Of a stretch of DNA of 64,000 bases, positions 1 to 64,000 are shown in pieces. Source of the stretch: Coemansia sp. RSA 487 (taxonomy: Eukaryota; Kickxellomycota; Kickxellomycetes; Kickxellales; Kickxellaceae). The DNA lies in assembly GCA_027577595.1 (NCBI GenBank), contig JANBRJ010000028.1:1-64000 (forward strand), written 5' to 3'. The notes under the pieces were generated by a model. That model was not told the origin of the DNA, did no database searches, and was given only the letters and a program-made list of their open reading frames with translations. How positions within the stretch are numbered: position 1 is the stretch's first letter; each line of letters starts with the position of its first letter. Position numbers and translations under genes: made by a program.

Positions 1-643
1 TGCTTTTCCATCTTTTTTCCTTTTGCTTCCTTTTTTCGCCTTTCAATTGATCGTTTGCTTCTTTTTATATCGCAACAGCCATGTCTGCAAGGAGCTGAGT
101 ATGCTATATTTTATATGATATACCTTAAAGCTGATAAAAATATTTAGCTATAGTGTAAGCTGCCATTCATATTTTGGTATTCCTTTGCTCGTTTGTGCAA
201 AAGAAAAAACAACACCGCCGCAAATGTAGATATGGGGGATATCGGGGAGATGTGTGTTTGTGTTCAATGAATCGACACAGAAACTGGGGACTCTACTCAA
301 ACGCATTATAACGAAGCATGGGGCGTTTACGCAATATGTCCGTTTGCAGCCTACGTTTGGTTAAATTACTGCCTCTTCCATTGTCTCATAACAAGGCATT
401 GTTTATTTGAGAACAAAACATTTGTAATTTGTTATTAGCTGGTTGTTATCGAGATAGAGAGAGAGAAAAAAATATACAAGCTTGGAGTGGTCACACCCAT
501 CTACGTGTCAAGGAATGTTTAGTCGTTGGTTGCAACCAGCAGAATAAAACCGATTTCTTCTCTTGTTGGCAACATTTGTTTTATTTTTTATTTCATTCGT
601 TATTGTAAACACATCTGGCTCACTGACAGAAGCGAGAGCAAGA
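1..643. other. AT-rich region without a recognised gene
   Basis: I see no coding sequence, RNA gene or mobile-element domain here. The stretch is AT-rich with pyrimidine runs at its left edge. Its right part is presumably promoter and leader for the RAX1-like gene. An open frame extends upstream of the chosen start from a TTG codon at 563, but a eukaryotic gene would not normally start there. Confidence 0.5.
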
Positions 644-2935
644 ATGCCTGACCTTACAACTGTTTTTGAAGCCATGATGGCCAGCGTGACAGCTCCACCC
701 TTATCACTCTACGAGTTTCGTCTGTTTATTTCGGATGATCCAAAAGCCCAGAACGCTCTTGCCTTTTGCGAATGGTATCAGAGATACAAGACGGTTTATT
801 TTGATCGCGTCAGCGTCAACTCAGCCAGACAAACCGCTGCAAGTGTCAAGCCAGAACTACCTAGGCAATATGCCACCAGTAAAGCAAGTCTTGGCGTGTC
901 AAATGCAAACGTTCATACTGGACAAGCATCCTCACGTGCATCGTTTTCGGTGCCCAATTTTGGCACCCGAATGAACAACGGTCTTCCTTTTGGCGCAATT
1001 CATACGCTGAAATCCCACAGCTTTAGTGTGTTGAGCGAAAGTGTGATTGATAGTGCGTTTCACACAGCTACGGCCACCACTAGCACAGGATACAGCTCGG
1101 TTGGTGCAAAAAGACCACCACTTGGCTCATCCAGCAACACCTGGAATCCAGATCTTGTCCTGACCGCCCCAATCGGCAACTGCACAGAAAGAAACGAATC
1201 TGATGCGACCAGCGCTCCTGCAATAAACCCGCCATTTGTATCCAACATGTCTACAATAATCAGAAGACGCACGTTACCACCTGTTCCAAATAAATCTTGG
1301 TTGGATCATGATGCGCAAATGCAAGAGGAGAATCGACTCCAGATCCAGTCGCTCCTCGTTTTCGAATGCTGGGCGCGATTCCTTTCTTCGCACGCTCTGG
1401 AAAAGGTTGACATTCCCGAGGCGGAATTTCTTTACGTTCAAGAACGGCTACCCTTGAATGTAACACATATACCACAGCCTTTGCTATGTCGCAACGATAT
1501 GCTCGCATCTACTGCTTCTGCCACGGCATACAGTGGATCGCGTTCAGCAAATAATGGCAATGCCACATCTCAAGGCAGCCAAATCCCCAGCTCGTCAGAT
1601 ATTGCTGCCCCGCTGAAGCTTGTTTCGTGCCGCTCTCTACAGTTAGAGCCACAAAAGCAGCTTAAACAGCGCATTATTTCGCGCATCAACATGCGCCAGC
1701 TAGATGTTTCACTAACCCAGTCGCCTATCTCGCTTGGTTTTGGAGTCAGTAGTGCTGACTCGGACTTTCCGTTCACAGATGACAATGCGAGCATGAACGA
1801 CGATTCGGTAAAGCAGTTTATTGCCGGTCTGCGCCGGATATCCACAATGCCGGCTTTGAAGCTCCGTGATACGACCTCCAATACAGCATATCAGGAAGAC
1901 CCGTCTTATTCAGCACAGCACAGTCAGCAAGTTATGCGTGCAGTGCATCTAATACCTGTGTCAGAGCTTCAGATGTACCATCGCACCCTTAGACCCCAGC
2001 CACCGCCTTCCACACAGTCTGCCAGCGGCTCGGCATCTGCATACGCATGTGGCTACAAACCCGTGCCTATGCCGCTTTGCAAGCTCATCTCACCAAATGC
2101 AGTTCCGCCTGCTGTTTTTGATACAATTGCAAAGATATCTGCAAACTATCTGCTTCAGACCTATTTTGCCGAGTTTTACCGCCAGGCACATTACAATACT
2201 ACTACTGATGAGCGAATTATTTTGTTCGTTGCATCCGTTTTGACTTTTTTGTCAGGCTTTGGTATTGCAGCAGCTTTGGTTGTCTTGGGCTCGTCCAAAG
2301 CATGGCGAGCACTTTCTCTGCCATTCTTACTCACAGCACCAGTCCTTGCGTGCGCTGCTTGGACACGCATTTCAATCTGGCGTTGGTGGATCTGCAGCCG
2401 TGCAACAGGTCTTATTTCAACGTATTGTCGGCCATATAAGTATTCGCCTGAGGAAAAGGCAGTGCAGACAGATAATCAAACATCAGATGCGCATCTGCAG
2501 GCGATTAGAATGGCCACCGGCACATTTTTGCCACATATAAAGCACGGCTATTCAGGGGTGATTTTTAGGACACACTATCACATGTATAGCAGCAGTATAT
2601 GCTTCGATGCTCCCGATGGGAACTCCAATTCAGCAAGCAACACCGTTGCTGCAACGCAATATCCTGAACCGTGTGGCGCATCATCATCGTTCTCTTTGTG
2701 GTCGCAAGCAAAAACCTATAGAGGTGTTGCTGACAGAGCTGTCGACTCTATTGTGCGGTTTATGCTTCGCACGTACCGCGCGGGAGACCAGTGGAATATA
2801 AATTTAGAAAAGAAGTGGTACAGTCTTGCAGAGCCAACCGTGTTATGTGGCCAGTGTTATGTTGTGGTCCATCAGATAACGATCATTATCGTCTTCTGTG
2901 CTGCATCAGTAATCACTCTTTTCTTGCTTCATTGA
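644..2935 (+). CDS. RAX1: Rax1-like RGS-domain membrane protein
   Basis: Predicted 763-residue membrane protein resembling fungal Rax1, a cortical protein with a split RGS fold used in bud-site and polarity marking. The first RGS-like segment lies near residues 10-45 (LYEFRLFISDD, then FCEWYQRYKTVYF). A long Ser/Thr-rich, low-complexity insert follows. The closing RGS-like helices (NYLLQTYFAEFYRQA) sit directly before two membrane segments at about 525-548 and 556-578, as in Rax1. A third hydrophobic segment ends the protein. I chose the ATG at 644 because it starts just before the RGS segment; the longer frame opens at TTG 563. The gene is one exon. The insert makes it longer than yeast Rax1. 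The family call rests on domain order and membrane topology; the cellular role is inferred. Confidence 0.6.
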   Translation: MPDLTTVFEAMMASVTAPPLSLYEFRLFISDDPKAQNALAFCEWYQRYKTVYFDRVSVNSARQTAASVKPELPRQYATSKASLGVSNANVHTGQASSRASFSVPNFGTRMNNGLPFGAIHTLKSHSFSVLSESVIDSAFHTATATTSTGYSSVGAKRPPLGSSSNTWNPDLVLTAPIGNCTERNESDATSAPAINPPFVSNMSTIIRRRTLPPVPNKSWLDHDAQMQEENRLQIQSLLVFECWARFLSSHALEKVDIPEAEFLYVQERLPLNVTHIPQPLLCRNDMLASTASATAYSGSRSANNGNATSQGSQIPSSSDIAAPLKLVSCRSLQLEPQKQLKQRIISRINMRQLDVSLTQSPISLGFGVSSADSDFPFTDDNASMNDDSVKQFIAGLRRISTMPALKLRDTTSNTAYQEDPSYSAQHSQQVMRAVHLIPVSELQMYHRTLRPQPPPSTQSASGSASAYACGYKPVPMPLCKLISPNAVPPAVFDTIAKISANYLLQTYFAEFYRQAHYNTTTDERIILFVASVLTFLSGFGIAAALVVLGSSKAWRALSLPFLLTAPVLACAAWTRISIWRWWICSRATGLISTYCRPYKYSPEEKAVQTDNQTSDAHLQAIRMATGTFLPHIKHGYSGVIFRTHYHMYSSSICFDAPDGNSNSASNTVAATQYPEPCGASSSFSLWSQAKTYRGVADRAVDSIVRFMLRTYRAGDQWNINLEKKWYSLAEPTVLCGQCYVVVHQITIIIVFCAASVITLFLLH

Positions 2936-3048
2936 AATTAGCAACTTCGTTAAACTATTTTATGATATGTCGTTTCAAACAAATACAAATATTTAACTTT
3001 ATATTGTACAGTTCGTGTTAATATGCGCAGAGGAGTTCAAGCAAACAT

Positions 3049-3921
3049 TTATTCGCCATTGTTGGCTGTGAGAGAATAGTACTTTGTCATACAGCCTACA
3101 TCTGTTCGCCGAAACTTTGTTGCTACAGCATCCCAAATAACTGGCATATGGCGGTACTCCCTTTCGACGCATGAAACCAACGCCTGTTCCTCGTCCATAC
3201 TCCAGGGTCGCAAAGCCGACCTTCCTTGTCGTGTTCTCTGTGCCCCTCCTTCACTGCGAGTATGGCCATTTGCATGTTTGTCTCTGTTGGTTTTATATTC
3301 ATAACACCGCGAGCCTCGATGCTCTAGTTCGTCCAATGTGTCAAACAAGCTGTTGTCTGTGCCGCCATCAGTGGAAAACGTGCCTTCAATGGGAAATCGG
3401 GCTGACTCCTTGATATTCGTTATGCGAGTCTGTCTGAGACTGAGACATGATAATACCCTTTTGACCTGGCCTTTTAGATCGACATGGTTTCTGTTCCACC
3501 TTTTCGTCCAGTCGTATTTATCGCATGAGAACGAATGCCTGACAGCATCCGCATGCTTGTCATTAAACCCTCGCGATGTATAAGCAGTCTTCCGGCTCCT
3601 TATATCTGATAGTTTGTTTTTGGTGGTACCCTCCCTATCAACTCGTCGTATGTGTCTACTGCCATGTGTCGCATATGTGCAATGTATGCTTGTGTCAAAA
3701 AGACTTGGGTCTGTGCTATATCCTGATAACCAAGCATCGTCGCTATATATAATATCCTTAGACAGGCACTCGCGAGGCGGCAAACTTCGAGTTTTCTGTA
3801 AGATAGGCAAGTCCGTGGATTGTCGGTTTGACTTGTAAGTCGAATTAAACCGACCCGAATTTATTCCAGGTGGAACATTTTCTGGCTGGCTCCCAATCTG
3901 GCGAAGTTTTAATTTCCACAT
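3049..3921 (-). CDS. Myb/SANT-like domain protein
   Basis: A 290-residue predicted protein, basic and rich in Ser, Arg and Thr, with one recognisable module at its C-terminus. Residues about 236-286 read as a single Myb/SANT repeat (RPWSMDEEQALVSCVE, then IWDAVATKF and MTKYYSL), with the usual spaced aromatic residues. SANT repeats bind DNA or histone tails, so a nuclear role is likely but the target is unknown. The start is ATG. It is convergent with the RAX1-like gene, with about 110 bp between the stops. No intron is needed. The N-terminal 230 residues match no family I recognise. Confidence 0.55.
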   Translation of the reverse strand: MWKLKLRQIGSQPENVPPGINSGRFNSTYKSNRQSTDLPILQKTRSLPPRECLSKDIIYSDDAWLSGYSTDPSLFDTSIHCTYATHGSRHIRRVDREGTTKNKLSDIRSRKTAYTSRGFNDKHADAVRHSFSCDKYDWTKRWNRNHVDLKGQVKRVLSCLSLRQTRITNIKESARFPIEGTFSTDGGTDNSLFDTLDELEHRGSRCYEYKTNRDKHANGHTRSEGGAQRTRQGRSALRPWSMDEEQALVSCVEREYRHMPVIWDAVATKFRRTDVGCMTKYYSLTANNGE

Positions 3922-4559
3922 TTGGAAGAATGTAAAACAAATAAAGGTTGAAAATATAGAAAATAGAATTCAAATGACCAATAAATAATACAAAATAGAT
4001 AAAAAAATCTGGTTTGAAAGCAAGAAAAGTAAATACAATCACAAAAGTAAAAGATATCAGAGCAAAATGCAGAACCAATGCCAATAGTGCATATTAACGT
4101 GTTTGTTTCAAGGTGTTATATTGTGGAAAGAGACATCCAAACTGAAACTGATTTGATGTTTATTGATACTTGATCACAAATGGTCCGACATTTACCATAT
4201 ACAGCGATCGACTATGATAAATAAATGGCTGCCTCGCGTGTTCGCAATTGAATTGCACTTTTCAGCACTAGCTCGCACTTCTTCGCCATCGTTGAGACCA
4301 GAGGACAAAGAACGCAATACCAAACCATACCCTCCTCGATGTTGGAATTGGATCCTACATCAGCAGTCTTACTAGTACAGCCCAAATAGTACCTTAGCAT
4401 TTCCGCACGTATTTGATCTAGTTATTAGCGTTTATTAGATACACCTCGACTGATCACCCATTATATTTGGTAGGGAAAATATGTATATTAAATAATGTAT
4501 CCGCTCTCAAACATCCAAGAGATGATTTACAAGGCTCCGTCGTTTTCTGCTTAGGATGG
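3922..4559. other. AT-rich spacer, nothing recognised
   Basis: No gene is supported. Short open frames on both strands lack family motifs. The right part may still belong to the decayed retroelement that follows, but I cannot show this from sequence. Confidence 0.4.
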
Positions 4560-6180
4560 TACTATATGATGTAAGTCGATCTGTTGTTGGCTCATCAGCC
4601 AAGAAGGCACTACAGAGACCCGACAATAGACTAGCATTCCTTGATTCCTGTGAGTTCGTCAAGTTGAGCTGCAACCAGCTTCAGAGAAGTTGGGAGAGAA
4701 AATTTCCCAAAATTCGTATTCTGCATGCCTGTGTTGCCAAGAAGGCGAAACATAGCTGATTTCTGGTTCAGAATGATCACACTCTTGCTCTGGACAATGT
4801 ATATGCAAATGCAAATGATAATCAGGCACAAGCCAATATCCTTCATCCAGAATTCAGCAGACAAATACAATGCCCATCTGGCTGCACAGGTGAGTACTGA
4901 GACACTTGTTCCAGACATATGGTGCTTGCTTGGATCCATAGAAAGCGGCTCAGCTTGCAGATATCAGACTTACGATTATCATCCACTCTATCTGAAAACT
5001 CATCAATGTACAGGTCTTTGCCAATGCCATGATGAAAAAAGGAGTCTTGACATCCATGCTGTGAGATGAGACCGAACAGTGTTGCAAGAGCAAGAGTGGT
5101 ATGAATCGTCTTACACTACACAACTGGAGCAAACATGTCATTGTAGTCGAGACTAGAGCGCTGTTGGAATCCTCCAACCACATGGTAACCCCCTGTACAA
5201 TGGCAGAACACCATCGCCACAGGATTTAATGACAAACACCTAGCATGTGATTAGAATATGCATCCAAGGAGCCTTGGGAGCAACTTTCAGCACATTATTG
5301 TCAATCGACTCTAGCTCTGCCATAGTCGCCTCTTGCCACCTTGATGGGTCTTTGGATCGCATTGTAACTATGTATGAGGGCAGTCCGCTGACACTTGCAT
5401 TGCTTAGGAACATGTCACTATCGTCTTGATCCTCATCTCCTAGTGTCCAGCATGCCAGCTCGTGTTTGTTCTGATAACCGCTTCTCAAAGACTTTCTGTG
5501 ATCAGTGGTGTGTCGATGCTGTCTGAAGTAGCTGCTTCCTCTTGATCCAAGCTACTTTCAGGCTGCTCAGCAGAATTGCCTGCAAATTTAAAGACCGTTG
5601 ATGCCAAATTGGAAGAGAACGTGCTCAGTTGAACATAAGGAAGAAACTTTAGCAGAATGGGAAATGGGAAAAGCGTCTGTAAGAATATACCATGATGGGA
5701 TCTGAGAATTCTACCAGCGTCTAGATTATGAAAACTATACTTGCAGTACTCTGCTCCAAAATACACGCAAGACTGGGAACGTTTACCAAGCTTTTTGCGC
5801 AGCTCAAGAGGAACTGAAACCTCAGCAAGGCAACCAAATGTGTGCATGTATTTAGCTGAAACGCATGCACCTAGATATTGTACAGGCGTCTTTACCTAGG
5901 GATCTGCTTTAGGAAGTGACTGTAAAGGAATGTGGTATGTTCATGAGTAAAATGCCAAATAGAGATACCAACACAAGCACACAATGGCATAGAATTGGTG
6001 GGTTTGATAGCTGTGCGACTGAATCGCTCAGCAATGTCATTTTGCTGGGGAGAATAAGGAGACAAAGCGGTATGTGAAATCTCGACACAAAATGCCTTAT
6101 GAACATTGGAGGATATCCTAAACTATAAAAATATAACACGTGTGGGAAATATTTGGGCCACCAAATCTGCCTCACTACAT
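4560..6180 (-). mobile_element. Ty1/copia-type LTR retrotransposon fossil
   Basis: A decayed pol region of the Ty1/copia superfamily on the minus strand. Three landmarks lie in the expected order. The end of the integrase core (SPYSPQQNDIAERF) is near 6,020-6,090. The integrase-to-RT linker (MHTFGCLAEV and KRSQSCVYFG) is near 5,740-5,850. Start-of-RT signatures (WQEATMAELESID near 5,310-5,350 and DYNDMFAPV near 5,130-5,160) follow. The copy is broken many times and looks old. No LTRs or flanking duplications could be delimited, so both limits are approximate and the element may extend toward 7,000. Confidence 0.75.
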
Positions 6181-7585
6181 TAAATCAACTGGCGATTGAC
6201 GAGCACTGGAAGCTGTAATTCATCTGTTACATTTAGACTATAGAGCACGGCATCTGTACCAATCTTTAGTGGCCTTAGGGAGATAAAGATGGGGTGGATG
6301 CTGAAGGAGGTTTCAGTGAATTACTAAACCATCTATTTTATTGCCTTTTGTAAAGATTCTAGGGTAAAGCCGATCTTCATATTCACTTGAGGGATATAGC
6401 AACTCATTAGATGATTGCTATGATATTTGGTGTTAAAACTAATATGACATTGAGATTGAAAGCCAAATGTTTAAAGCAACTTGAAAATATAAAGAATACT
6501 AAGCAGCTAAGTAACAAGATAAGAATTAGAAAAGGTACTAGTTGTGATGTTGTTTCATTTGTTGACATTTGTGCAGATATATCAGTCCATGTTGACCAGC
6601 ACATAAAAGTGTAACATTTTAGAAAACGTGATATGGTAGTAATATGCTCAAATTTCGACAAACATATTTAGTAAATGGCTACTGAGTGAGTGGTGTTGGC
6701 CATCTGTTCTAGTGGGAAAAAGAACAGCACAAGCAGTGTCTACATATACCAAACAGGCAAGTTAGTGAGGGACTGGCGCTACTCGACAGCCATCTGTACC
6801 ACAATGGATGGCGAGCAAACAATTAAGTAGCGTCTATAGCGCACAGTCCACTCGGTGACCAGTGCCACCTAACCGACACTACAAGTAAGTGAGCAGAATC
6901 TAGTGGTGATGATTTGCTAGCTAGAAAATATGTTGGGCTTATACATGGGTGATAACAGTATTCAGAAATCCAGCTGGAAATAACTAGGCACTTGTGCACC
7001 AAACAAGTTCTACCCCCAATAAATCGCTTTACTAATGCAGGGACCTGCCACAAAGCTGGAATTTTAAACTAGCTGAAAAGGTAAATCCTGAATGGTCATG
7101 AGCAAAAAATACATGCATCAATCTTAAATTCTTGAGGATTGTGGTTGAGATAACAACCAAAAGCCAGCCCGATTATACTTTCGGCTTGACGCTAAAGCAT
7201 AAAATATTTTTCATTTTTACAAAGTGTTTTTCCTTGGTGTATTTTTACGCCAATCAGTCTCTTCCTGTTGACAGGAGCAGTCCGTATCCTACTGGCTGGA
7301 TATAATTTTTTGTATTATTTAATTTATTTCCGTTTCTGCCTGTCGTCATCCCGCTTTCTCAACTAGGACTTTACTAATTTTTGTCATCTGATATCAGTCC
7401 GCAAAGTCTTCTTGGTATAAGAAGAAATGGCGGGTTCCAAACATCCGCTTATATATTTCTGCTACGGTTTGAAGGTGCAAGCAATCGTCCCTTTTCATTT
7501 TTCTACCACTTTTTTACCCATCGCCTTTTTATCTTTAATACTATATAAATTGGGCAATCTCCAATAGACCTGTCAATCATCAATA
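6181..7585. other. AT-rich accessory spacer
   Basis: No host gene is recognisable. Short frames on both strands show no conserved domain. The left part could be further retroelement remnant; the last few hundred bases are the upstream region of the P450 gene. Confidence 0.4.
7542..7550 (+). promoter_or_regulatory. TATA-like element before the P450 gene
   Basis: TATATAAAT lies about 36 nt before the chosen ATG. The position fits a TATA box only if the leader is very short, so this is a weak candidate based on sequence alone. Confidence 0.3.
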
Positions 7586-9208
7586 ATGGTCCTTTCGAAA
7601 CTATATGGATTTGTGCTTCCGAGCAATGGGGTTGTGGATATTCTGGCACAAATATATGCAGCTAGTAGAGATACACGTTCGTGCATCATTGCGTTGCTAT
7701 CTGTGATTGGTACCACATTTGCTTACCGTATCATATACTCCATAATATTTTCACCACTACGCAGTATTCGTGGTCCTTGGCTTGCGAGGCTTACTTCACT
7801 ACGCGCTGATATCCTTATTGCATCTGGATTTATGTGGCGACTAGCACGTAAGGATTTTGAAGAGTATGGCGATTTGTTTGTAACCATGCCCGATGCTGTC
7901 ACTGTCTGCGATCCTGACGATATTCGTATGCTTCTGGGAAACACTGCTGTCAATAAAGCCCCGTTCTATCGCATTCTTAAATTTACAGGTATTGAAAACA
8001 CATTAAGCTACCAGGATAATGCTAGCGCATTGGTCCGCCATCGGCAGATTGGTCCATTTCTCCGATCCGCATATCTGTCAAAGATGGAAGGCACGATAAT
8101 GCGCGAGGGTGTTCTTTCAATCAAGAGCAAGTGGGATAAACTGCTTGATGAAAGCCCAAATGGAGTGGTCGAGGTAAACTATTGTGACGATTTTATCATT
8201 GGCGTCTTTGGTGTTATCTCAACACTTGTGCATGGAAGAAGGCTCGAGGAGCTCAACAACAGTGAAAGCGCAGCTACCTGGATTAAAAAGTCGCTTTCAT
8301 TCCTAGGAACACGTTCCATGGTGCAAATGTTGCCTTCATTTATAAGCAAGCCATTGCTTTCCCCATGGGAGCACTACTACACTCGCCTTAGCATGTACAC
8401 ACACGAATCAATTTCCAAACGTACAAGATATCTGAAGGAGATTGAGAATAGCAACAAGGACAGCGAAAGACCAGCAGACTTACTACAGGCATTTATTGAT
8501 GCGGAAGACGCAGAATCCAAGTGCAAGATGAGCTACGGCGAAATTCATAGCGAATGTCTACTAATGATGCAAGCTGGTACAGACACAACTTCACAGACAA
8601 TTGCAACAACTGTGCATCTGCTGCTGCTGCATCCGCTATACCACAAAAGAGCAGTGGAGGAGATCCGTTCACAGTTTGACTCAGATCATGTCATAACCTA
8701 CAACGAGTGTCGCGAAAAGCTGCCATTTCTAGAGGCTTGCATCTTTGAGTCGCTGCGTCTTGAGCCAGTCACAGGTGGCATACTTGCGCGTGTGTCGCCA
8801 AAGGGTGGTGTGACTATCAAGGGCCATTTTATACCAGAAGGAACATCAATCATGGTCAATCTTGCAGCAGCTAATCGCCATGGCAGGCACTGGGAAAGGC
8901 CCTACGAGTTTGACCCCACACGCTTCCTTGGCAACAGGGAAGCTCGCAGCAAGATCATGACATTTAGCAGTGGTAGGCGAACCTGTCCTGGTCGCCAGCT
9001 GGCATGGTGGGAGATGCTTACGATACTTGCAAATATTCTCAAGGATTACGATCTAAAGATGCCATCCGACTGTGCGAATTTTGGCCCTGGTATGCTTGAC
9101 AAAAACGGATATCCAAAGACTATGGACTGGCGCATGTTTATTACCATCAAGCCGAAAGACTCTGATCGCGACTGTCGTGTTCTTGTCTCCAGGGCAAAAA
9201 CTGCTTAA
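7586..9208 (+). CDS. Cytochrome P450 monooxygenase
   Basis: A complete 540-residue microsomal-type P450, normal length for the fold. A hydrophobic N-terminal anchor lies at about residues 33-57, followed by the Pro/Gly hinge SPLRSIRGPW. The oxygen-binding I-helix motif AGTDTTS is at about 330-336. The K-helix ExxR is in FESLRLEP. The haem loop FSSGRRTCPGRQLA carries the iron-ligating Cys at about residue 467. It should need a cytochrome P450 reductase and sit on the ER facing the cytosol. The start is ATG and the gene is one exon. It is not next to obvious pathway genes, so the substrate cannot be predicted. The FDPTRF-to-haem spacing is typical of fungal class II enzymes. I cannot assign a CYP family from sequence alone. 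Confidence 0.93.
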   Translation: MVLSKLYGFVLPSNGVVDILAQIYAASRDTRSCIIALLSVIGTTFAYRIIYSIIFSPLRSIRGPWLARLTSLRADILIASGFMWRLARKDFEEYGDLFVTMPDAVTVCDPDDIRMLLGNTAVNKAPFYRILKFTGIENTLSYQDNASALVRHRQIGPFLRSAYLSKMEGTIMREGVLSIKSKWDKLLDESPNGVVEVNYCDDFIIGVFGVISTLVHGRRLEELNNSESAATWIKKSLSFLGTRSMVQMLPSFISKPLLSPWEHYYTRLSMYTHESISKRTRYLKEIENSNKDSERPADLLQAFIDAEDAESKCKMSYGEIHSECLLMMQAGTDTTSQTIATTVHLLLLHPLYHKRAVEEIRSQFDSDHVITYNECREKLPFLEACIFESLRLEPVTGGILARVSPKGGVTIKGHFIPEGTSIMVNLAAANRHGRHWERPYEFDPTRFLGNREARSKIMTFSSGRRTCPGRQLAWWEMLTILANILKDYDLKMPSDCANFGPGMLDKNGYPKTMDWRMFITIKPKDSDRDCRVLVSRAKTA

Positions 9209-9352
9209 TCACGCCACAAGGGCGAACGCAATGTCTGCTTTGTTGTTTTCATTGATTCTTTTTTATATTTCCACATAATATAAACACTTTGAAGCTTGAT
9301 TTGGTGCCAACAAAAAAGAAAGCAACTTTGCCTGTAAGTAATCTCTAAACTT

Positions 9353-10430
9353 CTAAATATCAGCATCTTTGATAGTGGTTTCTACTATACTGAGCAGCCT
9401 CGCTGCATCTGTCTTTGCATTTTGCCACTTTTCGACTAGCTCGCCACACTGCTTTTCTTTGTCGCAGACAGCACAGTCAGCAGCTTCCTTAAACGTGCAA
9501 ACAAGCTTGTCCATATCGCTACAGCTGCAAAATTGGGTTAGTTGAAGCTAATTAGCGCTGTTTGATAGGAGTGTGTTTAAAGCGTATTAAACATATTTTC
9601 GATATATTTACCTTATCATCTCAACTCCCTCCTTTGCGAGCTCTGCGACTGTCTCTTTTATCTCTAAATGCGTTATTAACATATACACGCAACGAGCCAA
9701 GGTTTGGAATTAGTATATCGTTGTTTTGTTTTTCACTGAAACAAAGTAAGCACCAGTTTATTTACATACCCTCAATGGCAGCTATCGCATCTTTACTGCC
9801 AAGGTTTGGATCAAAGAATACATCGTCAGTACCAGCGTTGTGGTTTTCGATAGTATCATCAGGAGCTGATGTGAGTTTACTTATGTTCGAAGTTTTCTGG
9901 GTACTATCGTCCTTCCGCGAGGAACTGCGGTTACTACATATAGTTGCCATTATATCGTCAGGAAACTCGTCTACAGTATCAGGCATGTTGTCACTGGAAT
10001 CAGTGACTATTATACTTTCATTTTGAGTGGCAACGATAGGCGGGGCTCCTGGAACAGGTGCGGGTAAAGTACAGCATGTATCAATATCAATACTTCTGCT
10101 ACGCTTTGTGCGCTTTGGAAGCTGCTTCGCTATTGTAAAATCATTATTCGAAAGCTGACGCTGTCTGTTGCCCATCGAAGGCATCTGCTTGACTGACATG
10201 TTATCTGGAAAGGCTGCAACGCCACCCACATGTGGCCATGACGGCTGTATGCTGGTGTCTCCAAAGAAACTCTGAGCGCGGTTAAAGTGGTTCTGTTGGT
10301 TGCCATGACCCAGTGGCACGGGTTGCCGGGAAGCTGGGCTTTTATCTATGCTGAGATTAAGGGGCCGAATGCTGCGTGGCGGACGAGTCCCAATGGGGTT
10401 GAATACGAATGGTACAGGCGTGTTTGGCAT
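9353..10430 (-). CDS. Three-exon hypothetical protein with C-terminal Cys/coiled segment
   Basis: I built this 294-residue model from splice signals; no family is recognised. Exon 1 is 10430-9770, exon 2 is 9663-9612 and exon 3 is 9524-9353. Introns start GTATGT and GTAAAT and end TTTAG and TGCAG, and the phases join without a stop. The N-terminal 220 residues are low complexity, with a basic patch (KQLPKRTKRSRS) and an acidic-flanked hydrophobic run (SIIVTDSSDN) that resembles a SUMO-interaction motif. The joined C-terminus is a charged helix-forming stretch (EIKETVAELAKEGVEMI). It continues into a segment with four cysteines (CTFKEAADCAVCDKEKQC) and a final amphipathic helix. This may be a small nuclear complex subunit, but that is a guess. 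Confidence 0.65.
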
Positions 10431-10653
10431 TGTGCAATAAGCTATTTTAACAGAAAGAAAAGAAAAGAGCTGTGATATGAATACACTATTTGCTCATCAT
10501 ATATGGTCGTTTTCAGAGTTAGGAATTCGCAGCGAGTCTTATCCACGCGCATACAGCCGTGTGTTCCAAGCCAAGTCTTGTCGCATCATGAATAGTCTGG
10601 TGAGCTTATATTTGGCAATGTGGCCAGTTTTCAAAAGGAGCTAAAAAACATTA

Positions 10654-10974
10654 TCACTGCTCTTGTTGCTGTTGGTCAAGATATTTCTTAACTTTTTCAG
10701 CTGCTGGTAGCTCCTTTGCGTATTCCTTATCAGTGCGTGCGCCGAGCTTCAAGTAGCATAGAACGCGCGGTGCACCATTGTCCATGACTGATTGCATACA
10801 CTCTTCGGTAACGCGTGTAACAAGCGCAAAGTCACCCTGAAAGTTTGTGCCTGAGTCGTGCATCGTGTGCTGCAGCCCTGACGCGTCGAGGATGGTTTTT
10901 ACTTTGGCAATATACCTTGTAAACGAAACATCAGCCCCGATAGGAACGATCTGAATTTCACCACTGACGTACAT
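10654..10974 (-). CDS. ECM15: UPF0045 / MTH1187-family thiamine-binding-fold protein
   Basis: A 106-residue protein of the MTH1187/Ecm15 family, small ferredoxin-like proteins that form tetramers and in some members bind thiamine or related pyrimidines. Diagnostic pieces are the opening strand GEIQIVPIGAD, the TRYIAKVKTIL helix, the central GTNFQGDF and the strand RVLCYLKLGAR. The length matches the family (about 100 residues). The start was set at ATG 10974 because the frame upstream is a low-complexity Phe/Leu stretch not expected in this fold. The stop lies about 110 bp from the end of DUS4 on the same strand. The function in fungi is poorly defined, so I give the fold rather than a reaction. 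Confidence 0.8.
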   Translation of the reverse strand: MYVSGEIQIVPIGADVSFTRYIAKVKTILDASGLQHTMHDSGTNFQGDFALVTRVTEECMQSVMDNGAPRVLCYLKLGARTDKEYAKELPAAEKVKKYLDQQQQEQ

Positions 10975-11086
10975 TTTTTCAAGCCACAAGAAAAATAATT
11001 TTTCAAGTTTTAAAAAGAGGAAGAAAAAACTGAGGAAAAGAGATAAGAACAAAAATACTCCATCATTTCCCTTGCTTTTCGTGCGG

Positions 11087-12022
11087 TCAGTATTTACTGC
11101 GGATGCCATAGTAGCGAAAGAGATGGTCAAGAATTGCTGGCGTTGAAGACAAGCAATTAAACGTCTTGCGTTCGACATTGCTCATCAAACTTTCCATCAT
11201 GTACATTATGTGGTGGTGAAGGATAAAAGTAGGCGTTCCATACGCCAGCGCACGGTTCACATACCTTTCGACGCATTCCAGAGGTGTGAATTCGTATCCA
11301 GCGAAAAATGCAGGATTTTGCAATAGTCCTCGAGCTGCCATTACCCCACTCACTCCTGTTTGTTCATACATCGTCTCAGCATCTTTCAATGAGAATATGC
11401 TGCCGTTGGCTATCACAGGCACTCTCACCGACTCCTTGACAAGTCTGATGACGTTGTAGTCTAATGGTTCTGAGCTTTTTTGGTGGCGTGTTCGGCCATG
11501 AACTGCGATCCAGTCCACACCCATCATCTCCGCTCGTTTGGCCAGCTCCACAGTTTTGCGAACATCTGTTGGGTGCTTTCGGATCTTTATCGAACAAGGC
11601 ATGTCGATGGCTGCCTTGACGGTGCGCACCATGTCTTGTACAAGCTCTGGCCTGTCTGATAGGTATGCGCCTATTCGCTCTTTGTAGGCCCATTTTTGAG
11701 GGCAGCCACAGTTTAGATCGATTCCGTCCGCAAACGGCGCAACAATCTGCGCCGCGTGTGCTAGATCCACCGGGTCATGTGCAGCAAACTGAACCACTAC
11801 TGGACAATCGGTGTCGTTCGTTGTAAAATCGCGTCGTGCGTGTTCGCTAGATTTGAACACGTCTGCCAGGATCATCGGCGTATACGCGATATCAACATTG
11901 TAGTCACGCAAAATCTCGCGAAATGCCCCTTTTGAGTATCGCACCATAGGCGCGCACACGTTAAGCCGAGGCTTTTCCTCGAATAGCTGAAGGATCGACT
12001 GTCTCTTGCAAGTGTAAACCAT
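11087..12022 (-). CDS. DUS4: tRNA-dihydrouridine synthase Dus4-type
   Basis: Predicted FMN-dependent enzyme that reduces uridine to dihydrouridine in the tRNA D-loop; Dus4 of yeast acts at positions 20a/20b. The 311-residue protein shows the TIM-barrel Dus signature: APMVRYSKGAF at the N-terminus, catalytic DLNCGCPQ with its Cys near residue 107, IKIRKHPT, the phosphate-binding stretch VHGRTR, and ANGSIFSLKDAE. The AARGLLQNPAFF segment completes the barrel. It is short like Dus4 and lacks the zinc-finger extension of Dus3. The start was moved to ATG 12022 from an upstream GTG. One exon. High confidence in the family, good confidence in the Dus4 subtype. Confidence 0.92.
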   Translation of the reverse strand: MVYTCKRQSILQLFEEKPRLNVCAPMVRYSKGAFREILRDYNVDIAYTPMILADVFKSSEHARRDFTTNDTDCPVVVQFAAHDPVDLAHAAQIVAPFADGIDLNCGCPQKWAYKERIGAYLSDRPELVQDMVRTVKAAIDMPCSIKIRKHPTDVRKTVELAKRAEMMGVDWIAVHGRTRHQKSSEPLDYNVIRLVKESVRVPVIANGSIFSLKDAETMYEQTGVSGVMAARGLLQNPAFFAGYEFTPLECVERYVNRALAYGTPTFILHHHIMYMMESLMSNVERKTFNCLSSTPAILDHLFRYYGIRSKY

Positions 12023-12239
12023 GGCGGGAAAGTATTTAATAGAACAAAAAAAGAGAAAAGGAGAAAACCACGACACTAGTGGCGGCTTATATCGGTTTAT
12101 ACAGTTTCCTCTATGAAAATCCTGGTAATGTTAGTGGTGAGTTTTGTCGCTATACACACAGCGCACATTTAGGGGCCACAGGCACATGCATTTGACAGGC
12201 TTGAAAGCCACCTACGGAAAACAAGTGTAATATTATTTC

Positions 12240-15153
12240 TCATTCAAGACGACTGTTTATTTCTCGTGTCCACTTTTGGATCTCGGCAATATCTCCTTTT
12301 AGGTACAGAATCCCTTCAGCATCAACAATGCGAAGCTCGTTGTCGCAGGTAACTTCGGCAGGCGCAACACGAGTGCCCAGCCTATATATCCTGTTTAGCC
12401 GAAGATCCTTATTCATGATGATGGTGCACTGCATGATCATATCGTTGAATAGGAAAAAACGGTAAACGGTTCCAAGGCCGATCCGCCGTACCACAAAGCC
12501 TCCCTTTTTGCTTCGAGTAGGCTCTGAAAATACCTGCAAACGAAAGTTGGCTGTCAGCTTGAACACGCGGTGCGGGGTAACTATAGGAACTCCCGAAGAT
12601 CCTGCGACTTTCTCTTGAATTTTCTGCAACCGTGACTGGTTTTCAAAGGTGCGCTTCTTTTCATTTACCTCATAAATAGTACTGTTCAGCTCCTTTAGCG
12701 CTGTATAAAGCGTCTCATGGTCGGGGTGGTCCACCGGTGTGTTGCTCAACAGATCTGTCAGCAGCATACGATAGCGCGGCAAGCGCTGGATTGGGGTGAG
12801 CAGATGCCCGTCCAAGCCAACTTGGCCGATTTGTGTGACATCGTGGCGTGCGTTTTGGATAAAAGCACTGACAGAGCGTCGTGAGGACACGCTGCCCAAC
12901 GTTTTGACACTAATCTCGTGGTTGTTTGTGTACGTTGAGTACAGTTTTAGGTGTGCGCCGTGGTGAAGGAAAACGTTGCCAATTGCCATGTCTGGGTTTG
13001 ATATACCGTAAGTGATTGCAGGCAAAAAGTGGTCGTTGTGAAATGCCAAGATAACCTCAATGTTTGAAAATATCTCACGCAGCTCCGACTCTGACAGCAC
13101 CTTTGCCTCACGCATTGGATTGAGATAGACGCCAACGACATTCTTTAGCGTGTCGACATACGTCACCTCAGTAACAAGCAGCTCAGAGAGGATCTTCATG
13201 CGCTGGCTGCTCCCCGCATTTGGTGACTTTCCACGGTAAACCCTGTCGATACCAGAGGCGCCGTCTATACGCACATTTCCACTTTGTAGCTGCGCAAGCA
13301 TGTTTTCAACGCTGTCAGACTCACTGTGATGTGGATCGAGGTCCCATGCATCGCGAAGCTGCCACAGAACCCGGGAAACCTTTGCCGCATCCTGTATCAG
13401 GCCAAATGCGTCATCCATCGACGATCCGTGTGACTTTTGCGATGTAGAGCTTAGGCTGGAGCGCTCTGTAAAAGCAGCAGGTCCGTCCATTGCGCTGCTT
13501 TGGCGTGGCTGGGAGTTATACATCATATCAGAAACCCCCTGTTCACGTGGAAGCGCACTGTCATTGGATCCACGCGCAGCGATACAGCCAGTGATATTTA
13601 GAGCTACAGAGCGAGCTGACTCTGTGGTACTACTGATGACTGGTGATATAGTTGTGTCTGTTGACAGTGGTGGCGGTGGAGGTAGTTGTCTGGTTGAATA
13701 GTCACTGAGATCAGGTGGTAGCTGTAAAGCACCTCTGTTTCTAGATAAGGGGGTGTTGCTTATATCGAGCGTCGTCATGGAATCAGTAATTGGATCGGCC
13801 AAAGGTAAAACTGCACTGTCGCGAGAGCTGCTCTGTATATGGCTGGGTGTGAAAGGCCAATGGTTTGACTGATGCTTAATGCTTGCCATGGGTGCCTTGC
13901 GATCCAAGGACCAGGTGGTAGGGTTTCCAGCGTCCGCACCTGGAGCTGAAGATGTGCTTGAATTACGGTAGCGCTTTAAACGGACAGTCATTAGCTTTCT
14001 AATCGCGGCAACATATTCCTTTGAATGTAGAGGAGAATCTGCTTCAGTGGCATTGCTACTGATCTCGCCTCGTCTGATAGCTCTTTCGCGCGCTTTCCCC
14101 TCTTTCTCTCTGGTCTTTGTGATCCTTTTAGCATCTCTGGAGGATATTGTCAGTATAGGCTCAACCATATCGCGCTGGCCTTTATCGAATGGGTTTCCAT
14201 CAACCAACAAGATGCGGATGTTTTGAGCAAGCAAGCCCAAGCATGTAGGCAAGTGTGTAATGCGATTATCGCTTATGTTGAGCATGCGCAGGTTTTCGAG
14301 ACGTGAGACGGATGCATCCAAGGACACGATGTAGTTTTCGGCGATGTTGAGCACTTCAAGGCTACGGAGCGAGCCAATGGTGATCGGAAGGCCGATAAGC
14401 GCATTTCGGCTGGCGTTGAGCTCGCGCAGACAGCGCAAGTGACTGATATCTTCAGGCAAAGCAGCTATCTGGTTTCCTGATATATCAAGCAACTGAAGCT
14501 TAGAGAATGTTCTTCCAAACCCAGGAGGCAGCTGTATCAGCATATTGTTGCTTAGATTGAGCATAACAAGATCAGCTACATGATAGAAAGTTACATGGGA
14601 TCGTGAAATGTTCTTCAGCATGCAGGGAAAATAAGAGTGGACGTTTCTAAAAAAGTTAGGAATACTACGGAAAAATGTGAATCTATGGATCCAGAAAAAT
14701 GTTATTTCGTAAAAGAGCAGGCTTTCACAGCCACTATACGCGATCATATGAGAACAAAGCAATATATTAAACATTGCCCTGACGTTCATGTGGCCATGTA
14801 TATGCCGCTATATCCTCAAAAGCAGTAATTACAGAGTGACGCAAGAAATAATGGCCAGCAAAAAAATTGAAAAAAGAGAGAACATGTGTTGTGTTGGCAA
14901 GGACTTGGGGTGTGCATTAAGGGCGTAATCACTTACCTGGAATGTCTCTAGGGATGTCTAACAAGCCGTGTTTGCTATGGTCTACATACTGTATATGCTG
15001 TGTGGACGAGTGAGTGCTTGGGGTTAACGAAACGCTGGCGCTTTGTCCACAGGCTGAAATCTGTGGTGTCATCACTGAAGTGCCCGAGGATATAGGCAAA
15101 CGGGTGGTTGGTTTATTGTGCACGTCCAGGCCAACGCTCGGGTTAATGCTCAT
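12240..15153 (-). CDS. Leucine-rich-repeat RhoGEF (LRR-DH-PH)
   Basis: About 850 residues in two inferred exons: 15153-14937 and 14575-12240. The donor is GTAAGT and the phase-1 acceptor is TGTAG, joining DIP to ADLVMLNLSNN at the start of the first repeat. At least five leucine-rich repeats follow (LQLLDISGNQIAALP, LEVLNIAENYIVSL, LRMLNISDNRITHLP). A Ser/Pro-rich linker leads to a DH domain at about residues 530-715 (LLVTEVTYVDTLKNVV, LTPIQRLPRYRMLL) and a C-terminal PH domain at about 735-848. DH-PH modules exchange GDP for GTP on Rho-family GTPases at membranes; the repeats probably dock it to a partner. LRR and DH-PH in one fungal chain is unusual. The second exon also has an in-frame ATG at 14789, so an intron-free start cannot be excluded. 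Confidence 0.8.
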
Positions 15154-15755
15154 AGATATTGAAAGCGAGCCTAACGAGACAACGAGGAGATAACAAGCGC
15201 AGGAATGAAAGAAAGGTCAAAAGAATAAACAACTTTTATAAGGCAAAAGCAACAGCAAAGAAAAAGCGAAAAGTGAATGCAGGAAACAAGAGTTGACCAC
15301 AGGTCAAATGTATTTATGGTGTGCTTTAGAACCTTGGCTTTAATTAACAGCGAGGGCGATGATGCCTGCAGCCTGAAGTTGGGGAGGAAAACAGGCCTGG
15401 TCAGGGGGTGTTGCTGATGCGTTTGGGATAGTGGCGAACGTGGTTTGCTGTGTTTTGCAAAAATAATTGCGTCGAATAAGAGTGATGATGTATATGCGTC
15501 GAATGGTGAAAGGGTTTGTGGTGGCGATACCACATTTTGCGTTCCAAGAAAAGCCGTTTGCGCCGATTGGCATGGCATATGCGTCAGTACAAAACTGAAA
15601 AGCACAAACGATTAGTACTGTTGTCTAGAAGCAGCCACGGATGTTTATATCTTCAGCTCTCATTCGAACACCTTGCAAAAGAGACAGCATCAGCATCCCA
15701 TCCTAGAACTAAGATTTGCTGCGGCTATAACCTTGGCTGAAGTTCGCGGTGGTCG

Positions 15756-16016
15756 TTATTTGTTTGTCCTCGCTGTCTTCCCTTTTTTCTTGGGCTGCTG
15801 TTCAATGGTAGCAACAGCAGCAGGCTGACTGCGACAAAAGCGCTCTGGAGTCTCGCCGTGGCTGCGAAGGTCATGGAGAATATGCCTGAAATTGAGAACG
15901 GCAGCGAGAACAGGAGTCAAAGCACCATCCACTTCCTCAGCCCCCATACATGCTTCGTTGGTGCACTCAAGGAGACAGTGGCAGAGCACTTCTTTCATCT
16001 TCTCTCGTTGCCAGGC
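15756..16016 (-). pseudogene. Fanzor (TnpB-like) nuclease, C-terminal fragment
   Basis: Only the last 85 or so residues of a Fanzor protein remain. The second half of the zinc ribbon (KEVLCHCLLECTNEAC) leads to the RuvC-III region (LAAVLNFRHIL) and a basic tail (EQQPKKKGKTARTNK). In intact Fanzor and TnpB proteins RuvC-III carries an Asp in an NRD-like motif; here that site reads LTPVLAAVLNF and the Asp is absent. The rest of the nuclease is missing. It is non-functional as a nuclease. The family call depends on its near match to the longer copy at 62-63 kb. Confidence 0.7.
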
Positions 16017-16165
16017 AGCATTTTCCAACCAAATGCCGGTGTAGTGCTGACACTGATATCGTCGGGCCGTTGAATGCTTCACATAGGCCCTTCTTGGCGT
16101 GTGCCAGCACTGCAGTCGGGTTCTTGTTCAAGATAGTAGTGGTATTTCTTCGGATTGTTAGGCTT
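16013..16165 (-). pseudogene. Mariner/Tc1-like transposase HTH fragment
   Basis: One minus-strand frame reads KNPTAVLAHAKKGLCEAF, then SVSALHRHLVGKCCLATR. This resembles the second helix-turn-helix of mariner/Tc1-like transposases from early-diverging fungi, where a leucine-rich helix, a SxSxLxxH recognition helix and a KCxL end follow one another. It stops abruptly where Fanzor homology begins. No DDE core is present. The call is from pattern memory and is moderate. Confidence 0.5.
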
Positions 16166-16528
16166 TGTTAAGATCAATGTTAACTAACCACATTAAAAGC
16201 ACAGACAGAGGATGAGAAGCCAGTTCATTTTTAGTATGAGACAATAAGCGTGTACCGAACAGCTTTCTCCAAAGCTCAGTTTGCGGCTCGCTCGATTCCG
16301 AGCCGTTGAATGAGTCGGGTGGGGCTGACAGAAAAAACAAGAAAATTTTTTTCATGCTTCATGTACTGTTATCATTTGTCACAGCAGAGACCAAAAAAAC
16401 ATAAGAAAAGGAACATTTGAGTGGGCGAGCTGTTTTGGTTCTGTTTTTGCTTTCTTTCTTTTGCAAACGTATTTTCTGTTCTCCTGTCCCTCATTAAATA
16501 AAATAGCCTTGTTGTACTAATTTACAAG
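16166..16528. other. Upstream region of the eEF1B gene
   Basis: No gene seen. Pyrimidine-rich tracts (TTTCTTTCTTTTGC and similar) occur in the last 150 bp before the eEF1B start, as is common for strongly expressed translation genes; this is a weak promoter hint only. Confidence 0.35.
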
Positions 16529-17689
16529 ATGTCTGTCTCTGTTTCTGCATCCACCCTCAACACCGTTCTGAACGGTTTCTTTGAGGACAACTCCTTTGTC
16601 TCTGGGTAAGTTTCTTATTTCAGCCCACCAGTTATATTGCTGTTAGTTGCTTTTATTTTGTCGCAAATTCATTTGTTTTTCTTCTGTCGGAGCCAAAAAA
16701 CAAGAGGCATAGTAAATGGCTTATTTACTTCTGAACTGCTTGCTCTGCTGTTAGCTGGCCCCAAGGGTTTTGTCCAGATCCACCAGCCGAAACCCCATTC
16801 CTATCTCCTTGACTACGTATGGATAGGATCCCCTGGGGTTCACACTATTTGCCTTTTTCTGTGGCGGAAGAAAACGTAACAACCTGTTTCTGTTTGATTT
16901 TCCTTCGAGGATGATGATCTTAATAATTGGTCCGTGTTTCTGAAGCGGCTTAAGACCCCGCTGAATGCAGAGAACTACTTTCTAATTACCACTGACTCGA
17001 TGGATATTTTGCAATGTACGCCGCTTTTGGGGGCAGGGAAGATGCATATATGCAGAAGCAGCGACCTAGGCACAATGTCACTAAATAACATGTTTTATGC
17101 TTTGTTTTTCCATCTATATGTGCGTAGTGCCGAGGCCACCACCGCTGACGTCGAGCTCTTCAAGTCTCTGTCGGGTGCACCCAACGCCAAGGCCCTTCCA
17201 CACTTTGCTCGCTGGTACAAGAACATCGCCAGCAACGTCGACAGCATCACTGCCAAGCCCGCTGAGGCCCCTGCTTCCAAGGAAGAGGAGGATGATGACG
17301 ACATTGATCTCTTTGGTTCGGATGATGACGAGGTGGACGAGGAGCTCGAGAAGCAGAAGGCCCAGCGTCTTGAAGAATACCGGGCCAGGAAGGCTGCCAA
17401 GGGCCCTGGTCCCGTTGCCAAGTCGATGGTCACCTACGATATCAAGCCATGGGAGGCCGAGACCGACCTTGCTGAGGTAGAGGAGCTTGTCAAGGGCATT
17501 ACTCTCGATGGTCTTACCTGGGCCAAGAAAGGCATCCAGGTCCCCATTGGCTATGGCATTAAGAAGCTTCAGATCAACGCCACTGTCGAGGACGCTAAGG
17601 TTTCAACTGAGGACCTGAAGGACAAGATTGAGGAAGACTTTTCGGATTATGTCCAGTCTGTCGATATTGCCGCTTTCATGAAGCTCTAA
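16529..17689 (+). CDS. EFB1: Translation elongation factor 1-beta (eEF1B alpha)
   Basis: Guanine-nucleotide exchange factor that reloads eEF1A with GTP during elongation. Two exons: 16529-16605 and 17128-17689. The donor GTAAGT and acceptor GCGTAG join in phase 2 to give 212 residues, the usual size. The N-terminal GST-like module includes LNTVLNGFFEDNSFVSG, then LSGAPNAKALPHFARWY. The acidic linker (EEEDDDDIDLFGSDDD) resembles the casein kinase II region of the family. The catalytic C-terminal domain runs from VTYDIKPWEAETDLAE to DIAAFMKL and includes the exchange loop VPIGYGIKKLQI. An in-frame ATG at 16934 lies in the intron and would lose the first exon, so I rejected it. The 522-nt first intron is long for this window and could hold regulatory sequence. 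Confidence 0.95.
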
Positions 17690-17916
17690 ACGTTAGATCC
17701 GTTTTGTTTGTTTTTTGTTGGTGTAACGCAGTTTTCCCGAATTGCAGCAAGCAAAACATTTGACGAATGTGTGTCGATTTGCGTTTATATATTATTTTAA
17801 GGGGTGTTTGTAAAGAAGGATAGAAAAAGACGTAAAAACATGCGCAGCATGGTGGTGGTGGACATTACCAAACGGTGTTGTTGCAGTCATTGTCGTTAGT
17901 GCAAGCACCAGATTTC

Positions 17917-18390
17917 TTAATTAAACTGCTGTAAAAGCTTGTCCAAATTTGTGTAGACGACTTGCAAGTTCTGGGCAGTTGGAGCACCACACCCGCTCTT
18001 GCTGCTGGAGGCCGACTTGGCAACGCTGGGAATGTCGCTATCGATAAGGCTCCTGAGCTCGCGCAATCCTGCAATAGTTGTAGGGTAGTCGTTGCCCACG
18101 ATCTTTTCTTGGATATCAGGCTTGCCAAGAGCCAGTGCAACAGGGCCAAACTGATGGAAGTCGCGAAAAACCGTGTTATTTAGCTCGTGGGCAACAGAGC
18201 CAATAGCCTCTCTATTTTGCGCACTAATACTGTTTAAGGCCGAATCCAAACAGCCACTGCCAGTGTCAAGTTTGAGAATGTCGTCTGCGGAAAGAACTGC
18301 GGTGCTCTCGCTGGTGTCGGTGACAGGCAGGGCATGTGCCAGTGCAGCAAGTAGAGCGGTCGCGCTTACAATGAAACTAGAAAGATGCAT
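17917..18390 (-). CDS. Small secreted protein, unknown family
   Basis: A 157-residue predicted secreted protein. The first 20 or so residues form a clear signal peptide (MHLSSFIVSATALLAALAHA) with likely cleavage before LPVTD. The mature part has two cysteines (SGCLDSALNSI and KSGCGAPTAQ) that could form one disulfide, and it is helix-rich. ATG 18390 was chosen because the longer frame adds an implausible leader before the signal peptide. I recognise no domain. It may be a cell-wall or effector-like protein. It is convergent with eEF1B, about 230 bp away. Confidence 0.6.
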   Translation of the reverse strand: MHLSSFIVSATALLAALAHALPVTDTSESTAVLSADDILKLDTGSGCLDSALNSISAQNREAIGSVAHELNNTVFRDFHQFGPVALALGKPDIQEKIVGNDYPTTIAGLRELRSLIDSDIPSVAKSASSSKSGCGAPTAQNLQVVYTNLDKLLQQFN

Positions 18391-19316
18391 GTTGCTGGTG
18401 CTTTGAGTGGATATGAACTGGTCTGGAGGTTGGATAAGGTAGAAAGAATGAAAGAGCCTAAAAGTTCTTTTAGGACATGGAATTGGAATAAAATTAGAAA
18501 TGAGACAGTCGAAAAGCAAAAAGGAGACAATGTGGAAAGAAAGAGTTCTTTTTGTGGGGAAAGGTTCATCAGTTGAAAGACAGGGAGACAAAAGCGGAGA
18601 CCGAGAGACCCCAGCCCCATTATGTTTTTGAAAGTTTTCACAAAGAACACTGGTTCACAAAAATCAGGAACACAGCAGTGGTTGTAGAAAGGAGAGAAAA
18701 TCTTCAACTTTGCACATGGTTCAAAGCCTTTGTGTCTGCACAACACTACAAAACATTGAAGCAGAGAGGGAAAGCCATCGTGAGCGTATATTGGTAAAAA
18801 AAAGTGCATATTTTGGGTCAAGTGGGAAGAAGCAGCGATGCTGTGTGTGAGGAATCGTCGTGCTCAAAGCAATAGCGGCTGTGTAGAACAGTAGCAAAGA
18901 GTGCAAGAATAAGCGTTGACGTTGTACATTTGAAATAGAAGTGGCTGGTGCAAGTAAATAATAATAGAAGAAAGAGACAGTTCGTAAAATTAGTACTTTG
19001 TAAACGCTGGATAAAACCAAGCGGTGTACAGCATTAAAATATCAATAAAAAACTCACCTGGTGTAAACATCCCACCGTGCTCACCCACCAGCCATAGCCA
19101 AAATGGCTCTCACAGCAGCCCTAAAGTTCCAACGGAGGACAGCGACGCCTGACCTGGAAAGGTTGTAGGAGTTGACCACATAAGGGCATGAGAACCACTG
19201 AAAAGAATTCAGCAGCACCCACTTCCAGATGACCAGGCAGGGGCTGGCAGCTCAATGCACACCATGTGTTATGTGTAGAGTGTAAAAACTGGGATCAAGA
19301 GTGGTGGTTAGGAAAA
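18391..19316. other. Spacer without a recognised gene
   Basis: About 0.9 kb between the secreted protein and the BAHD-type gene. Short frames on both strands have no recognised domain. The right end carries a solitary copy of the Fanzor right-end motif. I could not convincingly align the 300 bp before that motif to the 3' flanks of the two Fanzor copies. Confidence 0.4.
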
Positions 19317-19346
19317 CAACACAATTAGTTTTGCAAAATACAGCAT
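19317..19346 (+). repeat. Solitary Fanzor-element end motif
   Basis: Reads CAACACAATTAGTTTTGCAA then AATACAGCAT. It matches the terminal motif found beyond the two Fanzor relics, but in plus orientation and without a recognisable nuclease gene. It ends 67 bp before the BAHD-type start codon, just upstream of a TATATAAAT string. Confidence 0.6.
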
Positions 19347-19413
19347 ATGTATATAAATGACTGTTGAAAAAGGCACACGTGTGCCTTACTACTGTTGAAC
19401 AGTTTCTGTCGAT

Positions 19414-20988
19414 ATGCTTTTTTTGGTTGTCAGCGCATACGTATTGTCTTTTCTTTCGCTGCTAAAATTAAAGTTATATACATCATCAATATTTCAATTA
19501 AAGAAGCTAAGGATGCTAACAAAATATCGTCTCTCCGCCCAAGATGCCTTATTTTCGCTTTCCAACCATCCTCTTGTTCACTTTTTCGAAAATAAGACAC
19601 ACAGTGCGGATTTCATGCCAACAGCCAGACTGAGAGACTCGTTGCACTGCGCGCTAAAGAGCTTCCCGATACTCACTGGCCACATCCAAGAGACGGGTGA
19701 TGGATTGTCCAAGACAGTTGTTGTGGACGAGAGAAATCCAAACTTACCAGACTTTACTGAAGCATCAAGCAGCGTGCAGTACAACAAGCTAAAGGGACAT
19801 CACTTCAACTGGAGCGTATGGCCATCAACAGTAGCTACAGCAGGTCCTGTGACTGCGCCAGGAAATAAAGGCGTTATCAAGCTACTTTGTATTCATGTTA
19901 TGCGGCTGGGAGACAATAGTGGGCTAATGCTATTCTGTAACATCCCACATTATATTTTGGATGGATTTGGATACTACGAGTTCCTTTGCCACTGGGCAAT
20001 GCTGTGCAGAATGCGTGGCAAGCAGCAAGTGTCGGACATGTCCAGTCCAGTCACAGCTATATCATATGTATTTGATCGGTCTATACTCAGCAGCCATATT
20101 CCTAAACAGCGTAAACCTCTTGATAGCAAAACACGAGCATTTATTGCTAGAAAAAGCCGTGTATCAAGTATTTTTGCGAAATTGCCGTATAGGCTTCAGA
20201 CCCGCCTAGCATCGACAGCACTAAGCTTGAACCATGCAAATGCACACTTTTTCCATGTGTCAGCTGCTGCACTGGAAGAGCTTTGTAATCTGCATTGCTC
20301 CAAAGACATGCCTGATATTGATCTCAATCCTAGCGGGTCAGCAAGTTATGCCATACTGGTTGCGCTGTTTAGCATGCCTATAATTCAAGTGCTAGTTCGG
20401 AAAAGCACTCGCAGAAGAGCCATACTCCAGAAGCTTGTTTTGACACTCCACTGCGCACCTCAGGCAAGCGATTCTTCTGTGACGATAATAAACTGTATCC
20501 ATGCACACAAGCTGCTAGATATGGAGGATCGCAAGTATATTGGTAACCCTGTGTTCATGCAACCTGTATTTGTGCCACTCGACTATGAGCAGTACAACGA
20601 GAATACATTGGCCACTGCCTTTGCAAATGTGGTCGATCATATTAACGCAGGGGTCAGATCCATAGATGCGCCTCTACTGGGCGGGTTGCTTGATACACTC
20701 GATGAAAACCCAGATACGTATGCCAAACTCGCCATTAGCGTTGCAATGGGCCGGCCTCTTTTGACATTTATCGATGAAAGGGAATATCGAGTTGGAGATG
20801 TTGACTTTGGATGTGGCAGTCCGTCCTGGGTCAGCGCTCCAGCATGGAACATGCCCAACTTTGTGGCATTCCTCGCCTGTCCACCGGGGCTTGATGGTAC
20901 TATGGTTTATACAAGTCTCAAGGATGACATTTTCGAGCGTGTGTCTTGTAATATTCTCTTTGCGAAATACGCACGGTTTTTGTTCTGA
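19414..20988 (+). CDS. BAHD-type CoA-dependent acyltransferase
   Basis: A 524-residue protein of the BAHD/transferase superfamily (condensation-like fold), which moves acyl groups from CoA to alcohols or amines, often in secondary metabolism. The catalytic HxxxD is present as PHYILDGFG, with His about residue 179 and Asp about 183. The structural DFGWG-like motif appears as DFGCG near residue 464. A second hallmark is the early LSAQDALFSLSNHPLVHFF segment. The N-terminus has a hydrophobic run (FLVVSAYVLSFLSLLKL) that could be a membrane anchor. One exon, start ATG. The substrate is unknown; it is not beside the P450. It is convergent with BUB3, 118 bp between stops. Confidence 0.8.
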   Translation: MLFLVVSAYVLSFLSLLKLKLYTSSIFQLKKLRMLTKYRLSAQDALFSLSNHPLVHFFENKTHSADFMPTARLRDSLHCALKSFPILTGHIQETGDGLSKTVVVDERNPNLPDFTEASSSVQYNKLKGHHFNWSVWPSTVATAGPVTAPGNKGVIKLLCIHVMRLGDNSGLMLFCNIPHYILDGFGYYEFLCHWAMLCRMRGKQQVSDMSSPVTAISYVFDRSILSSHIPKQRKPLDSKTRAFIARKSRVSSIFAKLPYRLQTRLASTALSLNHANAHFFHVSAAALEELCNLHCSKDMPDIDLNPSGSASYAILVALFSMPIIQVLVRKSTRRRAILQKLVLTLHCAPQASDSSVTIINCIHAHKLLDMEDRKYIGNPVFMQPVFVPLDYEQYNENTLATAFANVVDHINAGVRSIDAPLLGGLLDTLDENPDTYAKLAISVAMGRPLLTFIDEREYRVGDVDFGCGSPSWVSAPAWNMPNFVAFLACPPGLDGTMVYTSLKDDIFERVSCNILFAKYARFLF

Positions 20989-21106
20989 GTTTTTATTCTT
21001 TGCTGTAATATATGGCTAATTGGTTGGATCGTTATTTTTTTGCATTGTTTTGGAATGAGCATAATGTGCACACAGCTAGTAAATGGAACTGGAAGCAATT
21101 GCAACA

Positions 21107-22099
21107 CTATGCCTTTTTGTGTTTTGGTTTTGCCTCGTTTTCCGACATTGGCCGAATCCATATAGAGTCTGGGGAATGATCCTTTTCGCCTTCTTCGTAT
21201 GTGTACGAGGATGCAACAGCTAGGATACTTCCAGATGCATTGAAATCAAGCGAAGACACAGATGTTGGATAGCCCTGATATTGTTTCAGCCGCTTCTTGT
21301 TATCTGGATCCCACAGAGACACAGCGCCATCCGAGCCGCCAGTAACGAACGTGTGGTGCACCGGATGGAATGCAATGGCATTGACGGGGTAGACCAGGTC
21401 GACATTGTTCTCTGCCGGTTGGCGATGGCACTTGAAGGCATAGTTGCTTTTTTCAACGCCGTCAAGATACTCAACCGCAACACGCCCCTCAACAGAACTG
21501 CACACAAAGCCCTGGCAATCGGGCATAAGTCTGATGCATCTAGTCGGGTATTTCAATGAGCTCTCTCGGGTTTCGAACGGAGACTCGAGTTTGCGAATGT
21601 CATACACGAGTATCTTTCTTCCAGCCAGCGCAACTGCCAGAATGTTGTTTTCTAGGGAAATCGAGTACACCCGCTCGTCCACATCTACTTGCCTAACCAA
21701 CGCAGCATCCTCCGGAGCCTTGCAATCCCAGATGCGAAGGGAGCGATCCCAGCTACCGGAAACCAAAAGACCCGACGCGTGCCCAAACTCTATTGTGCTG
21801 ATTTCGCCGTTATGTTTGCCGATCTCTCGAGCGTTTGTATAGTCCGCATCCCATAGAATCAGCCTTCTGTCTAGCCCTCCTGAGAAAGCGCATGTGTTCC
21901 CAAATGCAATGTCCAGAACGGCAGCCTTGTGCTCTCGGTGACTGGCTACCAACCGGTTTCTTCGTGCATCATAAAGGCGCACAGTTTGATCCCACGAGCT
22001 CACCAGAAGCTTGTCGTCTTCGGTTTTGTGGAATTTCACCTGTGATATACCATCGCCTGGCGGCTGCAGAAGCTCGTATTGCTTGGGAGTGTTACTCAT
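21107..22099 (-). CDS. BUB3: Mitotic checkpoint WD40 protein Bub3
   Basis: A 330-residue seven-bladed WD40 protein that binds phosphorylated MELT motifs of the kinetochore scaffold and recruits Bub1/BubR1 in the spindle checkpoint. The opening YELLQPPGDGISQVKFH, LLVSSWDQTVRLYD and GGLDRRLILWD are characteristic. The YPVNAIAFHPVHHTFVTGG segment and SDGAVSLWD near the C-terminus are Bub3 hallmarks and separate it from the export factor Rae1/Gle2. Length equals the family norm. The start is ATG and it is one exon. It is divergent from the sulfoxide-reductase gene, sharing a promoter region of about 320 bp. Confidence 0.93.
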   Translation of the reverse strand: MSNTPKQYELLQPPGDGISQVKFHKTEDDKLLVSSWDQTVRLYDARRNRLVASHREHKAAVLDIAFGNTCAFSGGLDRRLILWDADYTNAREIGKHNGEISTIEFGHASGLLVSGSWDRSLRIWDCKAPEDAALVRQVDVDERVYSISLENNILAVALAGRKILVYDIRKLESPFETRESSLKYPTRCIRLMPDCQGFVCSSVEGRVAVEYLDGVEKSNYAFKCHRQPAENNVDLVYPVNAIAFHPVHHTFVTGGSDGAVSLWDPDNKKRLKQYQGYPTSVSSLDFNASGSILAVASSYTYEEGEKDHSPDSIWIRPMSENEAKPKHKKA

Positions 22100-22331
22100 T
22101 TGCAGTCAACAGTCAGACAAAGGGAGAGGAGAGTGAATAATAAGTAAATAAACAATTCAATTCAATCAAAAGAACCAAAAAGTGTTTTTTTTAAAACCTT
22201 CTGCTTTGGCTGTTATGTCAAGGTTCAAGTCACAGCTCTATCTCCCCCCATCCGATAAATAATTTTCCACACACAAAAAATCAAAACTGATCACTTTTCT
22301 GCTCTGTTCTTTTTCACTTTAGGCTTTGTAC

Positions 22332-22358
22332 TTTTATTTTATTTTATTTTATTTTATT
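22332..22358. repeat. TTTTA microsatellite
   Basis: About five perfect TTTTA units lie in the shared promoter of BUB3 and the sulfoxide-reductase gene, 59 bp before the latter's ATG. A T-rich tract of this kind could influence nucleosome placement or vary in length between strains. Confidence 0.8.
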
Positions 22359-22416
22359 GTCCTTTGTTCACGGCCGACGGTTACTCATATTTGAATACTA
22401 CTCGCGAAAAGAGCAC

Positions 22417-22953
22417 ATGTCTTTTGTTCCAGGATTCAACAACACACTCAACCCCAAAGCACAGTTCTACATGGAGCTTGGCGAGGAGTGCGCTAGCTTG
22501 CTTCAGGGTCAGCAGAATGTGGTGACAAACACGGCAAATGTCTCGTCGCTGGTATACCACAAGATGTTGGAGACGCCAGTGCGCAAGGGAAAGCCAGTTA
22601 ACTGGGCGGGCTTCTATTTGCTTGACCCAAAAAGGGCAAATATGCTGGTCCTTGGGCCGTTTCAGGGCAAACCAGCATGCACGGAGATCATATTCGGAAA
22701 GGGTGTTTGCGGCAGCGCAGCAAGCGAAGCAGCGTCAGTTGTCGTCAAAGACGTCCACAAATTCCCGGGGCATATTGCCTGCGACTCGGCTTCAAAGTCG
22801 GAAATTGTTGTTCCACTGTTGGGCGAGGACGGAAAGGTACATGGGGTGTTTGACATTGACGCATCGGAGATGGATGCATTCGACGACTTTGACCGGATTG
22901 GGCTGGAGGCCATAGCAAAGATGGTTGTTGAAGCATCGGACTTTTCGAGTTAG
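22417..22953 (+). CDS. Free methionine-(R)-sulfoxide reductase (GAF domain)
   Basis: A 178-residue single-GAF-domain enzyme that reduces free methionine-R-sulfoxide, like yeast YKL069W. The core NWAGFYLL, LGPFQGKPAC, FGKGVCG and FPGHIACDSASKSEIVVP is the family signature. Three cysteines lie at about 88, 98 and 122; spacings of 10 and 24 are those of the yeast catalytic and resolving residues. It works in the cytosol with thioredoxin. I moved the start to ATG 22417 since the longer frame opens with TTG. One exon. Convergent with the first AGPAT gene. Confidence 0.93.
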   Translation: MSFVPGFNNTLNPKAQFYMELGEECASLLQGQQNVVTNTANVSSLVYHKMLETPVRKGKPVNWAGFYLLDPKRANMLVLGPFQGKPACTEIIFGKGVCGSAASEAASVVVKDVHKFPGHIACDSASKSEIVVPLLGEDGKVHGVFDIDASEMDAFDDFDRIGLEAIAKMVVEASDFSS

Positions 22954-23079
22954 AATTTTTAAATATATCGTGTATGTCTTGTCAGATTAAAGCGCAAGTA
23001 AGTGCATATTACAAGGGTTTGTCATGACGTGCGTGTGTGCAAGGATGTCATGCATTTGGAGTGAGCAATGTGATGAGTT

Positions 23080-23880
23080 CTAGGCAGCAATGTCTGTATG
23101 TGATGCTATGGATGTTAAGGAAATGCACGCCTTTTGGATTTCGTTGCGGGTGTTGGAAACAAGTGCCGGGATATCCTCTTCGGCCAGGCACTGAGTCGAT
23201 ATCGGAGCAAGCACACGTATGCGGATAATGCAGTTCCGGCGGAAGCGGTAGGAATCCCAGCTGTAGAGCGGGTGGGTGCATTGCACAGCGATAGGGATGA
23301 TTGGGGCGCGGGTGCAATATGCCAGGTAGAAGGCGCCCTTTTTGAACTCGAGCAGAGTTCCGCTCTCGCTGGGGTTGCGCTTGCCTTCGGGAAACATCAC
23401 AATGCTGGTGCGCTCCTTCTCCAGATAATGCAACGAATCTTCAAACAGGGCCCTTACGCTCTGGTTGTCGCCCTGCTTGACAAAAAGATTGCCGCCCAGG
23501 CGCATGAACCAGCCTAGGACGGGAATCCGTGAAATGAACATGTTTGCAACAATCACAGCTCTGCGCGGAAAGACCCACGAAAGCCAGACGGTGTCCAGAA
23601 GGTTTTGGTGGTTAGCGACAATAATGCAAGGCCGGTTGCGCGCGTGCACAAGGTTCTCGGCGCCAATGACCTCGACTGTAATGCCTAGAATGTGCTCCGC
23701 CAGGACGCGCATGGCAACCGCCCCCGCCCAGTTGGTTGCAGGCGTCCGGCGCACTGTGCGCATGAGTGGGCTTGCAAGCATCCCGGCGGCAGATGCAACA
23801 AACACACATTGGATGAAGAGTGCTAGCTGGAGGAAAAAGAAGAGCTTTGCGAGGACGTCGTACAGTATGTGCAGGCCCAT
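23080..23880 (-). CDS. 1-acyl-sn-glycerol-3-phosphate acyltransferase, paralogue A
   Basis: A 266-residue PlsC-family enzyme converting lysophosphatidic acid to phosphatidic acid in ER membranes. N-terminal hydrophobic helices (LYDVLAKLFFFLQLALF) anchor it. Motif I reads NHQNLLD, retaining the catalytic His and Asp. Motif II is near GNLFVKQGD. Motif III reads FPEGKRN, Lys replacing the usual Thr of FPEGTR, and motif IV is the APIIPIAVQ strand. The Thr-to-Lys change in a substrate-binding motif could alter specificity. Start ATG, one exon. It lies about 430 bp downstream of a clear paralogue in the same orientation, so the pair is a tandem duplication. Confidence 0.9.
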   Translation of the reverse strand: MGLHILYDVLAKLFFFLQLALFIQCVFVASAAGMLASPLMRTVRRTPATNWAGAVAMRVLAEHILGITVEVIGAENLVHARNRPCIIVANHQNLLDTVWLSWVFPRRAVIVANMFISRIPVLGWFMRLGGNLFVKQGDNQSVRALFEDSLHYLEKERTSIVMFPEGKRNPSESGTLLEFKKGAFYLAYCTRAPIIPIAVQCTHPLYSWDSYRFRRNCIIRIRVLAPISTQCLAEEDIPALVSNTRNEIQKACISLTSIASHTDIAA

Positions 23881-24310
23881 GCTGCTGGCGCTTGTGCAAG
23901 TTTAGACTGCGGGTGTCGGCGGTTGAAAAATGGAATAGAAATAAAAGAGAGAGGGGCTTCAATTGCAAACACGATGCGAAATGCAGAAAAGCGAGAGCAA
24001 GGCCAAGCAGCAAACCATGACTTTAGCAAAAGAGTGCGGAAAAAAGAAATAAGATGAAAGGAAAAAGAGCAGGGGGACTTCAGATACAGAAGACAATCTT
24101 GACAAAGACAAAAAACAATGGCCATGCCCTGACAGCACACGAAGCTTCAGGTAGTGCGCCACAACAACTATCGCAAACACGTGGCGGAAATGTACGCGAC
24201 GCCTTTCTGCGTCAGAGGCGATATTCAAAATAAGCGGGTTTTATTTATTTATTGCAAAAACGCAACAGATTTAACAGGCGGGGCAGGAGGATGGCACGCG
24301 TCGCTTGCGC
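23881..24310. other. Spacer between the AGPAT paralogues
   Basis: No gene is supported. It contains the upstream region of paralogue A and the 3' region of paralogue B. Several overlapping short frames are shadows of simple A/G-rich sequence. Confidence 0.4.
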
Positions 24311-25132
24311 CTAGGCGTCAATTGAGATGCGAGGCGGCGAGATCTCCCGCAGTCCAGCGAGCATGCGGTCGCGCGTCTGGTTCATTATGAGCTTCAGGTC
24401 CTCTTCGCGTACATTGTCCATGGAGACGGGCTCGAGGATCTTGATTTTCAGGGTGCCGGGGGCGCTCCAGAGCCTGCGCTTGTTGTACAGATTGTGGAAG
24501 TCCATGACCACGACAGGCACTATGGGCACTTTGGCGTGGTACGCAAGCTGGAAGGCGCCGAGCTTGAAGGGCAGCAGGTCAGGGCCGTGCTCGAAGCGGC
24601 CACGCGTGCCCTCAGGGAAGAACCAGACGGAGACGTTCTTGGACTGGAGATCCTGCGACGCCCGCTTGAACATGTCGCTTGAGGACTGCTTGCTGCCGCG
24701 CGAGATAAAGATGTCGCCGGAAAGACGCATAAACCACCCAACGAGCGGGTAGTACGACAGGGCCTTCTTTGCGAGGATCACGGTCTGCTGGGGAAAGATC
24801 CGCCCAAGCATGATCAGATCAAACATGGTCTGGTGGTTGCCGACAAGCACGCAGGGCCTAGCCTTAGCCAGCAGCTCCTCGCCGTCGATCTCAATGCTTA
24901 TGCCCAGCAGCGCGCGCGTTGTGTAGTAGAACGTGCGTCCTACAATCCAGTTGCCTGACGCCTGCTGCCCGACCGCCCACAGAAAGGGCGACGCCAGGAT
25001 TCCCGCCGTCGATGCAACGACCGCACAGAGCGCAAAGTGCACCAGTCGCCTGCCGTAGTTAATACTTCTCGAGAGCCGGCTGCAGAGAGCCAGGCAGCAG
25101 TCGATAAGAAGCGCCCATACCAGCCAGTGCAT
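24311..25132 (-). CDS. SLC1: 1-acyl-sn-glycerol-3-phosphate acyltransferase, paralogue B
   Basis: A 273-residue PlsC-family AGPAT with all canonical motifs. NHQTMFD (motif I) is near residue 98. GDIFISRGSK follows (motif II). FPEGTRGR (motif III) is near residue 170. VPIVPVV is motif IV. Two hydrophobic N-terminal segments anchor it in the ER or lipid-droplet membrane. It is probably the standard Slc1-type enzyme of phosphatidic acid synthesis, given its intact motif III compared with paralogue A. Its coding sequence is noticeably GC-richer than paralogue A, suggesting the duplication is not recent. One exon, start ATG. Confidence 0.92.
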   Translation of the reverse strand: MHWLVWALLIDCCLALCSRLSRSINYGRRLVHFALCAVVASTAGILASPFLWAVGQQASGNWIVGRTFYYTTRALLGISIEIDGEELLAKARPCVLVGNHQTMFDLIMLGRIFPQQTVILAKKALSYYPLVGWFMRLSGDIFISRGSKQSSSDMFKRASQDLQSKNVSVWFFPEGTRGRFEHGPDLLPFKLGAFQLAYHAKVPIVPVVVMDFHNLYNKRRLWSAPGTLKIKILEPVSMDNVREEDLKLIMNQTRDRMLAGLREISPPRISIDA

Positions 25133-25595
25133 TTGAGATCTGTGTTGAATTATGTCACAGAAAAGCCGATGATCGGATTCGATGTTTTGAGCTAGTTACT
25201 TGCAAGAAAGAAAGCGGAAAAGTAGACAAAATCGCAATTCCAGGGGTATAAATGAGATTAAAGAGTCAAGAGCTGCAAACATGCATTCTAAGCAGTTTTC
25301 TAAATTTGGGAAAAGCAAGTAGTCAGCACTCCTCATGGCAATAGTGGTTAAACAAGGATCCAAAAAGTAAGAAAGAGTGCCAGAGCTGTATACTACTATC
25401 CCTTGAGCTTAATCTACATGGCAGCTCTGAGTGCTCTATTGTTCGTTGTCTTTTGCTTTGTGTCTGCAGCAAGAGTGGGCCTTTCTCTCCCTCCTTTTAC
25501 TGTTTGCTGTTTCTCCCTTTGTGTTTACCTTTTTCTTCTTTGCTTCCCATCTTTCCTGGCAAGGTTCTTTTTATTCACACTCAGCACGCAAAACC
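25133..25595. other. Divergent promoter region, AGPAT B / DBF2
   Basis: The two genes point away from each other. The last 130 bp before the kinase start are strongly pyrimidine-rich. No RNA gene or mobile-element trace was seen. An open frame from a GTG at 25431 extends the kinase frame upstream but lacks an ATG. Confidence 0.4.
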
Positions 25596-27524
25596 ATGGC
25601 CGACCGCTTGGCCCAAGGAACCGACTACGACCAGGACCGCCCCAAGAACATGCCGTTTGCCCCGGCAGACGGTGTGATATACCACATGTTCTCCAGCCCC
25701 GGTGTGCAGCAAGGCCTGCCACCCGCGAGCCAGCAAGTGCACTACCAGCAGCAGCAGCAGCAGCAGCAACAACAACAACAACACCATCAGCAACAGATTA
25801 TGATGCAGCAGCAACAGCAGGCCATGGTGCAGCACCAGCAGCAGCACTTCCCGCAGCCCACGCACTCAATTCACCAGGCAATAGCCACCCAGAACGCCTC
25901 TGTTGGAAAGCTGATGGCCCAGGCCGGCAGCAATGGCGGTGGAGGATTTGCTGCGCAGCAGATGCGCAGGAAGCGCCAGAACCCCGGTGCAGACAGCCAT
26001 GGCGGCAGCGGCGAGCCCATGGCTGTAGAGGCTGTGGGGTCGATGACGCGGCGTAACGCATTCCTGGACACAATCGACCCGGCAATCCGGCGCAAGGTCG
26101 AGGCAGCTCAGGTGTATTTCCTAGAGTACTACGTGGACCACCTGACGTACATCGCCAACCGCAGGCGCCGGCTGGGCGACTTCAAGAACGCAATCCGCAG
26201 CGTGCACACGACGCGGCAGCATGTGCAGGACTCGTGGAGCAGCCACTGTATGAACGAATCGTCGATTTTGCGGCGGCGGCGCAACCGCACGCGCGAGCGC
26301 GAGTTCGACATCTTGGCGCAGATCGGGCAGGGCGGGTACGGACAGGTGTTTCTGGCGCGCAAGCGCGACACTGGCGAAGTGTGTGCACTGAAGAAGATGG
26401 CCAAGCAGCTGCTTGTCAAGCTGGGTGAGGTGCAGCACATTCTGACGGAGCGCGACATCCTGCGAACGTCAAAGTCCGAGTGGCTAGTCAAGCTACTATA
26501 CTCGTTCCAGGACCAGCAGTCGCTGTATCTGGCCATGGAGTACGTGCCCGGCGGCGACGTGCGCACGCTGCTGAACCAGAACGGCATCCTGCGGCACCAG
26601 ATTGCGCGCTTCTACATCGGCGAGATGCTGGTGGCGGTGGCGGCACTGCACTCGTTCGGGTACTTTCACCGCGACCTGAAGCCCGAGAACTTCCTCGTCG
26701 ACGCAAAGGGTCACATAAAGCTGACAGACTTCGGCCTGTCACACGGGCACCTGAGCCGCCCGACGCTCGAGGCGATGAAGAAGAAGCTGGACAAGGTCAA
26801 GGACCAGGAAGTTATCTACCACTCATCCAGTGAGAAGCGCAGCTTCTACAAGAACATGCGCCAGGACGACATGCCACGCGCCTACTCAATCGTTGGGTCG
26901 CCCGACTACATGGCGCCCGAAATTCTGTACACATCGCTTGCTATGGACCAGCAACGTAAGAAGAAGAACCCCGACGCGCCGCAGCCGCTTGCCGACGCGC
27001 ACCTGGGCTACGACTTCCGCGTCGATTACTGGTCACTGGGCTGTATCCTGTACGAGTTCCTAGCCAGCTACGCGCCGTTCACCGGTCCGTCTGCCGACGA
27101 TGTCTGGCGCAACGTCTACCATTGGAGTAAGGCTTTCCACCGCCCCGAGTTCGACTCGGCTGAGGCCGAGGGCAACCTGCATCCCGAGGCCTGGGATCTC
27201 ATTCGCCGTCTGGTCAGCCACCGCAACGAGCGTCTGTGCTCAGTCAACGAGGCCGCCGCCCACCCATACTTCCACGCCATGAATCTCAACACCCTCAGGA
27301 CCTCCGAGCGCCCGCCGTTTGTGCCCGAGCTGCAGTCAGACACCGACAAAGCCTACTTTGACGACTTTTCCAACCCCAACGACATGGAGCTGTACCGCGA
27401 CGTCTACAACAAGCGCAAGGAGCTGGACTCGCTGGTCGATGCCCCCAGCGCTGCAGATGGTGTTGACCCTGCCGCATTCATCGGCTTCACATATAGGCAC
27501 AATCGTCTGAATCGCAACTTCTGA
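25596..27524 (+). CDS. DBF2: NDR-family kinase Dbf2/Sid2 (mitotic exit / septation)
   Basis: A 642-residue AGC kinase of the mitotic exit or septation-initiation network, activated by Mob1. A poly-Gln tract spans about residues 50-78. The Mob-binding helix region is VYFLEYYVDHLTYIANRRRR. The kinase domain starts near 237 with IGQGGYGQVFLA. The VAIK-type Lys lies in CALKKM, HRDLKPEN is near 358 and DFGLS follows. A long insert precedes the activation segment SIVGSPDYMAPE. The hydrophobic motif FIGFTYRHN lies near 627. The GGYGQV loop and LTERDIL track Dbf2/Sid2 rather than Cbk1/Orb6. The start was set to ATG 25596. One exon, very GC-rich codon use. An AATAAA lies about 55 bp after the stop. 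Confidence 0.93.
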   Translation: MADRLAQGTDYDQDRPKNMPFAPADGVIYHMFSSPGVQQGLPPASQQVHYQQQQQQQQQQQQHHQQQIMMQQQQQAMVQHQQQHFPQPTHSIHQAIATQNASVGKLMAQAGSNGGGGFAAQQMRRKRQNPGADSHGGSGEPMAVEAVGSMTRRNAFLDTIDPAIRRKVEAAQVYFLEYYVDHLTYIANRRRRLGDFKNAIRSVHTTRQHVQDSWSSHCMNESSILRRRRNRTREREFDILAQIGQGGYGQVFLARKRDTGEVCALKKMAKQLLVKLGEVQHILTERDILRTSKSEWLVKLLYSFQDQQSLYLAMEYVPGGDVRTLLNQNGILRHQIARFYIGEMLVAVAALHSFGYFHRDLKPENFLVDAKGHIKLTDFGLSHGHLSRPTLEAMKKKLDKVKDQEVIYHSSSEKRSFYKNMRQDDMPRAYSIVGSPDYMAPEILYTSLAMDQQRKKKNPDAPQPLADAHLGYDFRVDYWSLGCILYEFLASYAPFTGPSADDVWRNVYHWSKAFHRPEFDSAEAEGNLHPEAWDLIRRLVSHRNERLCSVNEAAAHPYFHAMNLNTLRTSERPPFVPELQSDTDKAYFDDFSNPNDMELYRDVYNKRKELDSLVDAPSAADGVDPAAFIGFTYRHNRLNRNF

Positions 27525-27851
27525 GTCGGCAGCTCTCAGTGCATTTGCTTCTTTTTATCTATCAAACCTCCTTAGCAAATAAACGCCAGTTTTCACCCTT
27601 ATGCACGCTTTTGCGGGATGTGTTTGGCCCTCGCGTCTTGTGGAAGCCGATCGCAGCAGCAGAGATTTGCGCACACGCGTAGACGCGTTCCACCAGAGCC
27701 GTGCTGCGTTGCAGAAAAGGAAATAAAGGCTGTCTCCACCTTTTGCTGTTTCTCTCCTCCCTCAAAAGCCCCCTTTCAATATATTTCTTTGTATCCCTCT
27801 CTTCCCCCAAGATCCCTCCTTTCTTGCTCTGTTGTTTCTTCCCCACACGCA

Positions 27852-28823
27852 ATGTCCACCTCGTCGTCTCCCGCCCGACACCGTGGCCGCCCGCCGGCGC
27901 AGAGCAGCTCAGGTCGCCCTCTGTCGCCGCAGCAGATGGCAAGGCGCCTGCGAACAAGGCTCCGTCTAGCGCGCGCCGCAATTGAGCGCGAAATCGGCCA
28001 TTCAATGACGGCCATTGTTCCCCACACTACCCATGGCTCGCCAAGACCGAACATAGCCCTAGAGCCATATTCGCCGCTGCATCGTCGCCACCGCAGCGGC
28101 ATATCCCTGCTGCGAAGCCTTACCACCCGCGCTCACTCGTACTCGCATGGCGACTTTCCCGCACTGCATGCGGAGTCATCTGTCGACTGTCCAAGGCCGT
28201 TGAACGATATGCCAGCCCTGGGGAACAGTAGCACCTCCAGGTTGCACCGCCACCAGAGCGCCCGGCCTGCAAATACTGCACATAGCAATGCTAGCGCCGT
28301 GCGATCACGCCAGCCAGGGGCAACGTCTACTGCCATGCACCCACTAGATATCCCGTCATCGCCCCCCGATGCCCTCCGTACCCCCAAGATGCTTCCGCTG
28401 GACTATGAGAACGAGGCTGCCCACACTATCCTTATGCTTGCTACGCCCCCTGCCGCCCGCGCTCCATCCCTTTCCGAGTCGCCGTGCAACAGGACAGCGG
28501 TGCTGCATTGCGATCGTTCCACAACACAAAACCCAAACCGCCGCCTCAGCTTTACGAAATGCGCGCCTTCGCATTCGCCCAACCGCTTAAGGCGCGCGCG
28601 GCAACCTGCAACGCAGCAATCTGAGCTGAATACCTACGAGGATGGCCCAGACACCACCGAATCTTTGGCTGATAATATACCTTCCAACCACACGCCCAAC
28701 CTATCGCAGATCACCACATCCGCATATAGTACCTCTGCTGGCATGCGACCTGAATGTCATATGCGTGTCGCTGCCATTCCCCGTGCCTCGCAAAAACCGC
28801 CCCCTACCATAGAAGATATCTAG
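27852..28823 (+). CDS. Low-complexity protein, possible Whi5/Nrm1-type repressor
   Basis: A 323-residue Ser/Pro/Arg-rich protein, largely disordered. Two short patterns recall the fungal Whi5/Nrm1 family of G1/S transcription repressors. An N-terminal amphipathic helix reads RLRTRLRLARAAIEREIG, like the GTB motif that contacts SBF/MBF. A central element, RTPKMLPLDYENEAA then HTILMLATPP, recalls the AA-x-x-LL-x-L-x-SP box. The order differs from yeast, where the GTB motif is nearer the C-terminus. Many SP/TP sites would suit CDK control. The family call is tentative; it could equally be an unrelated disordered protein. Start ATG 27852; one exon. It follows the mitotic kinase by 327 bp with no recognised feature in between. 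Confidence 0.4.
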   Translation: MSTSSSPARHRGRPPAQSSSGRPLSPQQMARRLRTRLRLARAAIEREIGHSMTAIVPHTTHGSPRPNIALEPYSPLHRRHRSGISLLRSLTTRAHSYSHGDFPALHAESSVDCPRPLNDMPALGNSSTSRLHRHQSARPANTAHSNASAVRSRQPGATSTAMHPLDIPSSPPDALRTPKMLPLDYENEAAHTILMLATPPAARAPSLSESPCNRTAVLHCDRSTTQNPNRRLSFTKCAPSHSPNRLRRARQPATQQSELNTYEDGPDTTESLADNIPSNHTPNLSQITTSAYSTSAGMRPECHMRVAAIPRASQKPPPTIEDI

Positions 28824-28910
28824 GCTTTTTTTGCCTATTTTTGGCTTTGTAAATATAGATTTTTTGCAGCAGTCCTCTGCTGCTATGGTGTTTTGTTCTT
28901 CATAAACCGT

Positions 28911-29570
28911 CTATTTATCGTATAACTCTCGACAGCGGTCAAGATATGCTGCTAAATTGGTCTTTGCCATTTTATCAAACACCAGACTTGCCGCCTGTGC
29001 GTGCAAGACCGATACAAACTCATACTCTATTGTAAATCGCACAAGTGTTTGCGCATGCGCTTCCTTGGTGGAGCATGTACGAGCCACCAACCCTGACGGT
29101 GCACTGGACATGTCGCTCCGTGTCTCCGCAAACTCCCATACCGTCTTCATATGCTTGAATATGCCGCCATTTGGAGCAGCCGTTGCGGTGATCCGCCATG
29201 GCCGTTCGATGGCCACTTGCGATGTGTAACGTTCGAAAAACGGAGGATACCCAACCACGAGCTCTGCTTGGACCGTTTCCCGATCAATCGTTGCGCTAGC
29301 CAGGCGTGGTTCCTGCTTGTAGACTGTCGTCTTTTCTGTGTGCCGCGTGTTGTGGAAAACCCTGGATTCCATGCACATCGGCACAAACTCACTGTATCTG
29401 TCTACATCCGCTACCACTTCAAATATATGCTCTTTTGCATAAGGAAATACTTGTGCGTCACTGTATTTCTGCCCTGGCGACGAGCGCAAACCAAAAGATG
29501 GCAGCGATATAAACCATCGTTGGTTTTTGCCGCATATCTGAGCTGCCAAAGCCACTCGTCGTGAAAACAT
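28911..29570 (-). CDS. COQ10: Coenzyme Q-binding protein Coq10
   Basis: A 219-residue START-like (polyketide cyclase/aromatase fold) lipid-binding protein needed for efficient respiration and delivery of coenzyme Q in the mitochondrial inner membrane. The N-terminal 30 residues are Arg/Ser/Phe-rich with no acidic residues (MFSRRVALAAQICGKNQRWF), a good mitochondrial presequence. The signature VVADVDRYSEFVPMC follows, then ELVVGYPPFFERYTS and the C-terminal helix LVFDKMAKTNLAAYLDRC. Length is typical. Start ATG, one exon. It converges on the Whi5-like gene (87 bp between stops) and is divergent from THO7. Confidence 0.93.
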   Translation of the reverse strand: MFSRRVALAAQICGKNQRWFISLPSFGLRSSPGQKYSDAQVFPYAKEHIFEVVADVDRYSEFVPMCMESRVFHNTRHTEKTTVYKQEPRLASATIDRETVQAELVVGYPPFFERYTSQVAIERPWRITATAAPNGGIFKHMKTVWEFAETRSDMSSAPSGLVARTCSTKEAHAQTLVRFTIEYEFVSVLHAQAASLVFDKMAKTNLAAYLDRCRELYDK

Positions 29571-29969
29571 TCGCGGCGTTTATAAAGCCCCAGTGCTTGT
29601 TTTTTTCCAATAATTCAACTGCAAAAGAAAAAAACAAAATTCAAAAGCAACAACAAATAAAAAAGAGATGTAAGCAAAGATAAGCTGGAATCGCAATGCT
29701 TATGTTCTGGCTTTCTTGAGTAGACATGGCACGTGGTACGTGTGTTGGCCCATATGTCAGATTCTGACCATACGTTTCTCTGCAAGTATATAAGCATTCT
29801 CATGGCCTACGCTATTGTTACAATTTTAACTCTGCAAACCACCTTTTACAACATCACTATAAATTTTTTTATAATCGGTACTTTTATTGCGTTCAATTGC
29901 ACCTATTTAGTTTCTACTATTCCTATTGTGTTTATTAGATTAGCAATTTGTCTCCATGCACAATGAAAG
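29571..29969. other. Divergent promoter region, COQ10 / THO7
   Basis: Very AT-rich 400 bp shared by the two genes. No RNA gene or repeat seen. A decoy ATG at 29963 lies 7 bp before the THO7 start in another frame and meets a stop after seven codons, so it could act as a tiny upstream frame. Confidence 0.4.
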
Positions 29970-30973
29970 ATGGCTGCCAAGTCTGAAGGTAAGAAATAAT
30001 ACATAGAACAGCTAACATCAATATCTCTGGAATAAAACACGTCATACCTATTCAACTAACTCCACCAAGTTGCTATGTAGAACAAATAATACGCAGTCGA
30101 CTAATCGTCGAGGACCGGCCTTTGAGACGCTGTTTACGACAGTTATCGACTATGTGCGCACGGTATGGCCAGCTATCGCCAGAGGAAACACAGGATTCGT
30201 GTGCGCGGGTGGTACAGGAGGTGCGTTGGTTCCGCCATTCCGTCCATGTTGCTATGCAAAGCCAGAGACGCTGTGATCAGGAAATCTGTCTTTATAAAGA
30301 TTGCCAGGCTAAGCTGGAGAGTGAGATCTTGGGTGCAAGTGCCGAAATAAAGAGGCTCAATGAGGACCTCGAAGAGTCACGGAATAACAAGCGGCACAAG
30401 ATTGCGTATGACGAGATCGCCACCGAGGCTAATAAGCTTCCAACCCGCGAGAGGCTTTCGACCGACATCAGCGCAATTGCAAGCGAAATCGAGCAACTCG
30501 AACAGGAGGAAGAAGCCCACGACGCAGTATTGGAGTCTCTGCGTGCACAGTACTCTACGGCTCTGGACGAAATGAGGCGGCTAGAATCCATGTCGAAAAA
30601 TGCACTGAGCATGCAGGATTTGGGGATATATATGGGCGACAGCGGCGATACAGAAGGAGACCGTGTTGGCGGTCACTTGTCTATGGGTATATCGCCTACA
30701 ACCCCGCACCAGCCAGGCGAGTCGCATGACGACTTTGGTACACCAATTGATGACCCCATGCTAAACGATGATGATGGCGACCATGGAATCTTAGAAAGTC
30801 GCCTCGATAAAAGTAATGGCGATGAAGAAGATGATATCGAGGATGGCGAAGACAGTGGCCATGACAGCGATAGACAAGCGATGGATGGGCCACATTCAGC
30901 AAGGAACATCAATGATATTGATTCGGAGGAAGAAGGCGAGTATGAGGATGAAGAGGGCGAATTAACTGTTTGA
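29970..30973 (+). CDS. THO7: THO complex subunit 7 (Tho7/THOC7)
   Basis: Subunit of THO/TREX, which couples transcription to mRNA packaging and export in the nucleus. Two exons: 29970-29988 (only six codons plus one base) and 30081-30973. A 92-nt intron with donor GTAAGA, a CTAAC branch-like site and acceptor TGTAG separates them. The splice yields MAAKSEEQIIRSRLIVEDRP, the conserved THOC7 opening. Long coiled coils follow (NKRHKIAYDEIATEANKLP, then EIEQLEQEEEAHDAVL), the THOC7 core. The C-terminus is a strongly acidic disordered tail after residue 180. Total 303 residues. The tiny first exon would be missed by ORF calling. Convergent with TRM2, 78 bp between stops. Confidence 0.88.
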
Positions 30974-31051
30974 TTATTTTTAATTTTTATATATTCTATT
31001 ACTGATATGGCCAACATTGTCGTCTACTATTTCCTGCTCCTGGATTAAGCA

Positions 31052-32947
31052 CTATTCATTTGTTACCTCCTCACGAACGAGGGTAACAATATTTTCGACA
31101 TGGTACGTTTGTGGGAATAGATCGAACGGCTGGACACTTGCAATACGATAAACAGCACCTGGTGGAGAAAGTGCAGAGTCAGGCATTTTGCCATCAACGA
31201 TAATAGCACCTTTACCTTGCATGTAGGCAATATCTCGCGCCTGAGCTGGAACACCGCATGCAATGTAAACTATGACACGCGGCCCGTATGCTATAAGTTG
31301 ATCAAGGAATTCAGGGCTGCTTCCCTTGCGAGGTGGGTCGATAATAACGGCAGTGTGTTTTGGACTGATATCAACCTTTTCAAAGATCTTTGTTGCATCG
31401 CCCAAAACAAAATCGCAGTTGTCAATGCCGTTCATTTTCGCGTTGTTGTTTGCGCAGGATATCGATTCGGTGGATATTTCGATCCCCATGACCCTTTTGA
31501 ACCCTGAATGGCAAGTGATTCCAAACAGCCCGGAACCGCAGTAAGCGTCAATCAAGTACTGGAGCTCGCCTTCATCTGCTGAATCCGAAAGAAGACGACT
31601 CCATTTTTGTAGCTCTTCGCGTACATACCCGGTAAATGCAGGCAGTATCGACGCATTATTCTGGAAAAATGATGATGCAGGAAAGCGGAACTTTATATCT
31701 TTGACAACATCGGTTACCCATCTCTTTGGATCCAGAACAAAGTCCTTCGTAAGATCCGCGGCTGGTATTTTGGAGACATCGCCATTGGGATCGTCCTTTG
31801 GGATGTTGGTTTCGCGAATAAGCAAAGTGGCTCCACGCTTGTATTCTGCCATTTTTGCTTTTGTATCCTGGCGTGCCATGAGCATACCACGTCGTACGGC
31901 ATCGGTGCCGATCATGCAATCCTCAATATCCAGAACGCGGCGTTGGCCAGCAGCATTGAAGCCAATCGAAACCTGCTCTGGAGGCGTATCTTTACGGATG
32001 TCAAAGTGGGGAGTGAGCTTTGTGCGATAGCCAAATTCCAATGGTGACTGGATTACCTTGGAAACGGTCAGATTGGCAAATATCGGGTGTGCACTGGAGA
32101 ATGCACGCTTAACCATCTCGCGCTTAAATTTGAGCTGGTCCTGGTGCCCGATGTGCTGTAGCTGGCATCCTGAGCATCTGCCAAAGTACTCGCATGGTGC
32201 ATCGACGCGCATTGGCGATTTGTCAATAACTGAAAGAAGATCTGCTTGTGTGTATCCCCATTCATGCCGCACCGATCTCACCCGTACCTTCTCACCCTTC
32301 AGCACAAAGGGAACTGCAAATGCCCATGGCCGATCTTTGCTCAAAACAAGCTTCTCCAGCTCCTCTCTATCCTCCCTTGTAGCAATGCCGTGTCCACGTT
32401 CGCTTATTTCATGCACGTACACGTCGAACTCGCACTCAGAGATATCGTCGCCAGTCAGCTTTGCCGGGATCGGAGGCGCTCTACAAAAAGATGCTTCGCC
32501 CTGTTTATCTTCTGCAGTCCATCCAAAAGTCTTGGGGACCTCCGTTTCCGACGCGGTGTTGTTGACCTCCTTCCACTTGGTCCGAAGAAGAAGCCCAATG
32601 GCGTCGAGTACTGTTCCATCTGCATTTGACTTACGCACCTGGTACAACTTGCGTTTTCCCTTGTGCTTTAGCTTTGTGCGCTTTTGTTCTGGCGCCTCTC
32701 CGGATGGAGCAGAAAGAGCCGCTTCGCTTGGTAGTAGCATGTGGTGCTCACCAGGGGTGTTTTCGGGAGAGAAGGAAGCAGGGCGCTTGGCACCTGCCGC
32801 TGGACACTCGTCGCCAGGCATAATTGGCTTTCGCAAAGGTAGTCTAGTTTTCCGTGAATGTAATATGGCGTAAAGCCTTTTACTTCCTGTCACAAAAGGC
32901 AAAAAAGTCGGCGTTATGTTGAAAATACTACGCAGACGACAATACAT
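31052..32947 (-). CDS. TRM2: tRNA (uracil-5-)-methyltransferase Trm2
   Basis: A 631-residue SAM-dependent enzyme that makes m5U54 in the T-loop of tRNA. A TRAM-like domain lies near 200-260. The Cys cluster CEYFGRCSGCQLQHIG resembles the RumA iron-sulfur site. The SAM-binding motif is DAYCGSGLFGI. VIIDPPRKGSSPEF follows, then the nucleophile region VYIACGVPAQARDI, with Ala-Cys-Gly where many relatives have Ser-Cys-Asn. The C-terminal PFDLFPQTYHVENIV holds the catalytic Glu. The N-terminal 42 residues look like a mitochondrial presequence (Arg-rich, no acidic residues). A second in-frame Met begins MPGDECPAAG at about 32,821, so two isoforms for mitochondria and nucleus/cytosol are possible. 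One exon. Confidence 0.92.
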   Translation of the reverse strand: MYCRLRSIFNITPTFLPFVTGSKRLYAILHSRKTRLPLRKPIMPGDECPAAGAKRPASFSPENTPGEHHMLLPSEAALSAPSGEAPEQKRTKLKHKGKRKLYQVRKSNADGTVLDAIGLLLRTKWKEVNNTASETEVPKTFGWTAEDKQGEASFCRAPPIPAKLTGDDISECEFDVYVHEISERGHGIATREDREELEKLVLSKDRPWAFAVPFVLKGEKVRVRSVRHEWGYTQADLLSVIDKSPMRVDAPCEYFGRCSGCQLQHIGHQDQLKFKREMVKRAFSSAHPIFANLTVSKVIQSPLEFGYRTKLTPHFDIRKDTPPEQVSIGFNAAGQRRVLDIEDCMIGTDAVRRGMLMARQDTKAKMAEYKRGATLLIRETNIPKDDPNGDVSKIPAADLTKDFVLDPKRWVTDVVKDIKFRFPASSFFQNNASILPAFTGYVREELQKWSRLLSDSADEGELQYLIDAYCGSGLFGITCHSGFKRVMGIEISTESISCANNNAKMNGIDNCDFVLGDATKIFEKVDISPKHTAVIIDPPRKGSSPEFLDQLIAYGPRVIVYIACGVPAQARDIAYMQGKGAIIVDGKMPDSALSPPGAVYRIASVQPFDLFPQTYHVENIVTLVREEVTNE

Positions 32948-33071
32948 AAAATTTCATACGTGTATACAAATGAAAGTGAAACAAGTTAATGAAAAAAGAT
33001 GAAAGATGTAAAAGCCTGCTATATTGGTATTATTTTTTTTTTTGGAAAACGGCTGCTCCCCTCCACTCATT

Positions 33072-33133
33072 TTTTTTTACCAAAATGGCCCCCCTTAAAA
33101 ATTTTTTACTAAAATACCCCCCTTTTTAAAAAA
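33072..33133. repeat. Two imperfect 30-bp units, possible terminal repeat
   Basis: Unit one reads TTTTACCAAAATGGCCCCCC and unit two TTTTTACTAAAATACCCCCC, each followed by an A/T run. The structure (direct subrepeats ending in C-runs) resembles some DNA-transposon ends, but no partner copy was found in the window. Confidence 0.4.
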
Positions 33134-33618
33134 CTTGGAATTCTAATGCTGTTTATCACTGATCTCTCATCTCCCTCTCATTAGCCACAGTTTACTATGC
33201 GCCATCATTAGACTAACTAGTTGAGTTCCAGTGGCTCCTTTTACACATGCTATGTATGATACACATTGTCTTTTTGTTTATAGTTTTACCTTTATCTGAA
33301 ATCAATACACTAGTACTTTTCATCCTTCTCATTACAGTAGCCAAATATATACCTTTAACAATGCACGCAAAGTCTTATGCTCATGCCGAACTACAGCTGT
33401 AAAATAATTATTGTTTGGTGTGTAAGATGGTATACCATTGTATATTGTGACTGATAGACAGGCTCCAGCATATATTCAAGATATCAGCAATGGAGATTAG
33501 TTTTAACCTAAAGCCTTTACAAAATATAATGAAATAGATAGGGGTGTTTGCTGACAATGGTCTGTCCATTTTACATGGCAACAGCTCTTTGCATCTGAAG
33601 TTCTACTGTGTTAAATAA

Positions 33619-33993
33619 ATGCAAGATTGGCCACCAACCATGGAATTATGCAATAAATTGCGAGGCTTCTACGTTAACAAGCTTGTCACAATTACGTACA
33701 ATTCTAATCTTTTTGAAAATAAAAGGTTGGCTGTACCTGTGTTTGGCGACTGTCCTCTGGATTTAAGCATTCTGTGGAGGTTAAAAGACATCGCCACTTC
33801 AACAGAATTCATTTTTGCTTCATATCAAAAGTCATTCCTCATTTTTTCGCATTGTAGGAGCATATTTTCGAACACTCGGCCAGCCACGTACATTGTTAAA
33901 CGCACATATATAAATTTCTTCTCATTAGCACCTGCGTTGCCATTTGCCTTTGCCCGTGTGCTTTGCTATTTATGTATCGATGATATGATATGA
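33619..33993 (+). CDS. Doubtful 124-codon frame
   Basis: An ATG-initiated frame of 124 codons in otherwise non-coding DNA. It has a fairly even amino-acid mix and an aromatic-rich C-terminal half, but no motif I recognise and AT-rich codon use unlike nearby genes. It may be a relic of a mobile element or chance. I would not treat it as a gene without expression data. Confidence 0.15.
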   Translation: MQDWPPTMELCNKLRGFYVNKLVTITYNSNLFENKRLAVPVFGDCPLDLSILWRLKDIATSTEFIFASYQKSFLIFSHCRSIFSNTRPATYIVKRTYINFFSLAPALPFAFARVLCYLCIDDMI

Positions 33994-34407
33994 ATGAAGT
34001 AGATGAACCTGTCTGAATCATACTGCCATGCTCAGTCACGCTGTGGCAATGCTTGTTCCCTGACTGAAATGGCCAGTCCTTCAATGAGGGATGGACATGA
34101 GCATACGCAGACTCACACAGCCGCACTTTGGTGTTTTGCGTGCTGGTGTTTTATAATAACCTGAAAGTCTTTCATATGATGTTCAGCTCTTGCAATATAG
34201 CACCAGGGCATAGCTGAACCATTTGCAGAAGTATTTGCCGTGGTGACAGCCTTATGCATGTGACCAAATAGGCCTTGTCCGTTTCCAATGAAGTTTACTG
34301 AGGGAAGTAAGTACTCTTTGACTATCTAATATGTGCTGCTTTTGTCACTGTTGCAAAACATAGGCCTGTTACTAACATTTTATACTTGTTCTATTTCTAC
34401 TCTTCTT

Positions 34408-34500
34408 GCGCTTTAATGCATTCGCCGCTTTGCGCGTTAAAAAAGGATAGATACTCAAACCCTTGCCTAGAGATGAAAGCATCTTTGGATCACAAATCCA
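34408..34500. repeat. Dispersed repeat, blocks B then A
   Basis: Block B (34,408-34,439, containing CTTTAATGCATTCGCCGC) and block A (34,475-34,500, containing GAAAGCATCTTTGGATCAC) both recur at 41.6-41.8 kb with about 85-90 percent identity. Here B precedes A by 35 bp; at 41.7 kb A precedes B by 77 bp. Confidence 0.6.
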
Positions 34501-34837
34501 GACAGGAGCTGAGAATACCTCGTTTCTGCACCACATTCGCAGTAAAAACATATCATCAGCTCCAAGGGAAGGGAGGGGGAAGTGACGTGTAGAAGGAAAC
34601 ATGTTTTACAATGCTCAGCCAAGACCACAAGATTAAAAGGCTCTTTCAAGTAAAGACAAAAAAGTTATCAGCCAAGCCTTTTTACTTTGCTTTTTTCTCA
34701 AATCTTTTTTCTTGTCACTTTTTATGTACAGATTGTATTATCTCTATTGCTTTTAACCCTGTACTTACTTTCAGAATCAGCAGCAACTTTAATCAGAATA
34801 CACCCCTCACATTGACGACAATATTTGACACTGTAAC

Positions 34838-36361
34838 ATGGCCAGCAGAAACGCTCTTCTGGAGCAGATTCAGAAAGGGGCGAAACTTAATAAGACCCAA
34901 ACGAATGACCGCTCAGCCCCAATTGTGGGCAACTCAAGCGGTGGTGGCGGAAGACCAGCCGCAGGTGGAGGCATGGGGATGGCTAGACCACCAATGCCGC
35001 CGATGGGTGGCATGTCTGGCAGCAGTGGCAGTGCATCTGTAGAGCAGCAAGGTCCACCCCCTGGAATTCCCGGTTTAGGAGGGCTCTTTACAGGTGGAAT
35101 GCCCAAACTGAAGCATCGCACAGGCGGCGTCAACACTGGAAGAGGTATTGTATCTTTATATATTTAAAGAGGACCATGTGAAACGCCGTTTCTTTGCTCC
35201 AAAGTGCCAATGTCCCAGAACAAAGAGTTCTTTACAAACTGTATGTGTACTAATGCGTCGATAATGATATCATGTTGTGCTCCATGTGGGCCCTTCCAAC
35301 TTTGCTATCCAATTACTTGTGGTTCTGTAGCAGGCGGTGGTAACGCAGCAGCACCAAACTCCACTCCTCCCCCTCCCCCTCCTCCACCGACACAGCCATC
35401 GCAGCAGCAATCTGCTTCGCAAAAACCGCCAGGTGGCTCCCGCTTCTCGCTGCCTTTTCGTCGAAACAGCCACGGACGAAGCAGCAGTCAGTCAGAGACG
35501 GCGGGCACTACTAGCCAGAGTAGCCCTATGCCAAAGGCGCCTCCTCCGCCCCCGCGGACGCAGGGACCTAGCGGTGCCCCAGCCATACCAGCACGGCGAC
35601 AGAGCGATGCCGACAGCAACTCAGTGTCTTCCATGGCAAGGCAGCCACCAAGTGTTTCTCCAATCTCTGCCCAGCCGTCGCGTCCAGCAAGCTCTGTATC
35701 TGGGAAGAAGGCGCCGCCACGCCCAACCTCGCGCAAGCCCCAGATCATGCCAAAGCCTGCCGGTCTGGGTGGGAGCAGAGCGTCGTTACACTCGTCGCCT
35801 CCATCGGGAACTAACAGCGCAAGCGACATGCGTGGGAACCTTAAGCGCTTTGCACCAAGCCCCCAGGGGGCCGTCCAGTCGACCCCAGTCAACGGCAGGA
35901 GCTCAGTTGACGACAGTGGCCCCGAAAGCGGCGTCATCCAGGAGAGTCAGGGTAGCGTTAGCTCGCTGGCTGGGATGTTTGGGCAAAGCATCCGGTCAAA
36001 GGCGTCCGGCCAAAGCAGACCCTCTATAGGTGCCATAGCTACCACTACTCCTGCTCCAGTAGCACCGCCTCCACCACCCCCGTCTATGTCTACCAGCGCC
36101 CTGAGCAATGGATCAGCCCATCGGAGAACGTCCAGTGGAATAGCTGCGCCGATCCAACCGCCGCCACCGCCGCCTCCATTCTCGCAGCCGGCGCGCGGCG
36201 GAGCCAACGGCTCCAGCCCTACGCAGAATGTTCCCACGCGAGAAGGTAAGTGGACATTCCATCCACCGTCTCTTTTTCCTTCTCCGCCTGGAGGAAAGAT
36301 CCCTTCGCACAAGTACCCTAGCGGAAACAGAACAGGAAGCAATATCGATTTTAGCATCTGA
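34838..36361 (+). CDS. VRP1: Verprolin / WASP-interacting protein
   Basis: A 445-residue proline-rich actin regulator that binds G-actin and the WASP WH1 domain to promote Arp2/3-driven patches in endocytosis. Two exons: 34838-35144 and 35331-36361. The 186-nt intron has donor GTATTG and a tandem TAG-CAG acceptor that allows a one-residue choice. An N-terminal WH2 motif (NALLEQIQKGAKLNKTQT) lies at residues about 5-30. Poly-Pro stretches and PPPPPP/SMS blocks fill the middle. The C-terminus GKWTFHPPSLFPSPPG, then HKYPSG, is the WASP-binding motif typical of WIP/verprolin. Start ATG. In exon 2 a GGTAAG near the end is read through as coding, since translation continues into the conserved C-terminal motif. 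Confidence 0.9.
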
Positions 36362-36729
36362 AGCATGGCGTTGGTTGCCACTACCTTTTGCGCTATATCT
36401 TCTCGGTTGTGCGTAGCATTTTTCTTCTTTTTTGCATTGTCTATTATGAATTAATGCCATGCATCATATATTTTTATAACCAGTTCGTCGGTGCATTTGC
36501 CCAGGTCAACAATACATACTTTCTTTTTTTTAAACATATAGCATGTGTATCCGTGGTACCTTGTTTGTTTTTACATGTACACGTATTGTGCCAATCCAGT
36601 AGATGTTTTGCTTGCAAGCCCATTCCAGTACTCCTCCGCTTCTAACTTCGAGGATCCAGACCATACAATTAGAAAGAACAGGGTGGATGCAAAAGAGGGG
36701 TGGCAATCACAAAGTCACAGTCCTTTTTA
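36362..36729. other. 3' region between verprolin and PIK1
   Basis: No gene seen. This AT-rich 370 bp separates two convergent genes. Its right end adjoins a solitary Fanzor-end motif. Confidence 0.4.
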
Positions 36730-36761
36730 TTCGACGCAGTTAGTTTTGCAAAATATAGCAT
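36730..36761 (+). repeat. Solitary Fanzor-element end motif in the PIK1 3' region
   Basis: Reads TTCGACGCAGTTAGTTTTGC then AAAATATAGCAT, matching the terminal motif of the two Fanzor relics in plus orientation. It begins 8 bp beyond the PIK1 stop. On the PIK1 transcript strand the adjoining sequence gives AATAAA (36,731-36,726), a ready polyadenylation signal. Homology extends about 10 bp further left (TCCTTTTTA) to the Fanzor copies. Confidence 0.65.
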
Positions 36762-36768
36762 GAAGCGC

Positions 36769-39700
36769 TCACAGAATCCCGTTAGAGTAGTACTGGAAAG
36801 CATCGTACATGCGTGTGGTCATATTGTCACAGCTGCTGATAAGCATGCTGTCCACAAGCTCCTCGATCTGCTGCTCCGAAAGCGCTGGATGGAACCGATC
36901 ACGCAGGGCATTCACGGTCGCTACACCACCGCCAAGGCAAGGTAATGGTGAGCTCTTGAGCATCATCTCCACAAGTAGGCATATGTTTTCCGCATGCTTG
37001 CGTAGCGACAAGAACGCGCTGATGAGAAGGCCACGGAACTCTGCGAACTTGGCGCTGTCCCGTCCGCCAAGAATGTCCACATACTCCATTGGAAATTTGA
37101 ACGGCGCCTGCTCAAAACCAACAGATCCAGGCGAGTTGGAAAGCATGAATCCAAAGTCAATATGGATGACGTGTCCTTCGGTGTCCAGAAGAATGTTTCC
37201 GTTGTGTCTGTCGCGGATCTGTAAAACATACGTAATAAGCGAGTACGAAACAAGGCTGCGTACAAAGCAGTTCTGCGCAATGCGGAAACGCTCAGTGTCG
37301 GGCGTGCCATACGTGGTGACAAAGTAGTTGTAGAGCGTATACGGCGGCCCAGAATACCCGGGATTCCGCGAATAAAACTCCTTTTTGATCGAGTGGACTG
37401 ACACAGTGTTTGTGATTGTCTCCATTAGTCCGCATCCTTCGCCAGTGACTATGATACGATAGTACTGGACAAACACGTCGGTCTGCTCTCGTTGCCAGAT
37501 CCGCTGCATCTCGCGTATGAGTTGCAGCGCCAGCTGCTCTTGGCGCAGATCAGAGCCTTCCTTGACAATAACCGACAGCAGATTCCAATTCTTGTAGCGC
37601 CCGTACGGTGACGTTCGCCGGATCCGCGCCTTTTTCGATTCCCAGTCTTCCTTAAGGACCTTTGCGCTAGGGTCATCCTTAAACTCGACTTTATGCATGT
37701 CCATCTCATCGTCCACCCCGCTGCCGCCAGCTTCTTGTGCCTGTGTTGCAGCAGAGCCTGACAGGCTGTCGAGTCCCGGCTGCTTGAGCCGAATCTCCTC
37801 CAGCTGCATCATTTCGTGGATTAGCTTCTCACGAATCTCCTCCATTGCAAGCGCTTGCGCTGTTGCGTTGCTGAGCTTGCTACGGCGCTTCGGAGTCTCC
37901 GAAGTATCGATTTTTGTCTTTGCGCCATCTCCCTGCATGGGATCGGGTATTTGGGGAATAAATAGCTTGTTCACCTTTATCCCCAGTGCCTTTTGCTGTC
38001 TCGCAAGCTGTGCAAGCAGCACCGACGCCGTCCGCATGCGTGCCCTAATTTCGTCCTGGCTGACTGGCATCCTCGATAACGTTGCACCGCCTTTGACTAC
38101 TGCTGGAGGCTTCAGCGGCTCCAGACCAGATATGCGCTGCTGTGTAGCTGAATTGTTGTTTATATGTTTTGCATGCTGGGGGCTCTTTGAAACGGATGGT
38201 ATGTTGCTTTCCTTAATTGTACTGGTGATAATTCTGTCGCTGTGGTTTTCGGCAAGAAGGCTTCTTCTTTTAGCGGTTCTACTCGTCACTTGGGTTCTAC
38301 CGTAGCTACCGGAATGGCGTCGATTTGTTGCCGGAGAAAGAGGTGGCTCGGGGACGTCGCTAATATCATCAATATCCCCAAAGACCTCAGCCATGAGTTT
38401 CTCATCAACATCTTCCACTACAGACGACGATAACTGCTCAGGATTTTTTGCGGACTCTGACTCTGATTCTGACTCTGACTCTGACTCTGGCTGGGACTGG
38501 TCTGCTGTATGCAGTACTTCCTTTGCGTCATTCGAAGAGGGCAAACTGGTAGTAGTTAATATTGTGCTTTGGACATCTCCCACACGTGCAGTCATCGCCG
38601 ACTGTGCCTTGCTCGATTTGGTAACGCCCTCTATACTTGAATCGTCGGTAGCGGAGTTGTCTTCGTCGGTGGTCTCTACAGCTGCTTGTTCCATGCTCGG
38701 CTGGTGCTGCATAAGAGCACTGGTTGTGGTTGGTATGTCCGCCTTTTCTGGATCGACAGTTCTAACCTTCGGTGCAGCGTCACCAGTGAGCAATCCAGCA
38801 CATTGCTCCTCTGGAATCGTCGACCCATCAGGCTCTAGCACCTCCAGCGTCAAAAGATATGGCGCTCTTTCGGCAGAATTGAGCACAACTGTGTCCTCTG
38901 TTGGGATGCGCACAATACGATGGTGGTGCTGTCCGCCAGACTCGGGGCACCACAGAGGAATGCATGTGTTTTTGTCGAGAGAATGATTTAGCAAGGTTAG
39001 CTCTGCCTTGAGAAACTGCTGCCGCCCTGCCTTTGCAACAGCACAAACACGCCGCGAGATGTCCATCAGCGCTGTCATAAACCTAATCTCTGCGCCAAAG
39101 TATCCTGACCTACGCTCTAGCTTCCGGCGCTCCCTTTCCATATAAATACCCATGTCATCTAGATCGGCTTGAATCTGCGCATATTGATTGTCGCCATAGA
39201 TATTTCGTGGTAATAGATAGCTTCCGCTTCGCATTCGCTGAGTACCGTCGAACGAGCGCCCCATTTTGCGGTCGAATGCCTTTGCGTTTCGCTGGAACTG
39301 CTTGGTAGCCTTGGTCAAGTAGCTTTTGCGGGACTGCATATCGTCGCTGCCAGTTACAACTGCTTTGTTGCCATCGGCTTCACGACCATGCGTGCTCATG
39401 TTAGGAACATCTCTGGAGAACTCGGTGCTGGCACTCTTGGAGTGCGCTGGGCCAGGACTTTCCATAACTGCGACCGTGTGGCAGGAATCGGTCGACGTAC
39501 GGTCGGCAGGAGTAGGTGATCTGCTTTCAACAACAAAACGCCGTGGAGGACCGATGGCCCCAGCAGAATTTTTTTCAGACCTCTCGATGTCACGAGGCGA
39601 AGCGGAATACGCACTGAAAGGAGGCGACTCATCGTAGCCGTGCTGCAGAGGCGTTGTTGGCTGGCTTTGGCGACAATCGTCCATTCTGCTTCGCTGATTC

Positions 39701-40665
39701 ATTTCATCCCTTGCTGAAAGCGGCGCCTGGTATTCTGTTTCAGGCGCCGAGTGTGCTGGCTCAAAGTCTAGCTTATACTTATTCCGAAATTTCATGCTGT
39801 GTGCTGTGTGGTTGCGCATCGTAGATCTCGAGCGACTAAATGATGGGGAGCTGGTGCTATCGGATCTTATGGAGAGAGATCGATGTTGCAGGGTGATATC
39901 AGGCTCATTTGGTGCAGTCTCGGATAGCTTAAGGCCTTTCCCCTCAGCTACAGCGATCCAGCCCATTGCCGGTGCAAGCGCTGGGGAACCAAGAGATACA
40001 AGTGTGGAGCTGATCCCCACTATCGCAGCGTGCGAGTTCTCGCGAATCTGCGGTGCCAAACGAAACATCCTTCTAAAATATGCGACTAGGCCGGCAGAAC
40101 GTCTGGAGACTGGGACCGCTGACTTTATGTTGTCCATTGCATGTAGATACGCATGCTGAACTGGCTCTGGAGAATCAATGACCAATTCAGGCGCAATGTC
40201 CGTAAAAAGAAGCTCCTGGACCTGGTTGAAAATGCGCTGGCAATGCTTGAACGATGTTGTACGAGGGTTGGCCGACTGATCTGCTAGATATGCCTGTAGA
40301 TACCAGTACAGAGATATCGATACGTGCGAGGACTGGAGACACATATCTAGCAACAGAGACTCTAGAGCGGTGGACTCGTTCGGGCGCGTAACCAGCAGAT
40401 GAACAAGTTGGGGAAGGAAAAACTCTGCCTCTTCCAGTGGGAACTTGCGCAATTCATTGCACAGATAGTGCTGAACGCCAACAATGTTTGGATAGCGAAA
40501 CAAGTAGCTGACCGCCAGCCAGCAGTCAAAGAACTGTGAGGTGAAAAGCCTTAGGAGAAGTGACGAGTTTGTTGTGGAATCCATTTGCATGCCGTTGGTT
40601 TCTTTGGGCTCGGGCGTCTCAGCTGTGTTGTCGCTGCCACCGGCGATGCGAGGGCTTTGTGTCAT
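36769..40665 (-). CDS. PIK1: Phosphatidylinositol 4-kinase Pik1 / PI4K-beta
   Basis: A 1,298-residue type III PI4-kinase making PI4P at the Golgi for secretion. The N-terminal lipid-kinase-unique helical region (RLFTSQFFDCWLAVSYLFRY) binds frequenin in relatives. A long Ser/Thr-rich middle part contains a GACTCT-type repeat that encodes alternating Ser-Glu at 38,454-38,490. The kinase domain occupies about residues 1030-1298. It has SPYGRYKNWNLLSVIVKEG, DLRQEQLALQLI, the catalytic loop DRHNGNILLD and HIDFGFMLSNSPGS with the metal-binding Asp. The PMEYVDILGG segment is typical of PI4K-beta. Start ATG, one exon of almost 3.9 kb. The stop lies next to the Fanzor-end repeat. Confidence 0.95.
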   Translation of the reverse strand: MTQSPRIAGGSDNTAETPEPKETNGMQMDSTTNSSLLLRLFTSQFFDCWLAVSYLFRYPNIVGVQHYLCNELRKFPLEEAEFFLPQLVHLLVTRPNESTALESLLLDMCLQSSHVSISLYWYLQAYLADQSANPRTTSFKHCQRIFNQVQELLFTDIAPELVIDSPEPVQHAYLHAMDNIKSAVPVSRRSAGLVAYFRRMFRLAPQIRENSHAAIVGISSTLVSLGSPALAPAMGWIAVAEGKGLKLSETAPNEPDITLQHRSLSIRSDSTSSPSFSRSRSTMRNHTAHSMKFRNKYKLDFEPAHSAPETEYQAPLSARDEMNQRSRMDDCRQSQPTTPLQHGYDESPPFSAYSASPRDIERSEKNSAGAIGPPRRFVVESRSPTPADRTSTDSCHTVAVMESPGPAHSKSASTEFSRDVPNMSTHGREADGNKAVVTGSDDMQSRKSYLTKATKQFQRNAKAFDRKMGRSFDGTQRMRSGSYLLPRNIYGDNQYAQIQADLDDMGIYMERERRKLERRSGYFGAEIRFMTALMDISRRVCAVAKAGRQQFLKAELTLLNHSLDKNTCIPLWCPESGGQHHHRIVRIPTEDTVVLNSAERAPYLLTLEVLEPDGSTIPEEQCAGLLTGDAAPKVRTVDPEKADIPTTTSALMQHQPSMEQAAVETTDEDNSATDDSSIEGVTKSSKAQSAMTARVGDVQSTILTTTSLPSSNDAKEVLHTADQSQPESESESESESESAKNPEQLSSSVVEDVDEKLMAEVFGDIDDISDVPEPPLSPATNRRHSGSYGRTQVTSRTAKRRSLLAENHSDRIITSTIKESNIPSVSKSPQHAKHINNNSATQQRISGLEPLKPPAVVKGGATLSRMPVSQDEIRARMRTASVLLAQLARQQKALGIKVNKLFIPQIPDPMQGDGAKTKIDTSETPKRRSKLSNATAQALAMEEIREKLIHEMMQLEEIRLKQPGLDSLSGSAATQAQEAGGSGVDDEMDMHKVEFKDDPSAKVLKEDWESKKARIRRTSPYGRYKNWNLLSVIVKEGSDLRQEQLALQLIREMQRIWQREQTDVFVQYYRIIVTGEGCGLMETITNTVSVHSIKKEFYSRNPGYSGPPYTLYNYFVTTYGTPDTERFRIAQNCFVRSLVSYSLITYVLQIRDRHNGNILLDTEGHVIHIDFGFMLSNSPGSVGFEQAPFKFPMEYVDILGGRDSAKFAEFRGLLISAFLSLRKHAENICLLVEMMLKSSPLPCLGGGVATVNALRDRFHPALSEQQIEELVDSMLISSCDNMTTRMYDAFQYYSNGIL

Positions 40666-41881
40666 TTTTCAAAGCAATAGGATGCGATTCTGTTGAAATG
40701 CAAATAACAATTTATCGAATGAGCAATCTGTTGTTGCAAAGCACAGCGAGGCTGGCGAAAAGCTGAAACTATATGGCTGACAGGAGGATAAATTGAACTG
40801 TACAAAAAAGTACAAAAAAAAGTCAAAAGGAGTCAGCAATGGTGACGAGGATGATCTCTGCTTGTGGTGTGTTTTGCTAGGGGAAGAGGTTTGTATAAAT
40901 ACACTGCAAGCCCTGGCGTTTTTAGGTGGTTCCGCGCAGCCAAAAATCCTTTCTTGAAAGGTTATGTCTCGAGGGCATGTACATCTCGGGCGATTTGTTC
41001 ATGTGTGACTCCATCACTGGGGCTGCTATAACGAAAGACAACATTGTAGCTGAGCAGTTCGTGACATCCTGAATCAGAATGCATATCAGCCATGAACCAG
41101 CGCTCGCAGCATGAATGCTTGACTGGCCAGCTAGCCACGACGCATGCGCAATCCTGGCTGAAGCCCTATTCGATGACGGCACTCCCATCCGCCAGTACCG
41201 TTCGTCCATCGGGAAAACGAAGCAAACATCGGCTGGGGTTGAGGTTATATGATGGAATAAATGGGACATGGCTAATGTAAACAGCAGGATGGGTAACGAG
41301 ACAAACACAACGGCCAGAGCCAATGTGGGCGAGTCTCCATAAGATTCTGCTGAAACCAAAACACCTCTCTGCTTTTCTGGAGCTGCAAACACGTTCGGCG
41401 TTTCTGGCTACACCTTTCACGCTTTCTCCAAGCTATTCGCTCTGACAGATCCGGGAGCCCTTTCCTTGTCAGCCAGGATATGGCCATCGCGGAATTCGAT
41501 GGGTGGGAGGCTGTTTTACCAAACCCAGGTGCGCTACATGGACTTGCGGTCTGGGAGATCTACCACTCTCATGCCGAAGTCGGCCAGAAGGGTGCTGTAT
41601 GCAATGGCGATACCATGTTTAGTTGCTGGAAAGCATCTTTCTATCACGAATCCACCACCCATCCACAACAGACATGGTGCTTGATCCATTGATTTGGCTA
41701 TAGCGTTGGTTATCTTTTTTACAGCTTTTCGTGTGCTTTAATGCATTCACCACTTTGTGCGTTAGCAAAATACGCTGCAGGTTACAATCCCAGTCTCGAT
41801 TTTTTTGCAACTTTCGTGTCTTTTCCAATTATTAGTTTAAAATTTATTCGATTCCTAATTGTGCACTTGCTTTAATTTGTA
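40666..41881. other. Decayed, repeat-bearing spacer
   Basis: About 1.2 kb. Long minus-strand frames at 40.9-41.7 kb read through segments such as FRDGHILADKERAPGSVRAN and TLALAVVFVSLPILLF, but in different frames and with no family I recognise. They look like an eroded gene. The dispersed A/B repeat lies at its right side. The last 100 bp precede CCDC47. Confidence 0.35.
41629..41764. repeat. Dispersed repeat, blocks A then B
   Basis: Block A (41,629-41,654) and block B (41,732-41,764) match those at 34.4-34.5 kb in the opposite order and the same strand. The swapped order could mean that both loci sample a once-tandem or circular arrangement, or independent insertions. Confidence 0.55.
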
Positions 41882-43172
41882 ATGATCCGCATGGCTACGA
41901 CTCTTTCGCTATTTTCTCTTTCATACTTTGCGCTTCTGGCCACAAGCGTTGTTGCCGATGAGCTGGAGCATGTGGCAGGCAATGTGCCGCCTGCAACAGC
42001 GGACTCCAAAGTAGCTACCGGAGGAGGAGGGGACCCAGGTAAGCCATTCTCAAACACGCTTTCCTCCAAGCTGGGCTTCTGTCGCAATGACTAGAAAGAG
42101 TGCAATCTTGCACCGTTTTTCCCCTATAATAAATACTATGCTAATATCTTTATTCTTCGTTTCTCCTGATGTAGCAGCAGCAGCAGTTCCCGAGCTTTAT
42201 CTAAAGAACTACAAGGTAGAGATGCTTTTGCTTGTCGCTGTCATTGGACTGGTTGCCAACTACTTCCACGGATCGCGTAAAAACCAGAGCCTCTCCAAGG
42301 TCTGGGAGAAGCCGATCAGCGAGGCGCTGCGTACAAACTTTAGTCTTGTTGGCGACGGAAAGCAAGTGCTGGAGTGGGACAGCGCGGCAGACATGCTATT
42401 CTATGCCAGCGGACGCAGAAACTGCAAATACGTCCAAGGACATATTCTATTGAAGGCGCGTCAGGATGCGATTGCCCTGCTGAATGACTATGTTGCCAAC
42501 AACCAAGAGAAGCTGGAGATCGAGGTCACACTCAACGACAGCGAGTCCTGTGGCTTTGTGTTTGCCGCCGTTCCGCAGAAGCGGTCCAAGGCTGTCAACC
42601 GTGACCGCTACGACATCTCCACACTTGCAAAGCCCGTCAAGAGCGACAGGTCTTTTCCAAAGACCGCTCTTTTTAGCGAGCATGGAGATATCACGTCACA
42701 AATGCTTGACTCGGGGCTCGGCGACATTCTTGCTGACGAAAGATCGCTTTTGGAGGAATTGTATATCTCAGACACACCGTCCGAGAAGCCCGATAGCCAC
42801 GACTTTAAGTTGGAAATGAAGATGACAGCAGTAATTCACCTACCCGAGCCAACGAGCGACGGGGCCCAACGGCTGCGGGAGACGCTGGATTTTGTGTTCT
42901 ATCTCGTGGATTATGTCTCCGAGGCCATCAAGCTGCGTCCCGAAACAGCAAAGAAGCTGACAAAGACCCGCGACGAGGCATTCAAGGAGTTTGCACGTAT
43001 GGCTGAAAAGGATAAGCAAGATGCTCTTGCCAAGGCCGTTGCCGAAAAGCGCCGAATCGAGATCGAGGAGGTGGCCAAGATGTCTCCCGAGCAGCGGCGC
43101 AAGTGGGAGGAGAAGGACCGCAAAAAGCAGCTCAAGAAGGAACAAAACAAACGCGTTCGCCGCGTAAAGTAA
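41882..43172 (+). CDS. CCDC47-like ER protein (PAT complex)
   Basis: A 384-residue type I ER membrane protein resembling CCDC47, part of the PAT/multipass translocon that chaperones membrane proteins. Two exons: 41882-42038 and 42175-43172, joined in phase 1. The 136-nt intron has donor GTAAGC and acceptor TGTAG. Exon 1 encodes a signal peptide (TLSLFSLSYFALLATSVVA). The DUF1682 core follows with one membrane segment (MLLLVAVIGLVANYFHG), ADMLFYASGRRNCKYVQGH, then LDFVFYLVDYVSEAIKL. The C-terminus is a Lys/Arg/Glu coiled coil typical of the family. The second exon starts at a GCA run after CAG-rich sequence, so the acceptor could slip by multiples of three. AATAAA lies about 30 bp after the stop. 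Confidence 0.88.
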
Positions 43173-44762
43173 GCAGCTGGTTAATTTAGTTCTCAGTTTA
43201 ATAAAATGAGCTGGATCCTTCCATCGACACTTAAATTCTGCAACTACTTTTAAGCCAGAACAAGATTTGCTGCTGTGACGATTGGTACTACTGATCATCT
43301 TGGCTGTGTCGTATGTGTAGATTGGTAATCGAGTGGTCAAAATATGCTTTTCGCTTTTAATGCAGTGGCGAGCAAATGTTTTTTTGCCCTTATATTTATT
43401 GTTTCTTTTACCCGTAGCATGGCACCAAGCTATGCTAAACTTGTAACGTTTATGGAAACATCATGTATTGTTGTTTTTTACTGTTTTATGAAATAAAAAG
43501 AACTAGAGAGAGTGGGCTAATATTTAATAGCCGACAAAATAAACAATGACATGGAAAGATCAAAAGAATGAAACAGTGCCAGAAAGCGAGAACGCGTAAA
43601 ATATGCTAGTGACAACAAAATCACATAGCAAACAAACATCAGTTAGCAGGAAGAGAAGAGGGAAGCACTGGCGTCGAAAGAGAGAATATAAGATAATAAC
43701 TGTAAAAACAAGAAAAAGAAGACAGAAAGAGATCCAACAACAGAACAAGAGCAACGCCGACAAAAGAGCGAGTGGAATAAAAGCACCACCAACAACTATA
43801 CGTGGTATAGCATATCATTTGCTTTGGAGGCTCTATCGTTATTTCTTGGTCTTTGGCTTTACGCGACAGCGTTTGCGCTGTTCTCATCGTTTGAAACTAC
43901 ACTGCTTGGTATCTTTTCGCTGAATCACAGTCAAAAACATTTGCAATGCTTACATGCCAACTAACTACTTTGGCTACTGTGTTGCGGGTTCAAACACGAT
44001 TTATATTCTACGCGGAAAAAACATCTGCTCTCACCCTGCATTAAAAGGAAAAAACGTAGATAGATCAAAATCACTACAATGGAATGCGATATCGGCTGTG
44101 GTCAAGATTAGTTGCGCGGATGCTCCAAGCCACACTAGGTTTTCTGAGTCAACAGTCGATAACACGTAGATCACTTTGTATTTCTTTAAAAAATAAATAA
44201 AGTATACCTCAACAGTTTTTGCCTTTCTTTTTTTTTACTTCTTTCTTGCAATCGTACACCACGAACGTGGTTTCATTGTGCGTGAATTTATCTACCTGGA
44301 GTCTGGGTTCCAAAAATAGCCAGCAACTCTGCCATTGCCATCGCATATCAATTATCCTTTTCTTTTATCTCACACCAGACAATCGCCAGTCAGTGTAGCT
44401 GTGCTAAAGCTAAACCGCAATCGAACGTATATCCGTTGCCGTTCTCTGTTCCTGTTTCGTACAATTCCCAACTGACTGCAAGCAAAAATGTACGTTCGTG
44501 GGGCTTTAATCTGACATATTTCTTGTGTGGCTAACGCGAACAAACTCTGACAAACAAGAGCTTACCATTTCTACTAGTGTGTGTTGATTCTACATTTTGA
44601 TACTATCTTGTAGAGGTTTTACCCATATCTTGTGTTTCAGGCGCTGCCAGCAATTTATATTCCCTTTTTTTTTACCCGCGCCAGGGATTGTGAAGCTACA
44701 CGCCTTGGTGGTTCTGGCGAGGAAACCAAAAAGTACCAAGCTATATACATATAATTAAAAAA
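43173..44762. other. Long intergenic region before the MYSM1-like gene
   Basis: About 1.6 kb, AT-rich, with no recognised gene. Short frames on both strands lack domains. A GGGTTCAAAC string near 43,987 resembles a tRNA T-loop but has no matching stems. The right half is the presumed promoter and leader of the MYSM1-like gene. Confidence 0.45.
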
Positions 44763-47270
44763 ATGCGCCGTTCAAAGACTAATGACGCTCTGGGCCAGAG
44801 CGACAACGAGTCCACATCTTGCGATAGCGACAATGGGCAGCAGGGCCAGCAACGCGAAGATGGCAGTCAGGCTATAGGGAAAGACCAGATGTCTGAGAAG
44901 AGAAAACGCAGCTCTTTGGCTGATAGAGCCACCGGCGATAACAGCGACCAAAACCATGGTTGTACCGAGAAGCCGCACCATATCAGCGCCCAAGAGGAAG
45001 CAGACTTGAGCAGTGCACTTATAGCAAAACTGCTTGCCGAGGAATCTGGTGGCGGTAGCGGCAATGGGCAGTACTCGTCAAGCTACTACAACGACTATGG
45101 TAATGGCGCATACTATGGCGATGCAGCCGATGACTACATGTCCCAAAGCGAAGGCGATGACGACTGGGATCCGAACAGAAAGAAACGTCGTACATCCAAG
45201 GGCAGCAAGGCACGCAGGCGCCAACAGAACAGTGCTTTGAGCCACGAAGGTGGGGGCTCAGAAGGCAGCGACAGCGACTCGTCTACCAACACCAGTCAAA
45301 GAAAGTCAGGGCGCGCAAGAAAGGTAAAAAAGGCGGGGCAGAAGAAAGAAAAACAACCGCCTTTGCCTGTGGCTCCAGGCCAGTATCGTTCGGGGGCATA
45401 TACAGACGAGGAAGAGGACATGTTCTGCAAGGGGCTTGAGCTATTTGGCAGATCATGGAGCGAAATCTCCGAGTACGTCGGCACGCGCGATTCAAAGTCG
45501 ATCCGCTCTCACGCGCAAAAGTATTTTATTAAGCTGTTCCGAGACAGTATTCCCTTGCCAGCCAAAGTTCTGGAATCTGGCGAAGGATACACGTTGTCGG
45601 GACGCCCCCTAGACCCAAACAGTGCAGCCGCGCGCCCGTACCTCCAGCACACAATGCAGCTGGAGCCGCCTGCAGCCAAGGCACAAAAAACACAAAGCGC
45701 GGGAGATAAACAAGCAAATACAGCCATAGGAGATGCAGACTGCCTGAATACTGGCACTGGAGGTGAAATTGAGAACGAAGATAGCCAGGTGCAGCAGATC
45801 AACATCCCCAGCGAAGGCCTAAATAACGAAGCAGTGGATGTACATACTGCTGTGGATTCAACATCAAACTCGGCAGCAGATGTCAATAAAGCAGGCACAG
45901 CTATTTACCCAGAGCCAATATTCCAGCAGCAGCAGCAGCCAGCAGAGGACCATGGGCAGGAAGGCGCTCAAGTCGACAGATCAGTAAAAGACGCATGCAA
46001 TGGTGGTGAGAAGGACGCAAAACAGGCCGATTCAGCTTCTGAACAATCGACTGTGGTGCCAAATTCGCCGATTCGCACAGAGTACGCGATGAGCCGCCCA
46101 CAGCGCAACCAGACGCGCGCAGTAGCGTTACGGTACAATGACCCGCACCAAATGGTCCGATGCACGCCTTTCCCTGGACAGCCACTATCCAGTGCTCCGG
46201 GATGTCAGCCATTCCGTGTTATTGCTCACACCAACGCCCAGGTGCAGATGGACTTTCATGCACATCTAATGCTGTCAGAGGTGATCGGGCTTTTGGGCGG
46301 CGTTTGGGACGCAAAAAACAAGGTAGTGACCGTAGTCAGAGCATTCCCTTGCACTGCGCTTGAGACTGATGATGCCCACACCAACGTTGAAATGGACCCA
46401 GGCAGTCAGCTTGTAGTCAAGCACCAGATCATGGATGCAGGGCTGTGCGTGGTTGGCTGGTATCATTCACACCCAACCTTTAGACCCGACCCGTCGGTCA
46501 TTGACATTGAGAATCAGACTGCATATCAAAAGCTGTTCCGAGATAATGATAGCACCGAGGAGCCCTTTGTTGGTGCAATCGTCGGGCCATATGACGCCCA
46601 GCTTCCCGGACCCGTTTCTGCACTCAATTGGTTTTATGTCGGAAGGTCTGCTGTTGATCGCGGCCACCCAAAGCGGCTGATGGTGGAGACAAAGCCGGAT
46701 AATGCTTTATCGTTTGAGGAACGGGAGATCCTGCTTGGGCTGCTGGACACCGCAAACAGCCTGAAGCACCACGCTGCCCTCGAAGAGGCATGGCGCCCGT
46801 CATCGACAGAACTACGGCTGCTCAAAATGATTGTCTCTCTCACGCATCGCATGCCTTGGCTCGTCGAGTTCAAAGCCCCTCTTGCTGGGCCAGATGTCCC
46901 GTCTGTGGATACTGCCAGTGGTTTGCAGCCATCAGACAATGCCCAGAAGCCAGCACCAGCTAAGAGTGAGCAGCCAACAGCACCTGACTCTGCTTGTGCC
47001 GACAGCTGCTCCGATCTTACAATGCAAGGCTCAGACGATGGCCAGGATGTTGGCGATGGTAATAGCGACTGTGCACAAGTCGAAAAGTGCATTCCACATA
47101 AGCAAATTTTGGCTGGACAGCGCACGGTTCGAGACCCGTTGATTGAGGCGTTATGCAGCAGATTCAGCGCGGGGCTCTTTAAGGCTGGACCCGATGGCAA
47201 AATCGCCGATTTAAAGGCGCTGGAACGCGTGCTTGCAGCGTATTTTACGCAATGGGCAGATGCATGCTGA
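44763..47270 (+). CDS. MYSM1-like SANT and MPN (JAMM) deubiquitinase
   Basis: An 835-residue predicted nuclear metalloprotease combining a SANT domain (about 211-260: YTDEEEDMFCKGLELFG, RSHAQKYFIKLF) with a C-terminal MPN domain (about 480-690). The JAMM zinc site is complete: Glu506 in SEVIGLL, His568 and His570 in HSHP, and Asp581 with the family spacing. In animals MYSM1 removes ubiquitin from histone H2A and regulates transcription. The middle part here is low-complexity, and no SWIRM domain is evident where MYSM1 has one. One exon, start ATG. Because the JAMM site is intact the enzyme is likely active, though its histone substrate is inferred from the animal homologue. This architecture is uncommon in fungi. 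Confidence 0.85.
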   Translation: MRRSKTNDALGQSDNESTSCDSDNGQQGQQREDGSQAIGKDQMSEKRKRSSLADRATGDNSDQNHGCTEKPHHISAQEEADLSSALIAKLLAEESGGGSGNGQYSSSYYNDYGNGAYYGDAADDYMSQSEGDDDWDPNRKKRRTSKGSKARRRQQNSALSHEGGGSEGSDSDSSTNTSQRKSGRARKVKKAGQKKEKQPPLPVAPGQYRSGAYTDEEEDMFCKGLELFGRSWSEISEYVGTRDSKSIRSHAQKYFIKLFRDSIPLPAKVLESGEGYTLSGRPLDPNSAAARPYLQHTMQLEPPAAKAQKTQSAGDKQANTAIGDADCLNTGTGGEIENEDSQVQQINIPSEGLNNEAVDVHTAVDSTSNSAADVNKAGTAIYPEPIFQQQQQPAEDHGQEGAQVDRSVKDACNGGEKDAKQADSASEQSTVVPNSPIRTEYAMSRPQRNQTRAVALRYNDPHQMVRCTPFPGQPLSSAPGCQPFRVIAHTNAQVQMDFHAHLMLSEVIGLLGGVWDAKNKVVTVVRAFPCTALETDDAHTNVEMDPGSQLVVKHQIMDAGLCVVGWYHSHPTFRPDPSVIDIENQTAYQKLFRDNDSTEEPFVGAIVGPYDAQLPGPVSALNWFYVGRSAVDRGHPKRLMVETKPDNALSFEEREILLGLLDTANSLKHHAALEEAWRPSSTELRLLKMIVSLTHRMPWLVEFKAPLAGPDVPSVDTASGLQPSDNAQKPAPAKSEQPTAPDSACADSCSDLTMQGSDDGQDVGDGNSDCAQVEKCIPHKQILAGQRTVRDPLIEALCSRFSAGLFKAGPDGKIADLKALERVLAAYFTQWADAC

Positions 47271-47457
47271 CAGAACACAATGTAGGCGAGTAAGCTGTCT
47301 GCTGTCAGTCGCACTTTGCGTGGGAACAAAATCGACATCTCTCCACGACTCCAAGTCTCTTGCAACTTCCTTTTTCCTTCCACATCCACACATCTTTTTT
47401 CTACTCTAACCCAAGAACTAAACAAGGACCTGCTCTAACTCCCCTGATACAATTGCA

Positions 47458-48102
47458 ATGCAAGAAAAGCCTGTGCTCTACACCTACTTTCGCTCATCCT
47501 CGGCTGCACGCGTGCGGATTGCGCTAAACCACAAAGAAATCGATTATGAGTCGCGGCCGGTAAACCTTCTTTTGGGCGAGCAAAAGTCCGAGGAGTACAG
47601 AGCTCTGAATCCTTGTGAGACTGTTCCGTGCGTAATTATTGACGGACACACGATCTGCCAGTCGACAACAATTCTGGAATATCTGGAGGAAACATGCCCA
47701 CAAAGGCCGCTGCTGCCAAAGGAGCCGCTACAACGTGCAGCGGTGCGTGCGATTGTGGATGCTATTTGCAGTGGCATACAGCCGTTGCAGAACCTGAGTG
47801 TTCTGCAGACGCTTCCCGAGTCCGAGCGAGCACCCTACGCGCGCAATGTTATCACAAAAGGGCTTGGCGTGGTGGAGAAGCTGCTGGAGCGGACAGCTGG
47901 TCAGTTCTGTGTTGGCAATGAAGTGACGCTCGCTGACTGCTGTCTGGTTCCGCAGCTGTACAATGCGCATCGCTACGGAGTCGACATCACCGCCACGCCT
48001 CTTATCCAGGCTATTGAGGAAAGAGCAAACAAGTTGCCAGCCTTTCGCGCTGCACACTGGACGCGGCAGCCAGATTGCCCTGATGCGTTGAAGCAAGATT
48101 AA
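47458..48102 (+). CDS. GSTZ1: Maleylacetoacetate isomerase / glutathione S-transferase zeta
   Basis: A 214-residue zeta-class GST that isomerises maleylacetoacetate to fumarylacetoacetate in tyrosine breakdown, using glutathione. The thioredoxin-fold motif FRSSSAARVRIALN carries the catalytic Ser pair, slightly changed from the SSCSWRVRIAL of animals. NPCETVPCVIIDG holds the cis-Pro glutathione site. CQSTTILEYLEE follows, then the all-helical domain with FCVGNEVTLADCCLVPQ. Length is typical. Start ATG 47458, one exon. No other tyrosine-pathway gene is adjacent. Confidence 0.9.
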   Translation: MQEKPVLYTYFRSSSAARVRIALNHKEIDYESRPVNLLLGEQKSEEYRALNPCETVPCVIIDGHTICQSTTILEYLEETCPQRPLLPKEPLQRAAVRAIVDAICSGIQPLQNLSVLQTLPESERAPYARNVITKGLGVVEKLLERTAGQFCVGNEVTLADCCLVPQLYNAHRYGVDITATPLIQAIEERANKLPAFRAAHWTRQPDCPDALKQD

Positions 48103-48189
48103 AAAACGCACCACCTTTTATATGGCTTTTTTTAATTTTTTCTTTTGGTTTCAATTCTTGCAATTTCCTTACGAATTACCAGTCTGACA

Positions 48190-48270
48190 AATATATATAT
48201 ATATACTTCTTGTCTTGTCTCGTCTTGTCTTGTCTCGTCTTGTCTTGTCTCGTCTTGTCTTGTCTCGTCT
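48190..48270. repeat. TA microsatellite and 15-bp x 4 minisatellite
   Basis: A short AT dinucleotide run (about 48,190-48,205) is followed by four perfect copies of TGTCTTGTCTCGTCT from 48,211 to 48,270. The array is pure pyrimidine apart from its G residues. It lies in the spacer between GSTZ1 and CTK1, within the presumed CTK1 promoter side. Confidence 0.95.
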
Positions 48271-48548
48271 TTAGCTGGGCGCTCTTTTGGTATCTGGACA
48301 TTTGGCACAAAACTGGTACTCTTTTTTTCATACGTCTAAATTCTATGCATAAGAGCCACATTGGTTTCAATCGACGGGTTTTCCATTTTTCAACTGTGTT
48401 GTGCTTTTTTATTCTTGACACAAGCTTGAAGGAATTCAGCTATTATTTCTTGTTTACTTTCCAATATCTTTGCCGTCGGAACGCTCACCAGGCCTGTATT
48501 AATACAAACAAAGACCAAAGCACAGCGCTGTGCTCGCCTTAACTGTCA
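48271..48548. other. Upstream region of CTK1
   Basis: No coding sequence recognised. AT- and T-rich with no clear element; the gap from the GSTZ1 stop to the CTK1 start is about 450 bp in all. Confidence 0.35.
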
Positions 48549-51104
48549 ATGTCAGCTAGCGAAAAACAGATGCAAGAGGAAGCTAGGACATTGGCTGACG
48601 CACAGGTCTCTGGCAGCAATATCAATGAGCCTCATCAGGCAGGCGACTATGATCGAACAAAGAACCAACGCAGACCCTCTAGCCGCAGCAGTGCCTACAA
48701 GGACGATAGACACAATGTATCCAGCAGCAATCGATCGGAACGCAGCACAGCATCCCTAGAACACGAGCATGACTACCGTCCCAGAGATAGTGGCAATAGC
48801 CGGGGATACCAAAAAGGAGCACGCAGATACTCACCAAGTTACGGTTCATCACACAGACATGACGTATATGATCGGCGTGGATCTAGAGCGCACATGCACA
48901 GCTTACAAAGAGACAGCTCGGGTTACTCTGGTCGTTATAATTCCCGATGGAGACCCCGCTCTCCGCCACGCCAGCGGACAGAGCGGCCACACGATCACGG
49001 AATTGGTAACACTACTCCTGTTGGTGCTGCTGAGAGCAATCTTGGGTATGAGTCTAAAGGCATCTCTCCAAATCATTATACCACTGGCGCACAAATCGAT
49101 GAGAGGCGTGCGCCGCAGGAGCGCCGGTACGAGGACGAAGCTAAAAATACAGTTCATTACCGCAGAGAAGAGCACGAAGCTGGTGGTTATTGGGGCGCTG
49201 GTGCCACTGAATCAAGGGATAGGTACGGCCGCTACAGTGGCCATCGCCACGATTTCTATACCGACCAAAACAACGAGTCCTACCACCAAAGGACACGCAG
49301 AAAGCGGTCTAGGTCGCGTTCCATTTCTTCGCGACAAAAGAGCTACAGGCGCAGATATAATGCCGATCCTGGAGAACACTATGCTTCATATGCAGACAAC
49401 CGGCGACGAGACGGAACACGAGGCACAGCCCGTGAGTATTCCAGAAGAGACTACTCGTCAGCATCACAGCAAAGATCCCGATCACGCGTGCGTGATGGAA
49501 GGAGACATTACGGTGGCTGTGCAGATGTTCGCGATGGGTCTTCTAGAGACAGAGACTACCGTTCTGTTTATCGTGAGAGGGGAGGTGCTCCTTTAGACCG
49601 CAGCTCGCGATCTCCATCGTTGATGCGTGAGCCTTCGCTGCCGGGCCCGCCTGACTTGTCGCCATCGCTTCGGATCACTGACTCGTTTGATCCTCCACCG
49701 CCACCTCCATCAACATCGCCACCGCCGCTGCCACCACTTCCACCACCGCCAGCATCATCAAAACATCTCTTGCCGCCACCACTGCCAAAGAACATGCCCC
49801 CACTACCGCCATTGCCATTATTGCCACCGCCATCGCTACCACCGCCATCTTCCGCGCTGCTACGGTCGCAAATGCCTGCTGGTACAAGTCAGTTCATACA
49901 TGCTACTACTGCTGCTGACGGTGTTGTAACAACGGCAGGGCTAGCGGCTGCCAATACTCAGCTCCAACGCAAAAACATATCCTTTGGCAATGCAGCAGAA
50001 GGTGGCGGTCCTTCATTTTCGACCACCACAGCCGGAGATGTAGTCACAACAAGTACACCCGCAACACCGGCATCACCAAAGCAGAAAAGCCCAGCAGATG
50101 GAATACAGCTTTATACGCGGATCAGCATGGTCGGTGAGGGGACCTACGGGAAGGTGTACAAGGCTCGAAATAGAGAGACGGGGCAGATCGTAGCGCTTAA
50201 GCGGATGCGTGTTGACATGGACCGCGAGGGCTTCCCGATAACGGCGATGCGCGAAATACGCTTGCTAAAGCAGCTCAAGCATTCGAACATTACGCAGGTG
50301 CTGGATGTTCTTCCGGACGGCAGAAACGCTGTCTATGTGGTCATGGAGTACATGGACTATGATCTGTCAGGACTTGTCAACCATCCGCAATGGAACCCAG
50401 AGCCGGCACACAAAAAGTCGCTGATGAGCCAACTGCTCGAGGGGCTGGCGTTTATGCATGCGCATGGTATACTCCACCGGGACATCAAAGGCTCAAACCT
50501 TCTCGTCAACCAGCATGGCCAGGTCAAGTATGTGGACTTTGGGCTTGCGCGGTCGTTCCATCACACTCGGATGCAAGAGTTCACCAACCGCGTTATTACA
50601 CTCTGGTACCGCCCGCCAGAGCTCCTTCTTGGAACCACAGTGTATGGACCCGAAGTTGATATCTGGTCCCTTGGATGCGTGCTTCTGGAACTTTTCATGA
50701 AGAAGCCGGCGTTCCAAGGCCAAAACGACATCGACCAGCTGGAGCAGATCTTCAAGGTCCTTGGCACGCCCTCGCCTGAGGTTTGGGACTCGTTTAAAAA
50801 GCTTCCATGGACATGCTACATGACGCCAAACACGCGCTATGAAAACTGCCTGCGTGCAACGCTTGGCTCCAAAATGTCCCCGTGTGCCGTCGATCTGATC
50901 AGCTGGATGCTTTCTCTGAGCCCTGCCGAACGCCCGTCGGCCGCAGCGTGCTTATCTCACGACTATTTTGTCGAGCCTCCCGCGCCGATGCCACCAACGT
51001 CGTTCCCTGTATCTGGCGATTGGCACGAGTACGAATCAAAGGCCGAGCGCCGAAAGCGCAAACAGCACCAAAAGCAGCAGCAGCAGCAGCAGCAACATGT
51101 GTGA
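48549..51104 (+). CDS. CTK1: CTD kinase Ctk1 / CDK12-type
   Basis: An 851-residue cyclin-dependent kinase that phosphorylates Ser2 of the RNA polymerase II CTD. The N-terminal 350 residues are Arg/Ser-rich, like splicing-linked CDK12. A Pro-rich block follows (PPPPPPSTSPPPLPP). The kinase domain runs from about 521 to 820: VGEGTYGKVYKA, cyclin-binding PITAMRE near 562, HRDIKGSNLL and VDFGLARSF. The T-loop is FTNRVITLWYRPPELLLG. The C-terminal GDWHEYESKAERRKRK is the Ctk1/CDK12 extension, followed by poly-Gln. PITAMRE rather than PITALRE separates it from CDK9/Bur1. Start ATG, one exon. Confidence 0.93.
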   Translation: MSASEKQMQEEARTLADAQVSGSNINEPHQAGDYDRTKNQRRPSSRSSAYKDDRHNVSSSNRSERSTASLEHEHDYRPRDSGNSRGYQKGARRYSPSYGSSHRHDVYDRRGSRAHMHSLQRDSSGYSGRYNSRWRPRSPPRQRTERPHDHGIGNTTPVGAAESNLGYESKGISPNHYTTGAQIDERRAPQERRYEDEAKNTVHYRREEHEAGGYWGAGATESRDRYGRYSGHRHDFYTDQNNESYHQRTRRKRSRSRSISSRQKSYRRRYNADPGEHYASYADNRRRDGTRGTAREYSRRDYSSASQQRSRSRVRDGRRHYGGCADVRDGSSRDRDYRSVYRERGGAPLDRSSRSPSLMREPSLPGPPDLSPSLRITDSFDPPPPPPSTSPPPLPPLPPPPASSKHLLPPPLPKNMPPLPPLPLLPPPSLPPPSSALLRSQMPAGTSQFIHATTAADGVVTTAGLAAANTQLQRKNISFGNAAEGGGPSFSTTTAGDVVTTSTPATPASPKQKSPADGIQLYTRISMVGEGTYGKVYKARNRETGQIVALKRMRVDMDREGFPITAMREIRLLKQLKHSNITQVLDVLPDGRNAVYVVMEYMDYDLSGLVNHPQWNPEPAHKKSLMSQLLEGLAFMHAHGILHRDIKGSNLLVNQHGQVKYVDFGLARSFHHTRMQEFTNRVITLWYRPPELLLGTTVYGPEVDIWSLGCVLLELFMKKPAFQGQNDIDQLEQIFKVLGTPSPEVWDSFKKLPWTCYMTPNTRYENCLRATLGSKMSPCAVDLISWMLSLSPAERPSAAACLSHDYFVEPPAPMPPTSFPVSGDWHEYESKAERRKRKQHQKQQQQQQQHV

Positions 51105-51331
51105 TCTATCTGTACGCGTCTCCTTTAAGCTCAACACCTTTTTCCAAGAAAAAATAAAATAAAAAACTTTGAAAGTGGCGCGTTGAAGCTTTTTCTTGAA
51201 GAAATTGACGGAATACGCTCTTTCTCTTTCCCCAATTTACGAAAGCTATTAAAGTTCTGACAATCACATTGCACCGCTATCTATATATTTATACTTTTAG
51301 AAGAATCATTCACCCTGCCCAGACAACAATA

Positions 51332-52456
51332 ATGGTGGAGCAAGGAGCGTCGCATAGCGGGTGGGTGCGTCTTTTGGAGGAGTTCTTTGAAAAGACAGAG
51401 CTTCGCCAATGCCTACGCACGCTGAAAATAGAAACCACTACCTATCCTTTTATTCCGTCGGACGCTATGCTGAAGGACCATTTACGCTGTCTTTCTAGTG
51501 GAATCCAGAGCTTGCTAGAAAAAATCGCCAGAGAAGAGCCTTCAGACGAGGTGCAAAGCGAAGGAGCAGGTACAAAAGCTATACAGCAAGATATTGCTCA
51601 AAGCGTTACAAGCAAGGAAGAAGCTGTTAGACGGATAGACGCGTTTATTGAAGTTCAACGAAAGGAAATAGATAGCAACAACCGACAGGAATTCCTAGTT
51701 TCGGCCGAAGGACGGGAAACCACCTGCGCGCGCACAGATGCAAATGGAGGCAACCAAGGTGTCAAGATCCACCTCGACGCTTCTCAAAGCAACAACAGCA
51801 ACAGTGCCTTGGAGCGCTCTGTTGCTTTGCACAAGAGTTCTCCCGCCGAGAGAGAGGCGCCACCACAGAATCTTTCGCTGGGTGGACTAAATGAACGAGT
51901 GGAAAACATCTGCGACCATCTCCATGTTCGGTTCGCCCCGGCGACAGAGAACATCTACTCTAGAGTGGCTGCGCTTGAGGATCGCATAATGATGCTGGAA
52001 AGCGAGTTTCCACCCTGGTCTGCTGAGCACTTCCACCAGCCGGACCGAAGATATCTGCAGAAGCCGCCGATAACTGTATACCGTGTGCTGCCAGCTTCAC
52101 CAGACACTGCGTCTTTTCCAAGCAAGTTTCCTCATTCGTCGCCAGATTCAATCAATGGCAAGTCTGTTGCAGCTGCTGGGAGCCAGACTGCCAAGCCAAA
52201 GACCAAAACACAGAGCACTCCACGGCCTGCACCATCGCTTAACAAGCGCAGAAAGACAGGCACGGGTACCACTTGGATCAATTCGCCTTTAGATAAAAAG
52301 GGAAAGCCTATTTTCCATTCTTGCGGCCGAGGCGTGAACTCCTCGCTCACAAGAGCTGTTCTTGCGCAGCTGCAATCCAGACAGCAAGAAAGCCAGCAGC
52401 AACAGCCACCGTCTGTGGCAAAACCATCACATTCGCCAGCAAGCGGCAGCTCCTAA
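51332..52456 (+). CDS. MBIP-like protein (ATAC-type acetyltransferase subunit)
   Basis: A 374-residue protein with the MBIP signature near residues 189-235: LNERVENICDHLHV, ENIYSRVAALEDRIMMLE and a following hydrophobic-aromatic tail. In animals MBIP is a subunit of the ATAC histone acetyltransferase and binds the kinase DLK. The N-terminal quarter is helical (LLEEFFEKTELRQCLRTL) and the rest is low-complexity. A basic cluster (NKRRKTG) near the C-terminus suggests nuclear location. ATG 51332 was chosen because the longer frame opens with TTG. One exon. Fungal MBIP-like proteins are little discussed, so the function is inferred from the motif. Confidence 0.7.
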   Translation: MVEQGASHSGWVRLLEEFFEKTELRQCLRTLKIETTTYPFIPSDAMLKDHLRCLSSGIQSLLEKIAREEPSDEVQSEGAGTKAIQQDIAQSVTSKEEAVRRIDAFIEVQRKEIDSNNRQEFLVSAEGRETTCARTDANGGNQGVKIHLDASQSNNSNSALERSVALHKSSPAEREAPPQNLSLGGLNERVENICDHLHVRFAPATENIYSRVAALEDRIMMLESEFPPWSAEHFHQPDRRYLQKPPITVYRVLPASPDTASFPSKFPHSSPDSINGKSVAAAGSQTAKPKTKTQSTPRPAPSLNKRRKTGTGTTWINSPLDKKGKPIFHSCGRGVNSSLTRAVLAQLQSRQQESQQQQPPSVAKPSHSPASGSS

Positions 52457-52533
52457 ATGTTGCAACCCATCTCTTTTATACACTTTTGCTCATGCAGAGA
52501 AACAAATATGTCAGGTTTATAATACATATATCG

Positions 52534-54270
52534 TCATAAAATATCGGCTACATGGCCAGCAAAAACTAAGCTTTGTCCATCTCGAGCAACAATGGGCATT
52601 CCCGAGGACAAATAGTCACATGCATTATCGTCGAACCCTAGTCTCACAACTGCGTAGTCGCGATCGGACCCACTTTGCTGCTGCGAATGGCTGGTACCTT
52701 CCACATCGTCGGCTATCTCTAGCACATGTGCCAGGCGGTAGGCGGAGCGGATATGTACAATAACGGACTGCATGCTCCGGAACTCTTGGCTCAGAATTGC
52801 TATACGCGCAGTAAATTCACCAGAGACCTGCTTCTTTCCAAATTTGTTCAAGTGGTCCGCATCCAGAATAACCATGCCTTTTTCTATTGATACTGGTTTG
52901 AGTGTCTTAATTGCAAGTGCCGCGCTTGTGCCTGTTTCGGCGATTTCTGTCGGTATCCGCAGGGTATGGATAGAATTGATCTCAATGTCGACAAATTTGC
53001 CAGTGCAATCTGGTCCTATACAAAGCTGTTTCCTGTCTGTGTTTGCACTGATGCTGATGCTGCCTCGGTTGACCCAACCGGTAACCACGATACCAACCTC
53101 GTCGATAGAATAGGTGTGCTCAACGTGGAATTCAAACGAGGGACTGGCAATGCCCGGTCTTGCATAATCAGAGGATTGGAGTGTTTTTGACATTATAGCG
53201 GTCAGTTCATTAAAGTCAAGGGTTCGAACAGCCGACGTCGTGAATATCGGCACCACAACAAGACCCATCATATCTTTGGCCAGCTGCTTGCTTTCGGCAG
53301 TGCTGGTGACAATGCATCTCCCGCGGTCAGGAACAGTCACGTCCAGGGTGGCCAGAATGTCGTGCATCAGAGCAGCAAACGTCGCTTTTGCAGCAATGTC
53401 CATCTTTGTGAGGACAATCATCAAGGGCATCCTGAGCACAGCAGCTATCCTCAAATATTCGCGGGTAGTTTGGGTTACCGACTCTCGGTCAGCAGCAATG
53501 GTCACACAGAACGCGTGTGGCGAGTGCCCGGCTATCGCCCTTGCAGTGGTCTTTAGGTGCTTTGCATAGCCGCATGTGTCTATAAGCGTTACCACATGAT
53601 GCGAGCGCTGGTATATCTGCTCAGCGCTGCGATTGTTTGCATAGTTCAGCACCTCTCCATCAGCATTAAAGCCAATCACACCCAAGGCGATCGAGCTCGT
53701 TCTTCCAGACTCGACTTCGTGGCGGTGGCGCAAAAGATTGAGTCTCGCCTTTCCGTGACCATCATCGGCCTCACCATATGTCAGGCATCCGAGCACGGTT
53801 GATTTTCCAACGCCAAGGTCTCCCAGAACAGCCATCCGCACCTCTGTCCGCGGAACGTTGCTGTGCTGGTCAATGTGTACCTCAGCAACGATCCTGTTGC
53901 CCCGATGCACAAGAACCCTCTTGTTGGTGGATACTATAGCAACGTTGGCTAGCTGGAGAGCCATGCTCCGAATGACCGAAAGGGTGGCATCCAGCTCCGA
54001 TTCGGTGATCCCAACCAAGTAGCCGTCGTCTCGGACACCAATCATATACACCGCATGGCCATTTCCTTCAGCAAGCCTCCATTGAAGCTGGGTTGCCAAG
54101 TGTGTTGTGCGAGATTCTGTCACTGCCTCGAGCTTTGTCTTATACTCTACATTTCCTGATCGGTCCACCTCTGGAGGGAGTCGGGCGACAGTCTCGTCGA
54201 GAAGCGAGTAGCTCTCTTTGCGATTGCTGACAGCAATGTCTTCGGTGTACATTGTATCGCGGGTCGTCAT
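52534..54270 (-). CDS. GTPBP1/GTPBP2-like translational GTPase
   Basis: A 578-residue EF-Tu-like GTPase of the GTPBP1/2 group, linked in animals to ribosome rescue and mRNA decay. The P-loop reads GDLGVGKST near residue 150. A switch-I-like HRHEVESGRTSS follows. The G3 site is DTCGY near 230 and G4 is TKMD near 287. Domains II and III follow (EVGIVVTGWVNRGSISI, GKKQVSGEFTARIAIL). The G3 sequence departs from the usual DTAGH, losing the catalytic His position, as seen in some relatives. The N-terminal 150 residues match the GTPBP1 pre-GTPase module (VYMIGVRDDGYLVGITE). ATG 54270 was chosen over the upstream TTG. One exon. Confidence 0.85.
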   Translation of the reverse strand: MTTRDTMYTEDIAVSNRKESYSLLDETVARLPPEVDRSGNVEYKTKLEAVTESRTTHLATQLQWRLAEGNGHAVYMIGVRDDGYLVGITESELDATLSVIRSMALQLANVAIVSTNKRVLVHRGNRIVAEVHIDQHSNVPRTEVRMAVLGDLGVGKSTVLGCLTYGEADDGHGKARLNLLRHRHEVESGRTSSIALGVIGFNADGEVLNYANNRSAEQIYQRSHHVVTLIDTCGYAKHLKTTARAIAGHSPHAFCVTIAADRESVTQTTREYLRIAAVLRMPLMIVLTKMDIAAKATFAALMHDILATLDVTVPDRGRCIVTSTAESKQLAKDMMGLVVVPIFTTSAVRTLDFNELTAIMSKTLQSSDYARPGIASPSFEFHVEHTYSIDEVGIVVTGWVNRGSISISANTDRKQLCIGPDCTGKFVDIEINSIHTLRIPTEIAETGTSAALAIKTLKPVSIEKGMVILDADHLNKFGKKQVSGEFTARIAILSQEFRSMQSVIVHIRSAYRLAHVLEIADDVEGTSHSQQQSGSDRDYAVVRLGFDDNACDYLSSGMPIVARDGQSLVFAGHVADIL

Positions 54271-54847
54271 TGTGAAAAAGAAAAAGTTGGTGCACAAGTG
54301 TATTAGGGCAGCGTTAGGAGCGCATGTATTTGTATAAGAATCTGGTCCGTATCGACTGATACCAAGGAAGCAAACAATTTACATATATACGAAAAGAGAA
54401 GAAAGTATGCTACGGAAAGAAGAGGCAGAAAAAGAAGAAAGTGTATAACGAGAGCTCTTTTAAGCGAACTGAAAGAGTAAAAATGGAGAAAAAGAAAAGG
54501 TTTCAAAGTTGTGACGTGTTAAAGAAACCGCAGCATATCTTTTTTATGAGCCCCATTATTCGCTCTTAGGAAGCGGCAGCGGCCATTGCTGCTGTTGGAT
54601 GCCTGGCCATTAGCCAGCCCCCACGCGAGAATAACACCTCTGTACAACGCCACCCCTATTGGCCGTTTTTAAATATACCTCTTTTTAGCGATATAATCCT
54701 TTTCTTTTGGCTTCTGTGAAATTAGCTCTCAAAGGCCTGCACCATTGAGCGTTGTATCTCTGTTTGCTTTCCTAAATTAGCGAGTTCGGTATATGTTCTC
54801 CCCTGCCGAGCTGCTCGCGAACGACAATTGTATATTATATTCTATCT
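54271..54847. other. Divergent promoter region, GTPBP / HECT ligase
   Basis: The two genes diverge from this 577-bp spacer. Left half A-rich, right half richer in C and G. No gene or repeat seen. Confidence 0.4.
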
Positions 54848-57193
54848 ATGACAGAGTCGCCTGAGCCCAGCCGCAAGAGACCGCGCGTCGGGCGGCGCTC
54901 GCGGCACTCAGAGTCGTCGACATCAGCATCAACGCAGCCGATGATGACGCGGTCGCAGGCACTGACATTGAAGCGGACAGGCGAAAACTCCGGCGCAGAC
55001 ACCAGTGATTACACATGCATCGATACTGACATAGAATCGCCGGGCAAAAGAAAGGCCAAATGCACAGTGCTGTTGCACACAGAAAAAGAAGGGCGCAACG
55101 AGGGCGGACCCGTGGGTGTGTTGAGCGATTCTGGCAGCTCAGGTGACCACGAGGGCGTTGACGATTTAGTGGATGCAGATTCCAGCCAGGACGACATTAT
55201 CTTGACCAGCAAATACATTGGTGAGCTTGCAGGGGACCAAGAGATTGTGGCCAAGCTCGGACTTGTATTTTCGGATCCATGCACCTTGGCACGCAGCTTT
55301 CCTCAAGCCAATCCCCGCCTTGCTGCAAGCTGCCCAGTCGATGTGGAGGATGTGCGCAGGGCATATGCCTATATGAAGGAGAATACGCCGGAAAAAGTCA
55401 TGCAAGACCTGCGGCTGCTGACGATTAGCGCAGTGGCGATGATGAGTCTAGATCCGTGTGATGAGCACGACAACCAGATGAACGCCGTGCTTATCATCCT
55501 TCTCAATCCCTGCATTACAGAGTACGCACACGACGACAACACGTATCTGCTCCCCGAGCTGTGCAGTGTCATCCTAAACCAACCAAGCGAACAAAGGTCA
55601 TTGCTTATGCGCTACTTTGCCGCGGCCGAAGGTTCGGCCCAGGACCGTCCTCGCATGTCAAATCCCGGCAGCAACAGCAACAATAACACAGATAACGACA
55701 ACATGTCCTTTACGCAGTATATCAACATATTCCAGTCGTTTGTGACGCGCGAAACCAACCGTGCTGCTAGAAACGCTGTACCACAGTCATCGCCCACATC
55801 AGAATCCACATCAAAGAAGGTTTGCCTTCATTCTCTGAGCGGCTGTTCATTATCACTAGTTGCTCAGTGCCTTGCACTCATGAACAGCTACAACAATACA
55901 CACAGCGTTGTGCCACACTATGCGTTCTACAACGACGCTGTAAACGAGCACATTGACACAAAAGAGGAGGTCCCTCGGTTTCGCATGCCCAAAGGAGTGT
56001 CGTTCTGCAGCTATCCATTTTTGCTGTCACCCACGACCAAAAGCGAAATCATCCGCATAGAGAGCATGATACACATGCGGACAGAGCTCCAGGACTCGTT
56101 CTTTCGCGCAATGTTCTCTGGCGTAACATGCCCATACCTTGTTCTGGAGGTTAGGCGCGACAGCCTAGTGCGTGATACGCTGTATCAGCTTGATTTGAAA
56201 ATGAGCCAAGATCTGCGAAAGCAACTAAAGGTGCGGTTTGTCGGCGAAGAGGGCGTTGATGAAGGTGGCGTGCAAAAGGAGTTTTTCCAGCTTATTGTCC
56301 GCGATGTGTTTTCATCGAAATATGGAATATTCAAGGCCAACAGCGAGTCGCAGTACCATTGGTTCCTGTCACAAACATCTCCTACAAAGGACATGCTGGA
56401 GGAAATATGGCTTACAGGGCAGCTCATTGGCCTTGCCGTTTACAACGGAGTTATACTAGACATTCACCTTCCGCCAGTCATGTACAAGAAGCTGCTTGGA
56501 ATGTCGGCGGCGACAGAAGATCTGCGGGAGATAGACCCAGAGCTATACCATGGGCTTACACAGCTGCTACGGATGTCGGACGACGAGCTCAGTTTCTTGG
56601 ATCGCACCTTTGAAATCGAGTATGACGATCTTGGGCATCTGCGCACGCACGAGCTGATTCCTGATGGCGCGAGCACCGTTCTAACAGCTGAAAACAGAGA
56701 GCTGTTTATCGACAAGTATGTGGACTTTATACTAAACAAATCCTGTGCAAAACAGTTTGCAGAGTTCAAGGGCGGCTTTGACAGGATCTGCGGCTTGTCC
56801 TATGTGCGCTACATGCAGCCACAGGAGCTTGAGCTTCTTGTGTGCGGGTGCTCGGACCTAGACTTTGGTGCACTGGAAAATTCCACTGTGTATGACGGTG
56901 GATACTCCAGGTCAACCAAGGTCATCGAGTACTTCTGGCAGGTTGTTGGCGAGTTTGGCGATGAGCTCAAGCGCAAGCTGCTGTTCTTCGCAACAAGCAG
57001 CGACCGCGTGCCGATAGGCGGGCTGAGCAAGCTGCAGTTTGTGATTGCAAAGAATGGCGGCGACTCTGACCGCCTGCCTACATCACATACGTGCTTCAAT
57101 GTTTTGCTCCTTCCCGAGTATTCGTCACTTGACAAGCTTCGTGAACGGTTGCTTACTGCTATCCACAACTCGGAAGGGTTTGGAATGATTTAG
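54848..57193 (+). CDS. HUL4: UBE3A-type HECT E3 ubiquitin ligase
   Basis: A 781-residue HECT ligase that accepts ubiquitin on a Cys and transfers it to substrates. The C-terminal HECT domain (about 430-781) is close to UBE3A: KVRFVGEEGVDEGGVQKEFF at the N-lobe, EEIWLTGQLIGLAVYN, then RLPTSHTCFNVLLLPEYSS. The catalytic Cys lies near residue 749. The C-terminal HNSEGFGMI parallels the UBE3A end. The N-terminal region has a nuclear-like basic patch (SRKRPRVGRRSRHS) and a UBE3A-like segment (YIGELAGDQEIVAKLGLVF onward). No zinc-binding AZUL domain is seen at the start. Yeast Hul4 is the nearest named relative but is more divergent. One exon, start ATG. Confidence 0.9.
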   Translation: MTESPEPSRKRPRVGRRSRHSESSTSASTQPMMTRSQALTLKRTGENSGADTSDYTCIDTDIESPGKRKAKCTVLLHTEKEGRNEGGPVGVLSDSGSSGDHEGVDDLVDADSSQDDIILTSKYIGELAGDQEIVAKLGLVFSDPCTLARSFPQANPRLAASCPVDVEDVRRAYAYMKENTPEKVMQDLRLLTISAVAMMSLDPCDEHDNQMNAVLIILLNPCITEYAHDDNTYLLPELCSVILNQPSEQRSLLMRYFAAAEGSAQDRPRMSNPGSNSNNNTDNDNMSFTQYINIFQSFVTRETNRAARNAVPQSSPTSESTSKKVCLHSLSGCSLSLVAQCLALMNSYNNTHSVVPHYAFYNDAVNEHIDTKEEVPRFRMPKGVSFCSYPFLLSPTTKSEIIRIESMIHMRTELQDSFFRAMFSGVTCPYLVLEVRRDSLVRDTLYQLDLKMSQDLRKQLKVRFVGEEGVDEGGVQKEFFQLIVRDVFSSKYGIFKANSESQYHWFLSQTSPTKDMLEEIWLTGQLIGLAVYNGVILDIHLPPVMYKKLLGMSAATEDLREIDPELYHGLTQLLRMSDDELSFLDRTFEIEYDDLGHLRTHELIPDGASTVLTAENRELFIDKYVDFILNKSCAKQFAEFKGGFDRICGLSYVRYMQPQELELLVCGCSDLDFGALENSTVYDGGYSRSTKVIEYFWQVVGEFGDELKRKLLFFATSSDRVPIGGLSKLQFVIAKNGGDSDRLPTSHTCFNVLLLPEYSSLDKLRERLLTAIHNSEGFGMI

Positions 57194-57988
57194 ACTGACT
57201 TGGCTATTTGTTGCACCTCATACAGCATTCTAAGGAGAGGGGGGGCTTTAGGTCAACTGGTATCAAACATGTTTTCAAGGTATACACTTTATGTACATGT
57301 ACAAGGGATATCCATTACCCGTCGTTTTTTTGCATCCGTGTCATGGCTAAAATCACATTGCCTCAGTTCCGCATGGCATTATTGACTTGTGTTTTCAGTT
57401 CTCCACGCCAGCAGTATATAAAATTACAGTCAAAAATACATTGATTTCACGTGGTGACGGCAGGAGCAATTCCATTTTACAACAGCTGCAAAGCGTAATC
57501 GTTGGCCTGGTTAGAATTCCAGTGGTGTGGGGTAAAGAAAATGAGGATAGGCAAAATGTATTTCTACTCATACACATGTGGTTGCTCAAATAAATCATAT
57601 TTTGCTACTGAAAAATGATTGGTGCTCTTTCTTGGTTTTCGGTTTCATCCAACACCTCCCACACGGCATTTGTTACCATTGTCGTGGAAAGCAGCACAGC
57701 CAAAGTATTGCTACCATAGAGAGGTTCAGACCATGTGTATGTCTGATATTGCATCTCTTTTGGACAGTCAAAGACCTGTGAAACATTTATATAAAAAAAA
57801 CTATACATTTCATACAAAAGAAACATTATAACATCACATTTCCTTTGAACATTTCTTGCTCTTTATCAATTAATGTTTTTTCTGGAGCACAGCAAGTCAA
57901 ACTACTGCATCATCGGTTTTATATACTACTACACGCATACAGCATCTCGCCTTGCCTTGTAGCAGACATTAGCTTATAAGTCTTGCTT
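57194..57988. other. Spacer with no recognised gene
   Basis: About 0.8 kb, AT-rich. It holds a perfect 12-bp palindrome TGTACATGTACA near 57,293. Nothing else recognised. The right end is upstream of the DUF7707-like gene. Confidence 0.4.
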
Positions 57989-58843
57989 ATGTTGTTTTTT
58001 AGATTCGGTGACTCTGGTATTAAACGGACACTGTCAGGAGCTGCCATTGCAGTTGCAGTTGCTGTCATTTTTGGAAGCCCTCAAGCAAGCGCAAAATGGG
58101 CATTTACGCAGCAGCCTGCTGATGAGCGTGCCCGCGCTTGCCAGGAGCAGGTCAGCTTCTGCTACAACGCTTGCGGATCTGTTGCCAGAACGGCAGTCAA
58201 CTTTTGCAGCATACAGACAACCGGGTGGAACTGCGCGTGCAATAGCGGCGGAGGAGAGCGGAGGGTGCGGAGCTACGAGTGGCCAATGTCGGTCTCTGAG
58301 TGCCGGGCAGCGCTGAAGATATGCAACGACGGCTGCACATCAAATACAAGCGCAAACGAGCGTGGCTCCTGCTATACATCCTGCACCACCGACTACCAGT
58401 GCAACACAAATGAGGCTCCCAGAAGCAGCCTGCGCGTCAATAGCGCCTACGACAAGCCCAAGGGATACATCCCACCAGTCGACGAAAAGGACATCGAGCT
58501 TACAATTGGCATGAAGTTTGGTGACTCTGAGTCCGACCAAGGCCGCAAGACTCGGCACGCAGGCGACCCAGGCGCTTTGCCAAAAACTATCCCCAAGAGC
58601 GATGATACTGAGAGCGCCGACGGTGGCTCCTTGGGCAAGGGCCATCCAGATATTGGCGGCAGTAATGGGCATACAACCATATACAGCGGCAAACGCAAAG
58701 GTGGTGTTGGACAAAGCGGCGGCTCAGATGTAAAGGCTGCAGCATCCGTAGCTAACCATATACAGATGATTCAGCACATTATAGCACATGCCATATCAAT
58801 ATGTATTTGCATAGTTCTCGTTACCAGTACAGTAGCGCTGTGA
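57989..58843 (+). CDS. DUF7707-like Cys-rich surface protein, probably GPI-anchored
   Basis: A 284-residue protein with a hydrophobic export signal (about residues 16-36: SGAAIAVAVAVIFGSPQASA). A ten- to twelve-Cys domain follows (CQEQVSFCYNACGS, TGWNCACNSG, CRAALKICNDGC, CYTSCTTDYQC), as in fungal DUF7707 proteins. A Gly/Ser-rich disordered region leads to a C-terminal hydrophobic tail (HAISICICIVLVTSTVAL) that fits a GPI-attachment signal. Probably displayed on the wall or plasma membrane. ATG 57989 is the first Met; a possible acceptor-like TTTTTTAG lies just inside the coding start, so an upstream exon cannot be excluded. Function unknown. Confidence 0.7.
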   Translation: MLFFRFGDSGIKRTLSGAAIAVAVAVIFGSPQASAKWAFTQQPADERARACQEQVSFCYNACGSVARTAVNFCSIQTTGWNCACNSGGGERRVRSYEWPMSVSECRAALKICNDGCTSNTSANERGSCYTSCTTDYQCNTNEAPRSSLRVNSAYDKPKGYIPPVDEKDIELTIGMKFGDSESDQGRKTRHAGDPGALPKTIPKSDDTESADGGSLGKGHPDIGGSNGHTTIYSGKRKGGVGQSGGSDVKAAASVANHIQMIQHIIAHAISICICIVLVTSTVAL

Positions 58844-59051
58844 GCGCATACAATACACAATATATATTTGTGATACCATTAGTATATTTTCTTGGCTTGG
58901 ATACAAGCATGTTAAAGGAATAAAGGATGCTTACGAAAAGTAAAGATGGGCACTTGACCTTGCGAGTGGCAGAGAAAAGGAAGAAAAAAAGCTAGCAAAA
59001 GGAAAAGAGAGCAGCTAATCGCTTTACCTGTTACCAGTGGAGTGGTACATT

Positions 59052-60398
59052 TTAGTAGCCCTCCTCCATCTCCTCGTCACCAAGAGAGTCCATGCCAACC
59101 TCCTCATAGTCCTTCTCGAGGGCAGCAAGGTCCTCGCGGGCCTCAGAGAATTCGCCCTCCTCCATACCTTCACCAACATACCAGTGGACAAAGGCACGCT
59201 TGGCGTACATGAGGTCGAACTTGTGGTCCAGACGCGACCACGCCTCAGCAATGGCGGTGGTGTTGCTGAGGAGGCACACGGCGCGATCGACCTTGGCAAG
59301 ATCGCCATCGGGCACACAGTGCGGCGGCTGCTTGTTGATGCCAAGCTTGAAGCCAGTGGGGCACCAGTCGACAAACGATACGGTCTTCCTGGTCTTGAGC
59401 TGCGAGATGATGCTGTTGGCCTCCTTGGGAGTGACGTCGCCGCGGTACAGAAGGCAGCATGCCATGTACTTGCCGTTGCGCGGGTCGCACTTGACCATCT
59501 GGTTGTTGGGCTCGAAGCAGGCGTTGGTGATCTCGGCAACAGTCATCGACTCGTGCTGGGCCTTGACTGCAGAGGTGATCGGTGCATAGGTGACCAGAGG
59601 GAAGTGGATGCGGGGGTAGGGAACAAGGTTGGTCTGGAACTCGGTCAGATCAACATTGAGCGAGCCCTCGAAGCGCAGCGACGCTGTGATGGACGACACA
59701 ATCTGAGCAATCAGGCGGTTGAGATTGCTGAATGTTGGGCGGGTGATGCCCAGGTTGCGGTGGCAAATGTCGTAGATGGCCTCGTTGTCGACCATGAACG
59801 AGCAGTCAGCGTGCTCAAGCGTGGTGTGCGTGGTCAGGATCGAGTTGTAGGGCTCAACGACAGCGTTGGAGATTCTGGGAGCAGGGTAGACGGTGAACTC
59901 GAGCTTTGACTTTTTGCCGTAGTCGACAGAGAGACGCTCAAGGAGCAGAGCTCCGAAGCCGGAACCGGTTCCACCACCGAACGAGTGGAAGACCAGGAAG
60001 CCCTGGAGTCCGTCGCACTTGTCAGCCAGCTTGCGGATCTGGTCGAGGGTTCTGTCGATCTGCTCCTTGCCAACAGTGTAGTGGCCACGAGCATAGTTGT
60101 TTGCGGCGTCCTCCTTGCCGGTGATCATCTGCCCCGGGTTGTACAGGTCGCGGTACTTGCCGTTGCGGACCTCGTCAACGACGGTAGGCTCCAGATCAAC
60201 AAAGATGGTGCGCGGCACGCGCTTGCCGTTGCTGGACTCGTAGAAGAAGGTGGAGTACGAATCGTCAGACCCAGCAGGGACGCTAGGGTTGACGAAACCG
60301 TCAGGGTTGATGCCGTGCTCCAGGCAGTACAGCTCCCAGCAAGCATTACCAATCTGAACACCAGCCTGACCAACGTGAATCGAAATGACCTCGCGCAT
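59052..60398 (-). CDS. TUB1: Alpha-tubulin
   Basis: A 448-residue alpha-tubulin, the GTP-binding partner of beta-tubulin in microtubules. Hallmarks: [20 protein letters not shown] at the N-terminus, the tubulin signature [12 protein letters not shown], the alpha-type H8 region around [17 protein letters not shown] and the C-terminal EMEEGY ending in Tyr. It has no Lys at the position acetylated (Lys40) in animal alpha-tubulin. Codon use is strongly biased, as for an abundant protein. Intronless, start ATG. A long antisense frame across the gene is a shadow of the codon bias. Confidence 0.97.
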
Positions 60399-61670
60399 TT
60401 TAATTTTTGTAGCTTTTTTGAATTATTTAACTACCAAAGCAAAAGAAACAACAAGACACAGGGATGTATTAGTGCAAAGCAGAATAATAGACTGAAAAGG
60501 GCACAAGGCAGCACAATTAGAACAAATGTCAACAAGAGGTGAAAAATGGCTTTTTTTTATGGCAAAAAGGGCTAAAAGAGCAAAGATGTGCAAAAAAATA
60601 AAACGCTCAGCAAATCAAAAGGCGCTTTTCTGCTACTGCTTGGACAAAACGAAAAGGCCTTTTTTGTCAACAAAGCTTGCTTAACGCAGGGCAAAGGGGA
60701 GAAAAAAAAGGAGGAAGAGGCGTGAGGGCAGCAGGCGAATGTTTTTGTTTTTGTTGTGGCTCAACTGAAAGAGACGCCTTGACAATCAAAAAAGGCGGAC
60801 CAGCCCGCAAACGCTCGCCTAGCCAACGAATGAGCACACGCAATAAAAAATAAAAGAAAGCTTTTACAAGTATTGGCTGGAAGGAGAGCAGCAACAAAAA
60901 AACAAACAAAGCGTCTAGTTTGTTACTAGAGCAGTGCATTTTGGTGTCTTTAATGAAGGAAGCACGCTCTAGAATAAAGCCACACTCAGTTTGGACCAGA
61001 AAAAAAAGATGTTCACCAAGCCCTTAGAAATTTGGAAATAGCATGGCTTCTATGCTTGATCGCAAGCAATAGTGGCCAGCTGGAGCTGGCACGCAAAATA
61101 AAAAGCCAAGTACAAAGGGGGAGGGGAATATATCTAACAGCAGCAGCTATTTCCTGCCGCCATCCGCCATGCACGAAACAAAAAATACTCAAGCAGCCAT
61201 AGCAGAGCAAATGTTTTTACAATACACGGCTGACTTGGCCGCTAAAAATGAAACTAGTAGCGTATTGTGATATTCAACTGGCCAGCTAGCCTGGGCGCTG
61301 TGCATAATAGCATAGTTGTTATAATATCGCTCGTCTGGTCATCAAACCAAACACGCGTAGAGTACTACTGGTTCTTACCTGAAAGACAGAGTGCAGTGAT
61401 TACCCAAACACAGATGATTAAAAGTAAAAGCTAAAATGACAGCCGAATTTATATAGTAAACTTGGAAGACAAGAGAAAAGAGGAAACGTGGGAGCAGAAA
61501 AGCGGGTGCTGGCAGCAGGAGGTCGTTTTTGCAACGAAACTCGTCGTTTGTTTACTTCAGACGCCCATCTACCAATCCCGAGCAAGAAATTGCGGATTGG
61601 CCAGAATCAACGGAAGTGGCAGTCTGCCAGAAAAAGTAATAGCAGTGATTGGCTCGATGGCTGATATCAT
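60399..61670. other. Upstream region of alpha-tubulin and spacer
   Basis: About 1.27 kb. The first 600 bp hold A- and T-runs and the presumed tubulin promoter and leader. No gene or RNA gene was identified up to the edge of the Fanzor element. Confidence 0.4.
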
Positions 61671-61991
61671 TTGCTGTAATTTGCAAAATTAGTTGTGTCG
61701 AATAAGAAGGATATATACGCGTCGAATGGTGAAAGGTTTGCGGTGGCAATAGCGCATTTTGCGTTCCAAGAAAAGTCGTTTGTGCAGGTGTGGGATATGC
61801 GTCAGTGCAAAGTGGGAAAACAAAAAAACAAATGATTAGCACTGTTGTCAAAAAGCAGTCGCAGATGTTTATCTCTTCAGCTCTCATTTAAGTACCTACC
61901 TGCAAAAGGGACAGCATCCTGTCCTAGAACTAGGATTCCTAGAACTAGGGTTTGCCGCGGCTATAACCTTGGCTGAATTTTGTGGTGGCTG
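61671..61991 (-). ncRNA. Candidate Fanzor guide-RNA/right-end region
   Basis: The 321 bp after the Fanzor stop match the 313-bp flank of copy 1. Known Fanzor and TnpB systems place the guide RNA over the 3' end and terminal region of the element. Conserved blocks include TTCAGCCAAGGTTATAGCCG, TTTTCTTGGAACGCAAAATG and a doubled TTCGACGC. Transcription is not shown; because the copy is decayed it may be inert. Confidence 0.4.
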
Positions 61992-63063
61992 TTATTTGTT
62001 CGTTCTCGTCGTCTTCGGCACAATCATCTTCCTTTTCTTCTTGGGCTGCTGTTCATCGGTGGTAGCGATGGCTGCAGGCTGACTGCGAAAAAAGCGCCCT
62101 GGAGTCTTGCCGTGATCGCGAAGGTCATGAAAAATATGCCTGAAGTTGAGAACGGCTGAGAGATCTCAGCTATACATGTGTGAACGAGAAGTCAAAGCAC
62201 CATCCACTTACACGGGCTCCATACATAGTTCGTTGGTGCACTTAAGGAGACCGTGGCAAAGCACTTCTTTCATCTTCTTGCGTTGGTAGGGGCGGGAGTT
62301 GGGAATTTTCAGGAACTTCTTGAGAGTGCCGGTGAGGCAGTTCGGGCAAGTCTTTGATATTCTGGATTTGTTAATAAGATAGACTCGGCACTCTTTCTTC
62401 CTCAGCATTCGCCGAAATCCGACCCCGTATAGGCTCATGGTAGAGAGCCATTGGCGCACTCCAGTCACCTAAGATCACAGTGGGCTTTTCATCGTCGCAT
62501 ATTGCCCAAATGCACTTTGCTAACTGTTCATCGGCTTGTTTCTGCTTGATGTGGGCAGATTGCCGAAGATTGCAATGAATTGGCTGAGGGTTGTTCTGAT
62601 GCTTGCTGGCAGTCATGGTGTTCATGTAGAATCTACTCAGCACTGGCCAGACAGCAGCACGCGTCCTGACATATTGCTCATATTTATCTGGCAATATCGA
62701 TGTGCACGAAAAAGCAGCCAACCTAGCCTCGGCAGCCTTGATTTCGTTGCTGTCTGGCTGCTCTTTCTTGATCTTTTCCCTCAGCTTGCGATAGCGGGTT
62801 GTCCGGGTTTCTTTAGCCTTCTGGCTCCGTGTGTATCGGAAAAGAGCTTTCTCCTCAGAGGTGCTTTCATCCGTCATGCCAAAGACAATGTCCTGGCGAC
62901 TCGGATCCATGAAGATTGAGTTTTTCATGTTGGCCAGTTGCTCTAGCGAAAGCTTGTGGATATATGTGAACTCACCCGACTTCTTTTCTCCTGGCTTCTT
63001 TCGCTTTCTGGGCTTCCTGGGCTTCTTGGGCTGGTCCTCTTCTGGCAGGGAGTCAGTAGCCAT
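61992..63063 (-). pseudogene. Fanzor (eukaryotic TnpB-like) RNA-guided nuclease, degraded
   Basis: Remnant of a Fanzor1-type nuclease. An intact N-terminal stretch begins at 63,063 with MATDSLPEEDQP and a Lys/Pro-rich segment. RuvC-I reads IFMDPSRQDIVF with Asp53; families usually have DPG. FRYTRSQKAKETRT and YRKLREKIKKEQ form the following helices. ILGDWSAP lies near 198-204. Past residue 214 the reading moves to another frame: FRRMLRKKECRVYLINK, then the zinc ribbon CPNC with KEVLCHGLLKCTNELC. Where Fanzors show LIDEFRTS the sequence is LINKSRIS, so the alternative catalytic Glu is gone. Further stops interrupt RuvC-III, although DLSAVLNFRHIF remains. Not a working nuclease. The N-terminal recognition lobe is absent. 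Confidence 0.75.
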
Positions 63064-63619
63064 TGTTATAAAAATATAACGACATATAATTAAAACGTGA
63101 ATTCAAAATGGAACCCAGTTCCTTCACATTTATTGCTAGTGGAATCAAGGGTATTTATTCATGTAAACGCCTATTAAATAAATATATGAAACCTGATATG
63201 TGAATATGATATGTAAACATGATACATGACTAACAGTTGTGATAATGATTCAGCTTACAAGTTGTTAAACTGTCACAAAATGATCAGCTCATGCTGAGCC
63301 AATCATATTGTTGGTAAACATAAATTGTATGCTTACCAATCATCATAAACCTTAGTAAATTTTTGACTTTGATAAAATGCCACTGTTTTATCAAATAAGT
63401 GAATGAGGAACTTCAGTTCTGTCAAGATTTTTATTTGTAACAACAACCGTCATATTCACGTATCAACATTTCTGGATCACACATTAGATTGCCTAATATT
63501 TATCACAGCTACAAAATAAAATTAGAAACGTTGGTTATTTTAACTGAAGGAAGGGGCTTTCAAATTATCCACAGCAATCAGAGGATTGAGTACAGGCTTT
63601 GTTTGTCAAAATAGAGGAT
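63064..63619. other. Spacer between mariner transposase and Fanzor, with inverted repeats
   Basis: AT-rich, no gene. Two hairpin-forming repeats occur: an imperfect 16-bp inverted pair at 63,307-63,322 and 63,328-63,343 around TTGGTAA/TTACCAA. A perfect 10-bp pair TTTGATAAAA/TTTTATCAAA lies at 63,368-63,377 and 63,386-63,395. These may mark the end of the mariner element or be terminator-like structures. Confidence 0.5.
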
Positions 63620-64000
63620 TTAAAGGCTTGTTTCTCCGGCTTTGCAGCGAGAGAAGAATGTTATAGAATGTCTGATGTAACCTTGGCACTCTGACATTAT
63701 CACCTTGCTGACTGCCTCGCATATTCTATCACTGAGTCTGTCGTATGCTGTAAGCGCTGTTCTGCAAACACCTGGTTTTACTCTGGCCTGAAGCTCCTCA
63801 ATGGGATTTAGAAAGGGTGGATATGGAGGCAGATATAGGCACCTGTATCCTCTGTTTTCTATTGGGGCTTGAATGGCTAATGGCATGTAGGTTGGAGCAT
63901 TGTCTGTGATAATGATTGGCATGCGAGTTGCATGGTGAGTCACAATTATAGGTTTAATTACTGTAGTGTTTTGTATGGGTACAAAACCCAGATTGTTCAT
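63620..64000 (-). CDS. Mariner/Tc1-like transposase, C-terminal DDE part (partial)
   Basis: Open minus-strand frame reaching the right edge; 126 residues are visible and the 5' part lies outside. The catalytic core is clear: IIITDNAP contains the second Asp and LPPYPPFLNPIEELQARVK contains the third acidic residue of the Tc1/mariner/IS630 DDE fold. The C-terminus runs on to a stop at 63,620. Terminal inverted repeats are not identified. The visible part has no frame break, so it could be intact at least here. It is upstream of and on the same strand as the Fanzor relic, the arrangement expected of a shared mariner-borne element. Confidence 0.8.
   Translation of the reverse strand: MNNLGFVPIQNTTVIKPIIVTHHATRMPIIITDNAPTYMPLAIQAPIENRGYRCLYLPPYPPFLNPIEELQARVKPGVCRTALTAYDRLSDRICEAVSKVIMSECQGYIRHSITFFSRCKAGETSL

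Follow-up and report, generated by a model that had tools for sequence, protein, structure and literature searches.

Fanzor, the eukaryotic relative of the CRISPR nucleases, is not new as a cargo of mariner transposons: Bao and Jurka reported such elements in 2013 (PMC3627910), as the first-pass annotation of the locus reported here had rightly indicated, and Mariners are named among the hosts of Fanzor1 in the available text of PMC10711439 as well. According to the accessible portions of the 2013 paper, the elements PUl-1, PUl-4 and PGv-1 hold a mariner-like transposase and a Fanzor1 within inverted repeats bordered by TA duplications, related elements hold a Fanzor only, and Fanzor1 proteins follow the motif D-X(125,275)-[TS][TS]XX-[C4 zinc finger]-X(5,50)-RD. 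A second reference system is Spu-1 from Spizellomyces punctatus, the source of SpuFz1, for which the available text of Saito et al. (2023; PMC10432273) gives a 75-nt scaffold behind the stop codon, 42 Fanzor loci and 134 ghost loci; this scaffold extends across the right repeat, and the DNA past the repeat serves as the guide. The catalytic residues of SpuFz1 (D383, E541, and D606) are named in the accessible part of PMC11423790. In a search that left most subscription papers outside, we found no literature joining Fanzor with Coemansia.

The window analyzed here (the whole 64,000-nucleotide stretch, bases 1 to 64,000 of contig C28 from the 17.8-Mb, 184-contig assembly of Coemansia sp. RSA 487) ends within such an element. 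The whole element occupies positions 61,674 to 64,633 of the contig, about 2.96 kb, and encloses a transposase and, downstream of it, a Fanzor, both on the minus strand, between inverted repeats of about 108 bp (Table 1). In L009, the locus that represents the window copy, the two repeats (positions 4676 to 4782 and 7525 to 7631) are 93% alike over 108 aligned columns. In gene content, repeats and TA duplications the element resembles PUl-1, PUl-4 and PGv-1 as they are described in the available text; it differs from them in its host and in a copy number that permits selection to be compared between the two genes. It is therefore a new family of a known kind, since Bao and Jurka had already made mariner-borne Fanzor1 known. 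Judged by its sequence, the window copy is dead. Its Fanzor lacks residues 1 to 378 of 733, with about 430 bp of other sequence in their place, and the remainder carries one frameshift, two in-frame stops and a lysine for the catalytic glutamate. Within the stretch that fills this gap, positions 63,393 to 63,441 are a 49-bp partial copy of a repeat that also interrupts the transposase, and positions 63,288 to 63,344 are family sequence found in L011, L014, and L016, too. The interrupting repeat, 146 bp long (63,905 to 64,050), shares 93 to 97% identity with the inverted repeats of another element, 1.45 kb in length (L019, 3642 to 5091). A stretch 75 to 83% similar to it, in reversed orientation, lies between the transposase and the Fanzor of sister elements.

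Table 1. Positions of the features of the element in the window, and of the family copies that end at the edge of the conserved block
Feature	Position	Strand	Basis or remark
Fanzor-side terminal inverted repeat	61,674-61,782		repeat alignment
Partner (left) inverted repeat	contig 64,525-64,633, beyond the window		repeat alignment
TG dinucleotide adjoining the Fanzor-side end	61,672-61,673		opposite end, outside the window, has TA
Splice-donor-like GTAGGT immediately 3' of the scaffold; putative role	61,894-61,899	-	sequence
Putative guide-RNA (omega RNA) scaffold, 89 nt, directly 3' of the Fanzor stop	61,900-61,988	-	conservation in 18 right ends
24-nt scaffold core	61,953-61,976		within the putative scaffold; 90 genomic core sites
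Fanzor1 remnant	61,992-63,063	-	about residues 379-733 of the 733-aa C19 paralogue
Stretch without match to the C1 element	63,064-63,490		occupies the place of C1 intergenic DNA and the Fanzor N-terminal half
Tc1/mariner DDE transposase remnant, 3' part	63,620-63,904	-	DDE_3 match
Insert from another repeat family, window part	63,905-64,000		reaches contig 64,050
Copies ending at the block edge	L023 (C7:244,659), L039 (C7:194,733), L061 (C2:212,004), L071 (C25), L072 (C26), L078 (C72)

Given how scrambled the window copy is, with other sequence between its genes and a 146-bp insert in its transposase, it could be asked whether two unrelated insertions have simply left a mariner relic near a Fanzor relic by chance, with no common element. 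The distribution of the family speaks strongly against this: a single pair of inverted repeats surrounds both genes, the order repeat, transposase, Fanzor, repeat recurs in the elements at C19, C1, C71, and C78, further transposase-Fanzor pairs in the same orientation are found at C7, C5, C23, C10, C82, C52, and C140, and the whole unit thus recurs at unlinked places. We consider a chance neighborhood extremely improbable. The mariner-borne Fanzor element proposed by the first-pass annotation is borne out by the same evidence, including the repeats, which that annotation had said would count against it if they surrounded the transposase alone. The sister elements measure about 3.9 to 4.0 kb at C1, C71, and C78 and 6.44 kb at C19. 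The C19 copy combines a 733-aa Fanzor and a DED triad with TA on both flanks. The TA duplications expected around both genes are thus present in C19, but the window copy shows them in part: read inward, it is flanked by TG at the Fanzor end and by TA at the opposite one, and the C1 copy by TA and TG. Once truncated right ends and the left ends of L016, L052, and L056 are set aside, the ends judged readable number 20 on the left and 15 on the right; TA or TG, read inward, lies outside 19 and 13 of them, respectively. This variation at both ends looks as if the duplicated TA frequently underwent an A-to-G transition. A TAM bias was considered and dropped, with A at position -3 in 11 of 20 left and 6 of 15 right flanks (Fisher p 0.50). 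At C19, C81, and C116 (L047, L041, and L046), about 1.5 kb of foreign sequence common to all three follows the transposase at the same junction, and parts of it occur at C99 (L045); from its frames, read by eye, it looks like a fragment of a Ty3/gypsy pol gene. Either the element spread after taking it up, or insertion occurred repeatedly at one spot.

The transposase of the window was earlier read as a DDE enzyme running from 63,620 past the end at 64,000. The DDE_3 profile supports this reading (32.5 bits; cut-off, 28.6), but the first 32 residues of the frame (63,905 to 64,000) belong to the insert; the transposase match picks up again near 64,051 and ends at about 64,332 of the contig. Besides being split by the insert, this copy lacks residues 1 to 125 of the 231 that were mapped, including the first catalytic aspartate. 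Better preserved relatives score higher: the C81 copy reaches 80.7 bits against the same DDE_3 cut-off, and the family transposase gives 79.4 bits with the IS630 model, below that model's cut-off of 100. In the C81 reference, 34 residues separate the last two catalytic residues (D34E). A search of the genome with the C1 transposase returned 71 matches, which represent pieces rather than elements. Most of residues 1 to 125 are missing from 17 of the 24 mapped transposase copies and kept in 7, six of which have D, D, and E all present; these counts refer to the 231 mapped residues, which are not necessarily the whole protein. With a DDE_3-type transposase, terminal inverted repeats and TA target duplication, the family can be placed, on sequence criteria, in the Tc1/mariner (IS630-Tc1-mariner) group.

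The Fanzor remnant, too, lies where it had been placed, downstream and on the same strand. Its frame at 62,371 to 63,102 matches Fanzor1 from Parasitella parasitica (E = 8.2e-15) and from Spizellomyces (E = 2.6e-5), and the 733-aa paralogue from C19 matches PpFz1 (PDB 9cf0) with an E value of 2.7e-103. Of the profile searches run on the two genes, the one with DDE_3 succeeded, whereas the Pfam TnpB/Cas12f zinc-ribbon model stayed under its cut-off of 26.3 bits for both the window piece (12.8 bits) and the intact paralogue (20.2 bits), so that the Fanzor assignment rests on the matches to Fanzor1 sequences. PpFz1 is the best solved relative of the C19 paralogue and, by manual mapping, has the same catalytic triad; its chain residues 988 to 1096 have no counterpart in the alignment and presumably include the RuvC insertion (FRI) described in the available text of PMC11423790. 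In the same manner, D428, E608, and D676 of the C19 paralogue were mapped manually to D383, E541, and D606 of SpuFz1. By eye, the paralogue also fits the Fanzor1 motif (D428, TSKT, then four cysteines, and RD at 675 and 676), and the window copy fails it, since it has IS for TS and a stop codon in place of the R of RD. The GDWS noted earlier in the window Fanzor was read correctly and occurs in SpuFz1 as well; the sister copies whose sequences were inspected have GNWS instead. Of the 22 mapped copies, 19 extend over the three triad sites, and 14 of these read DED; the window copy and L030 read D, K, D, and the misses in L022, L027, and L031 are out-of-frame stretches.

A genome search with the window Fanzor gave 63 matches, again pieces, which include two more distant Fanzor groups. 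The full-length copies that the first-pass annotation had suggested looking for exist: in five of the 22 mapped Fanzors (C19, C71, C60, C5:39,303, and C82) a single stop-free frame extends over nearly the whole length. The C140 copy has an open frame cut by the contig end, and the other 16 are broken or partial. Related annotated proteins occur in Coemansia sp. RSA 487, 986, 1646, 1813, and 1843; that from RSA 1813, a hypothetical protein of 733 aa, is identical over the aligned 96% of the query. Another, from RSA 1646 (P0043), carries an MFS transporter domain (PF07690); its alignment covers 6% of the Fanzor query, with 93% identity, and this combination is perhaps a gene-model fusion.

The genome also holds another Fanzor1 family, which shares about 40% identity with the one described so far, at C113, C23, C101, C54, C66, C81, C41, and C65. 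Its eight long copies are 81 to 100% identical to the query and have frames of 675 to 816 aa, those at C41 and C65 with internal stops. In one of them (L058, 1487 to 3712, corresponding to C113:40,286 to 42,511), an intact Fanzor lies between host genes, and no mariner repeat was found in this locus when one was looked for. We considered a domesticated host Fanzor at C113 and rejected it: seven full-length relatives are 81 to 91% identical, and the homology between C113 and C23 ends sharply on the right, about 116 bp past the stop. Judging by sequence, the group appears to be a second mobile family. A weak DDE_3 match (26.7 bits, below the cut-off) is found some 1 kb ahead of the C54 copy. Open frames of up to 748 to 902 aa at C29:4679, C18:47477, and C57:6434, 32 to 37% identical to the window Fanzor, may form a third Fanzor group.

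Do both genes of these elements matter to them equally? We fitted a codon model to 14 paired elements, on each gene's own tree, and obtained an omega of 0.46 for Fanzor and 0.95 for residues 126 to 231 of the transposase. When omega was fixed at 1 and compared with the best value (a grid of fixed omega and kappa), the likelihood fell by 116 log-likelihood units for Fanzor and by 0.18 for the transposase. These omegas average over trees in which broken copies predominate, and the transposase is represented by a short segment. However, Fanzor windows matched to the length of that segment stay low (four windows of 106 codons from 10 to 13 paired elements, L009 left out; omega, 0.33 to 0.59; cost of omega 1, 9 to 19), and length alone therefore does not cause the contrast. 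In addition, L022, L027, and L031 hold an out-of-frame stretch in their codon maps, which raises the Fanzor omega. Seven longer transposase copies gave an omega of 0.89, with omega 1 costing 0.39. When the data were confined to unbroken frames, five Fanzors gave 0.38 (omega 1 costing 56) and seven transposases 0.70 (omega 1 costing 2.0), making some constraint on the transposase likely. Pairwise medians follow the same direction, at 0.32 for Fanzor (226 pairs) and 0.61 for the transposase (91 pairs), and the two sets have a similar dS (0.27 and 0.24). Purifying selection thus appears to act on the Fanzor frame, whereas the transposase in these elements appears nearly neutral. In the literature, in a search outside of which most subscription papers lay, the combination of Fanzor with purifying selection turned up in a paper on PGBD5 only. 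Alternatively, Fanzor might be a neutral passenger, the DDE enzyme alone spreading the transposon and Fanzor having no part in its persistence. The broken or partial state of 16 of the 22 mapped copies, one more being cut by a contig end, would agree with this, as would the occurrence of Fanzor1 in several unrelated transposon types reported in the accessible part of PMC3627910. A passenger, however, would not be expected to show an omega well under 1 beside a transposase value near 1 in the same elements, nor a conserved noncoding block behind its stop codon, and we regard this alternative as unlikely.

The block in question follows the Fanzor stop and is 75 to 95 nt long. It was delineated from right ends that aligned in 18 of 20 loci chosen independently of it (L022 and L040 gave no long match). 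In a profile of 37 mapped loci, mean pairwise identity is 0.984 for the 20 nt that begin 20 nt past the stop and 0.959 for the last 20 nt of the block, with 0.90 between them, and the later windows up to the element end reach 0.78 to 0.88; for comparison, the first, second and third codon positions of Fanzor in these loci stand at 0.93, 0.92, and 0.857. With up to two mismatches, the 24-nt core occurs at 90 genomic sites (reversed-pattern control, 0), of which 24 have a Fanzor match within 2 kb and 66 have none. Fifteen of these 66 lie less than 1 kb from a contig start, the contig starts having been examined, so a Fanzor could be missing from the assembly there. For six of the 66, longer stretches were retrieved, and all hold coding remnants of the Fanzor C terminus, at C12 joined directly to part of the transposase; they are therefore deletion derivatives, which resemble the ghost loci of Spizellomyces without being equivalent to them. 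Like Spu-1 as portrayed in the available text, the family unites a Fanzor1, a putative scaffold block behind the stop, many Fanzor-less loci and, in some copies, Gypsy/Ty3 pieces; for Spu-1, by contrast, that text reports no transposase between the repeats, and the Coemansia element has one. On these sequence comparisons, the block is probably a guide-RNA scaffold. It might instead be a 3' UTR or a splice element that serves gene expression without any guide-RNA scaffold. This would suit its end, where a splice-donor-like GTRRGT is followed by a branchpoint-like CTAAY, and the lack of compensatory changes, as hairpins are predicted but none of 21 pairs shows two-sided changes (16 sequences of the longer scaffold form). 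Single folds of three scaffold sequences gave z values of -0.62, -3.42, and -2.15, a result that points neither way. Also speaking against a special role for the block, several 25-nt windows in the noncoding DNA upstream of Fanzor reach identities of 0.93 to 0.95 (maximum, 0.947). Against a UTR or splice element, on the other hand, stand the retention of the core at the 66 sites with no Fanzor match within 2 kb and the 75-nt form, which agrees in length and place with the SpuFz1 scaffold as given in the available text of PMC10432273. The UTR or splice element is the less probable reading, though one to be taken seriously.

The putative scaffold departs from that of Spu-1 in where it stops. The scaffold of Spu-1 spans the right repeat, according to the accessible text, whereas the Coemansia block in most copies ends about 225 to 240 nt short of the element end, in CCCTTTTGCAG, and is followed by GTRRGT. 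Among 45 copies inspected, family sequence runs past the block edge in 35 and ends early in 10, of which six end at the edge within one base, each running into different DNA, with both hairpin forms represented; the block thus abuts foreign DNA, as a scaffold of the Spu-1 type would, in these six copies only. The set includes 20 copies picked by an exact core match, and its core conservation is not independent. It also includes C2 and C24, which were added after a pattern search had flagged a non-G base directly behind the edge; C24 proved to continue past it, and if both are omitted, the count is 5 of 43. In an alignment of the 35 continuing copies, setting aside small insertions in L036, L037, and L075, positions 1, 2, 3, 5, and 6 of GTRRGT are shared by 34 or 35 rows, and every row has a purine (A or G) at position 4. 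The CTAAY motif after it has a conservation of 0.91, versus 0.83 for the stretch that precedes it. Across the genome, the base after TGYYYCTTTTGCAG is G in 50 cases and something else in nine, four of which lie beside a core.

It is tempting to speculate that the edge is a splice site: the scaffold would stop short, the 225 to 240 nt that include the inverted repeat would be spliced out between the donor-like edge and an acceptor that lies at the element end or past it, the flanking DNA would serve as the guide, and the six copies ending at the edge would be products of precise intron loss or alternative right ends. If so, RNA ending in ...TTTTGCAG would be joined directly to the flanking DNA of full-length copies. 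We hold this reading to be rather doubtful. The six copies might be due to precise intron loss, to a role of the edge as an alternative end of the transposon, or to deletion between short repeats (CAG to CAG). Two further candidate signs of splicing were discarded. AG is scarce in the roughly 150 nt before the element end; however, the left repeats, which have no splicing role, are equally poor in the equivalent dinucleotide (10 in 1998 nt from 23 left ends versus 5 in 1177 nt from 14 right ends), and the scarcity therefore belongs to the repeat. An A/T variation at the second base of the repeat, considered as an AG acceptor, occurs at both ends (by eye). The text of Saito et al. (2023; PMC10432273) contains “intron” not once and “splic” a single time.

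Taken together, the locus very probably holds a Tc1/mariner-type DNA transposon copy that carries a Fanzor1 and is both dead and internally deleted; its family would be moved and kept as follows. The DDE transposase would move the element into TA sites by cut-and-paste and would mostly be supplied in trans, as suggested by the loss, from most copies, of the part with the first catalytic aspartate; among the 24 transposase copies mapped in the genome, the source of this supply was not found. Fanzor would bind an RNA read from the conserved block behind its own stop codon and, with it, cut sites that have lost the element, whereupon repair would restore the element and copies with a Fanzor would persist. 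Such an advantage in cis would account for purifying selection on Fanzor in elements whose transposase drifts.

Paired frames in many copies within one small genome offer a way to ask why several kinds of transposons keep a Fanzor. The contrast between the two genes points to a benefit that Fanzor brings to the element independently of the transposase in the same copy. If the edge of the scaffold reflects splicing or an alternative end, it would represent a new way of making a guide RNA.
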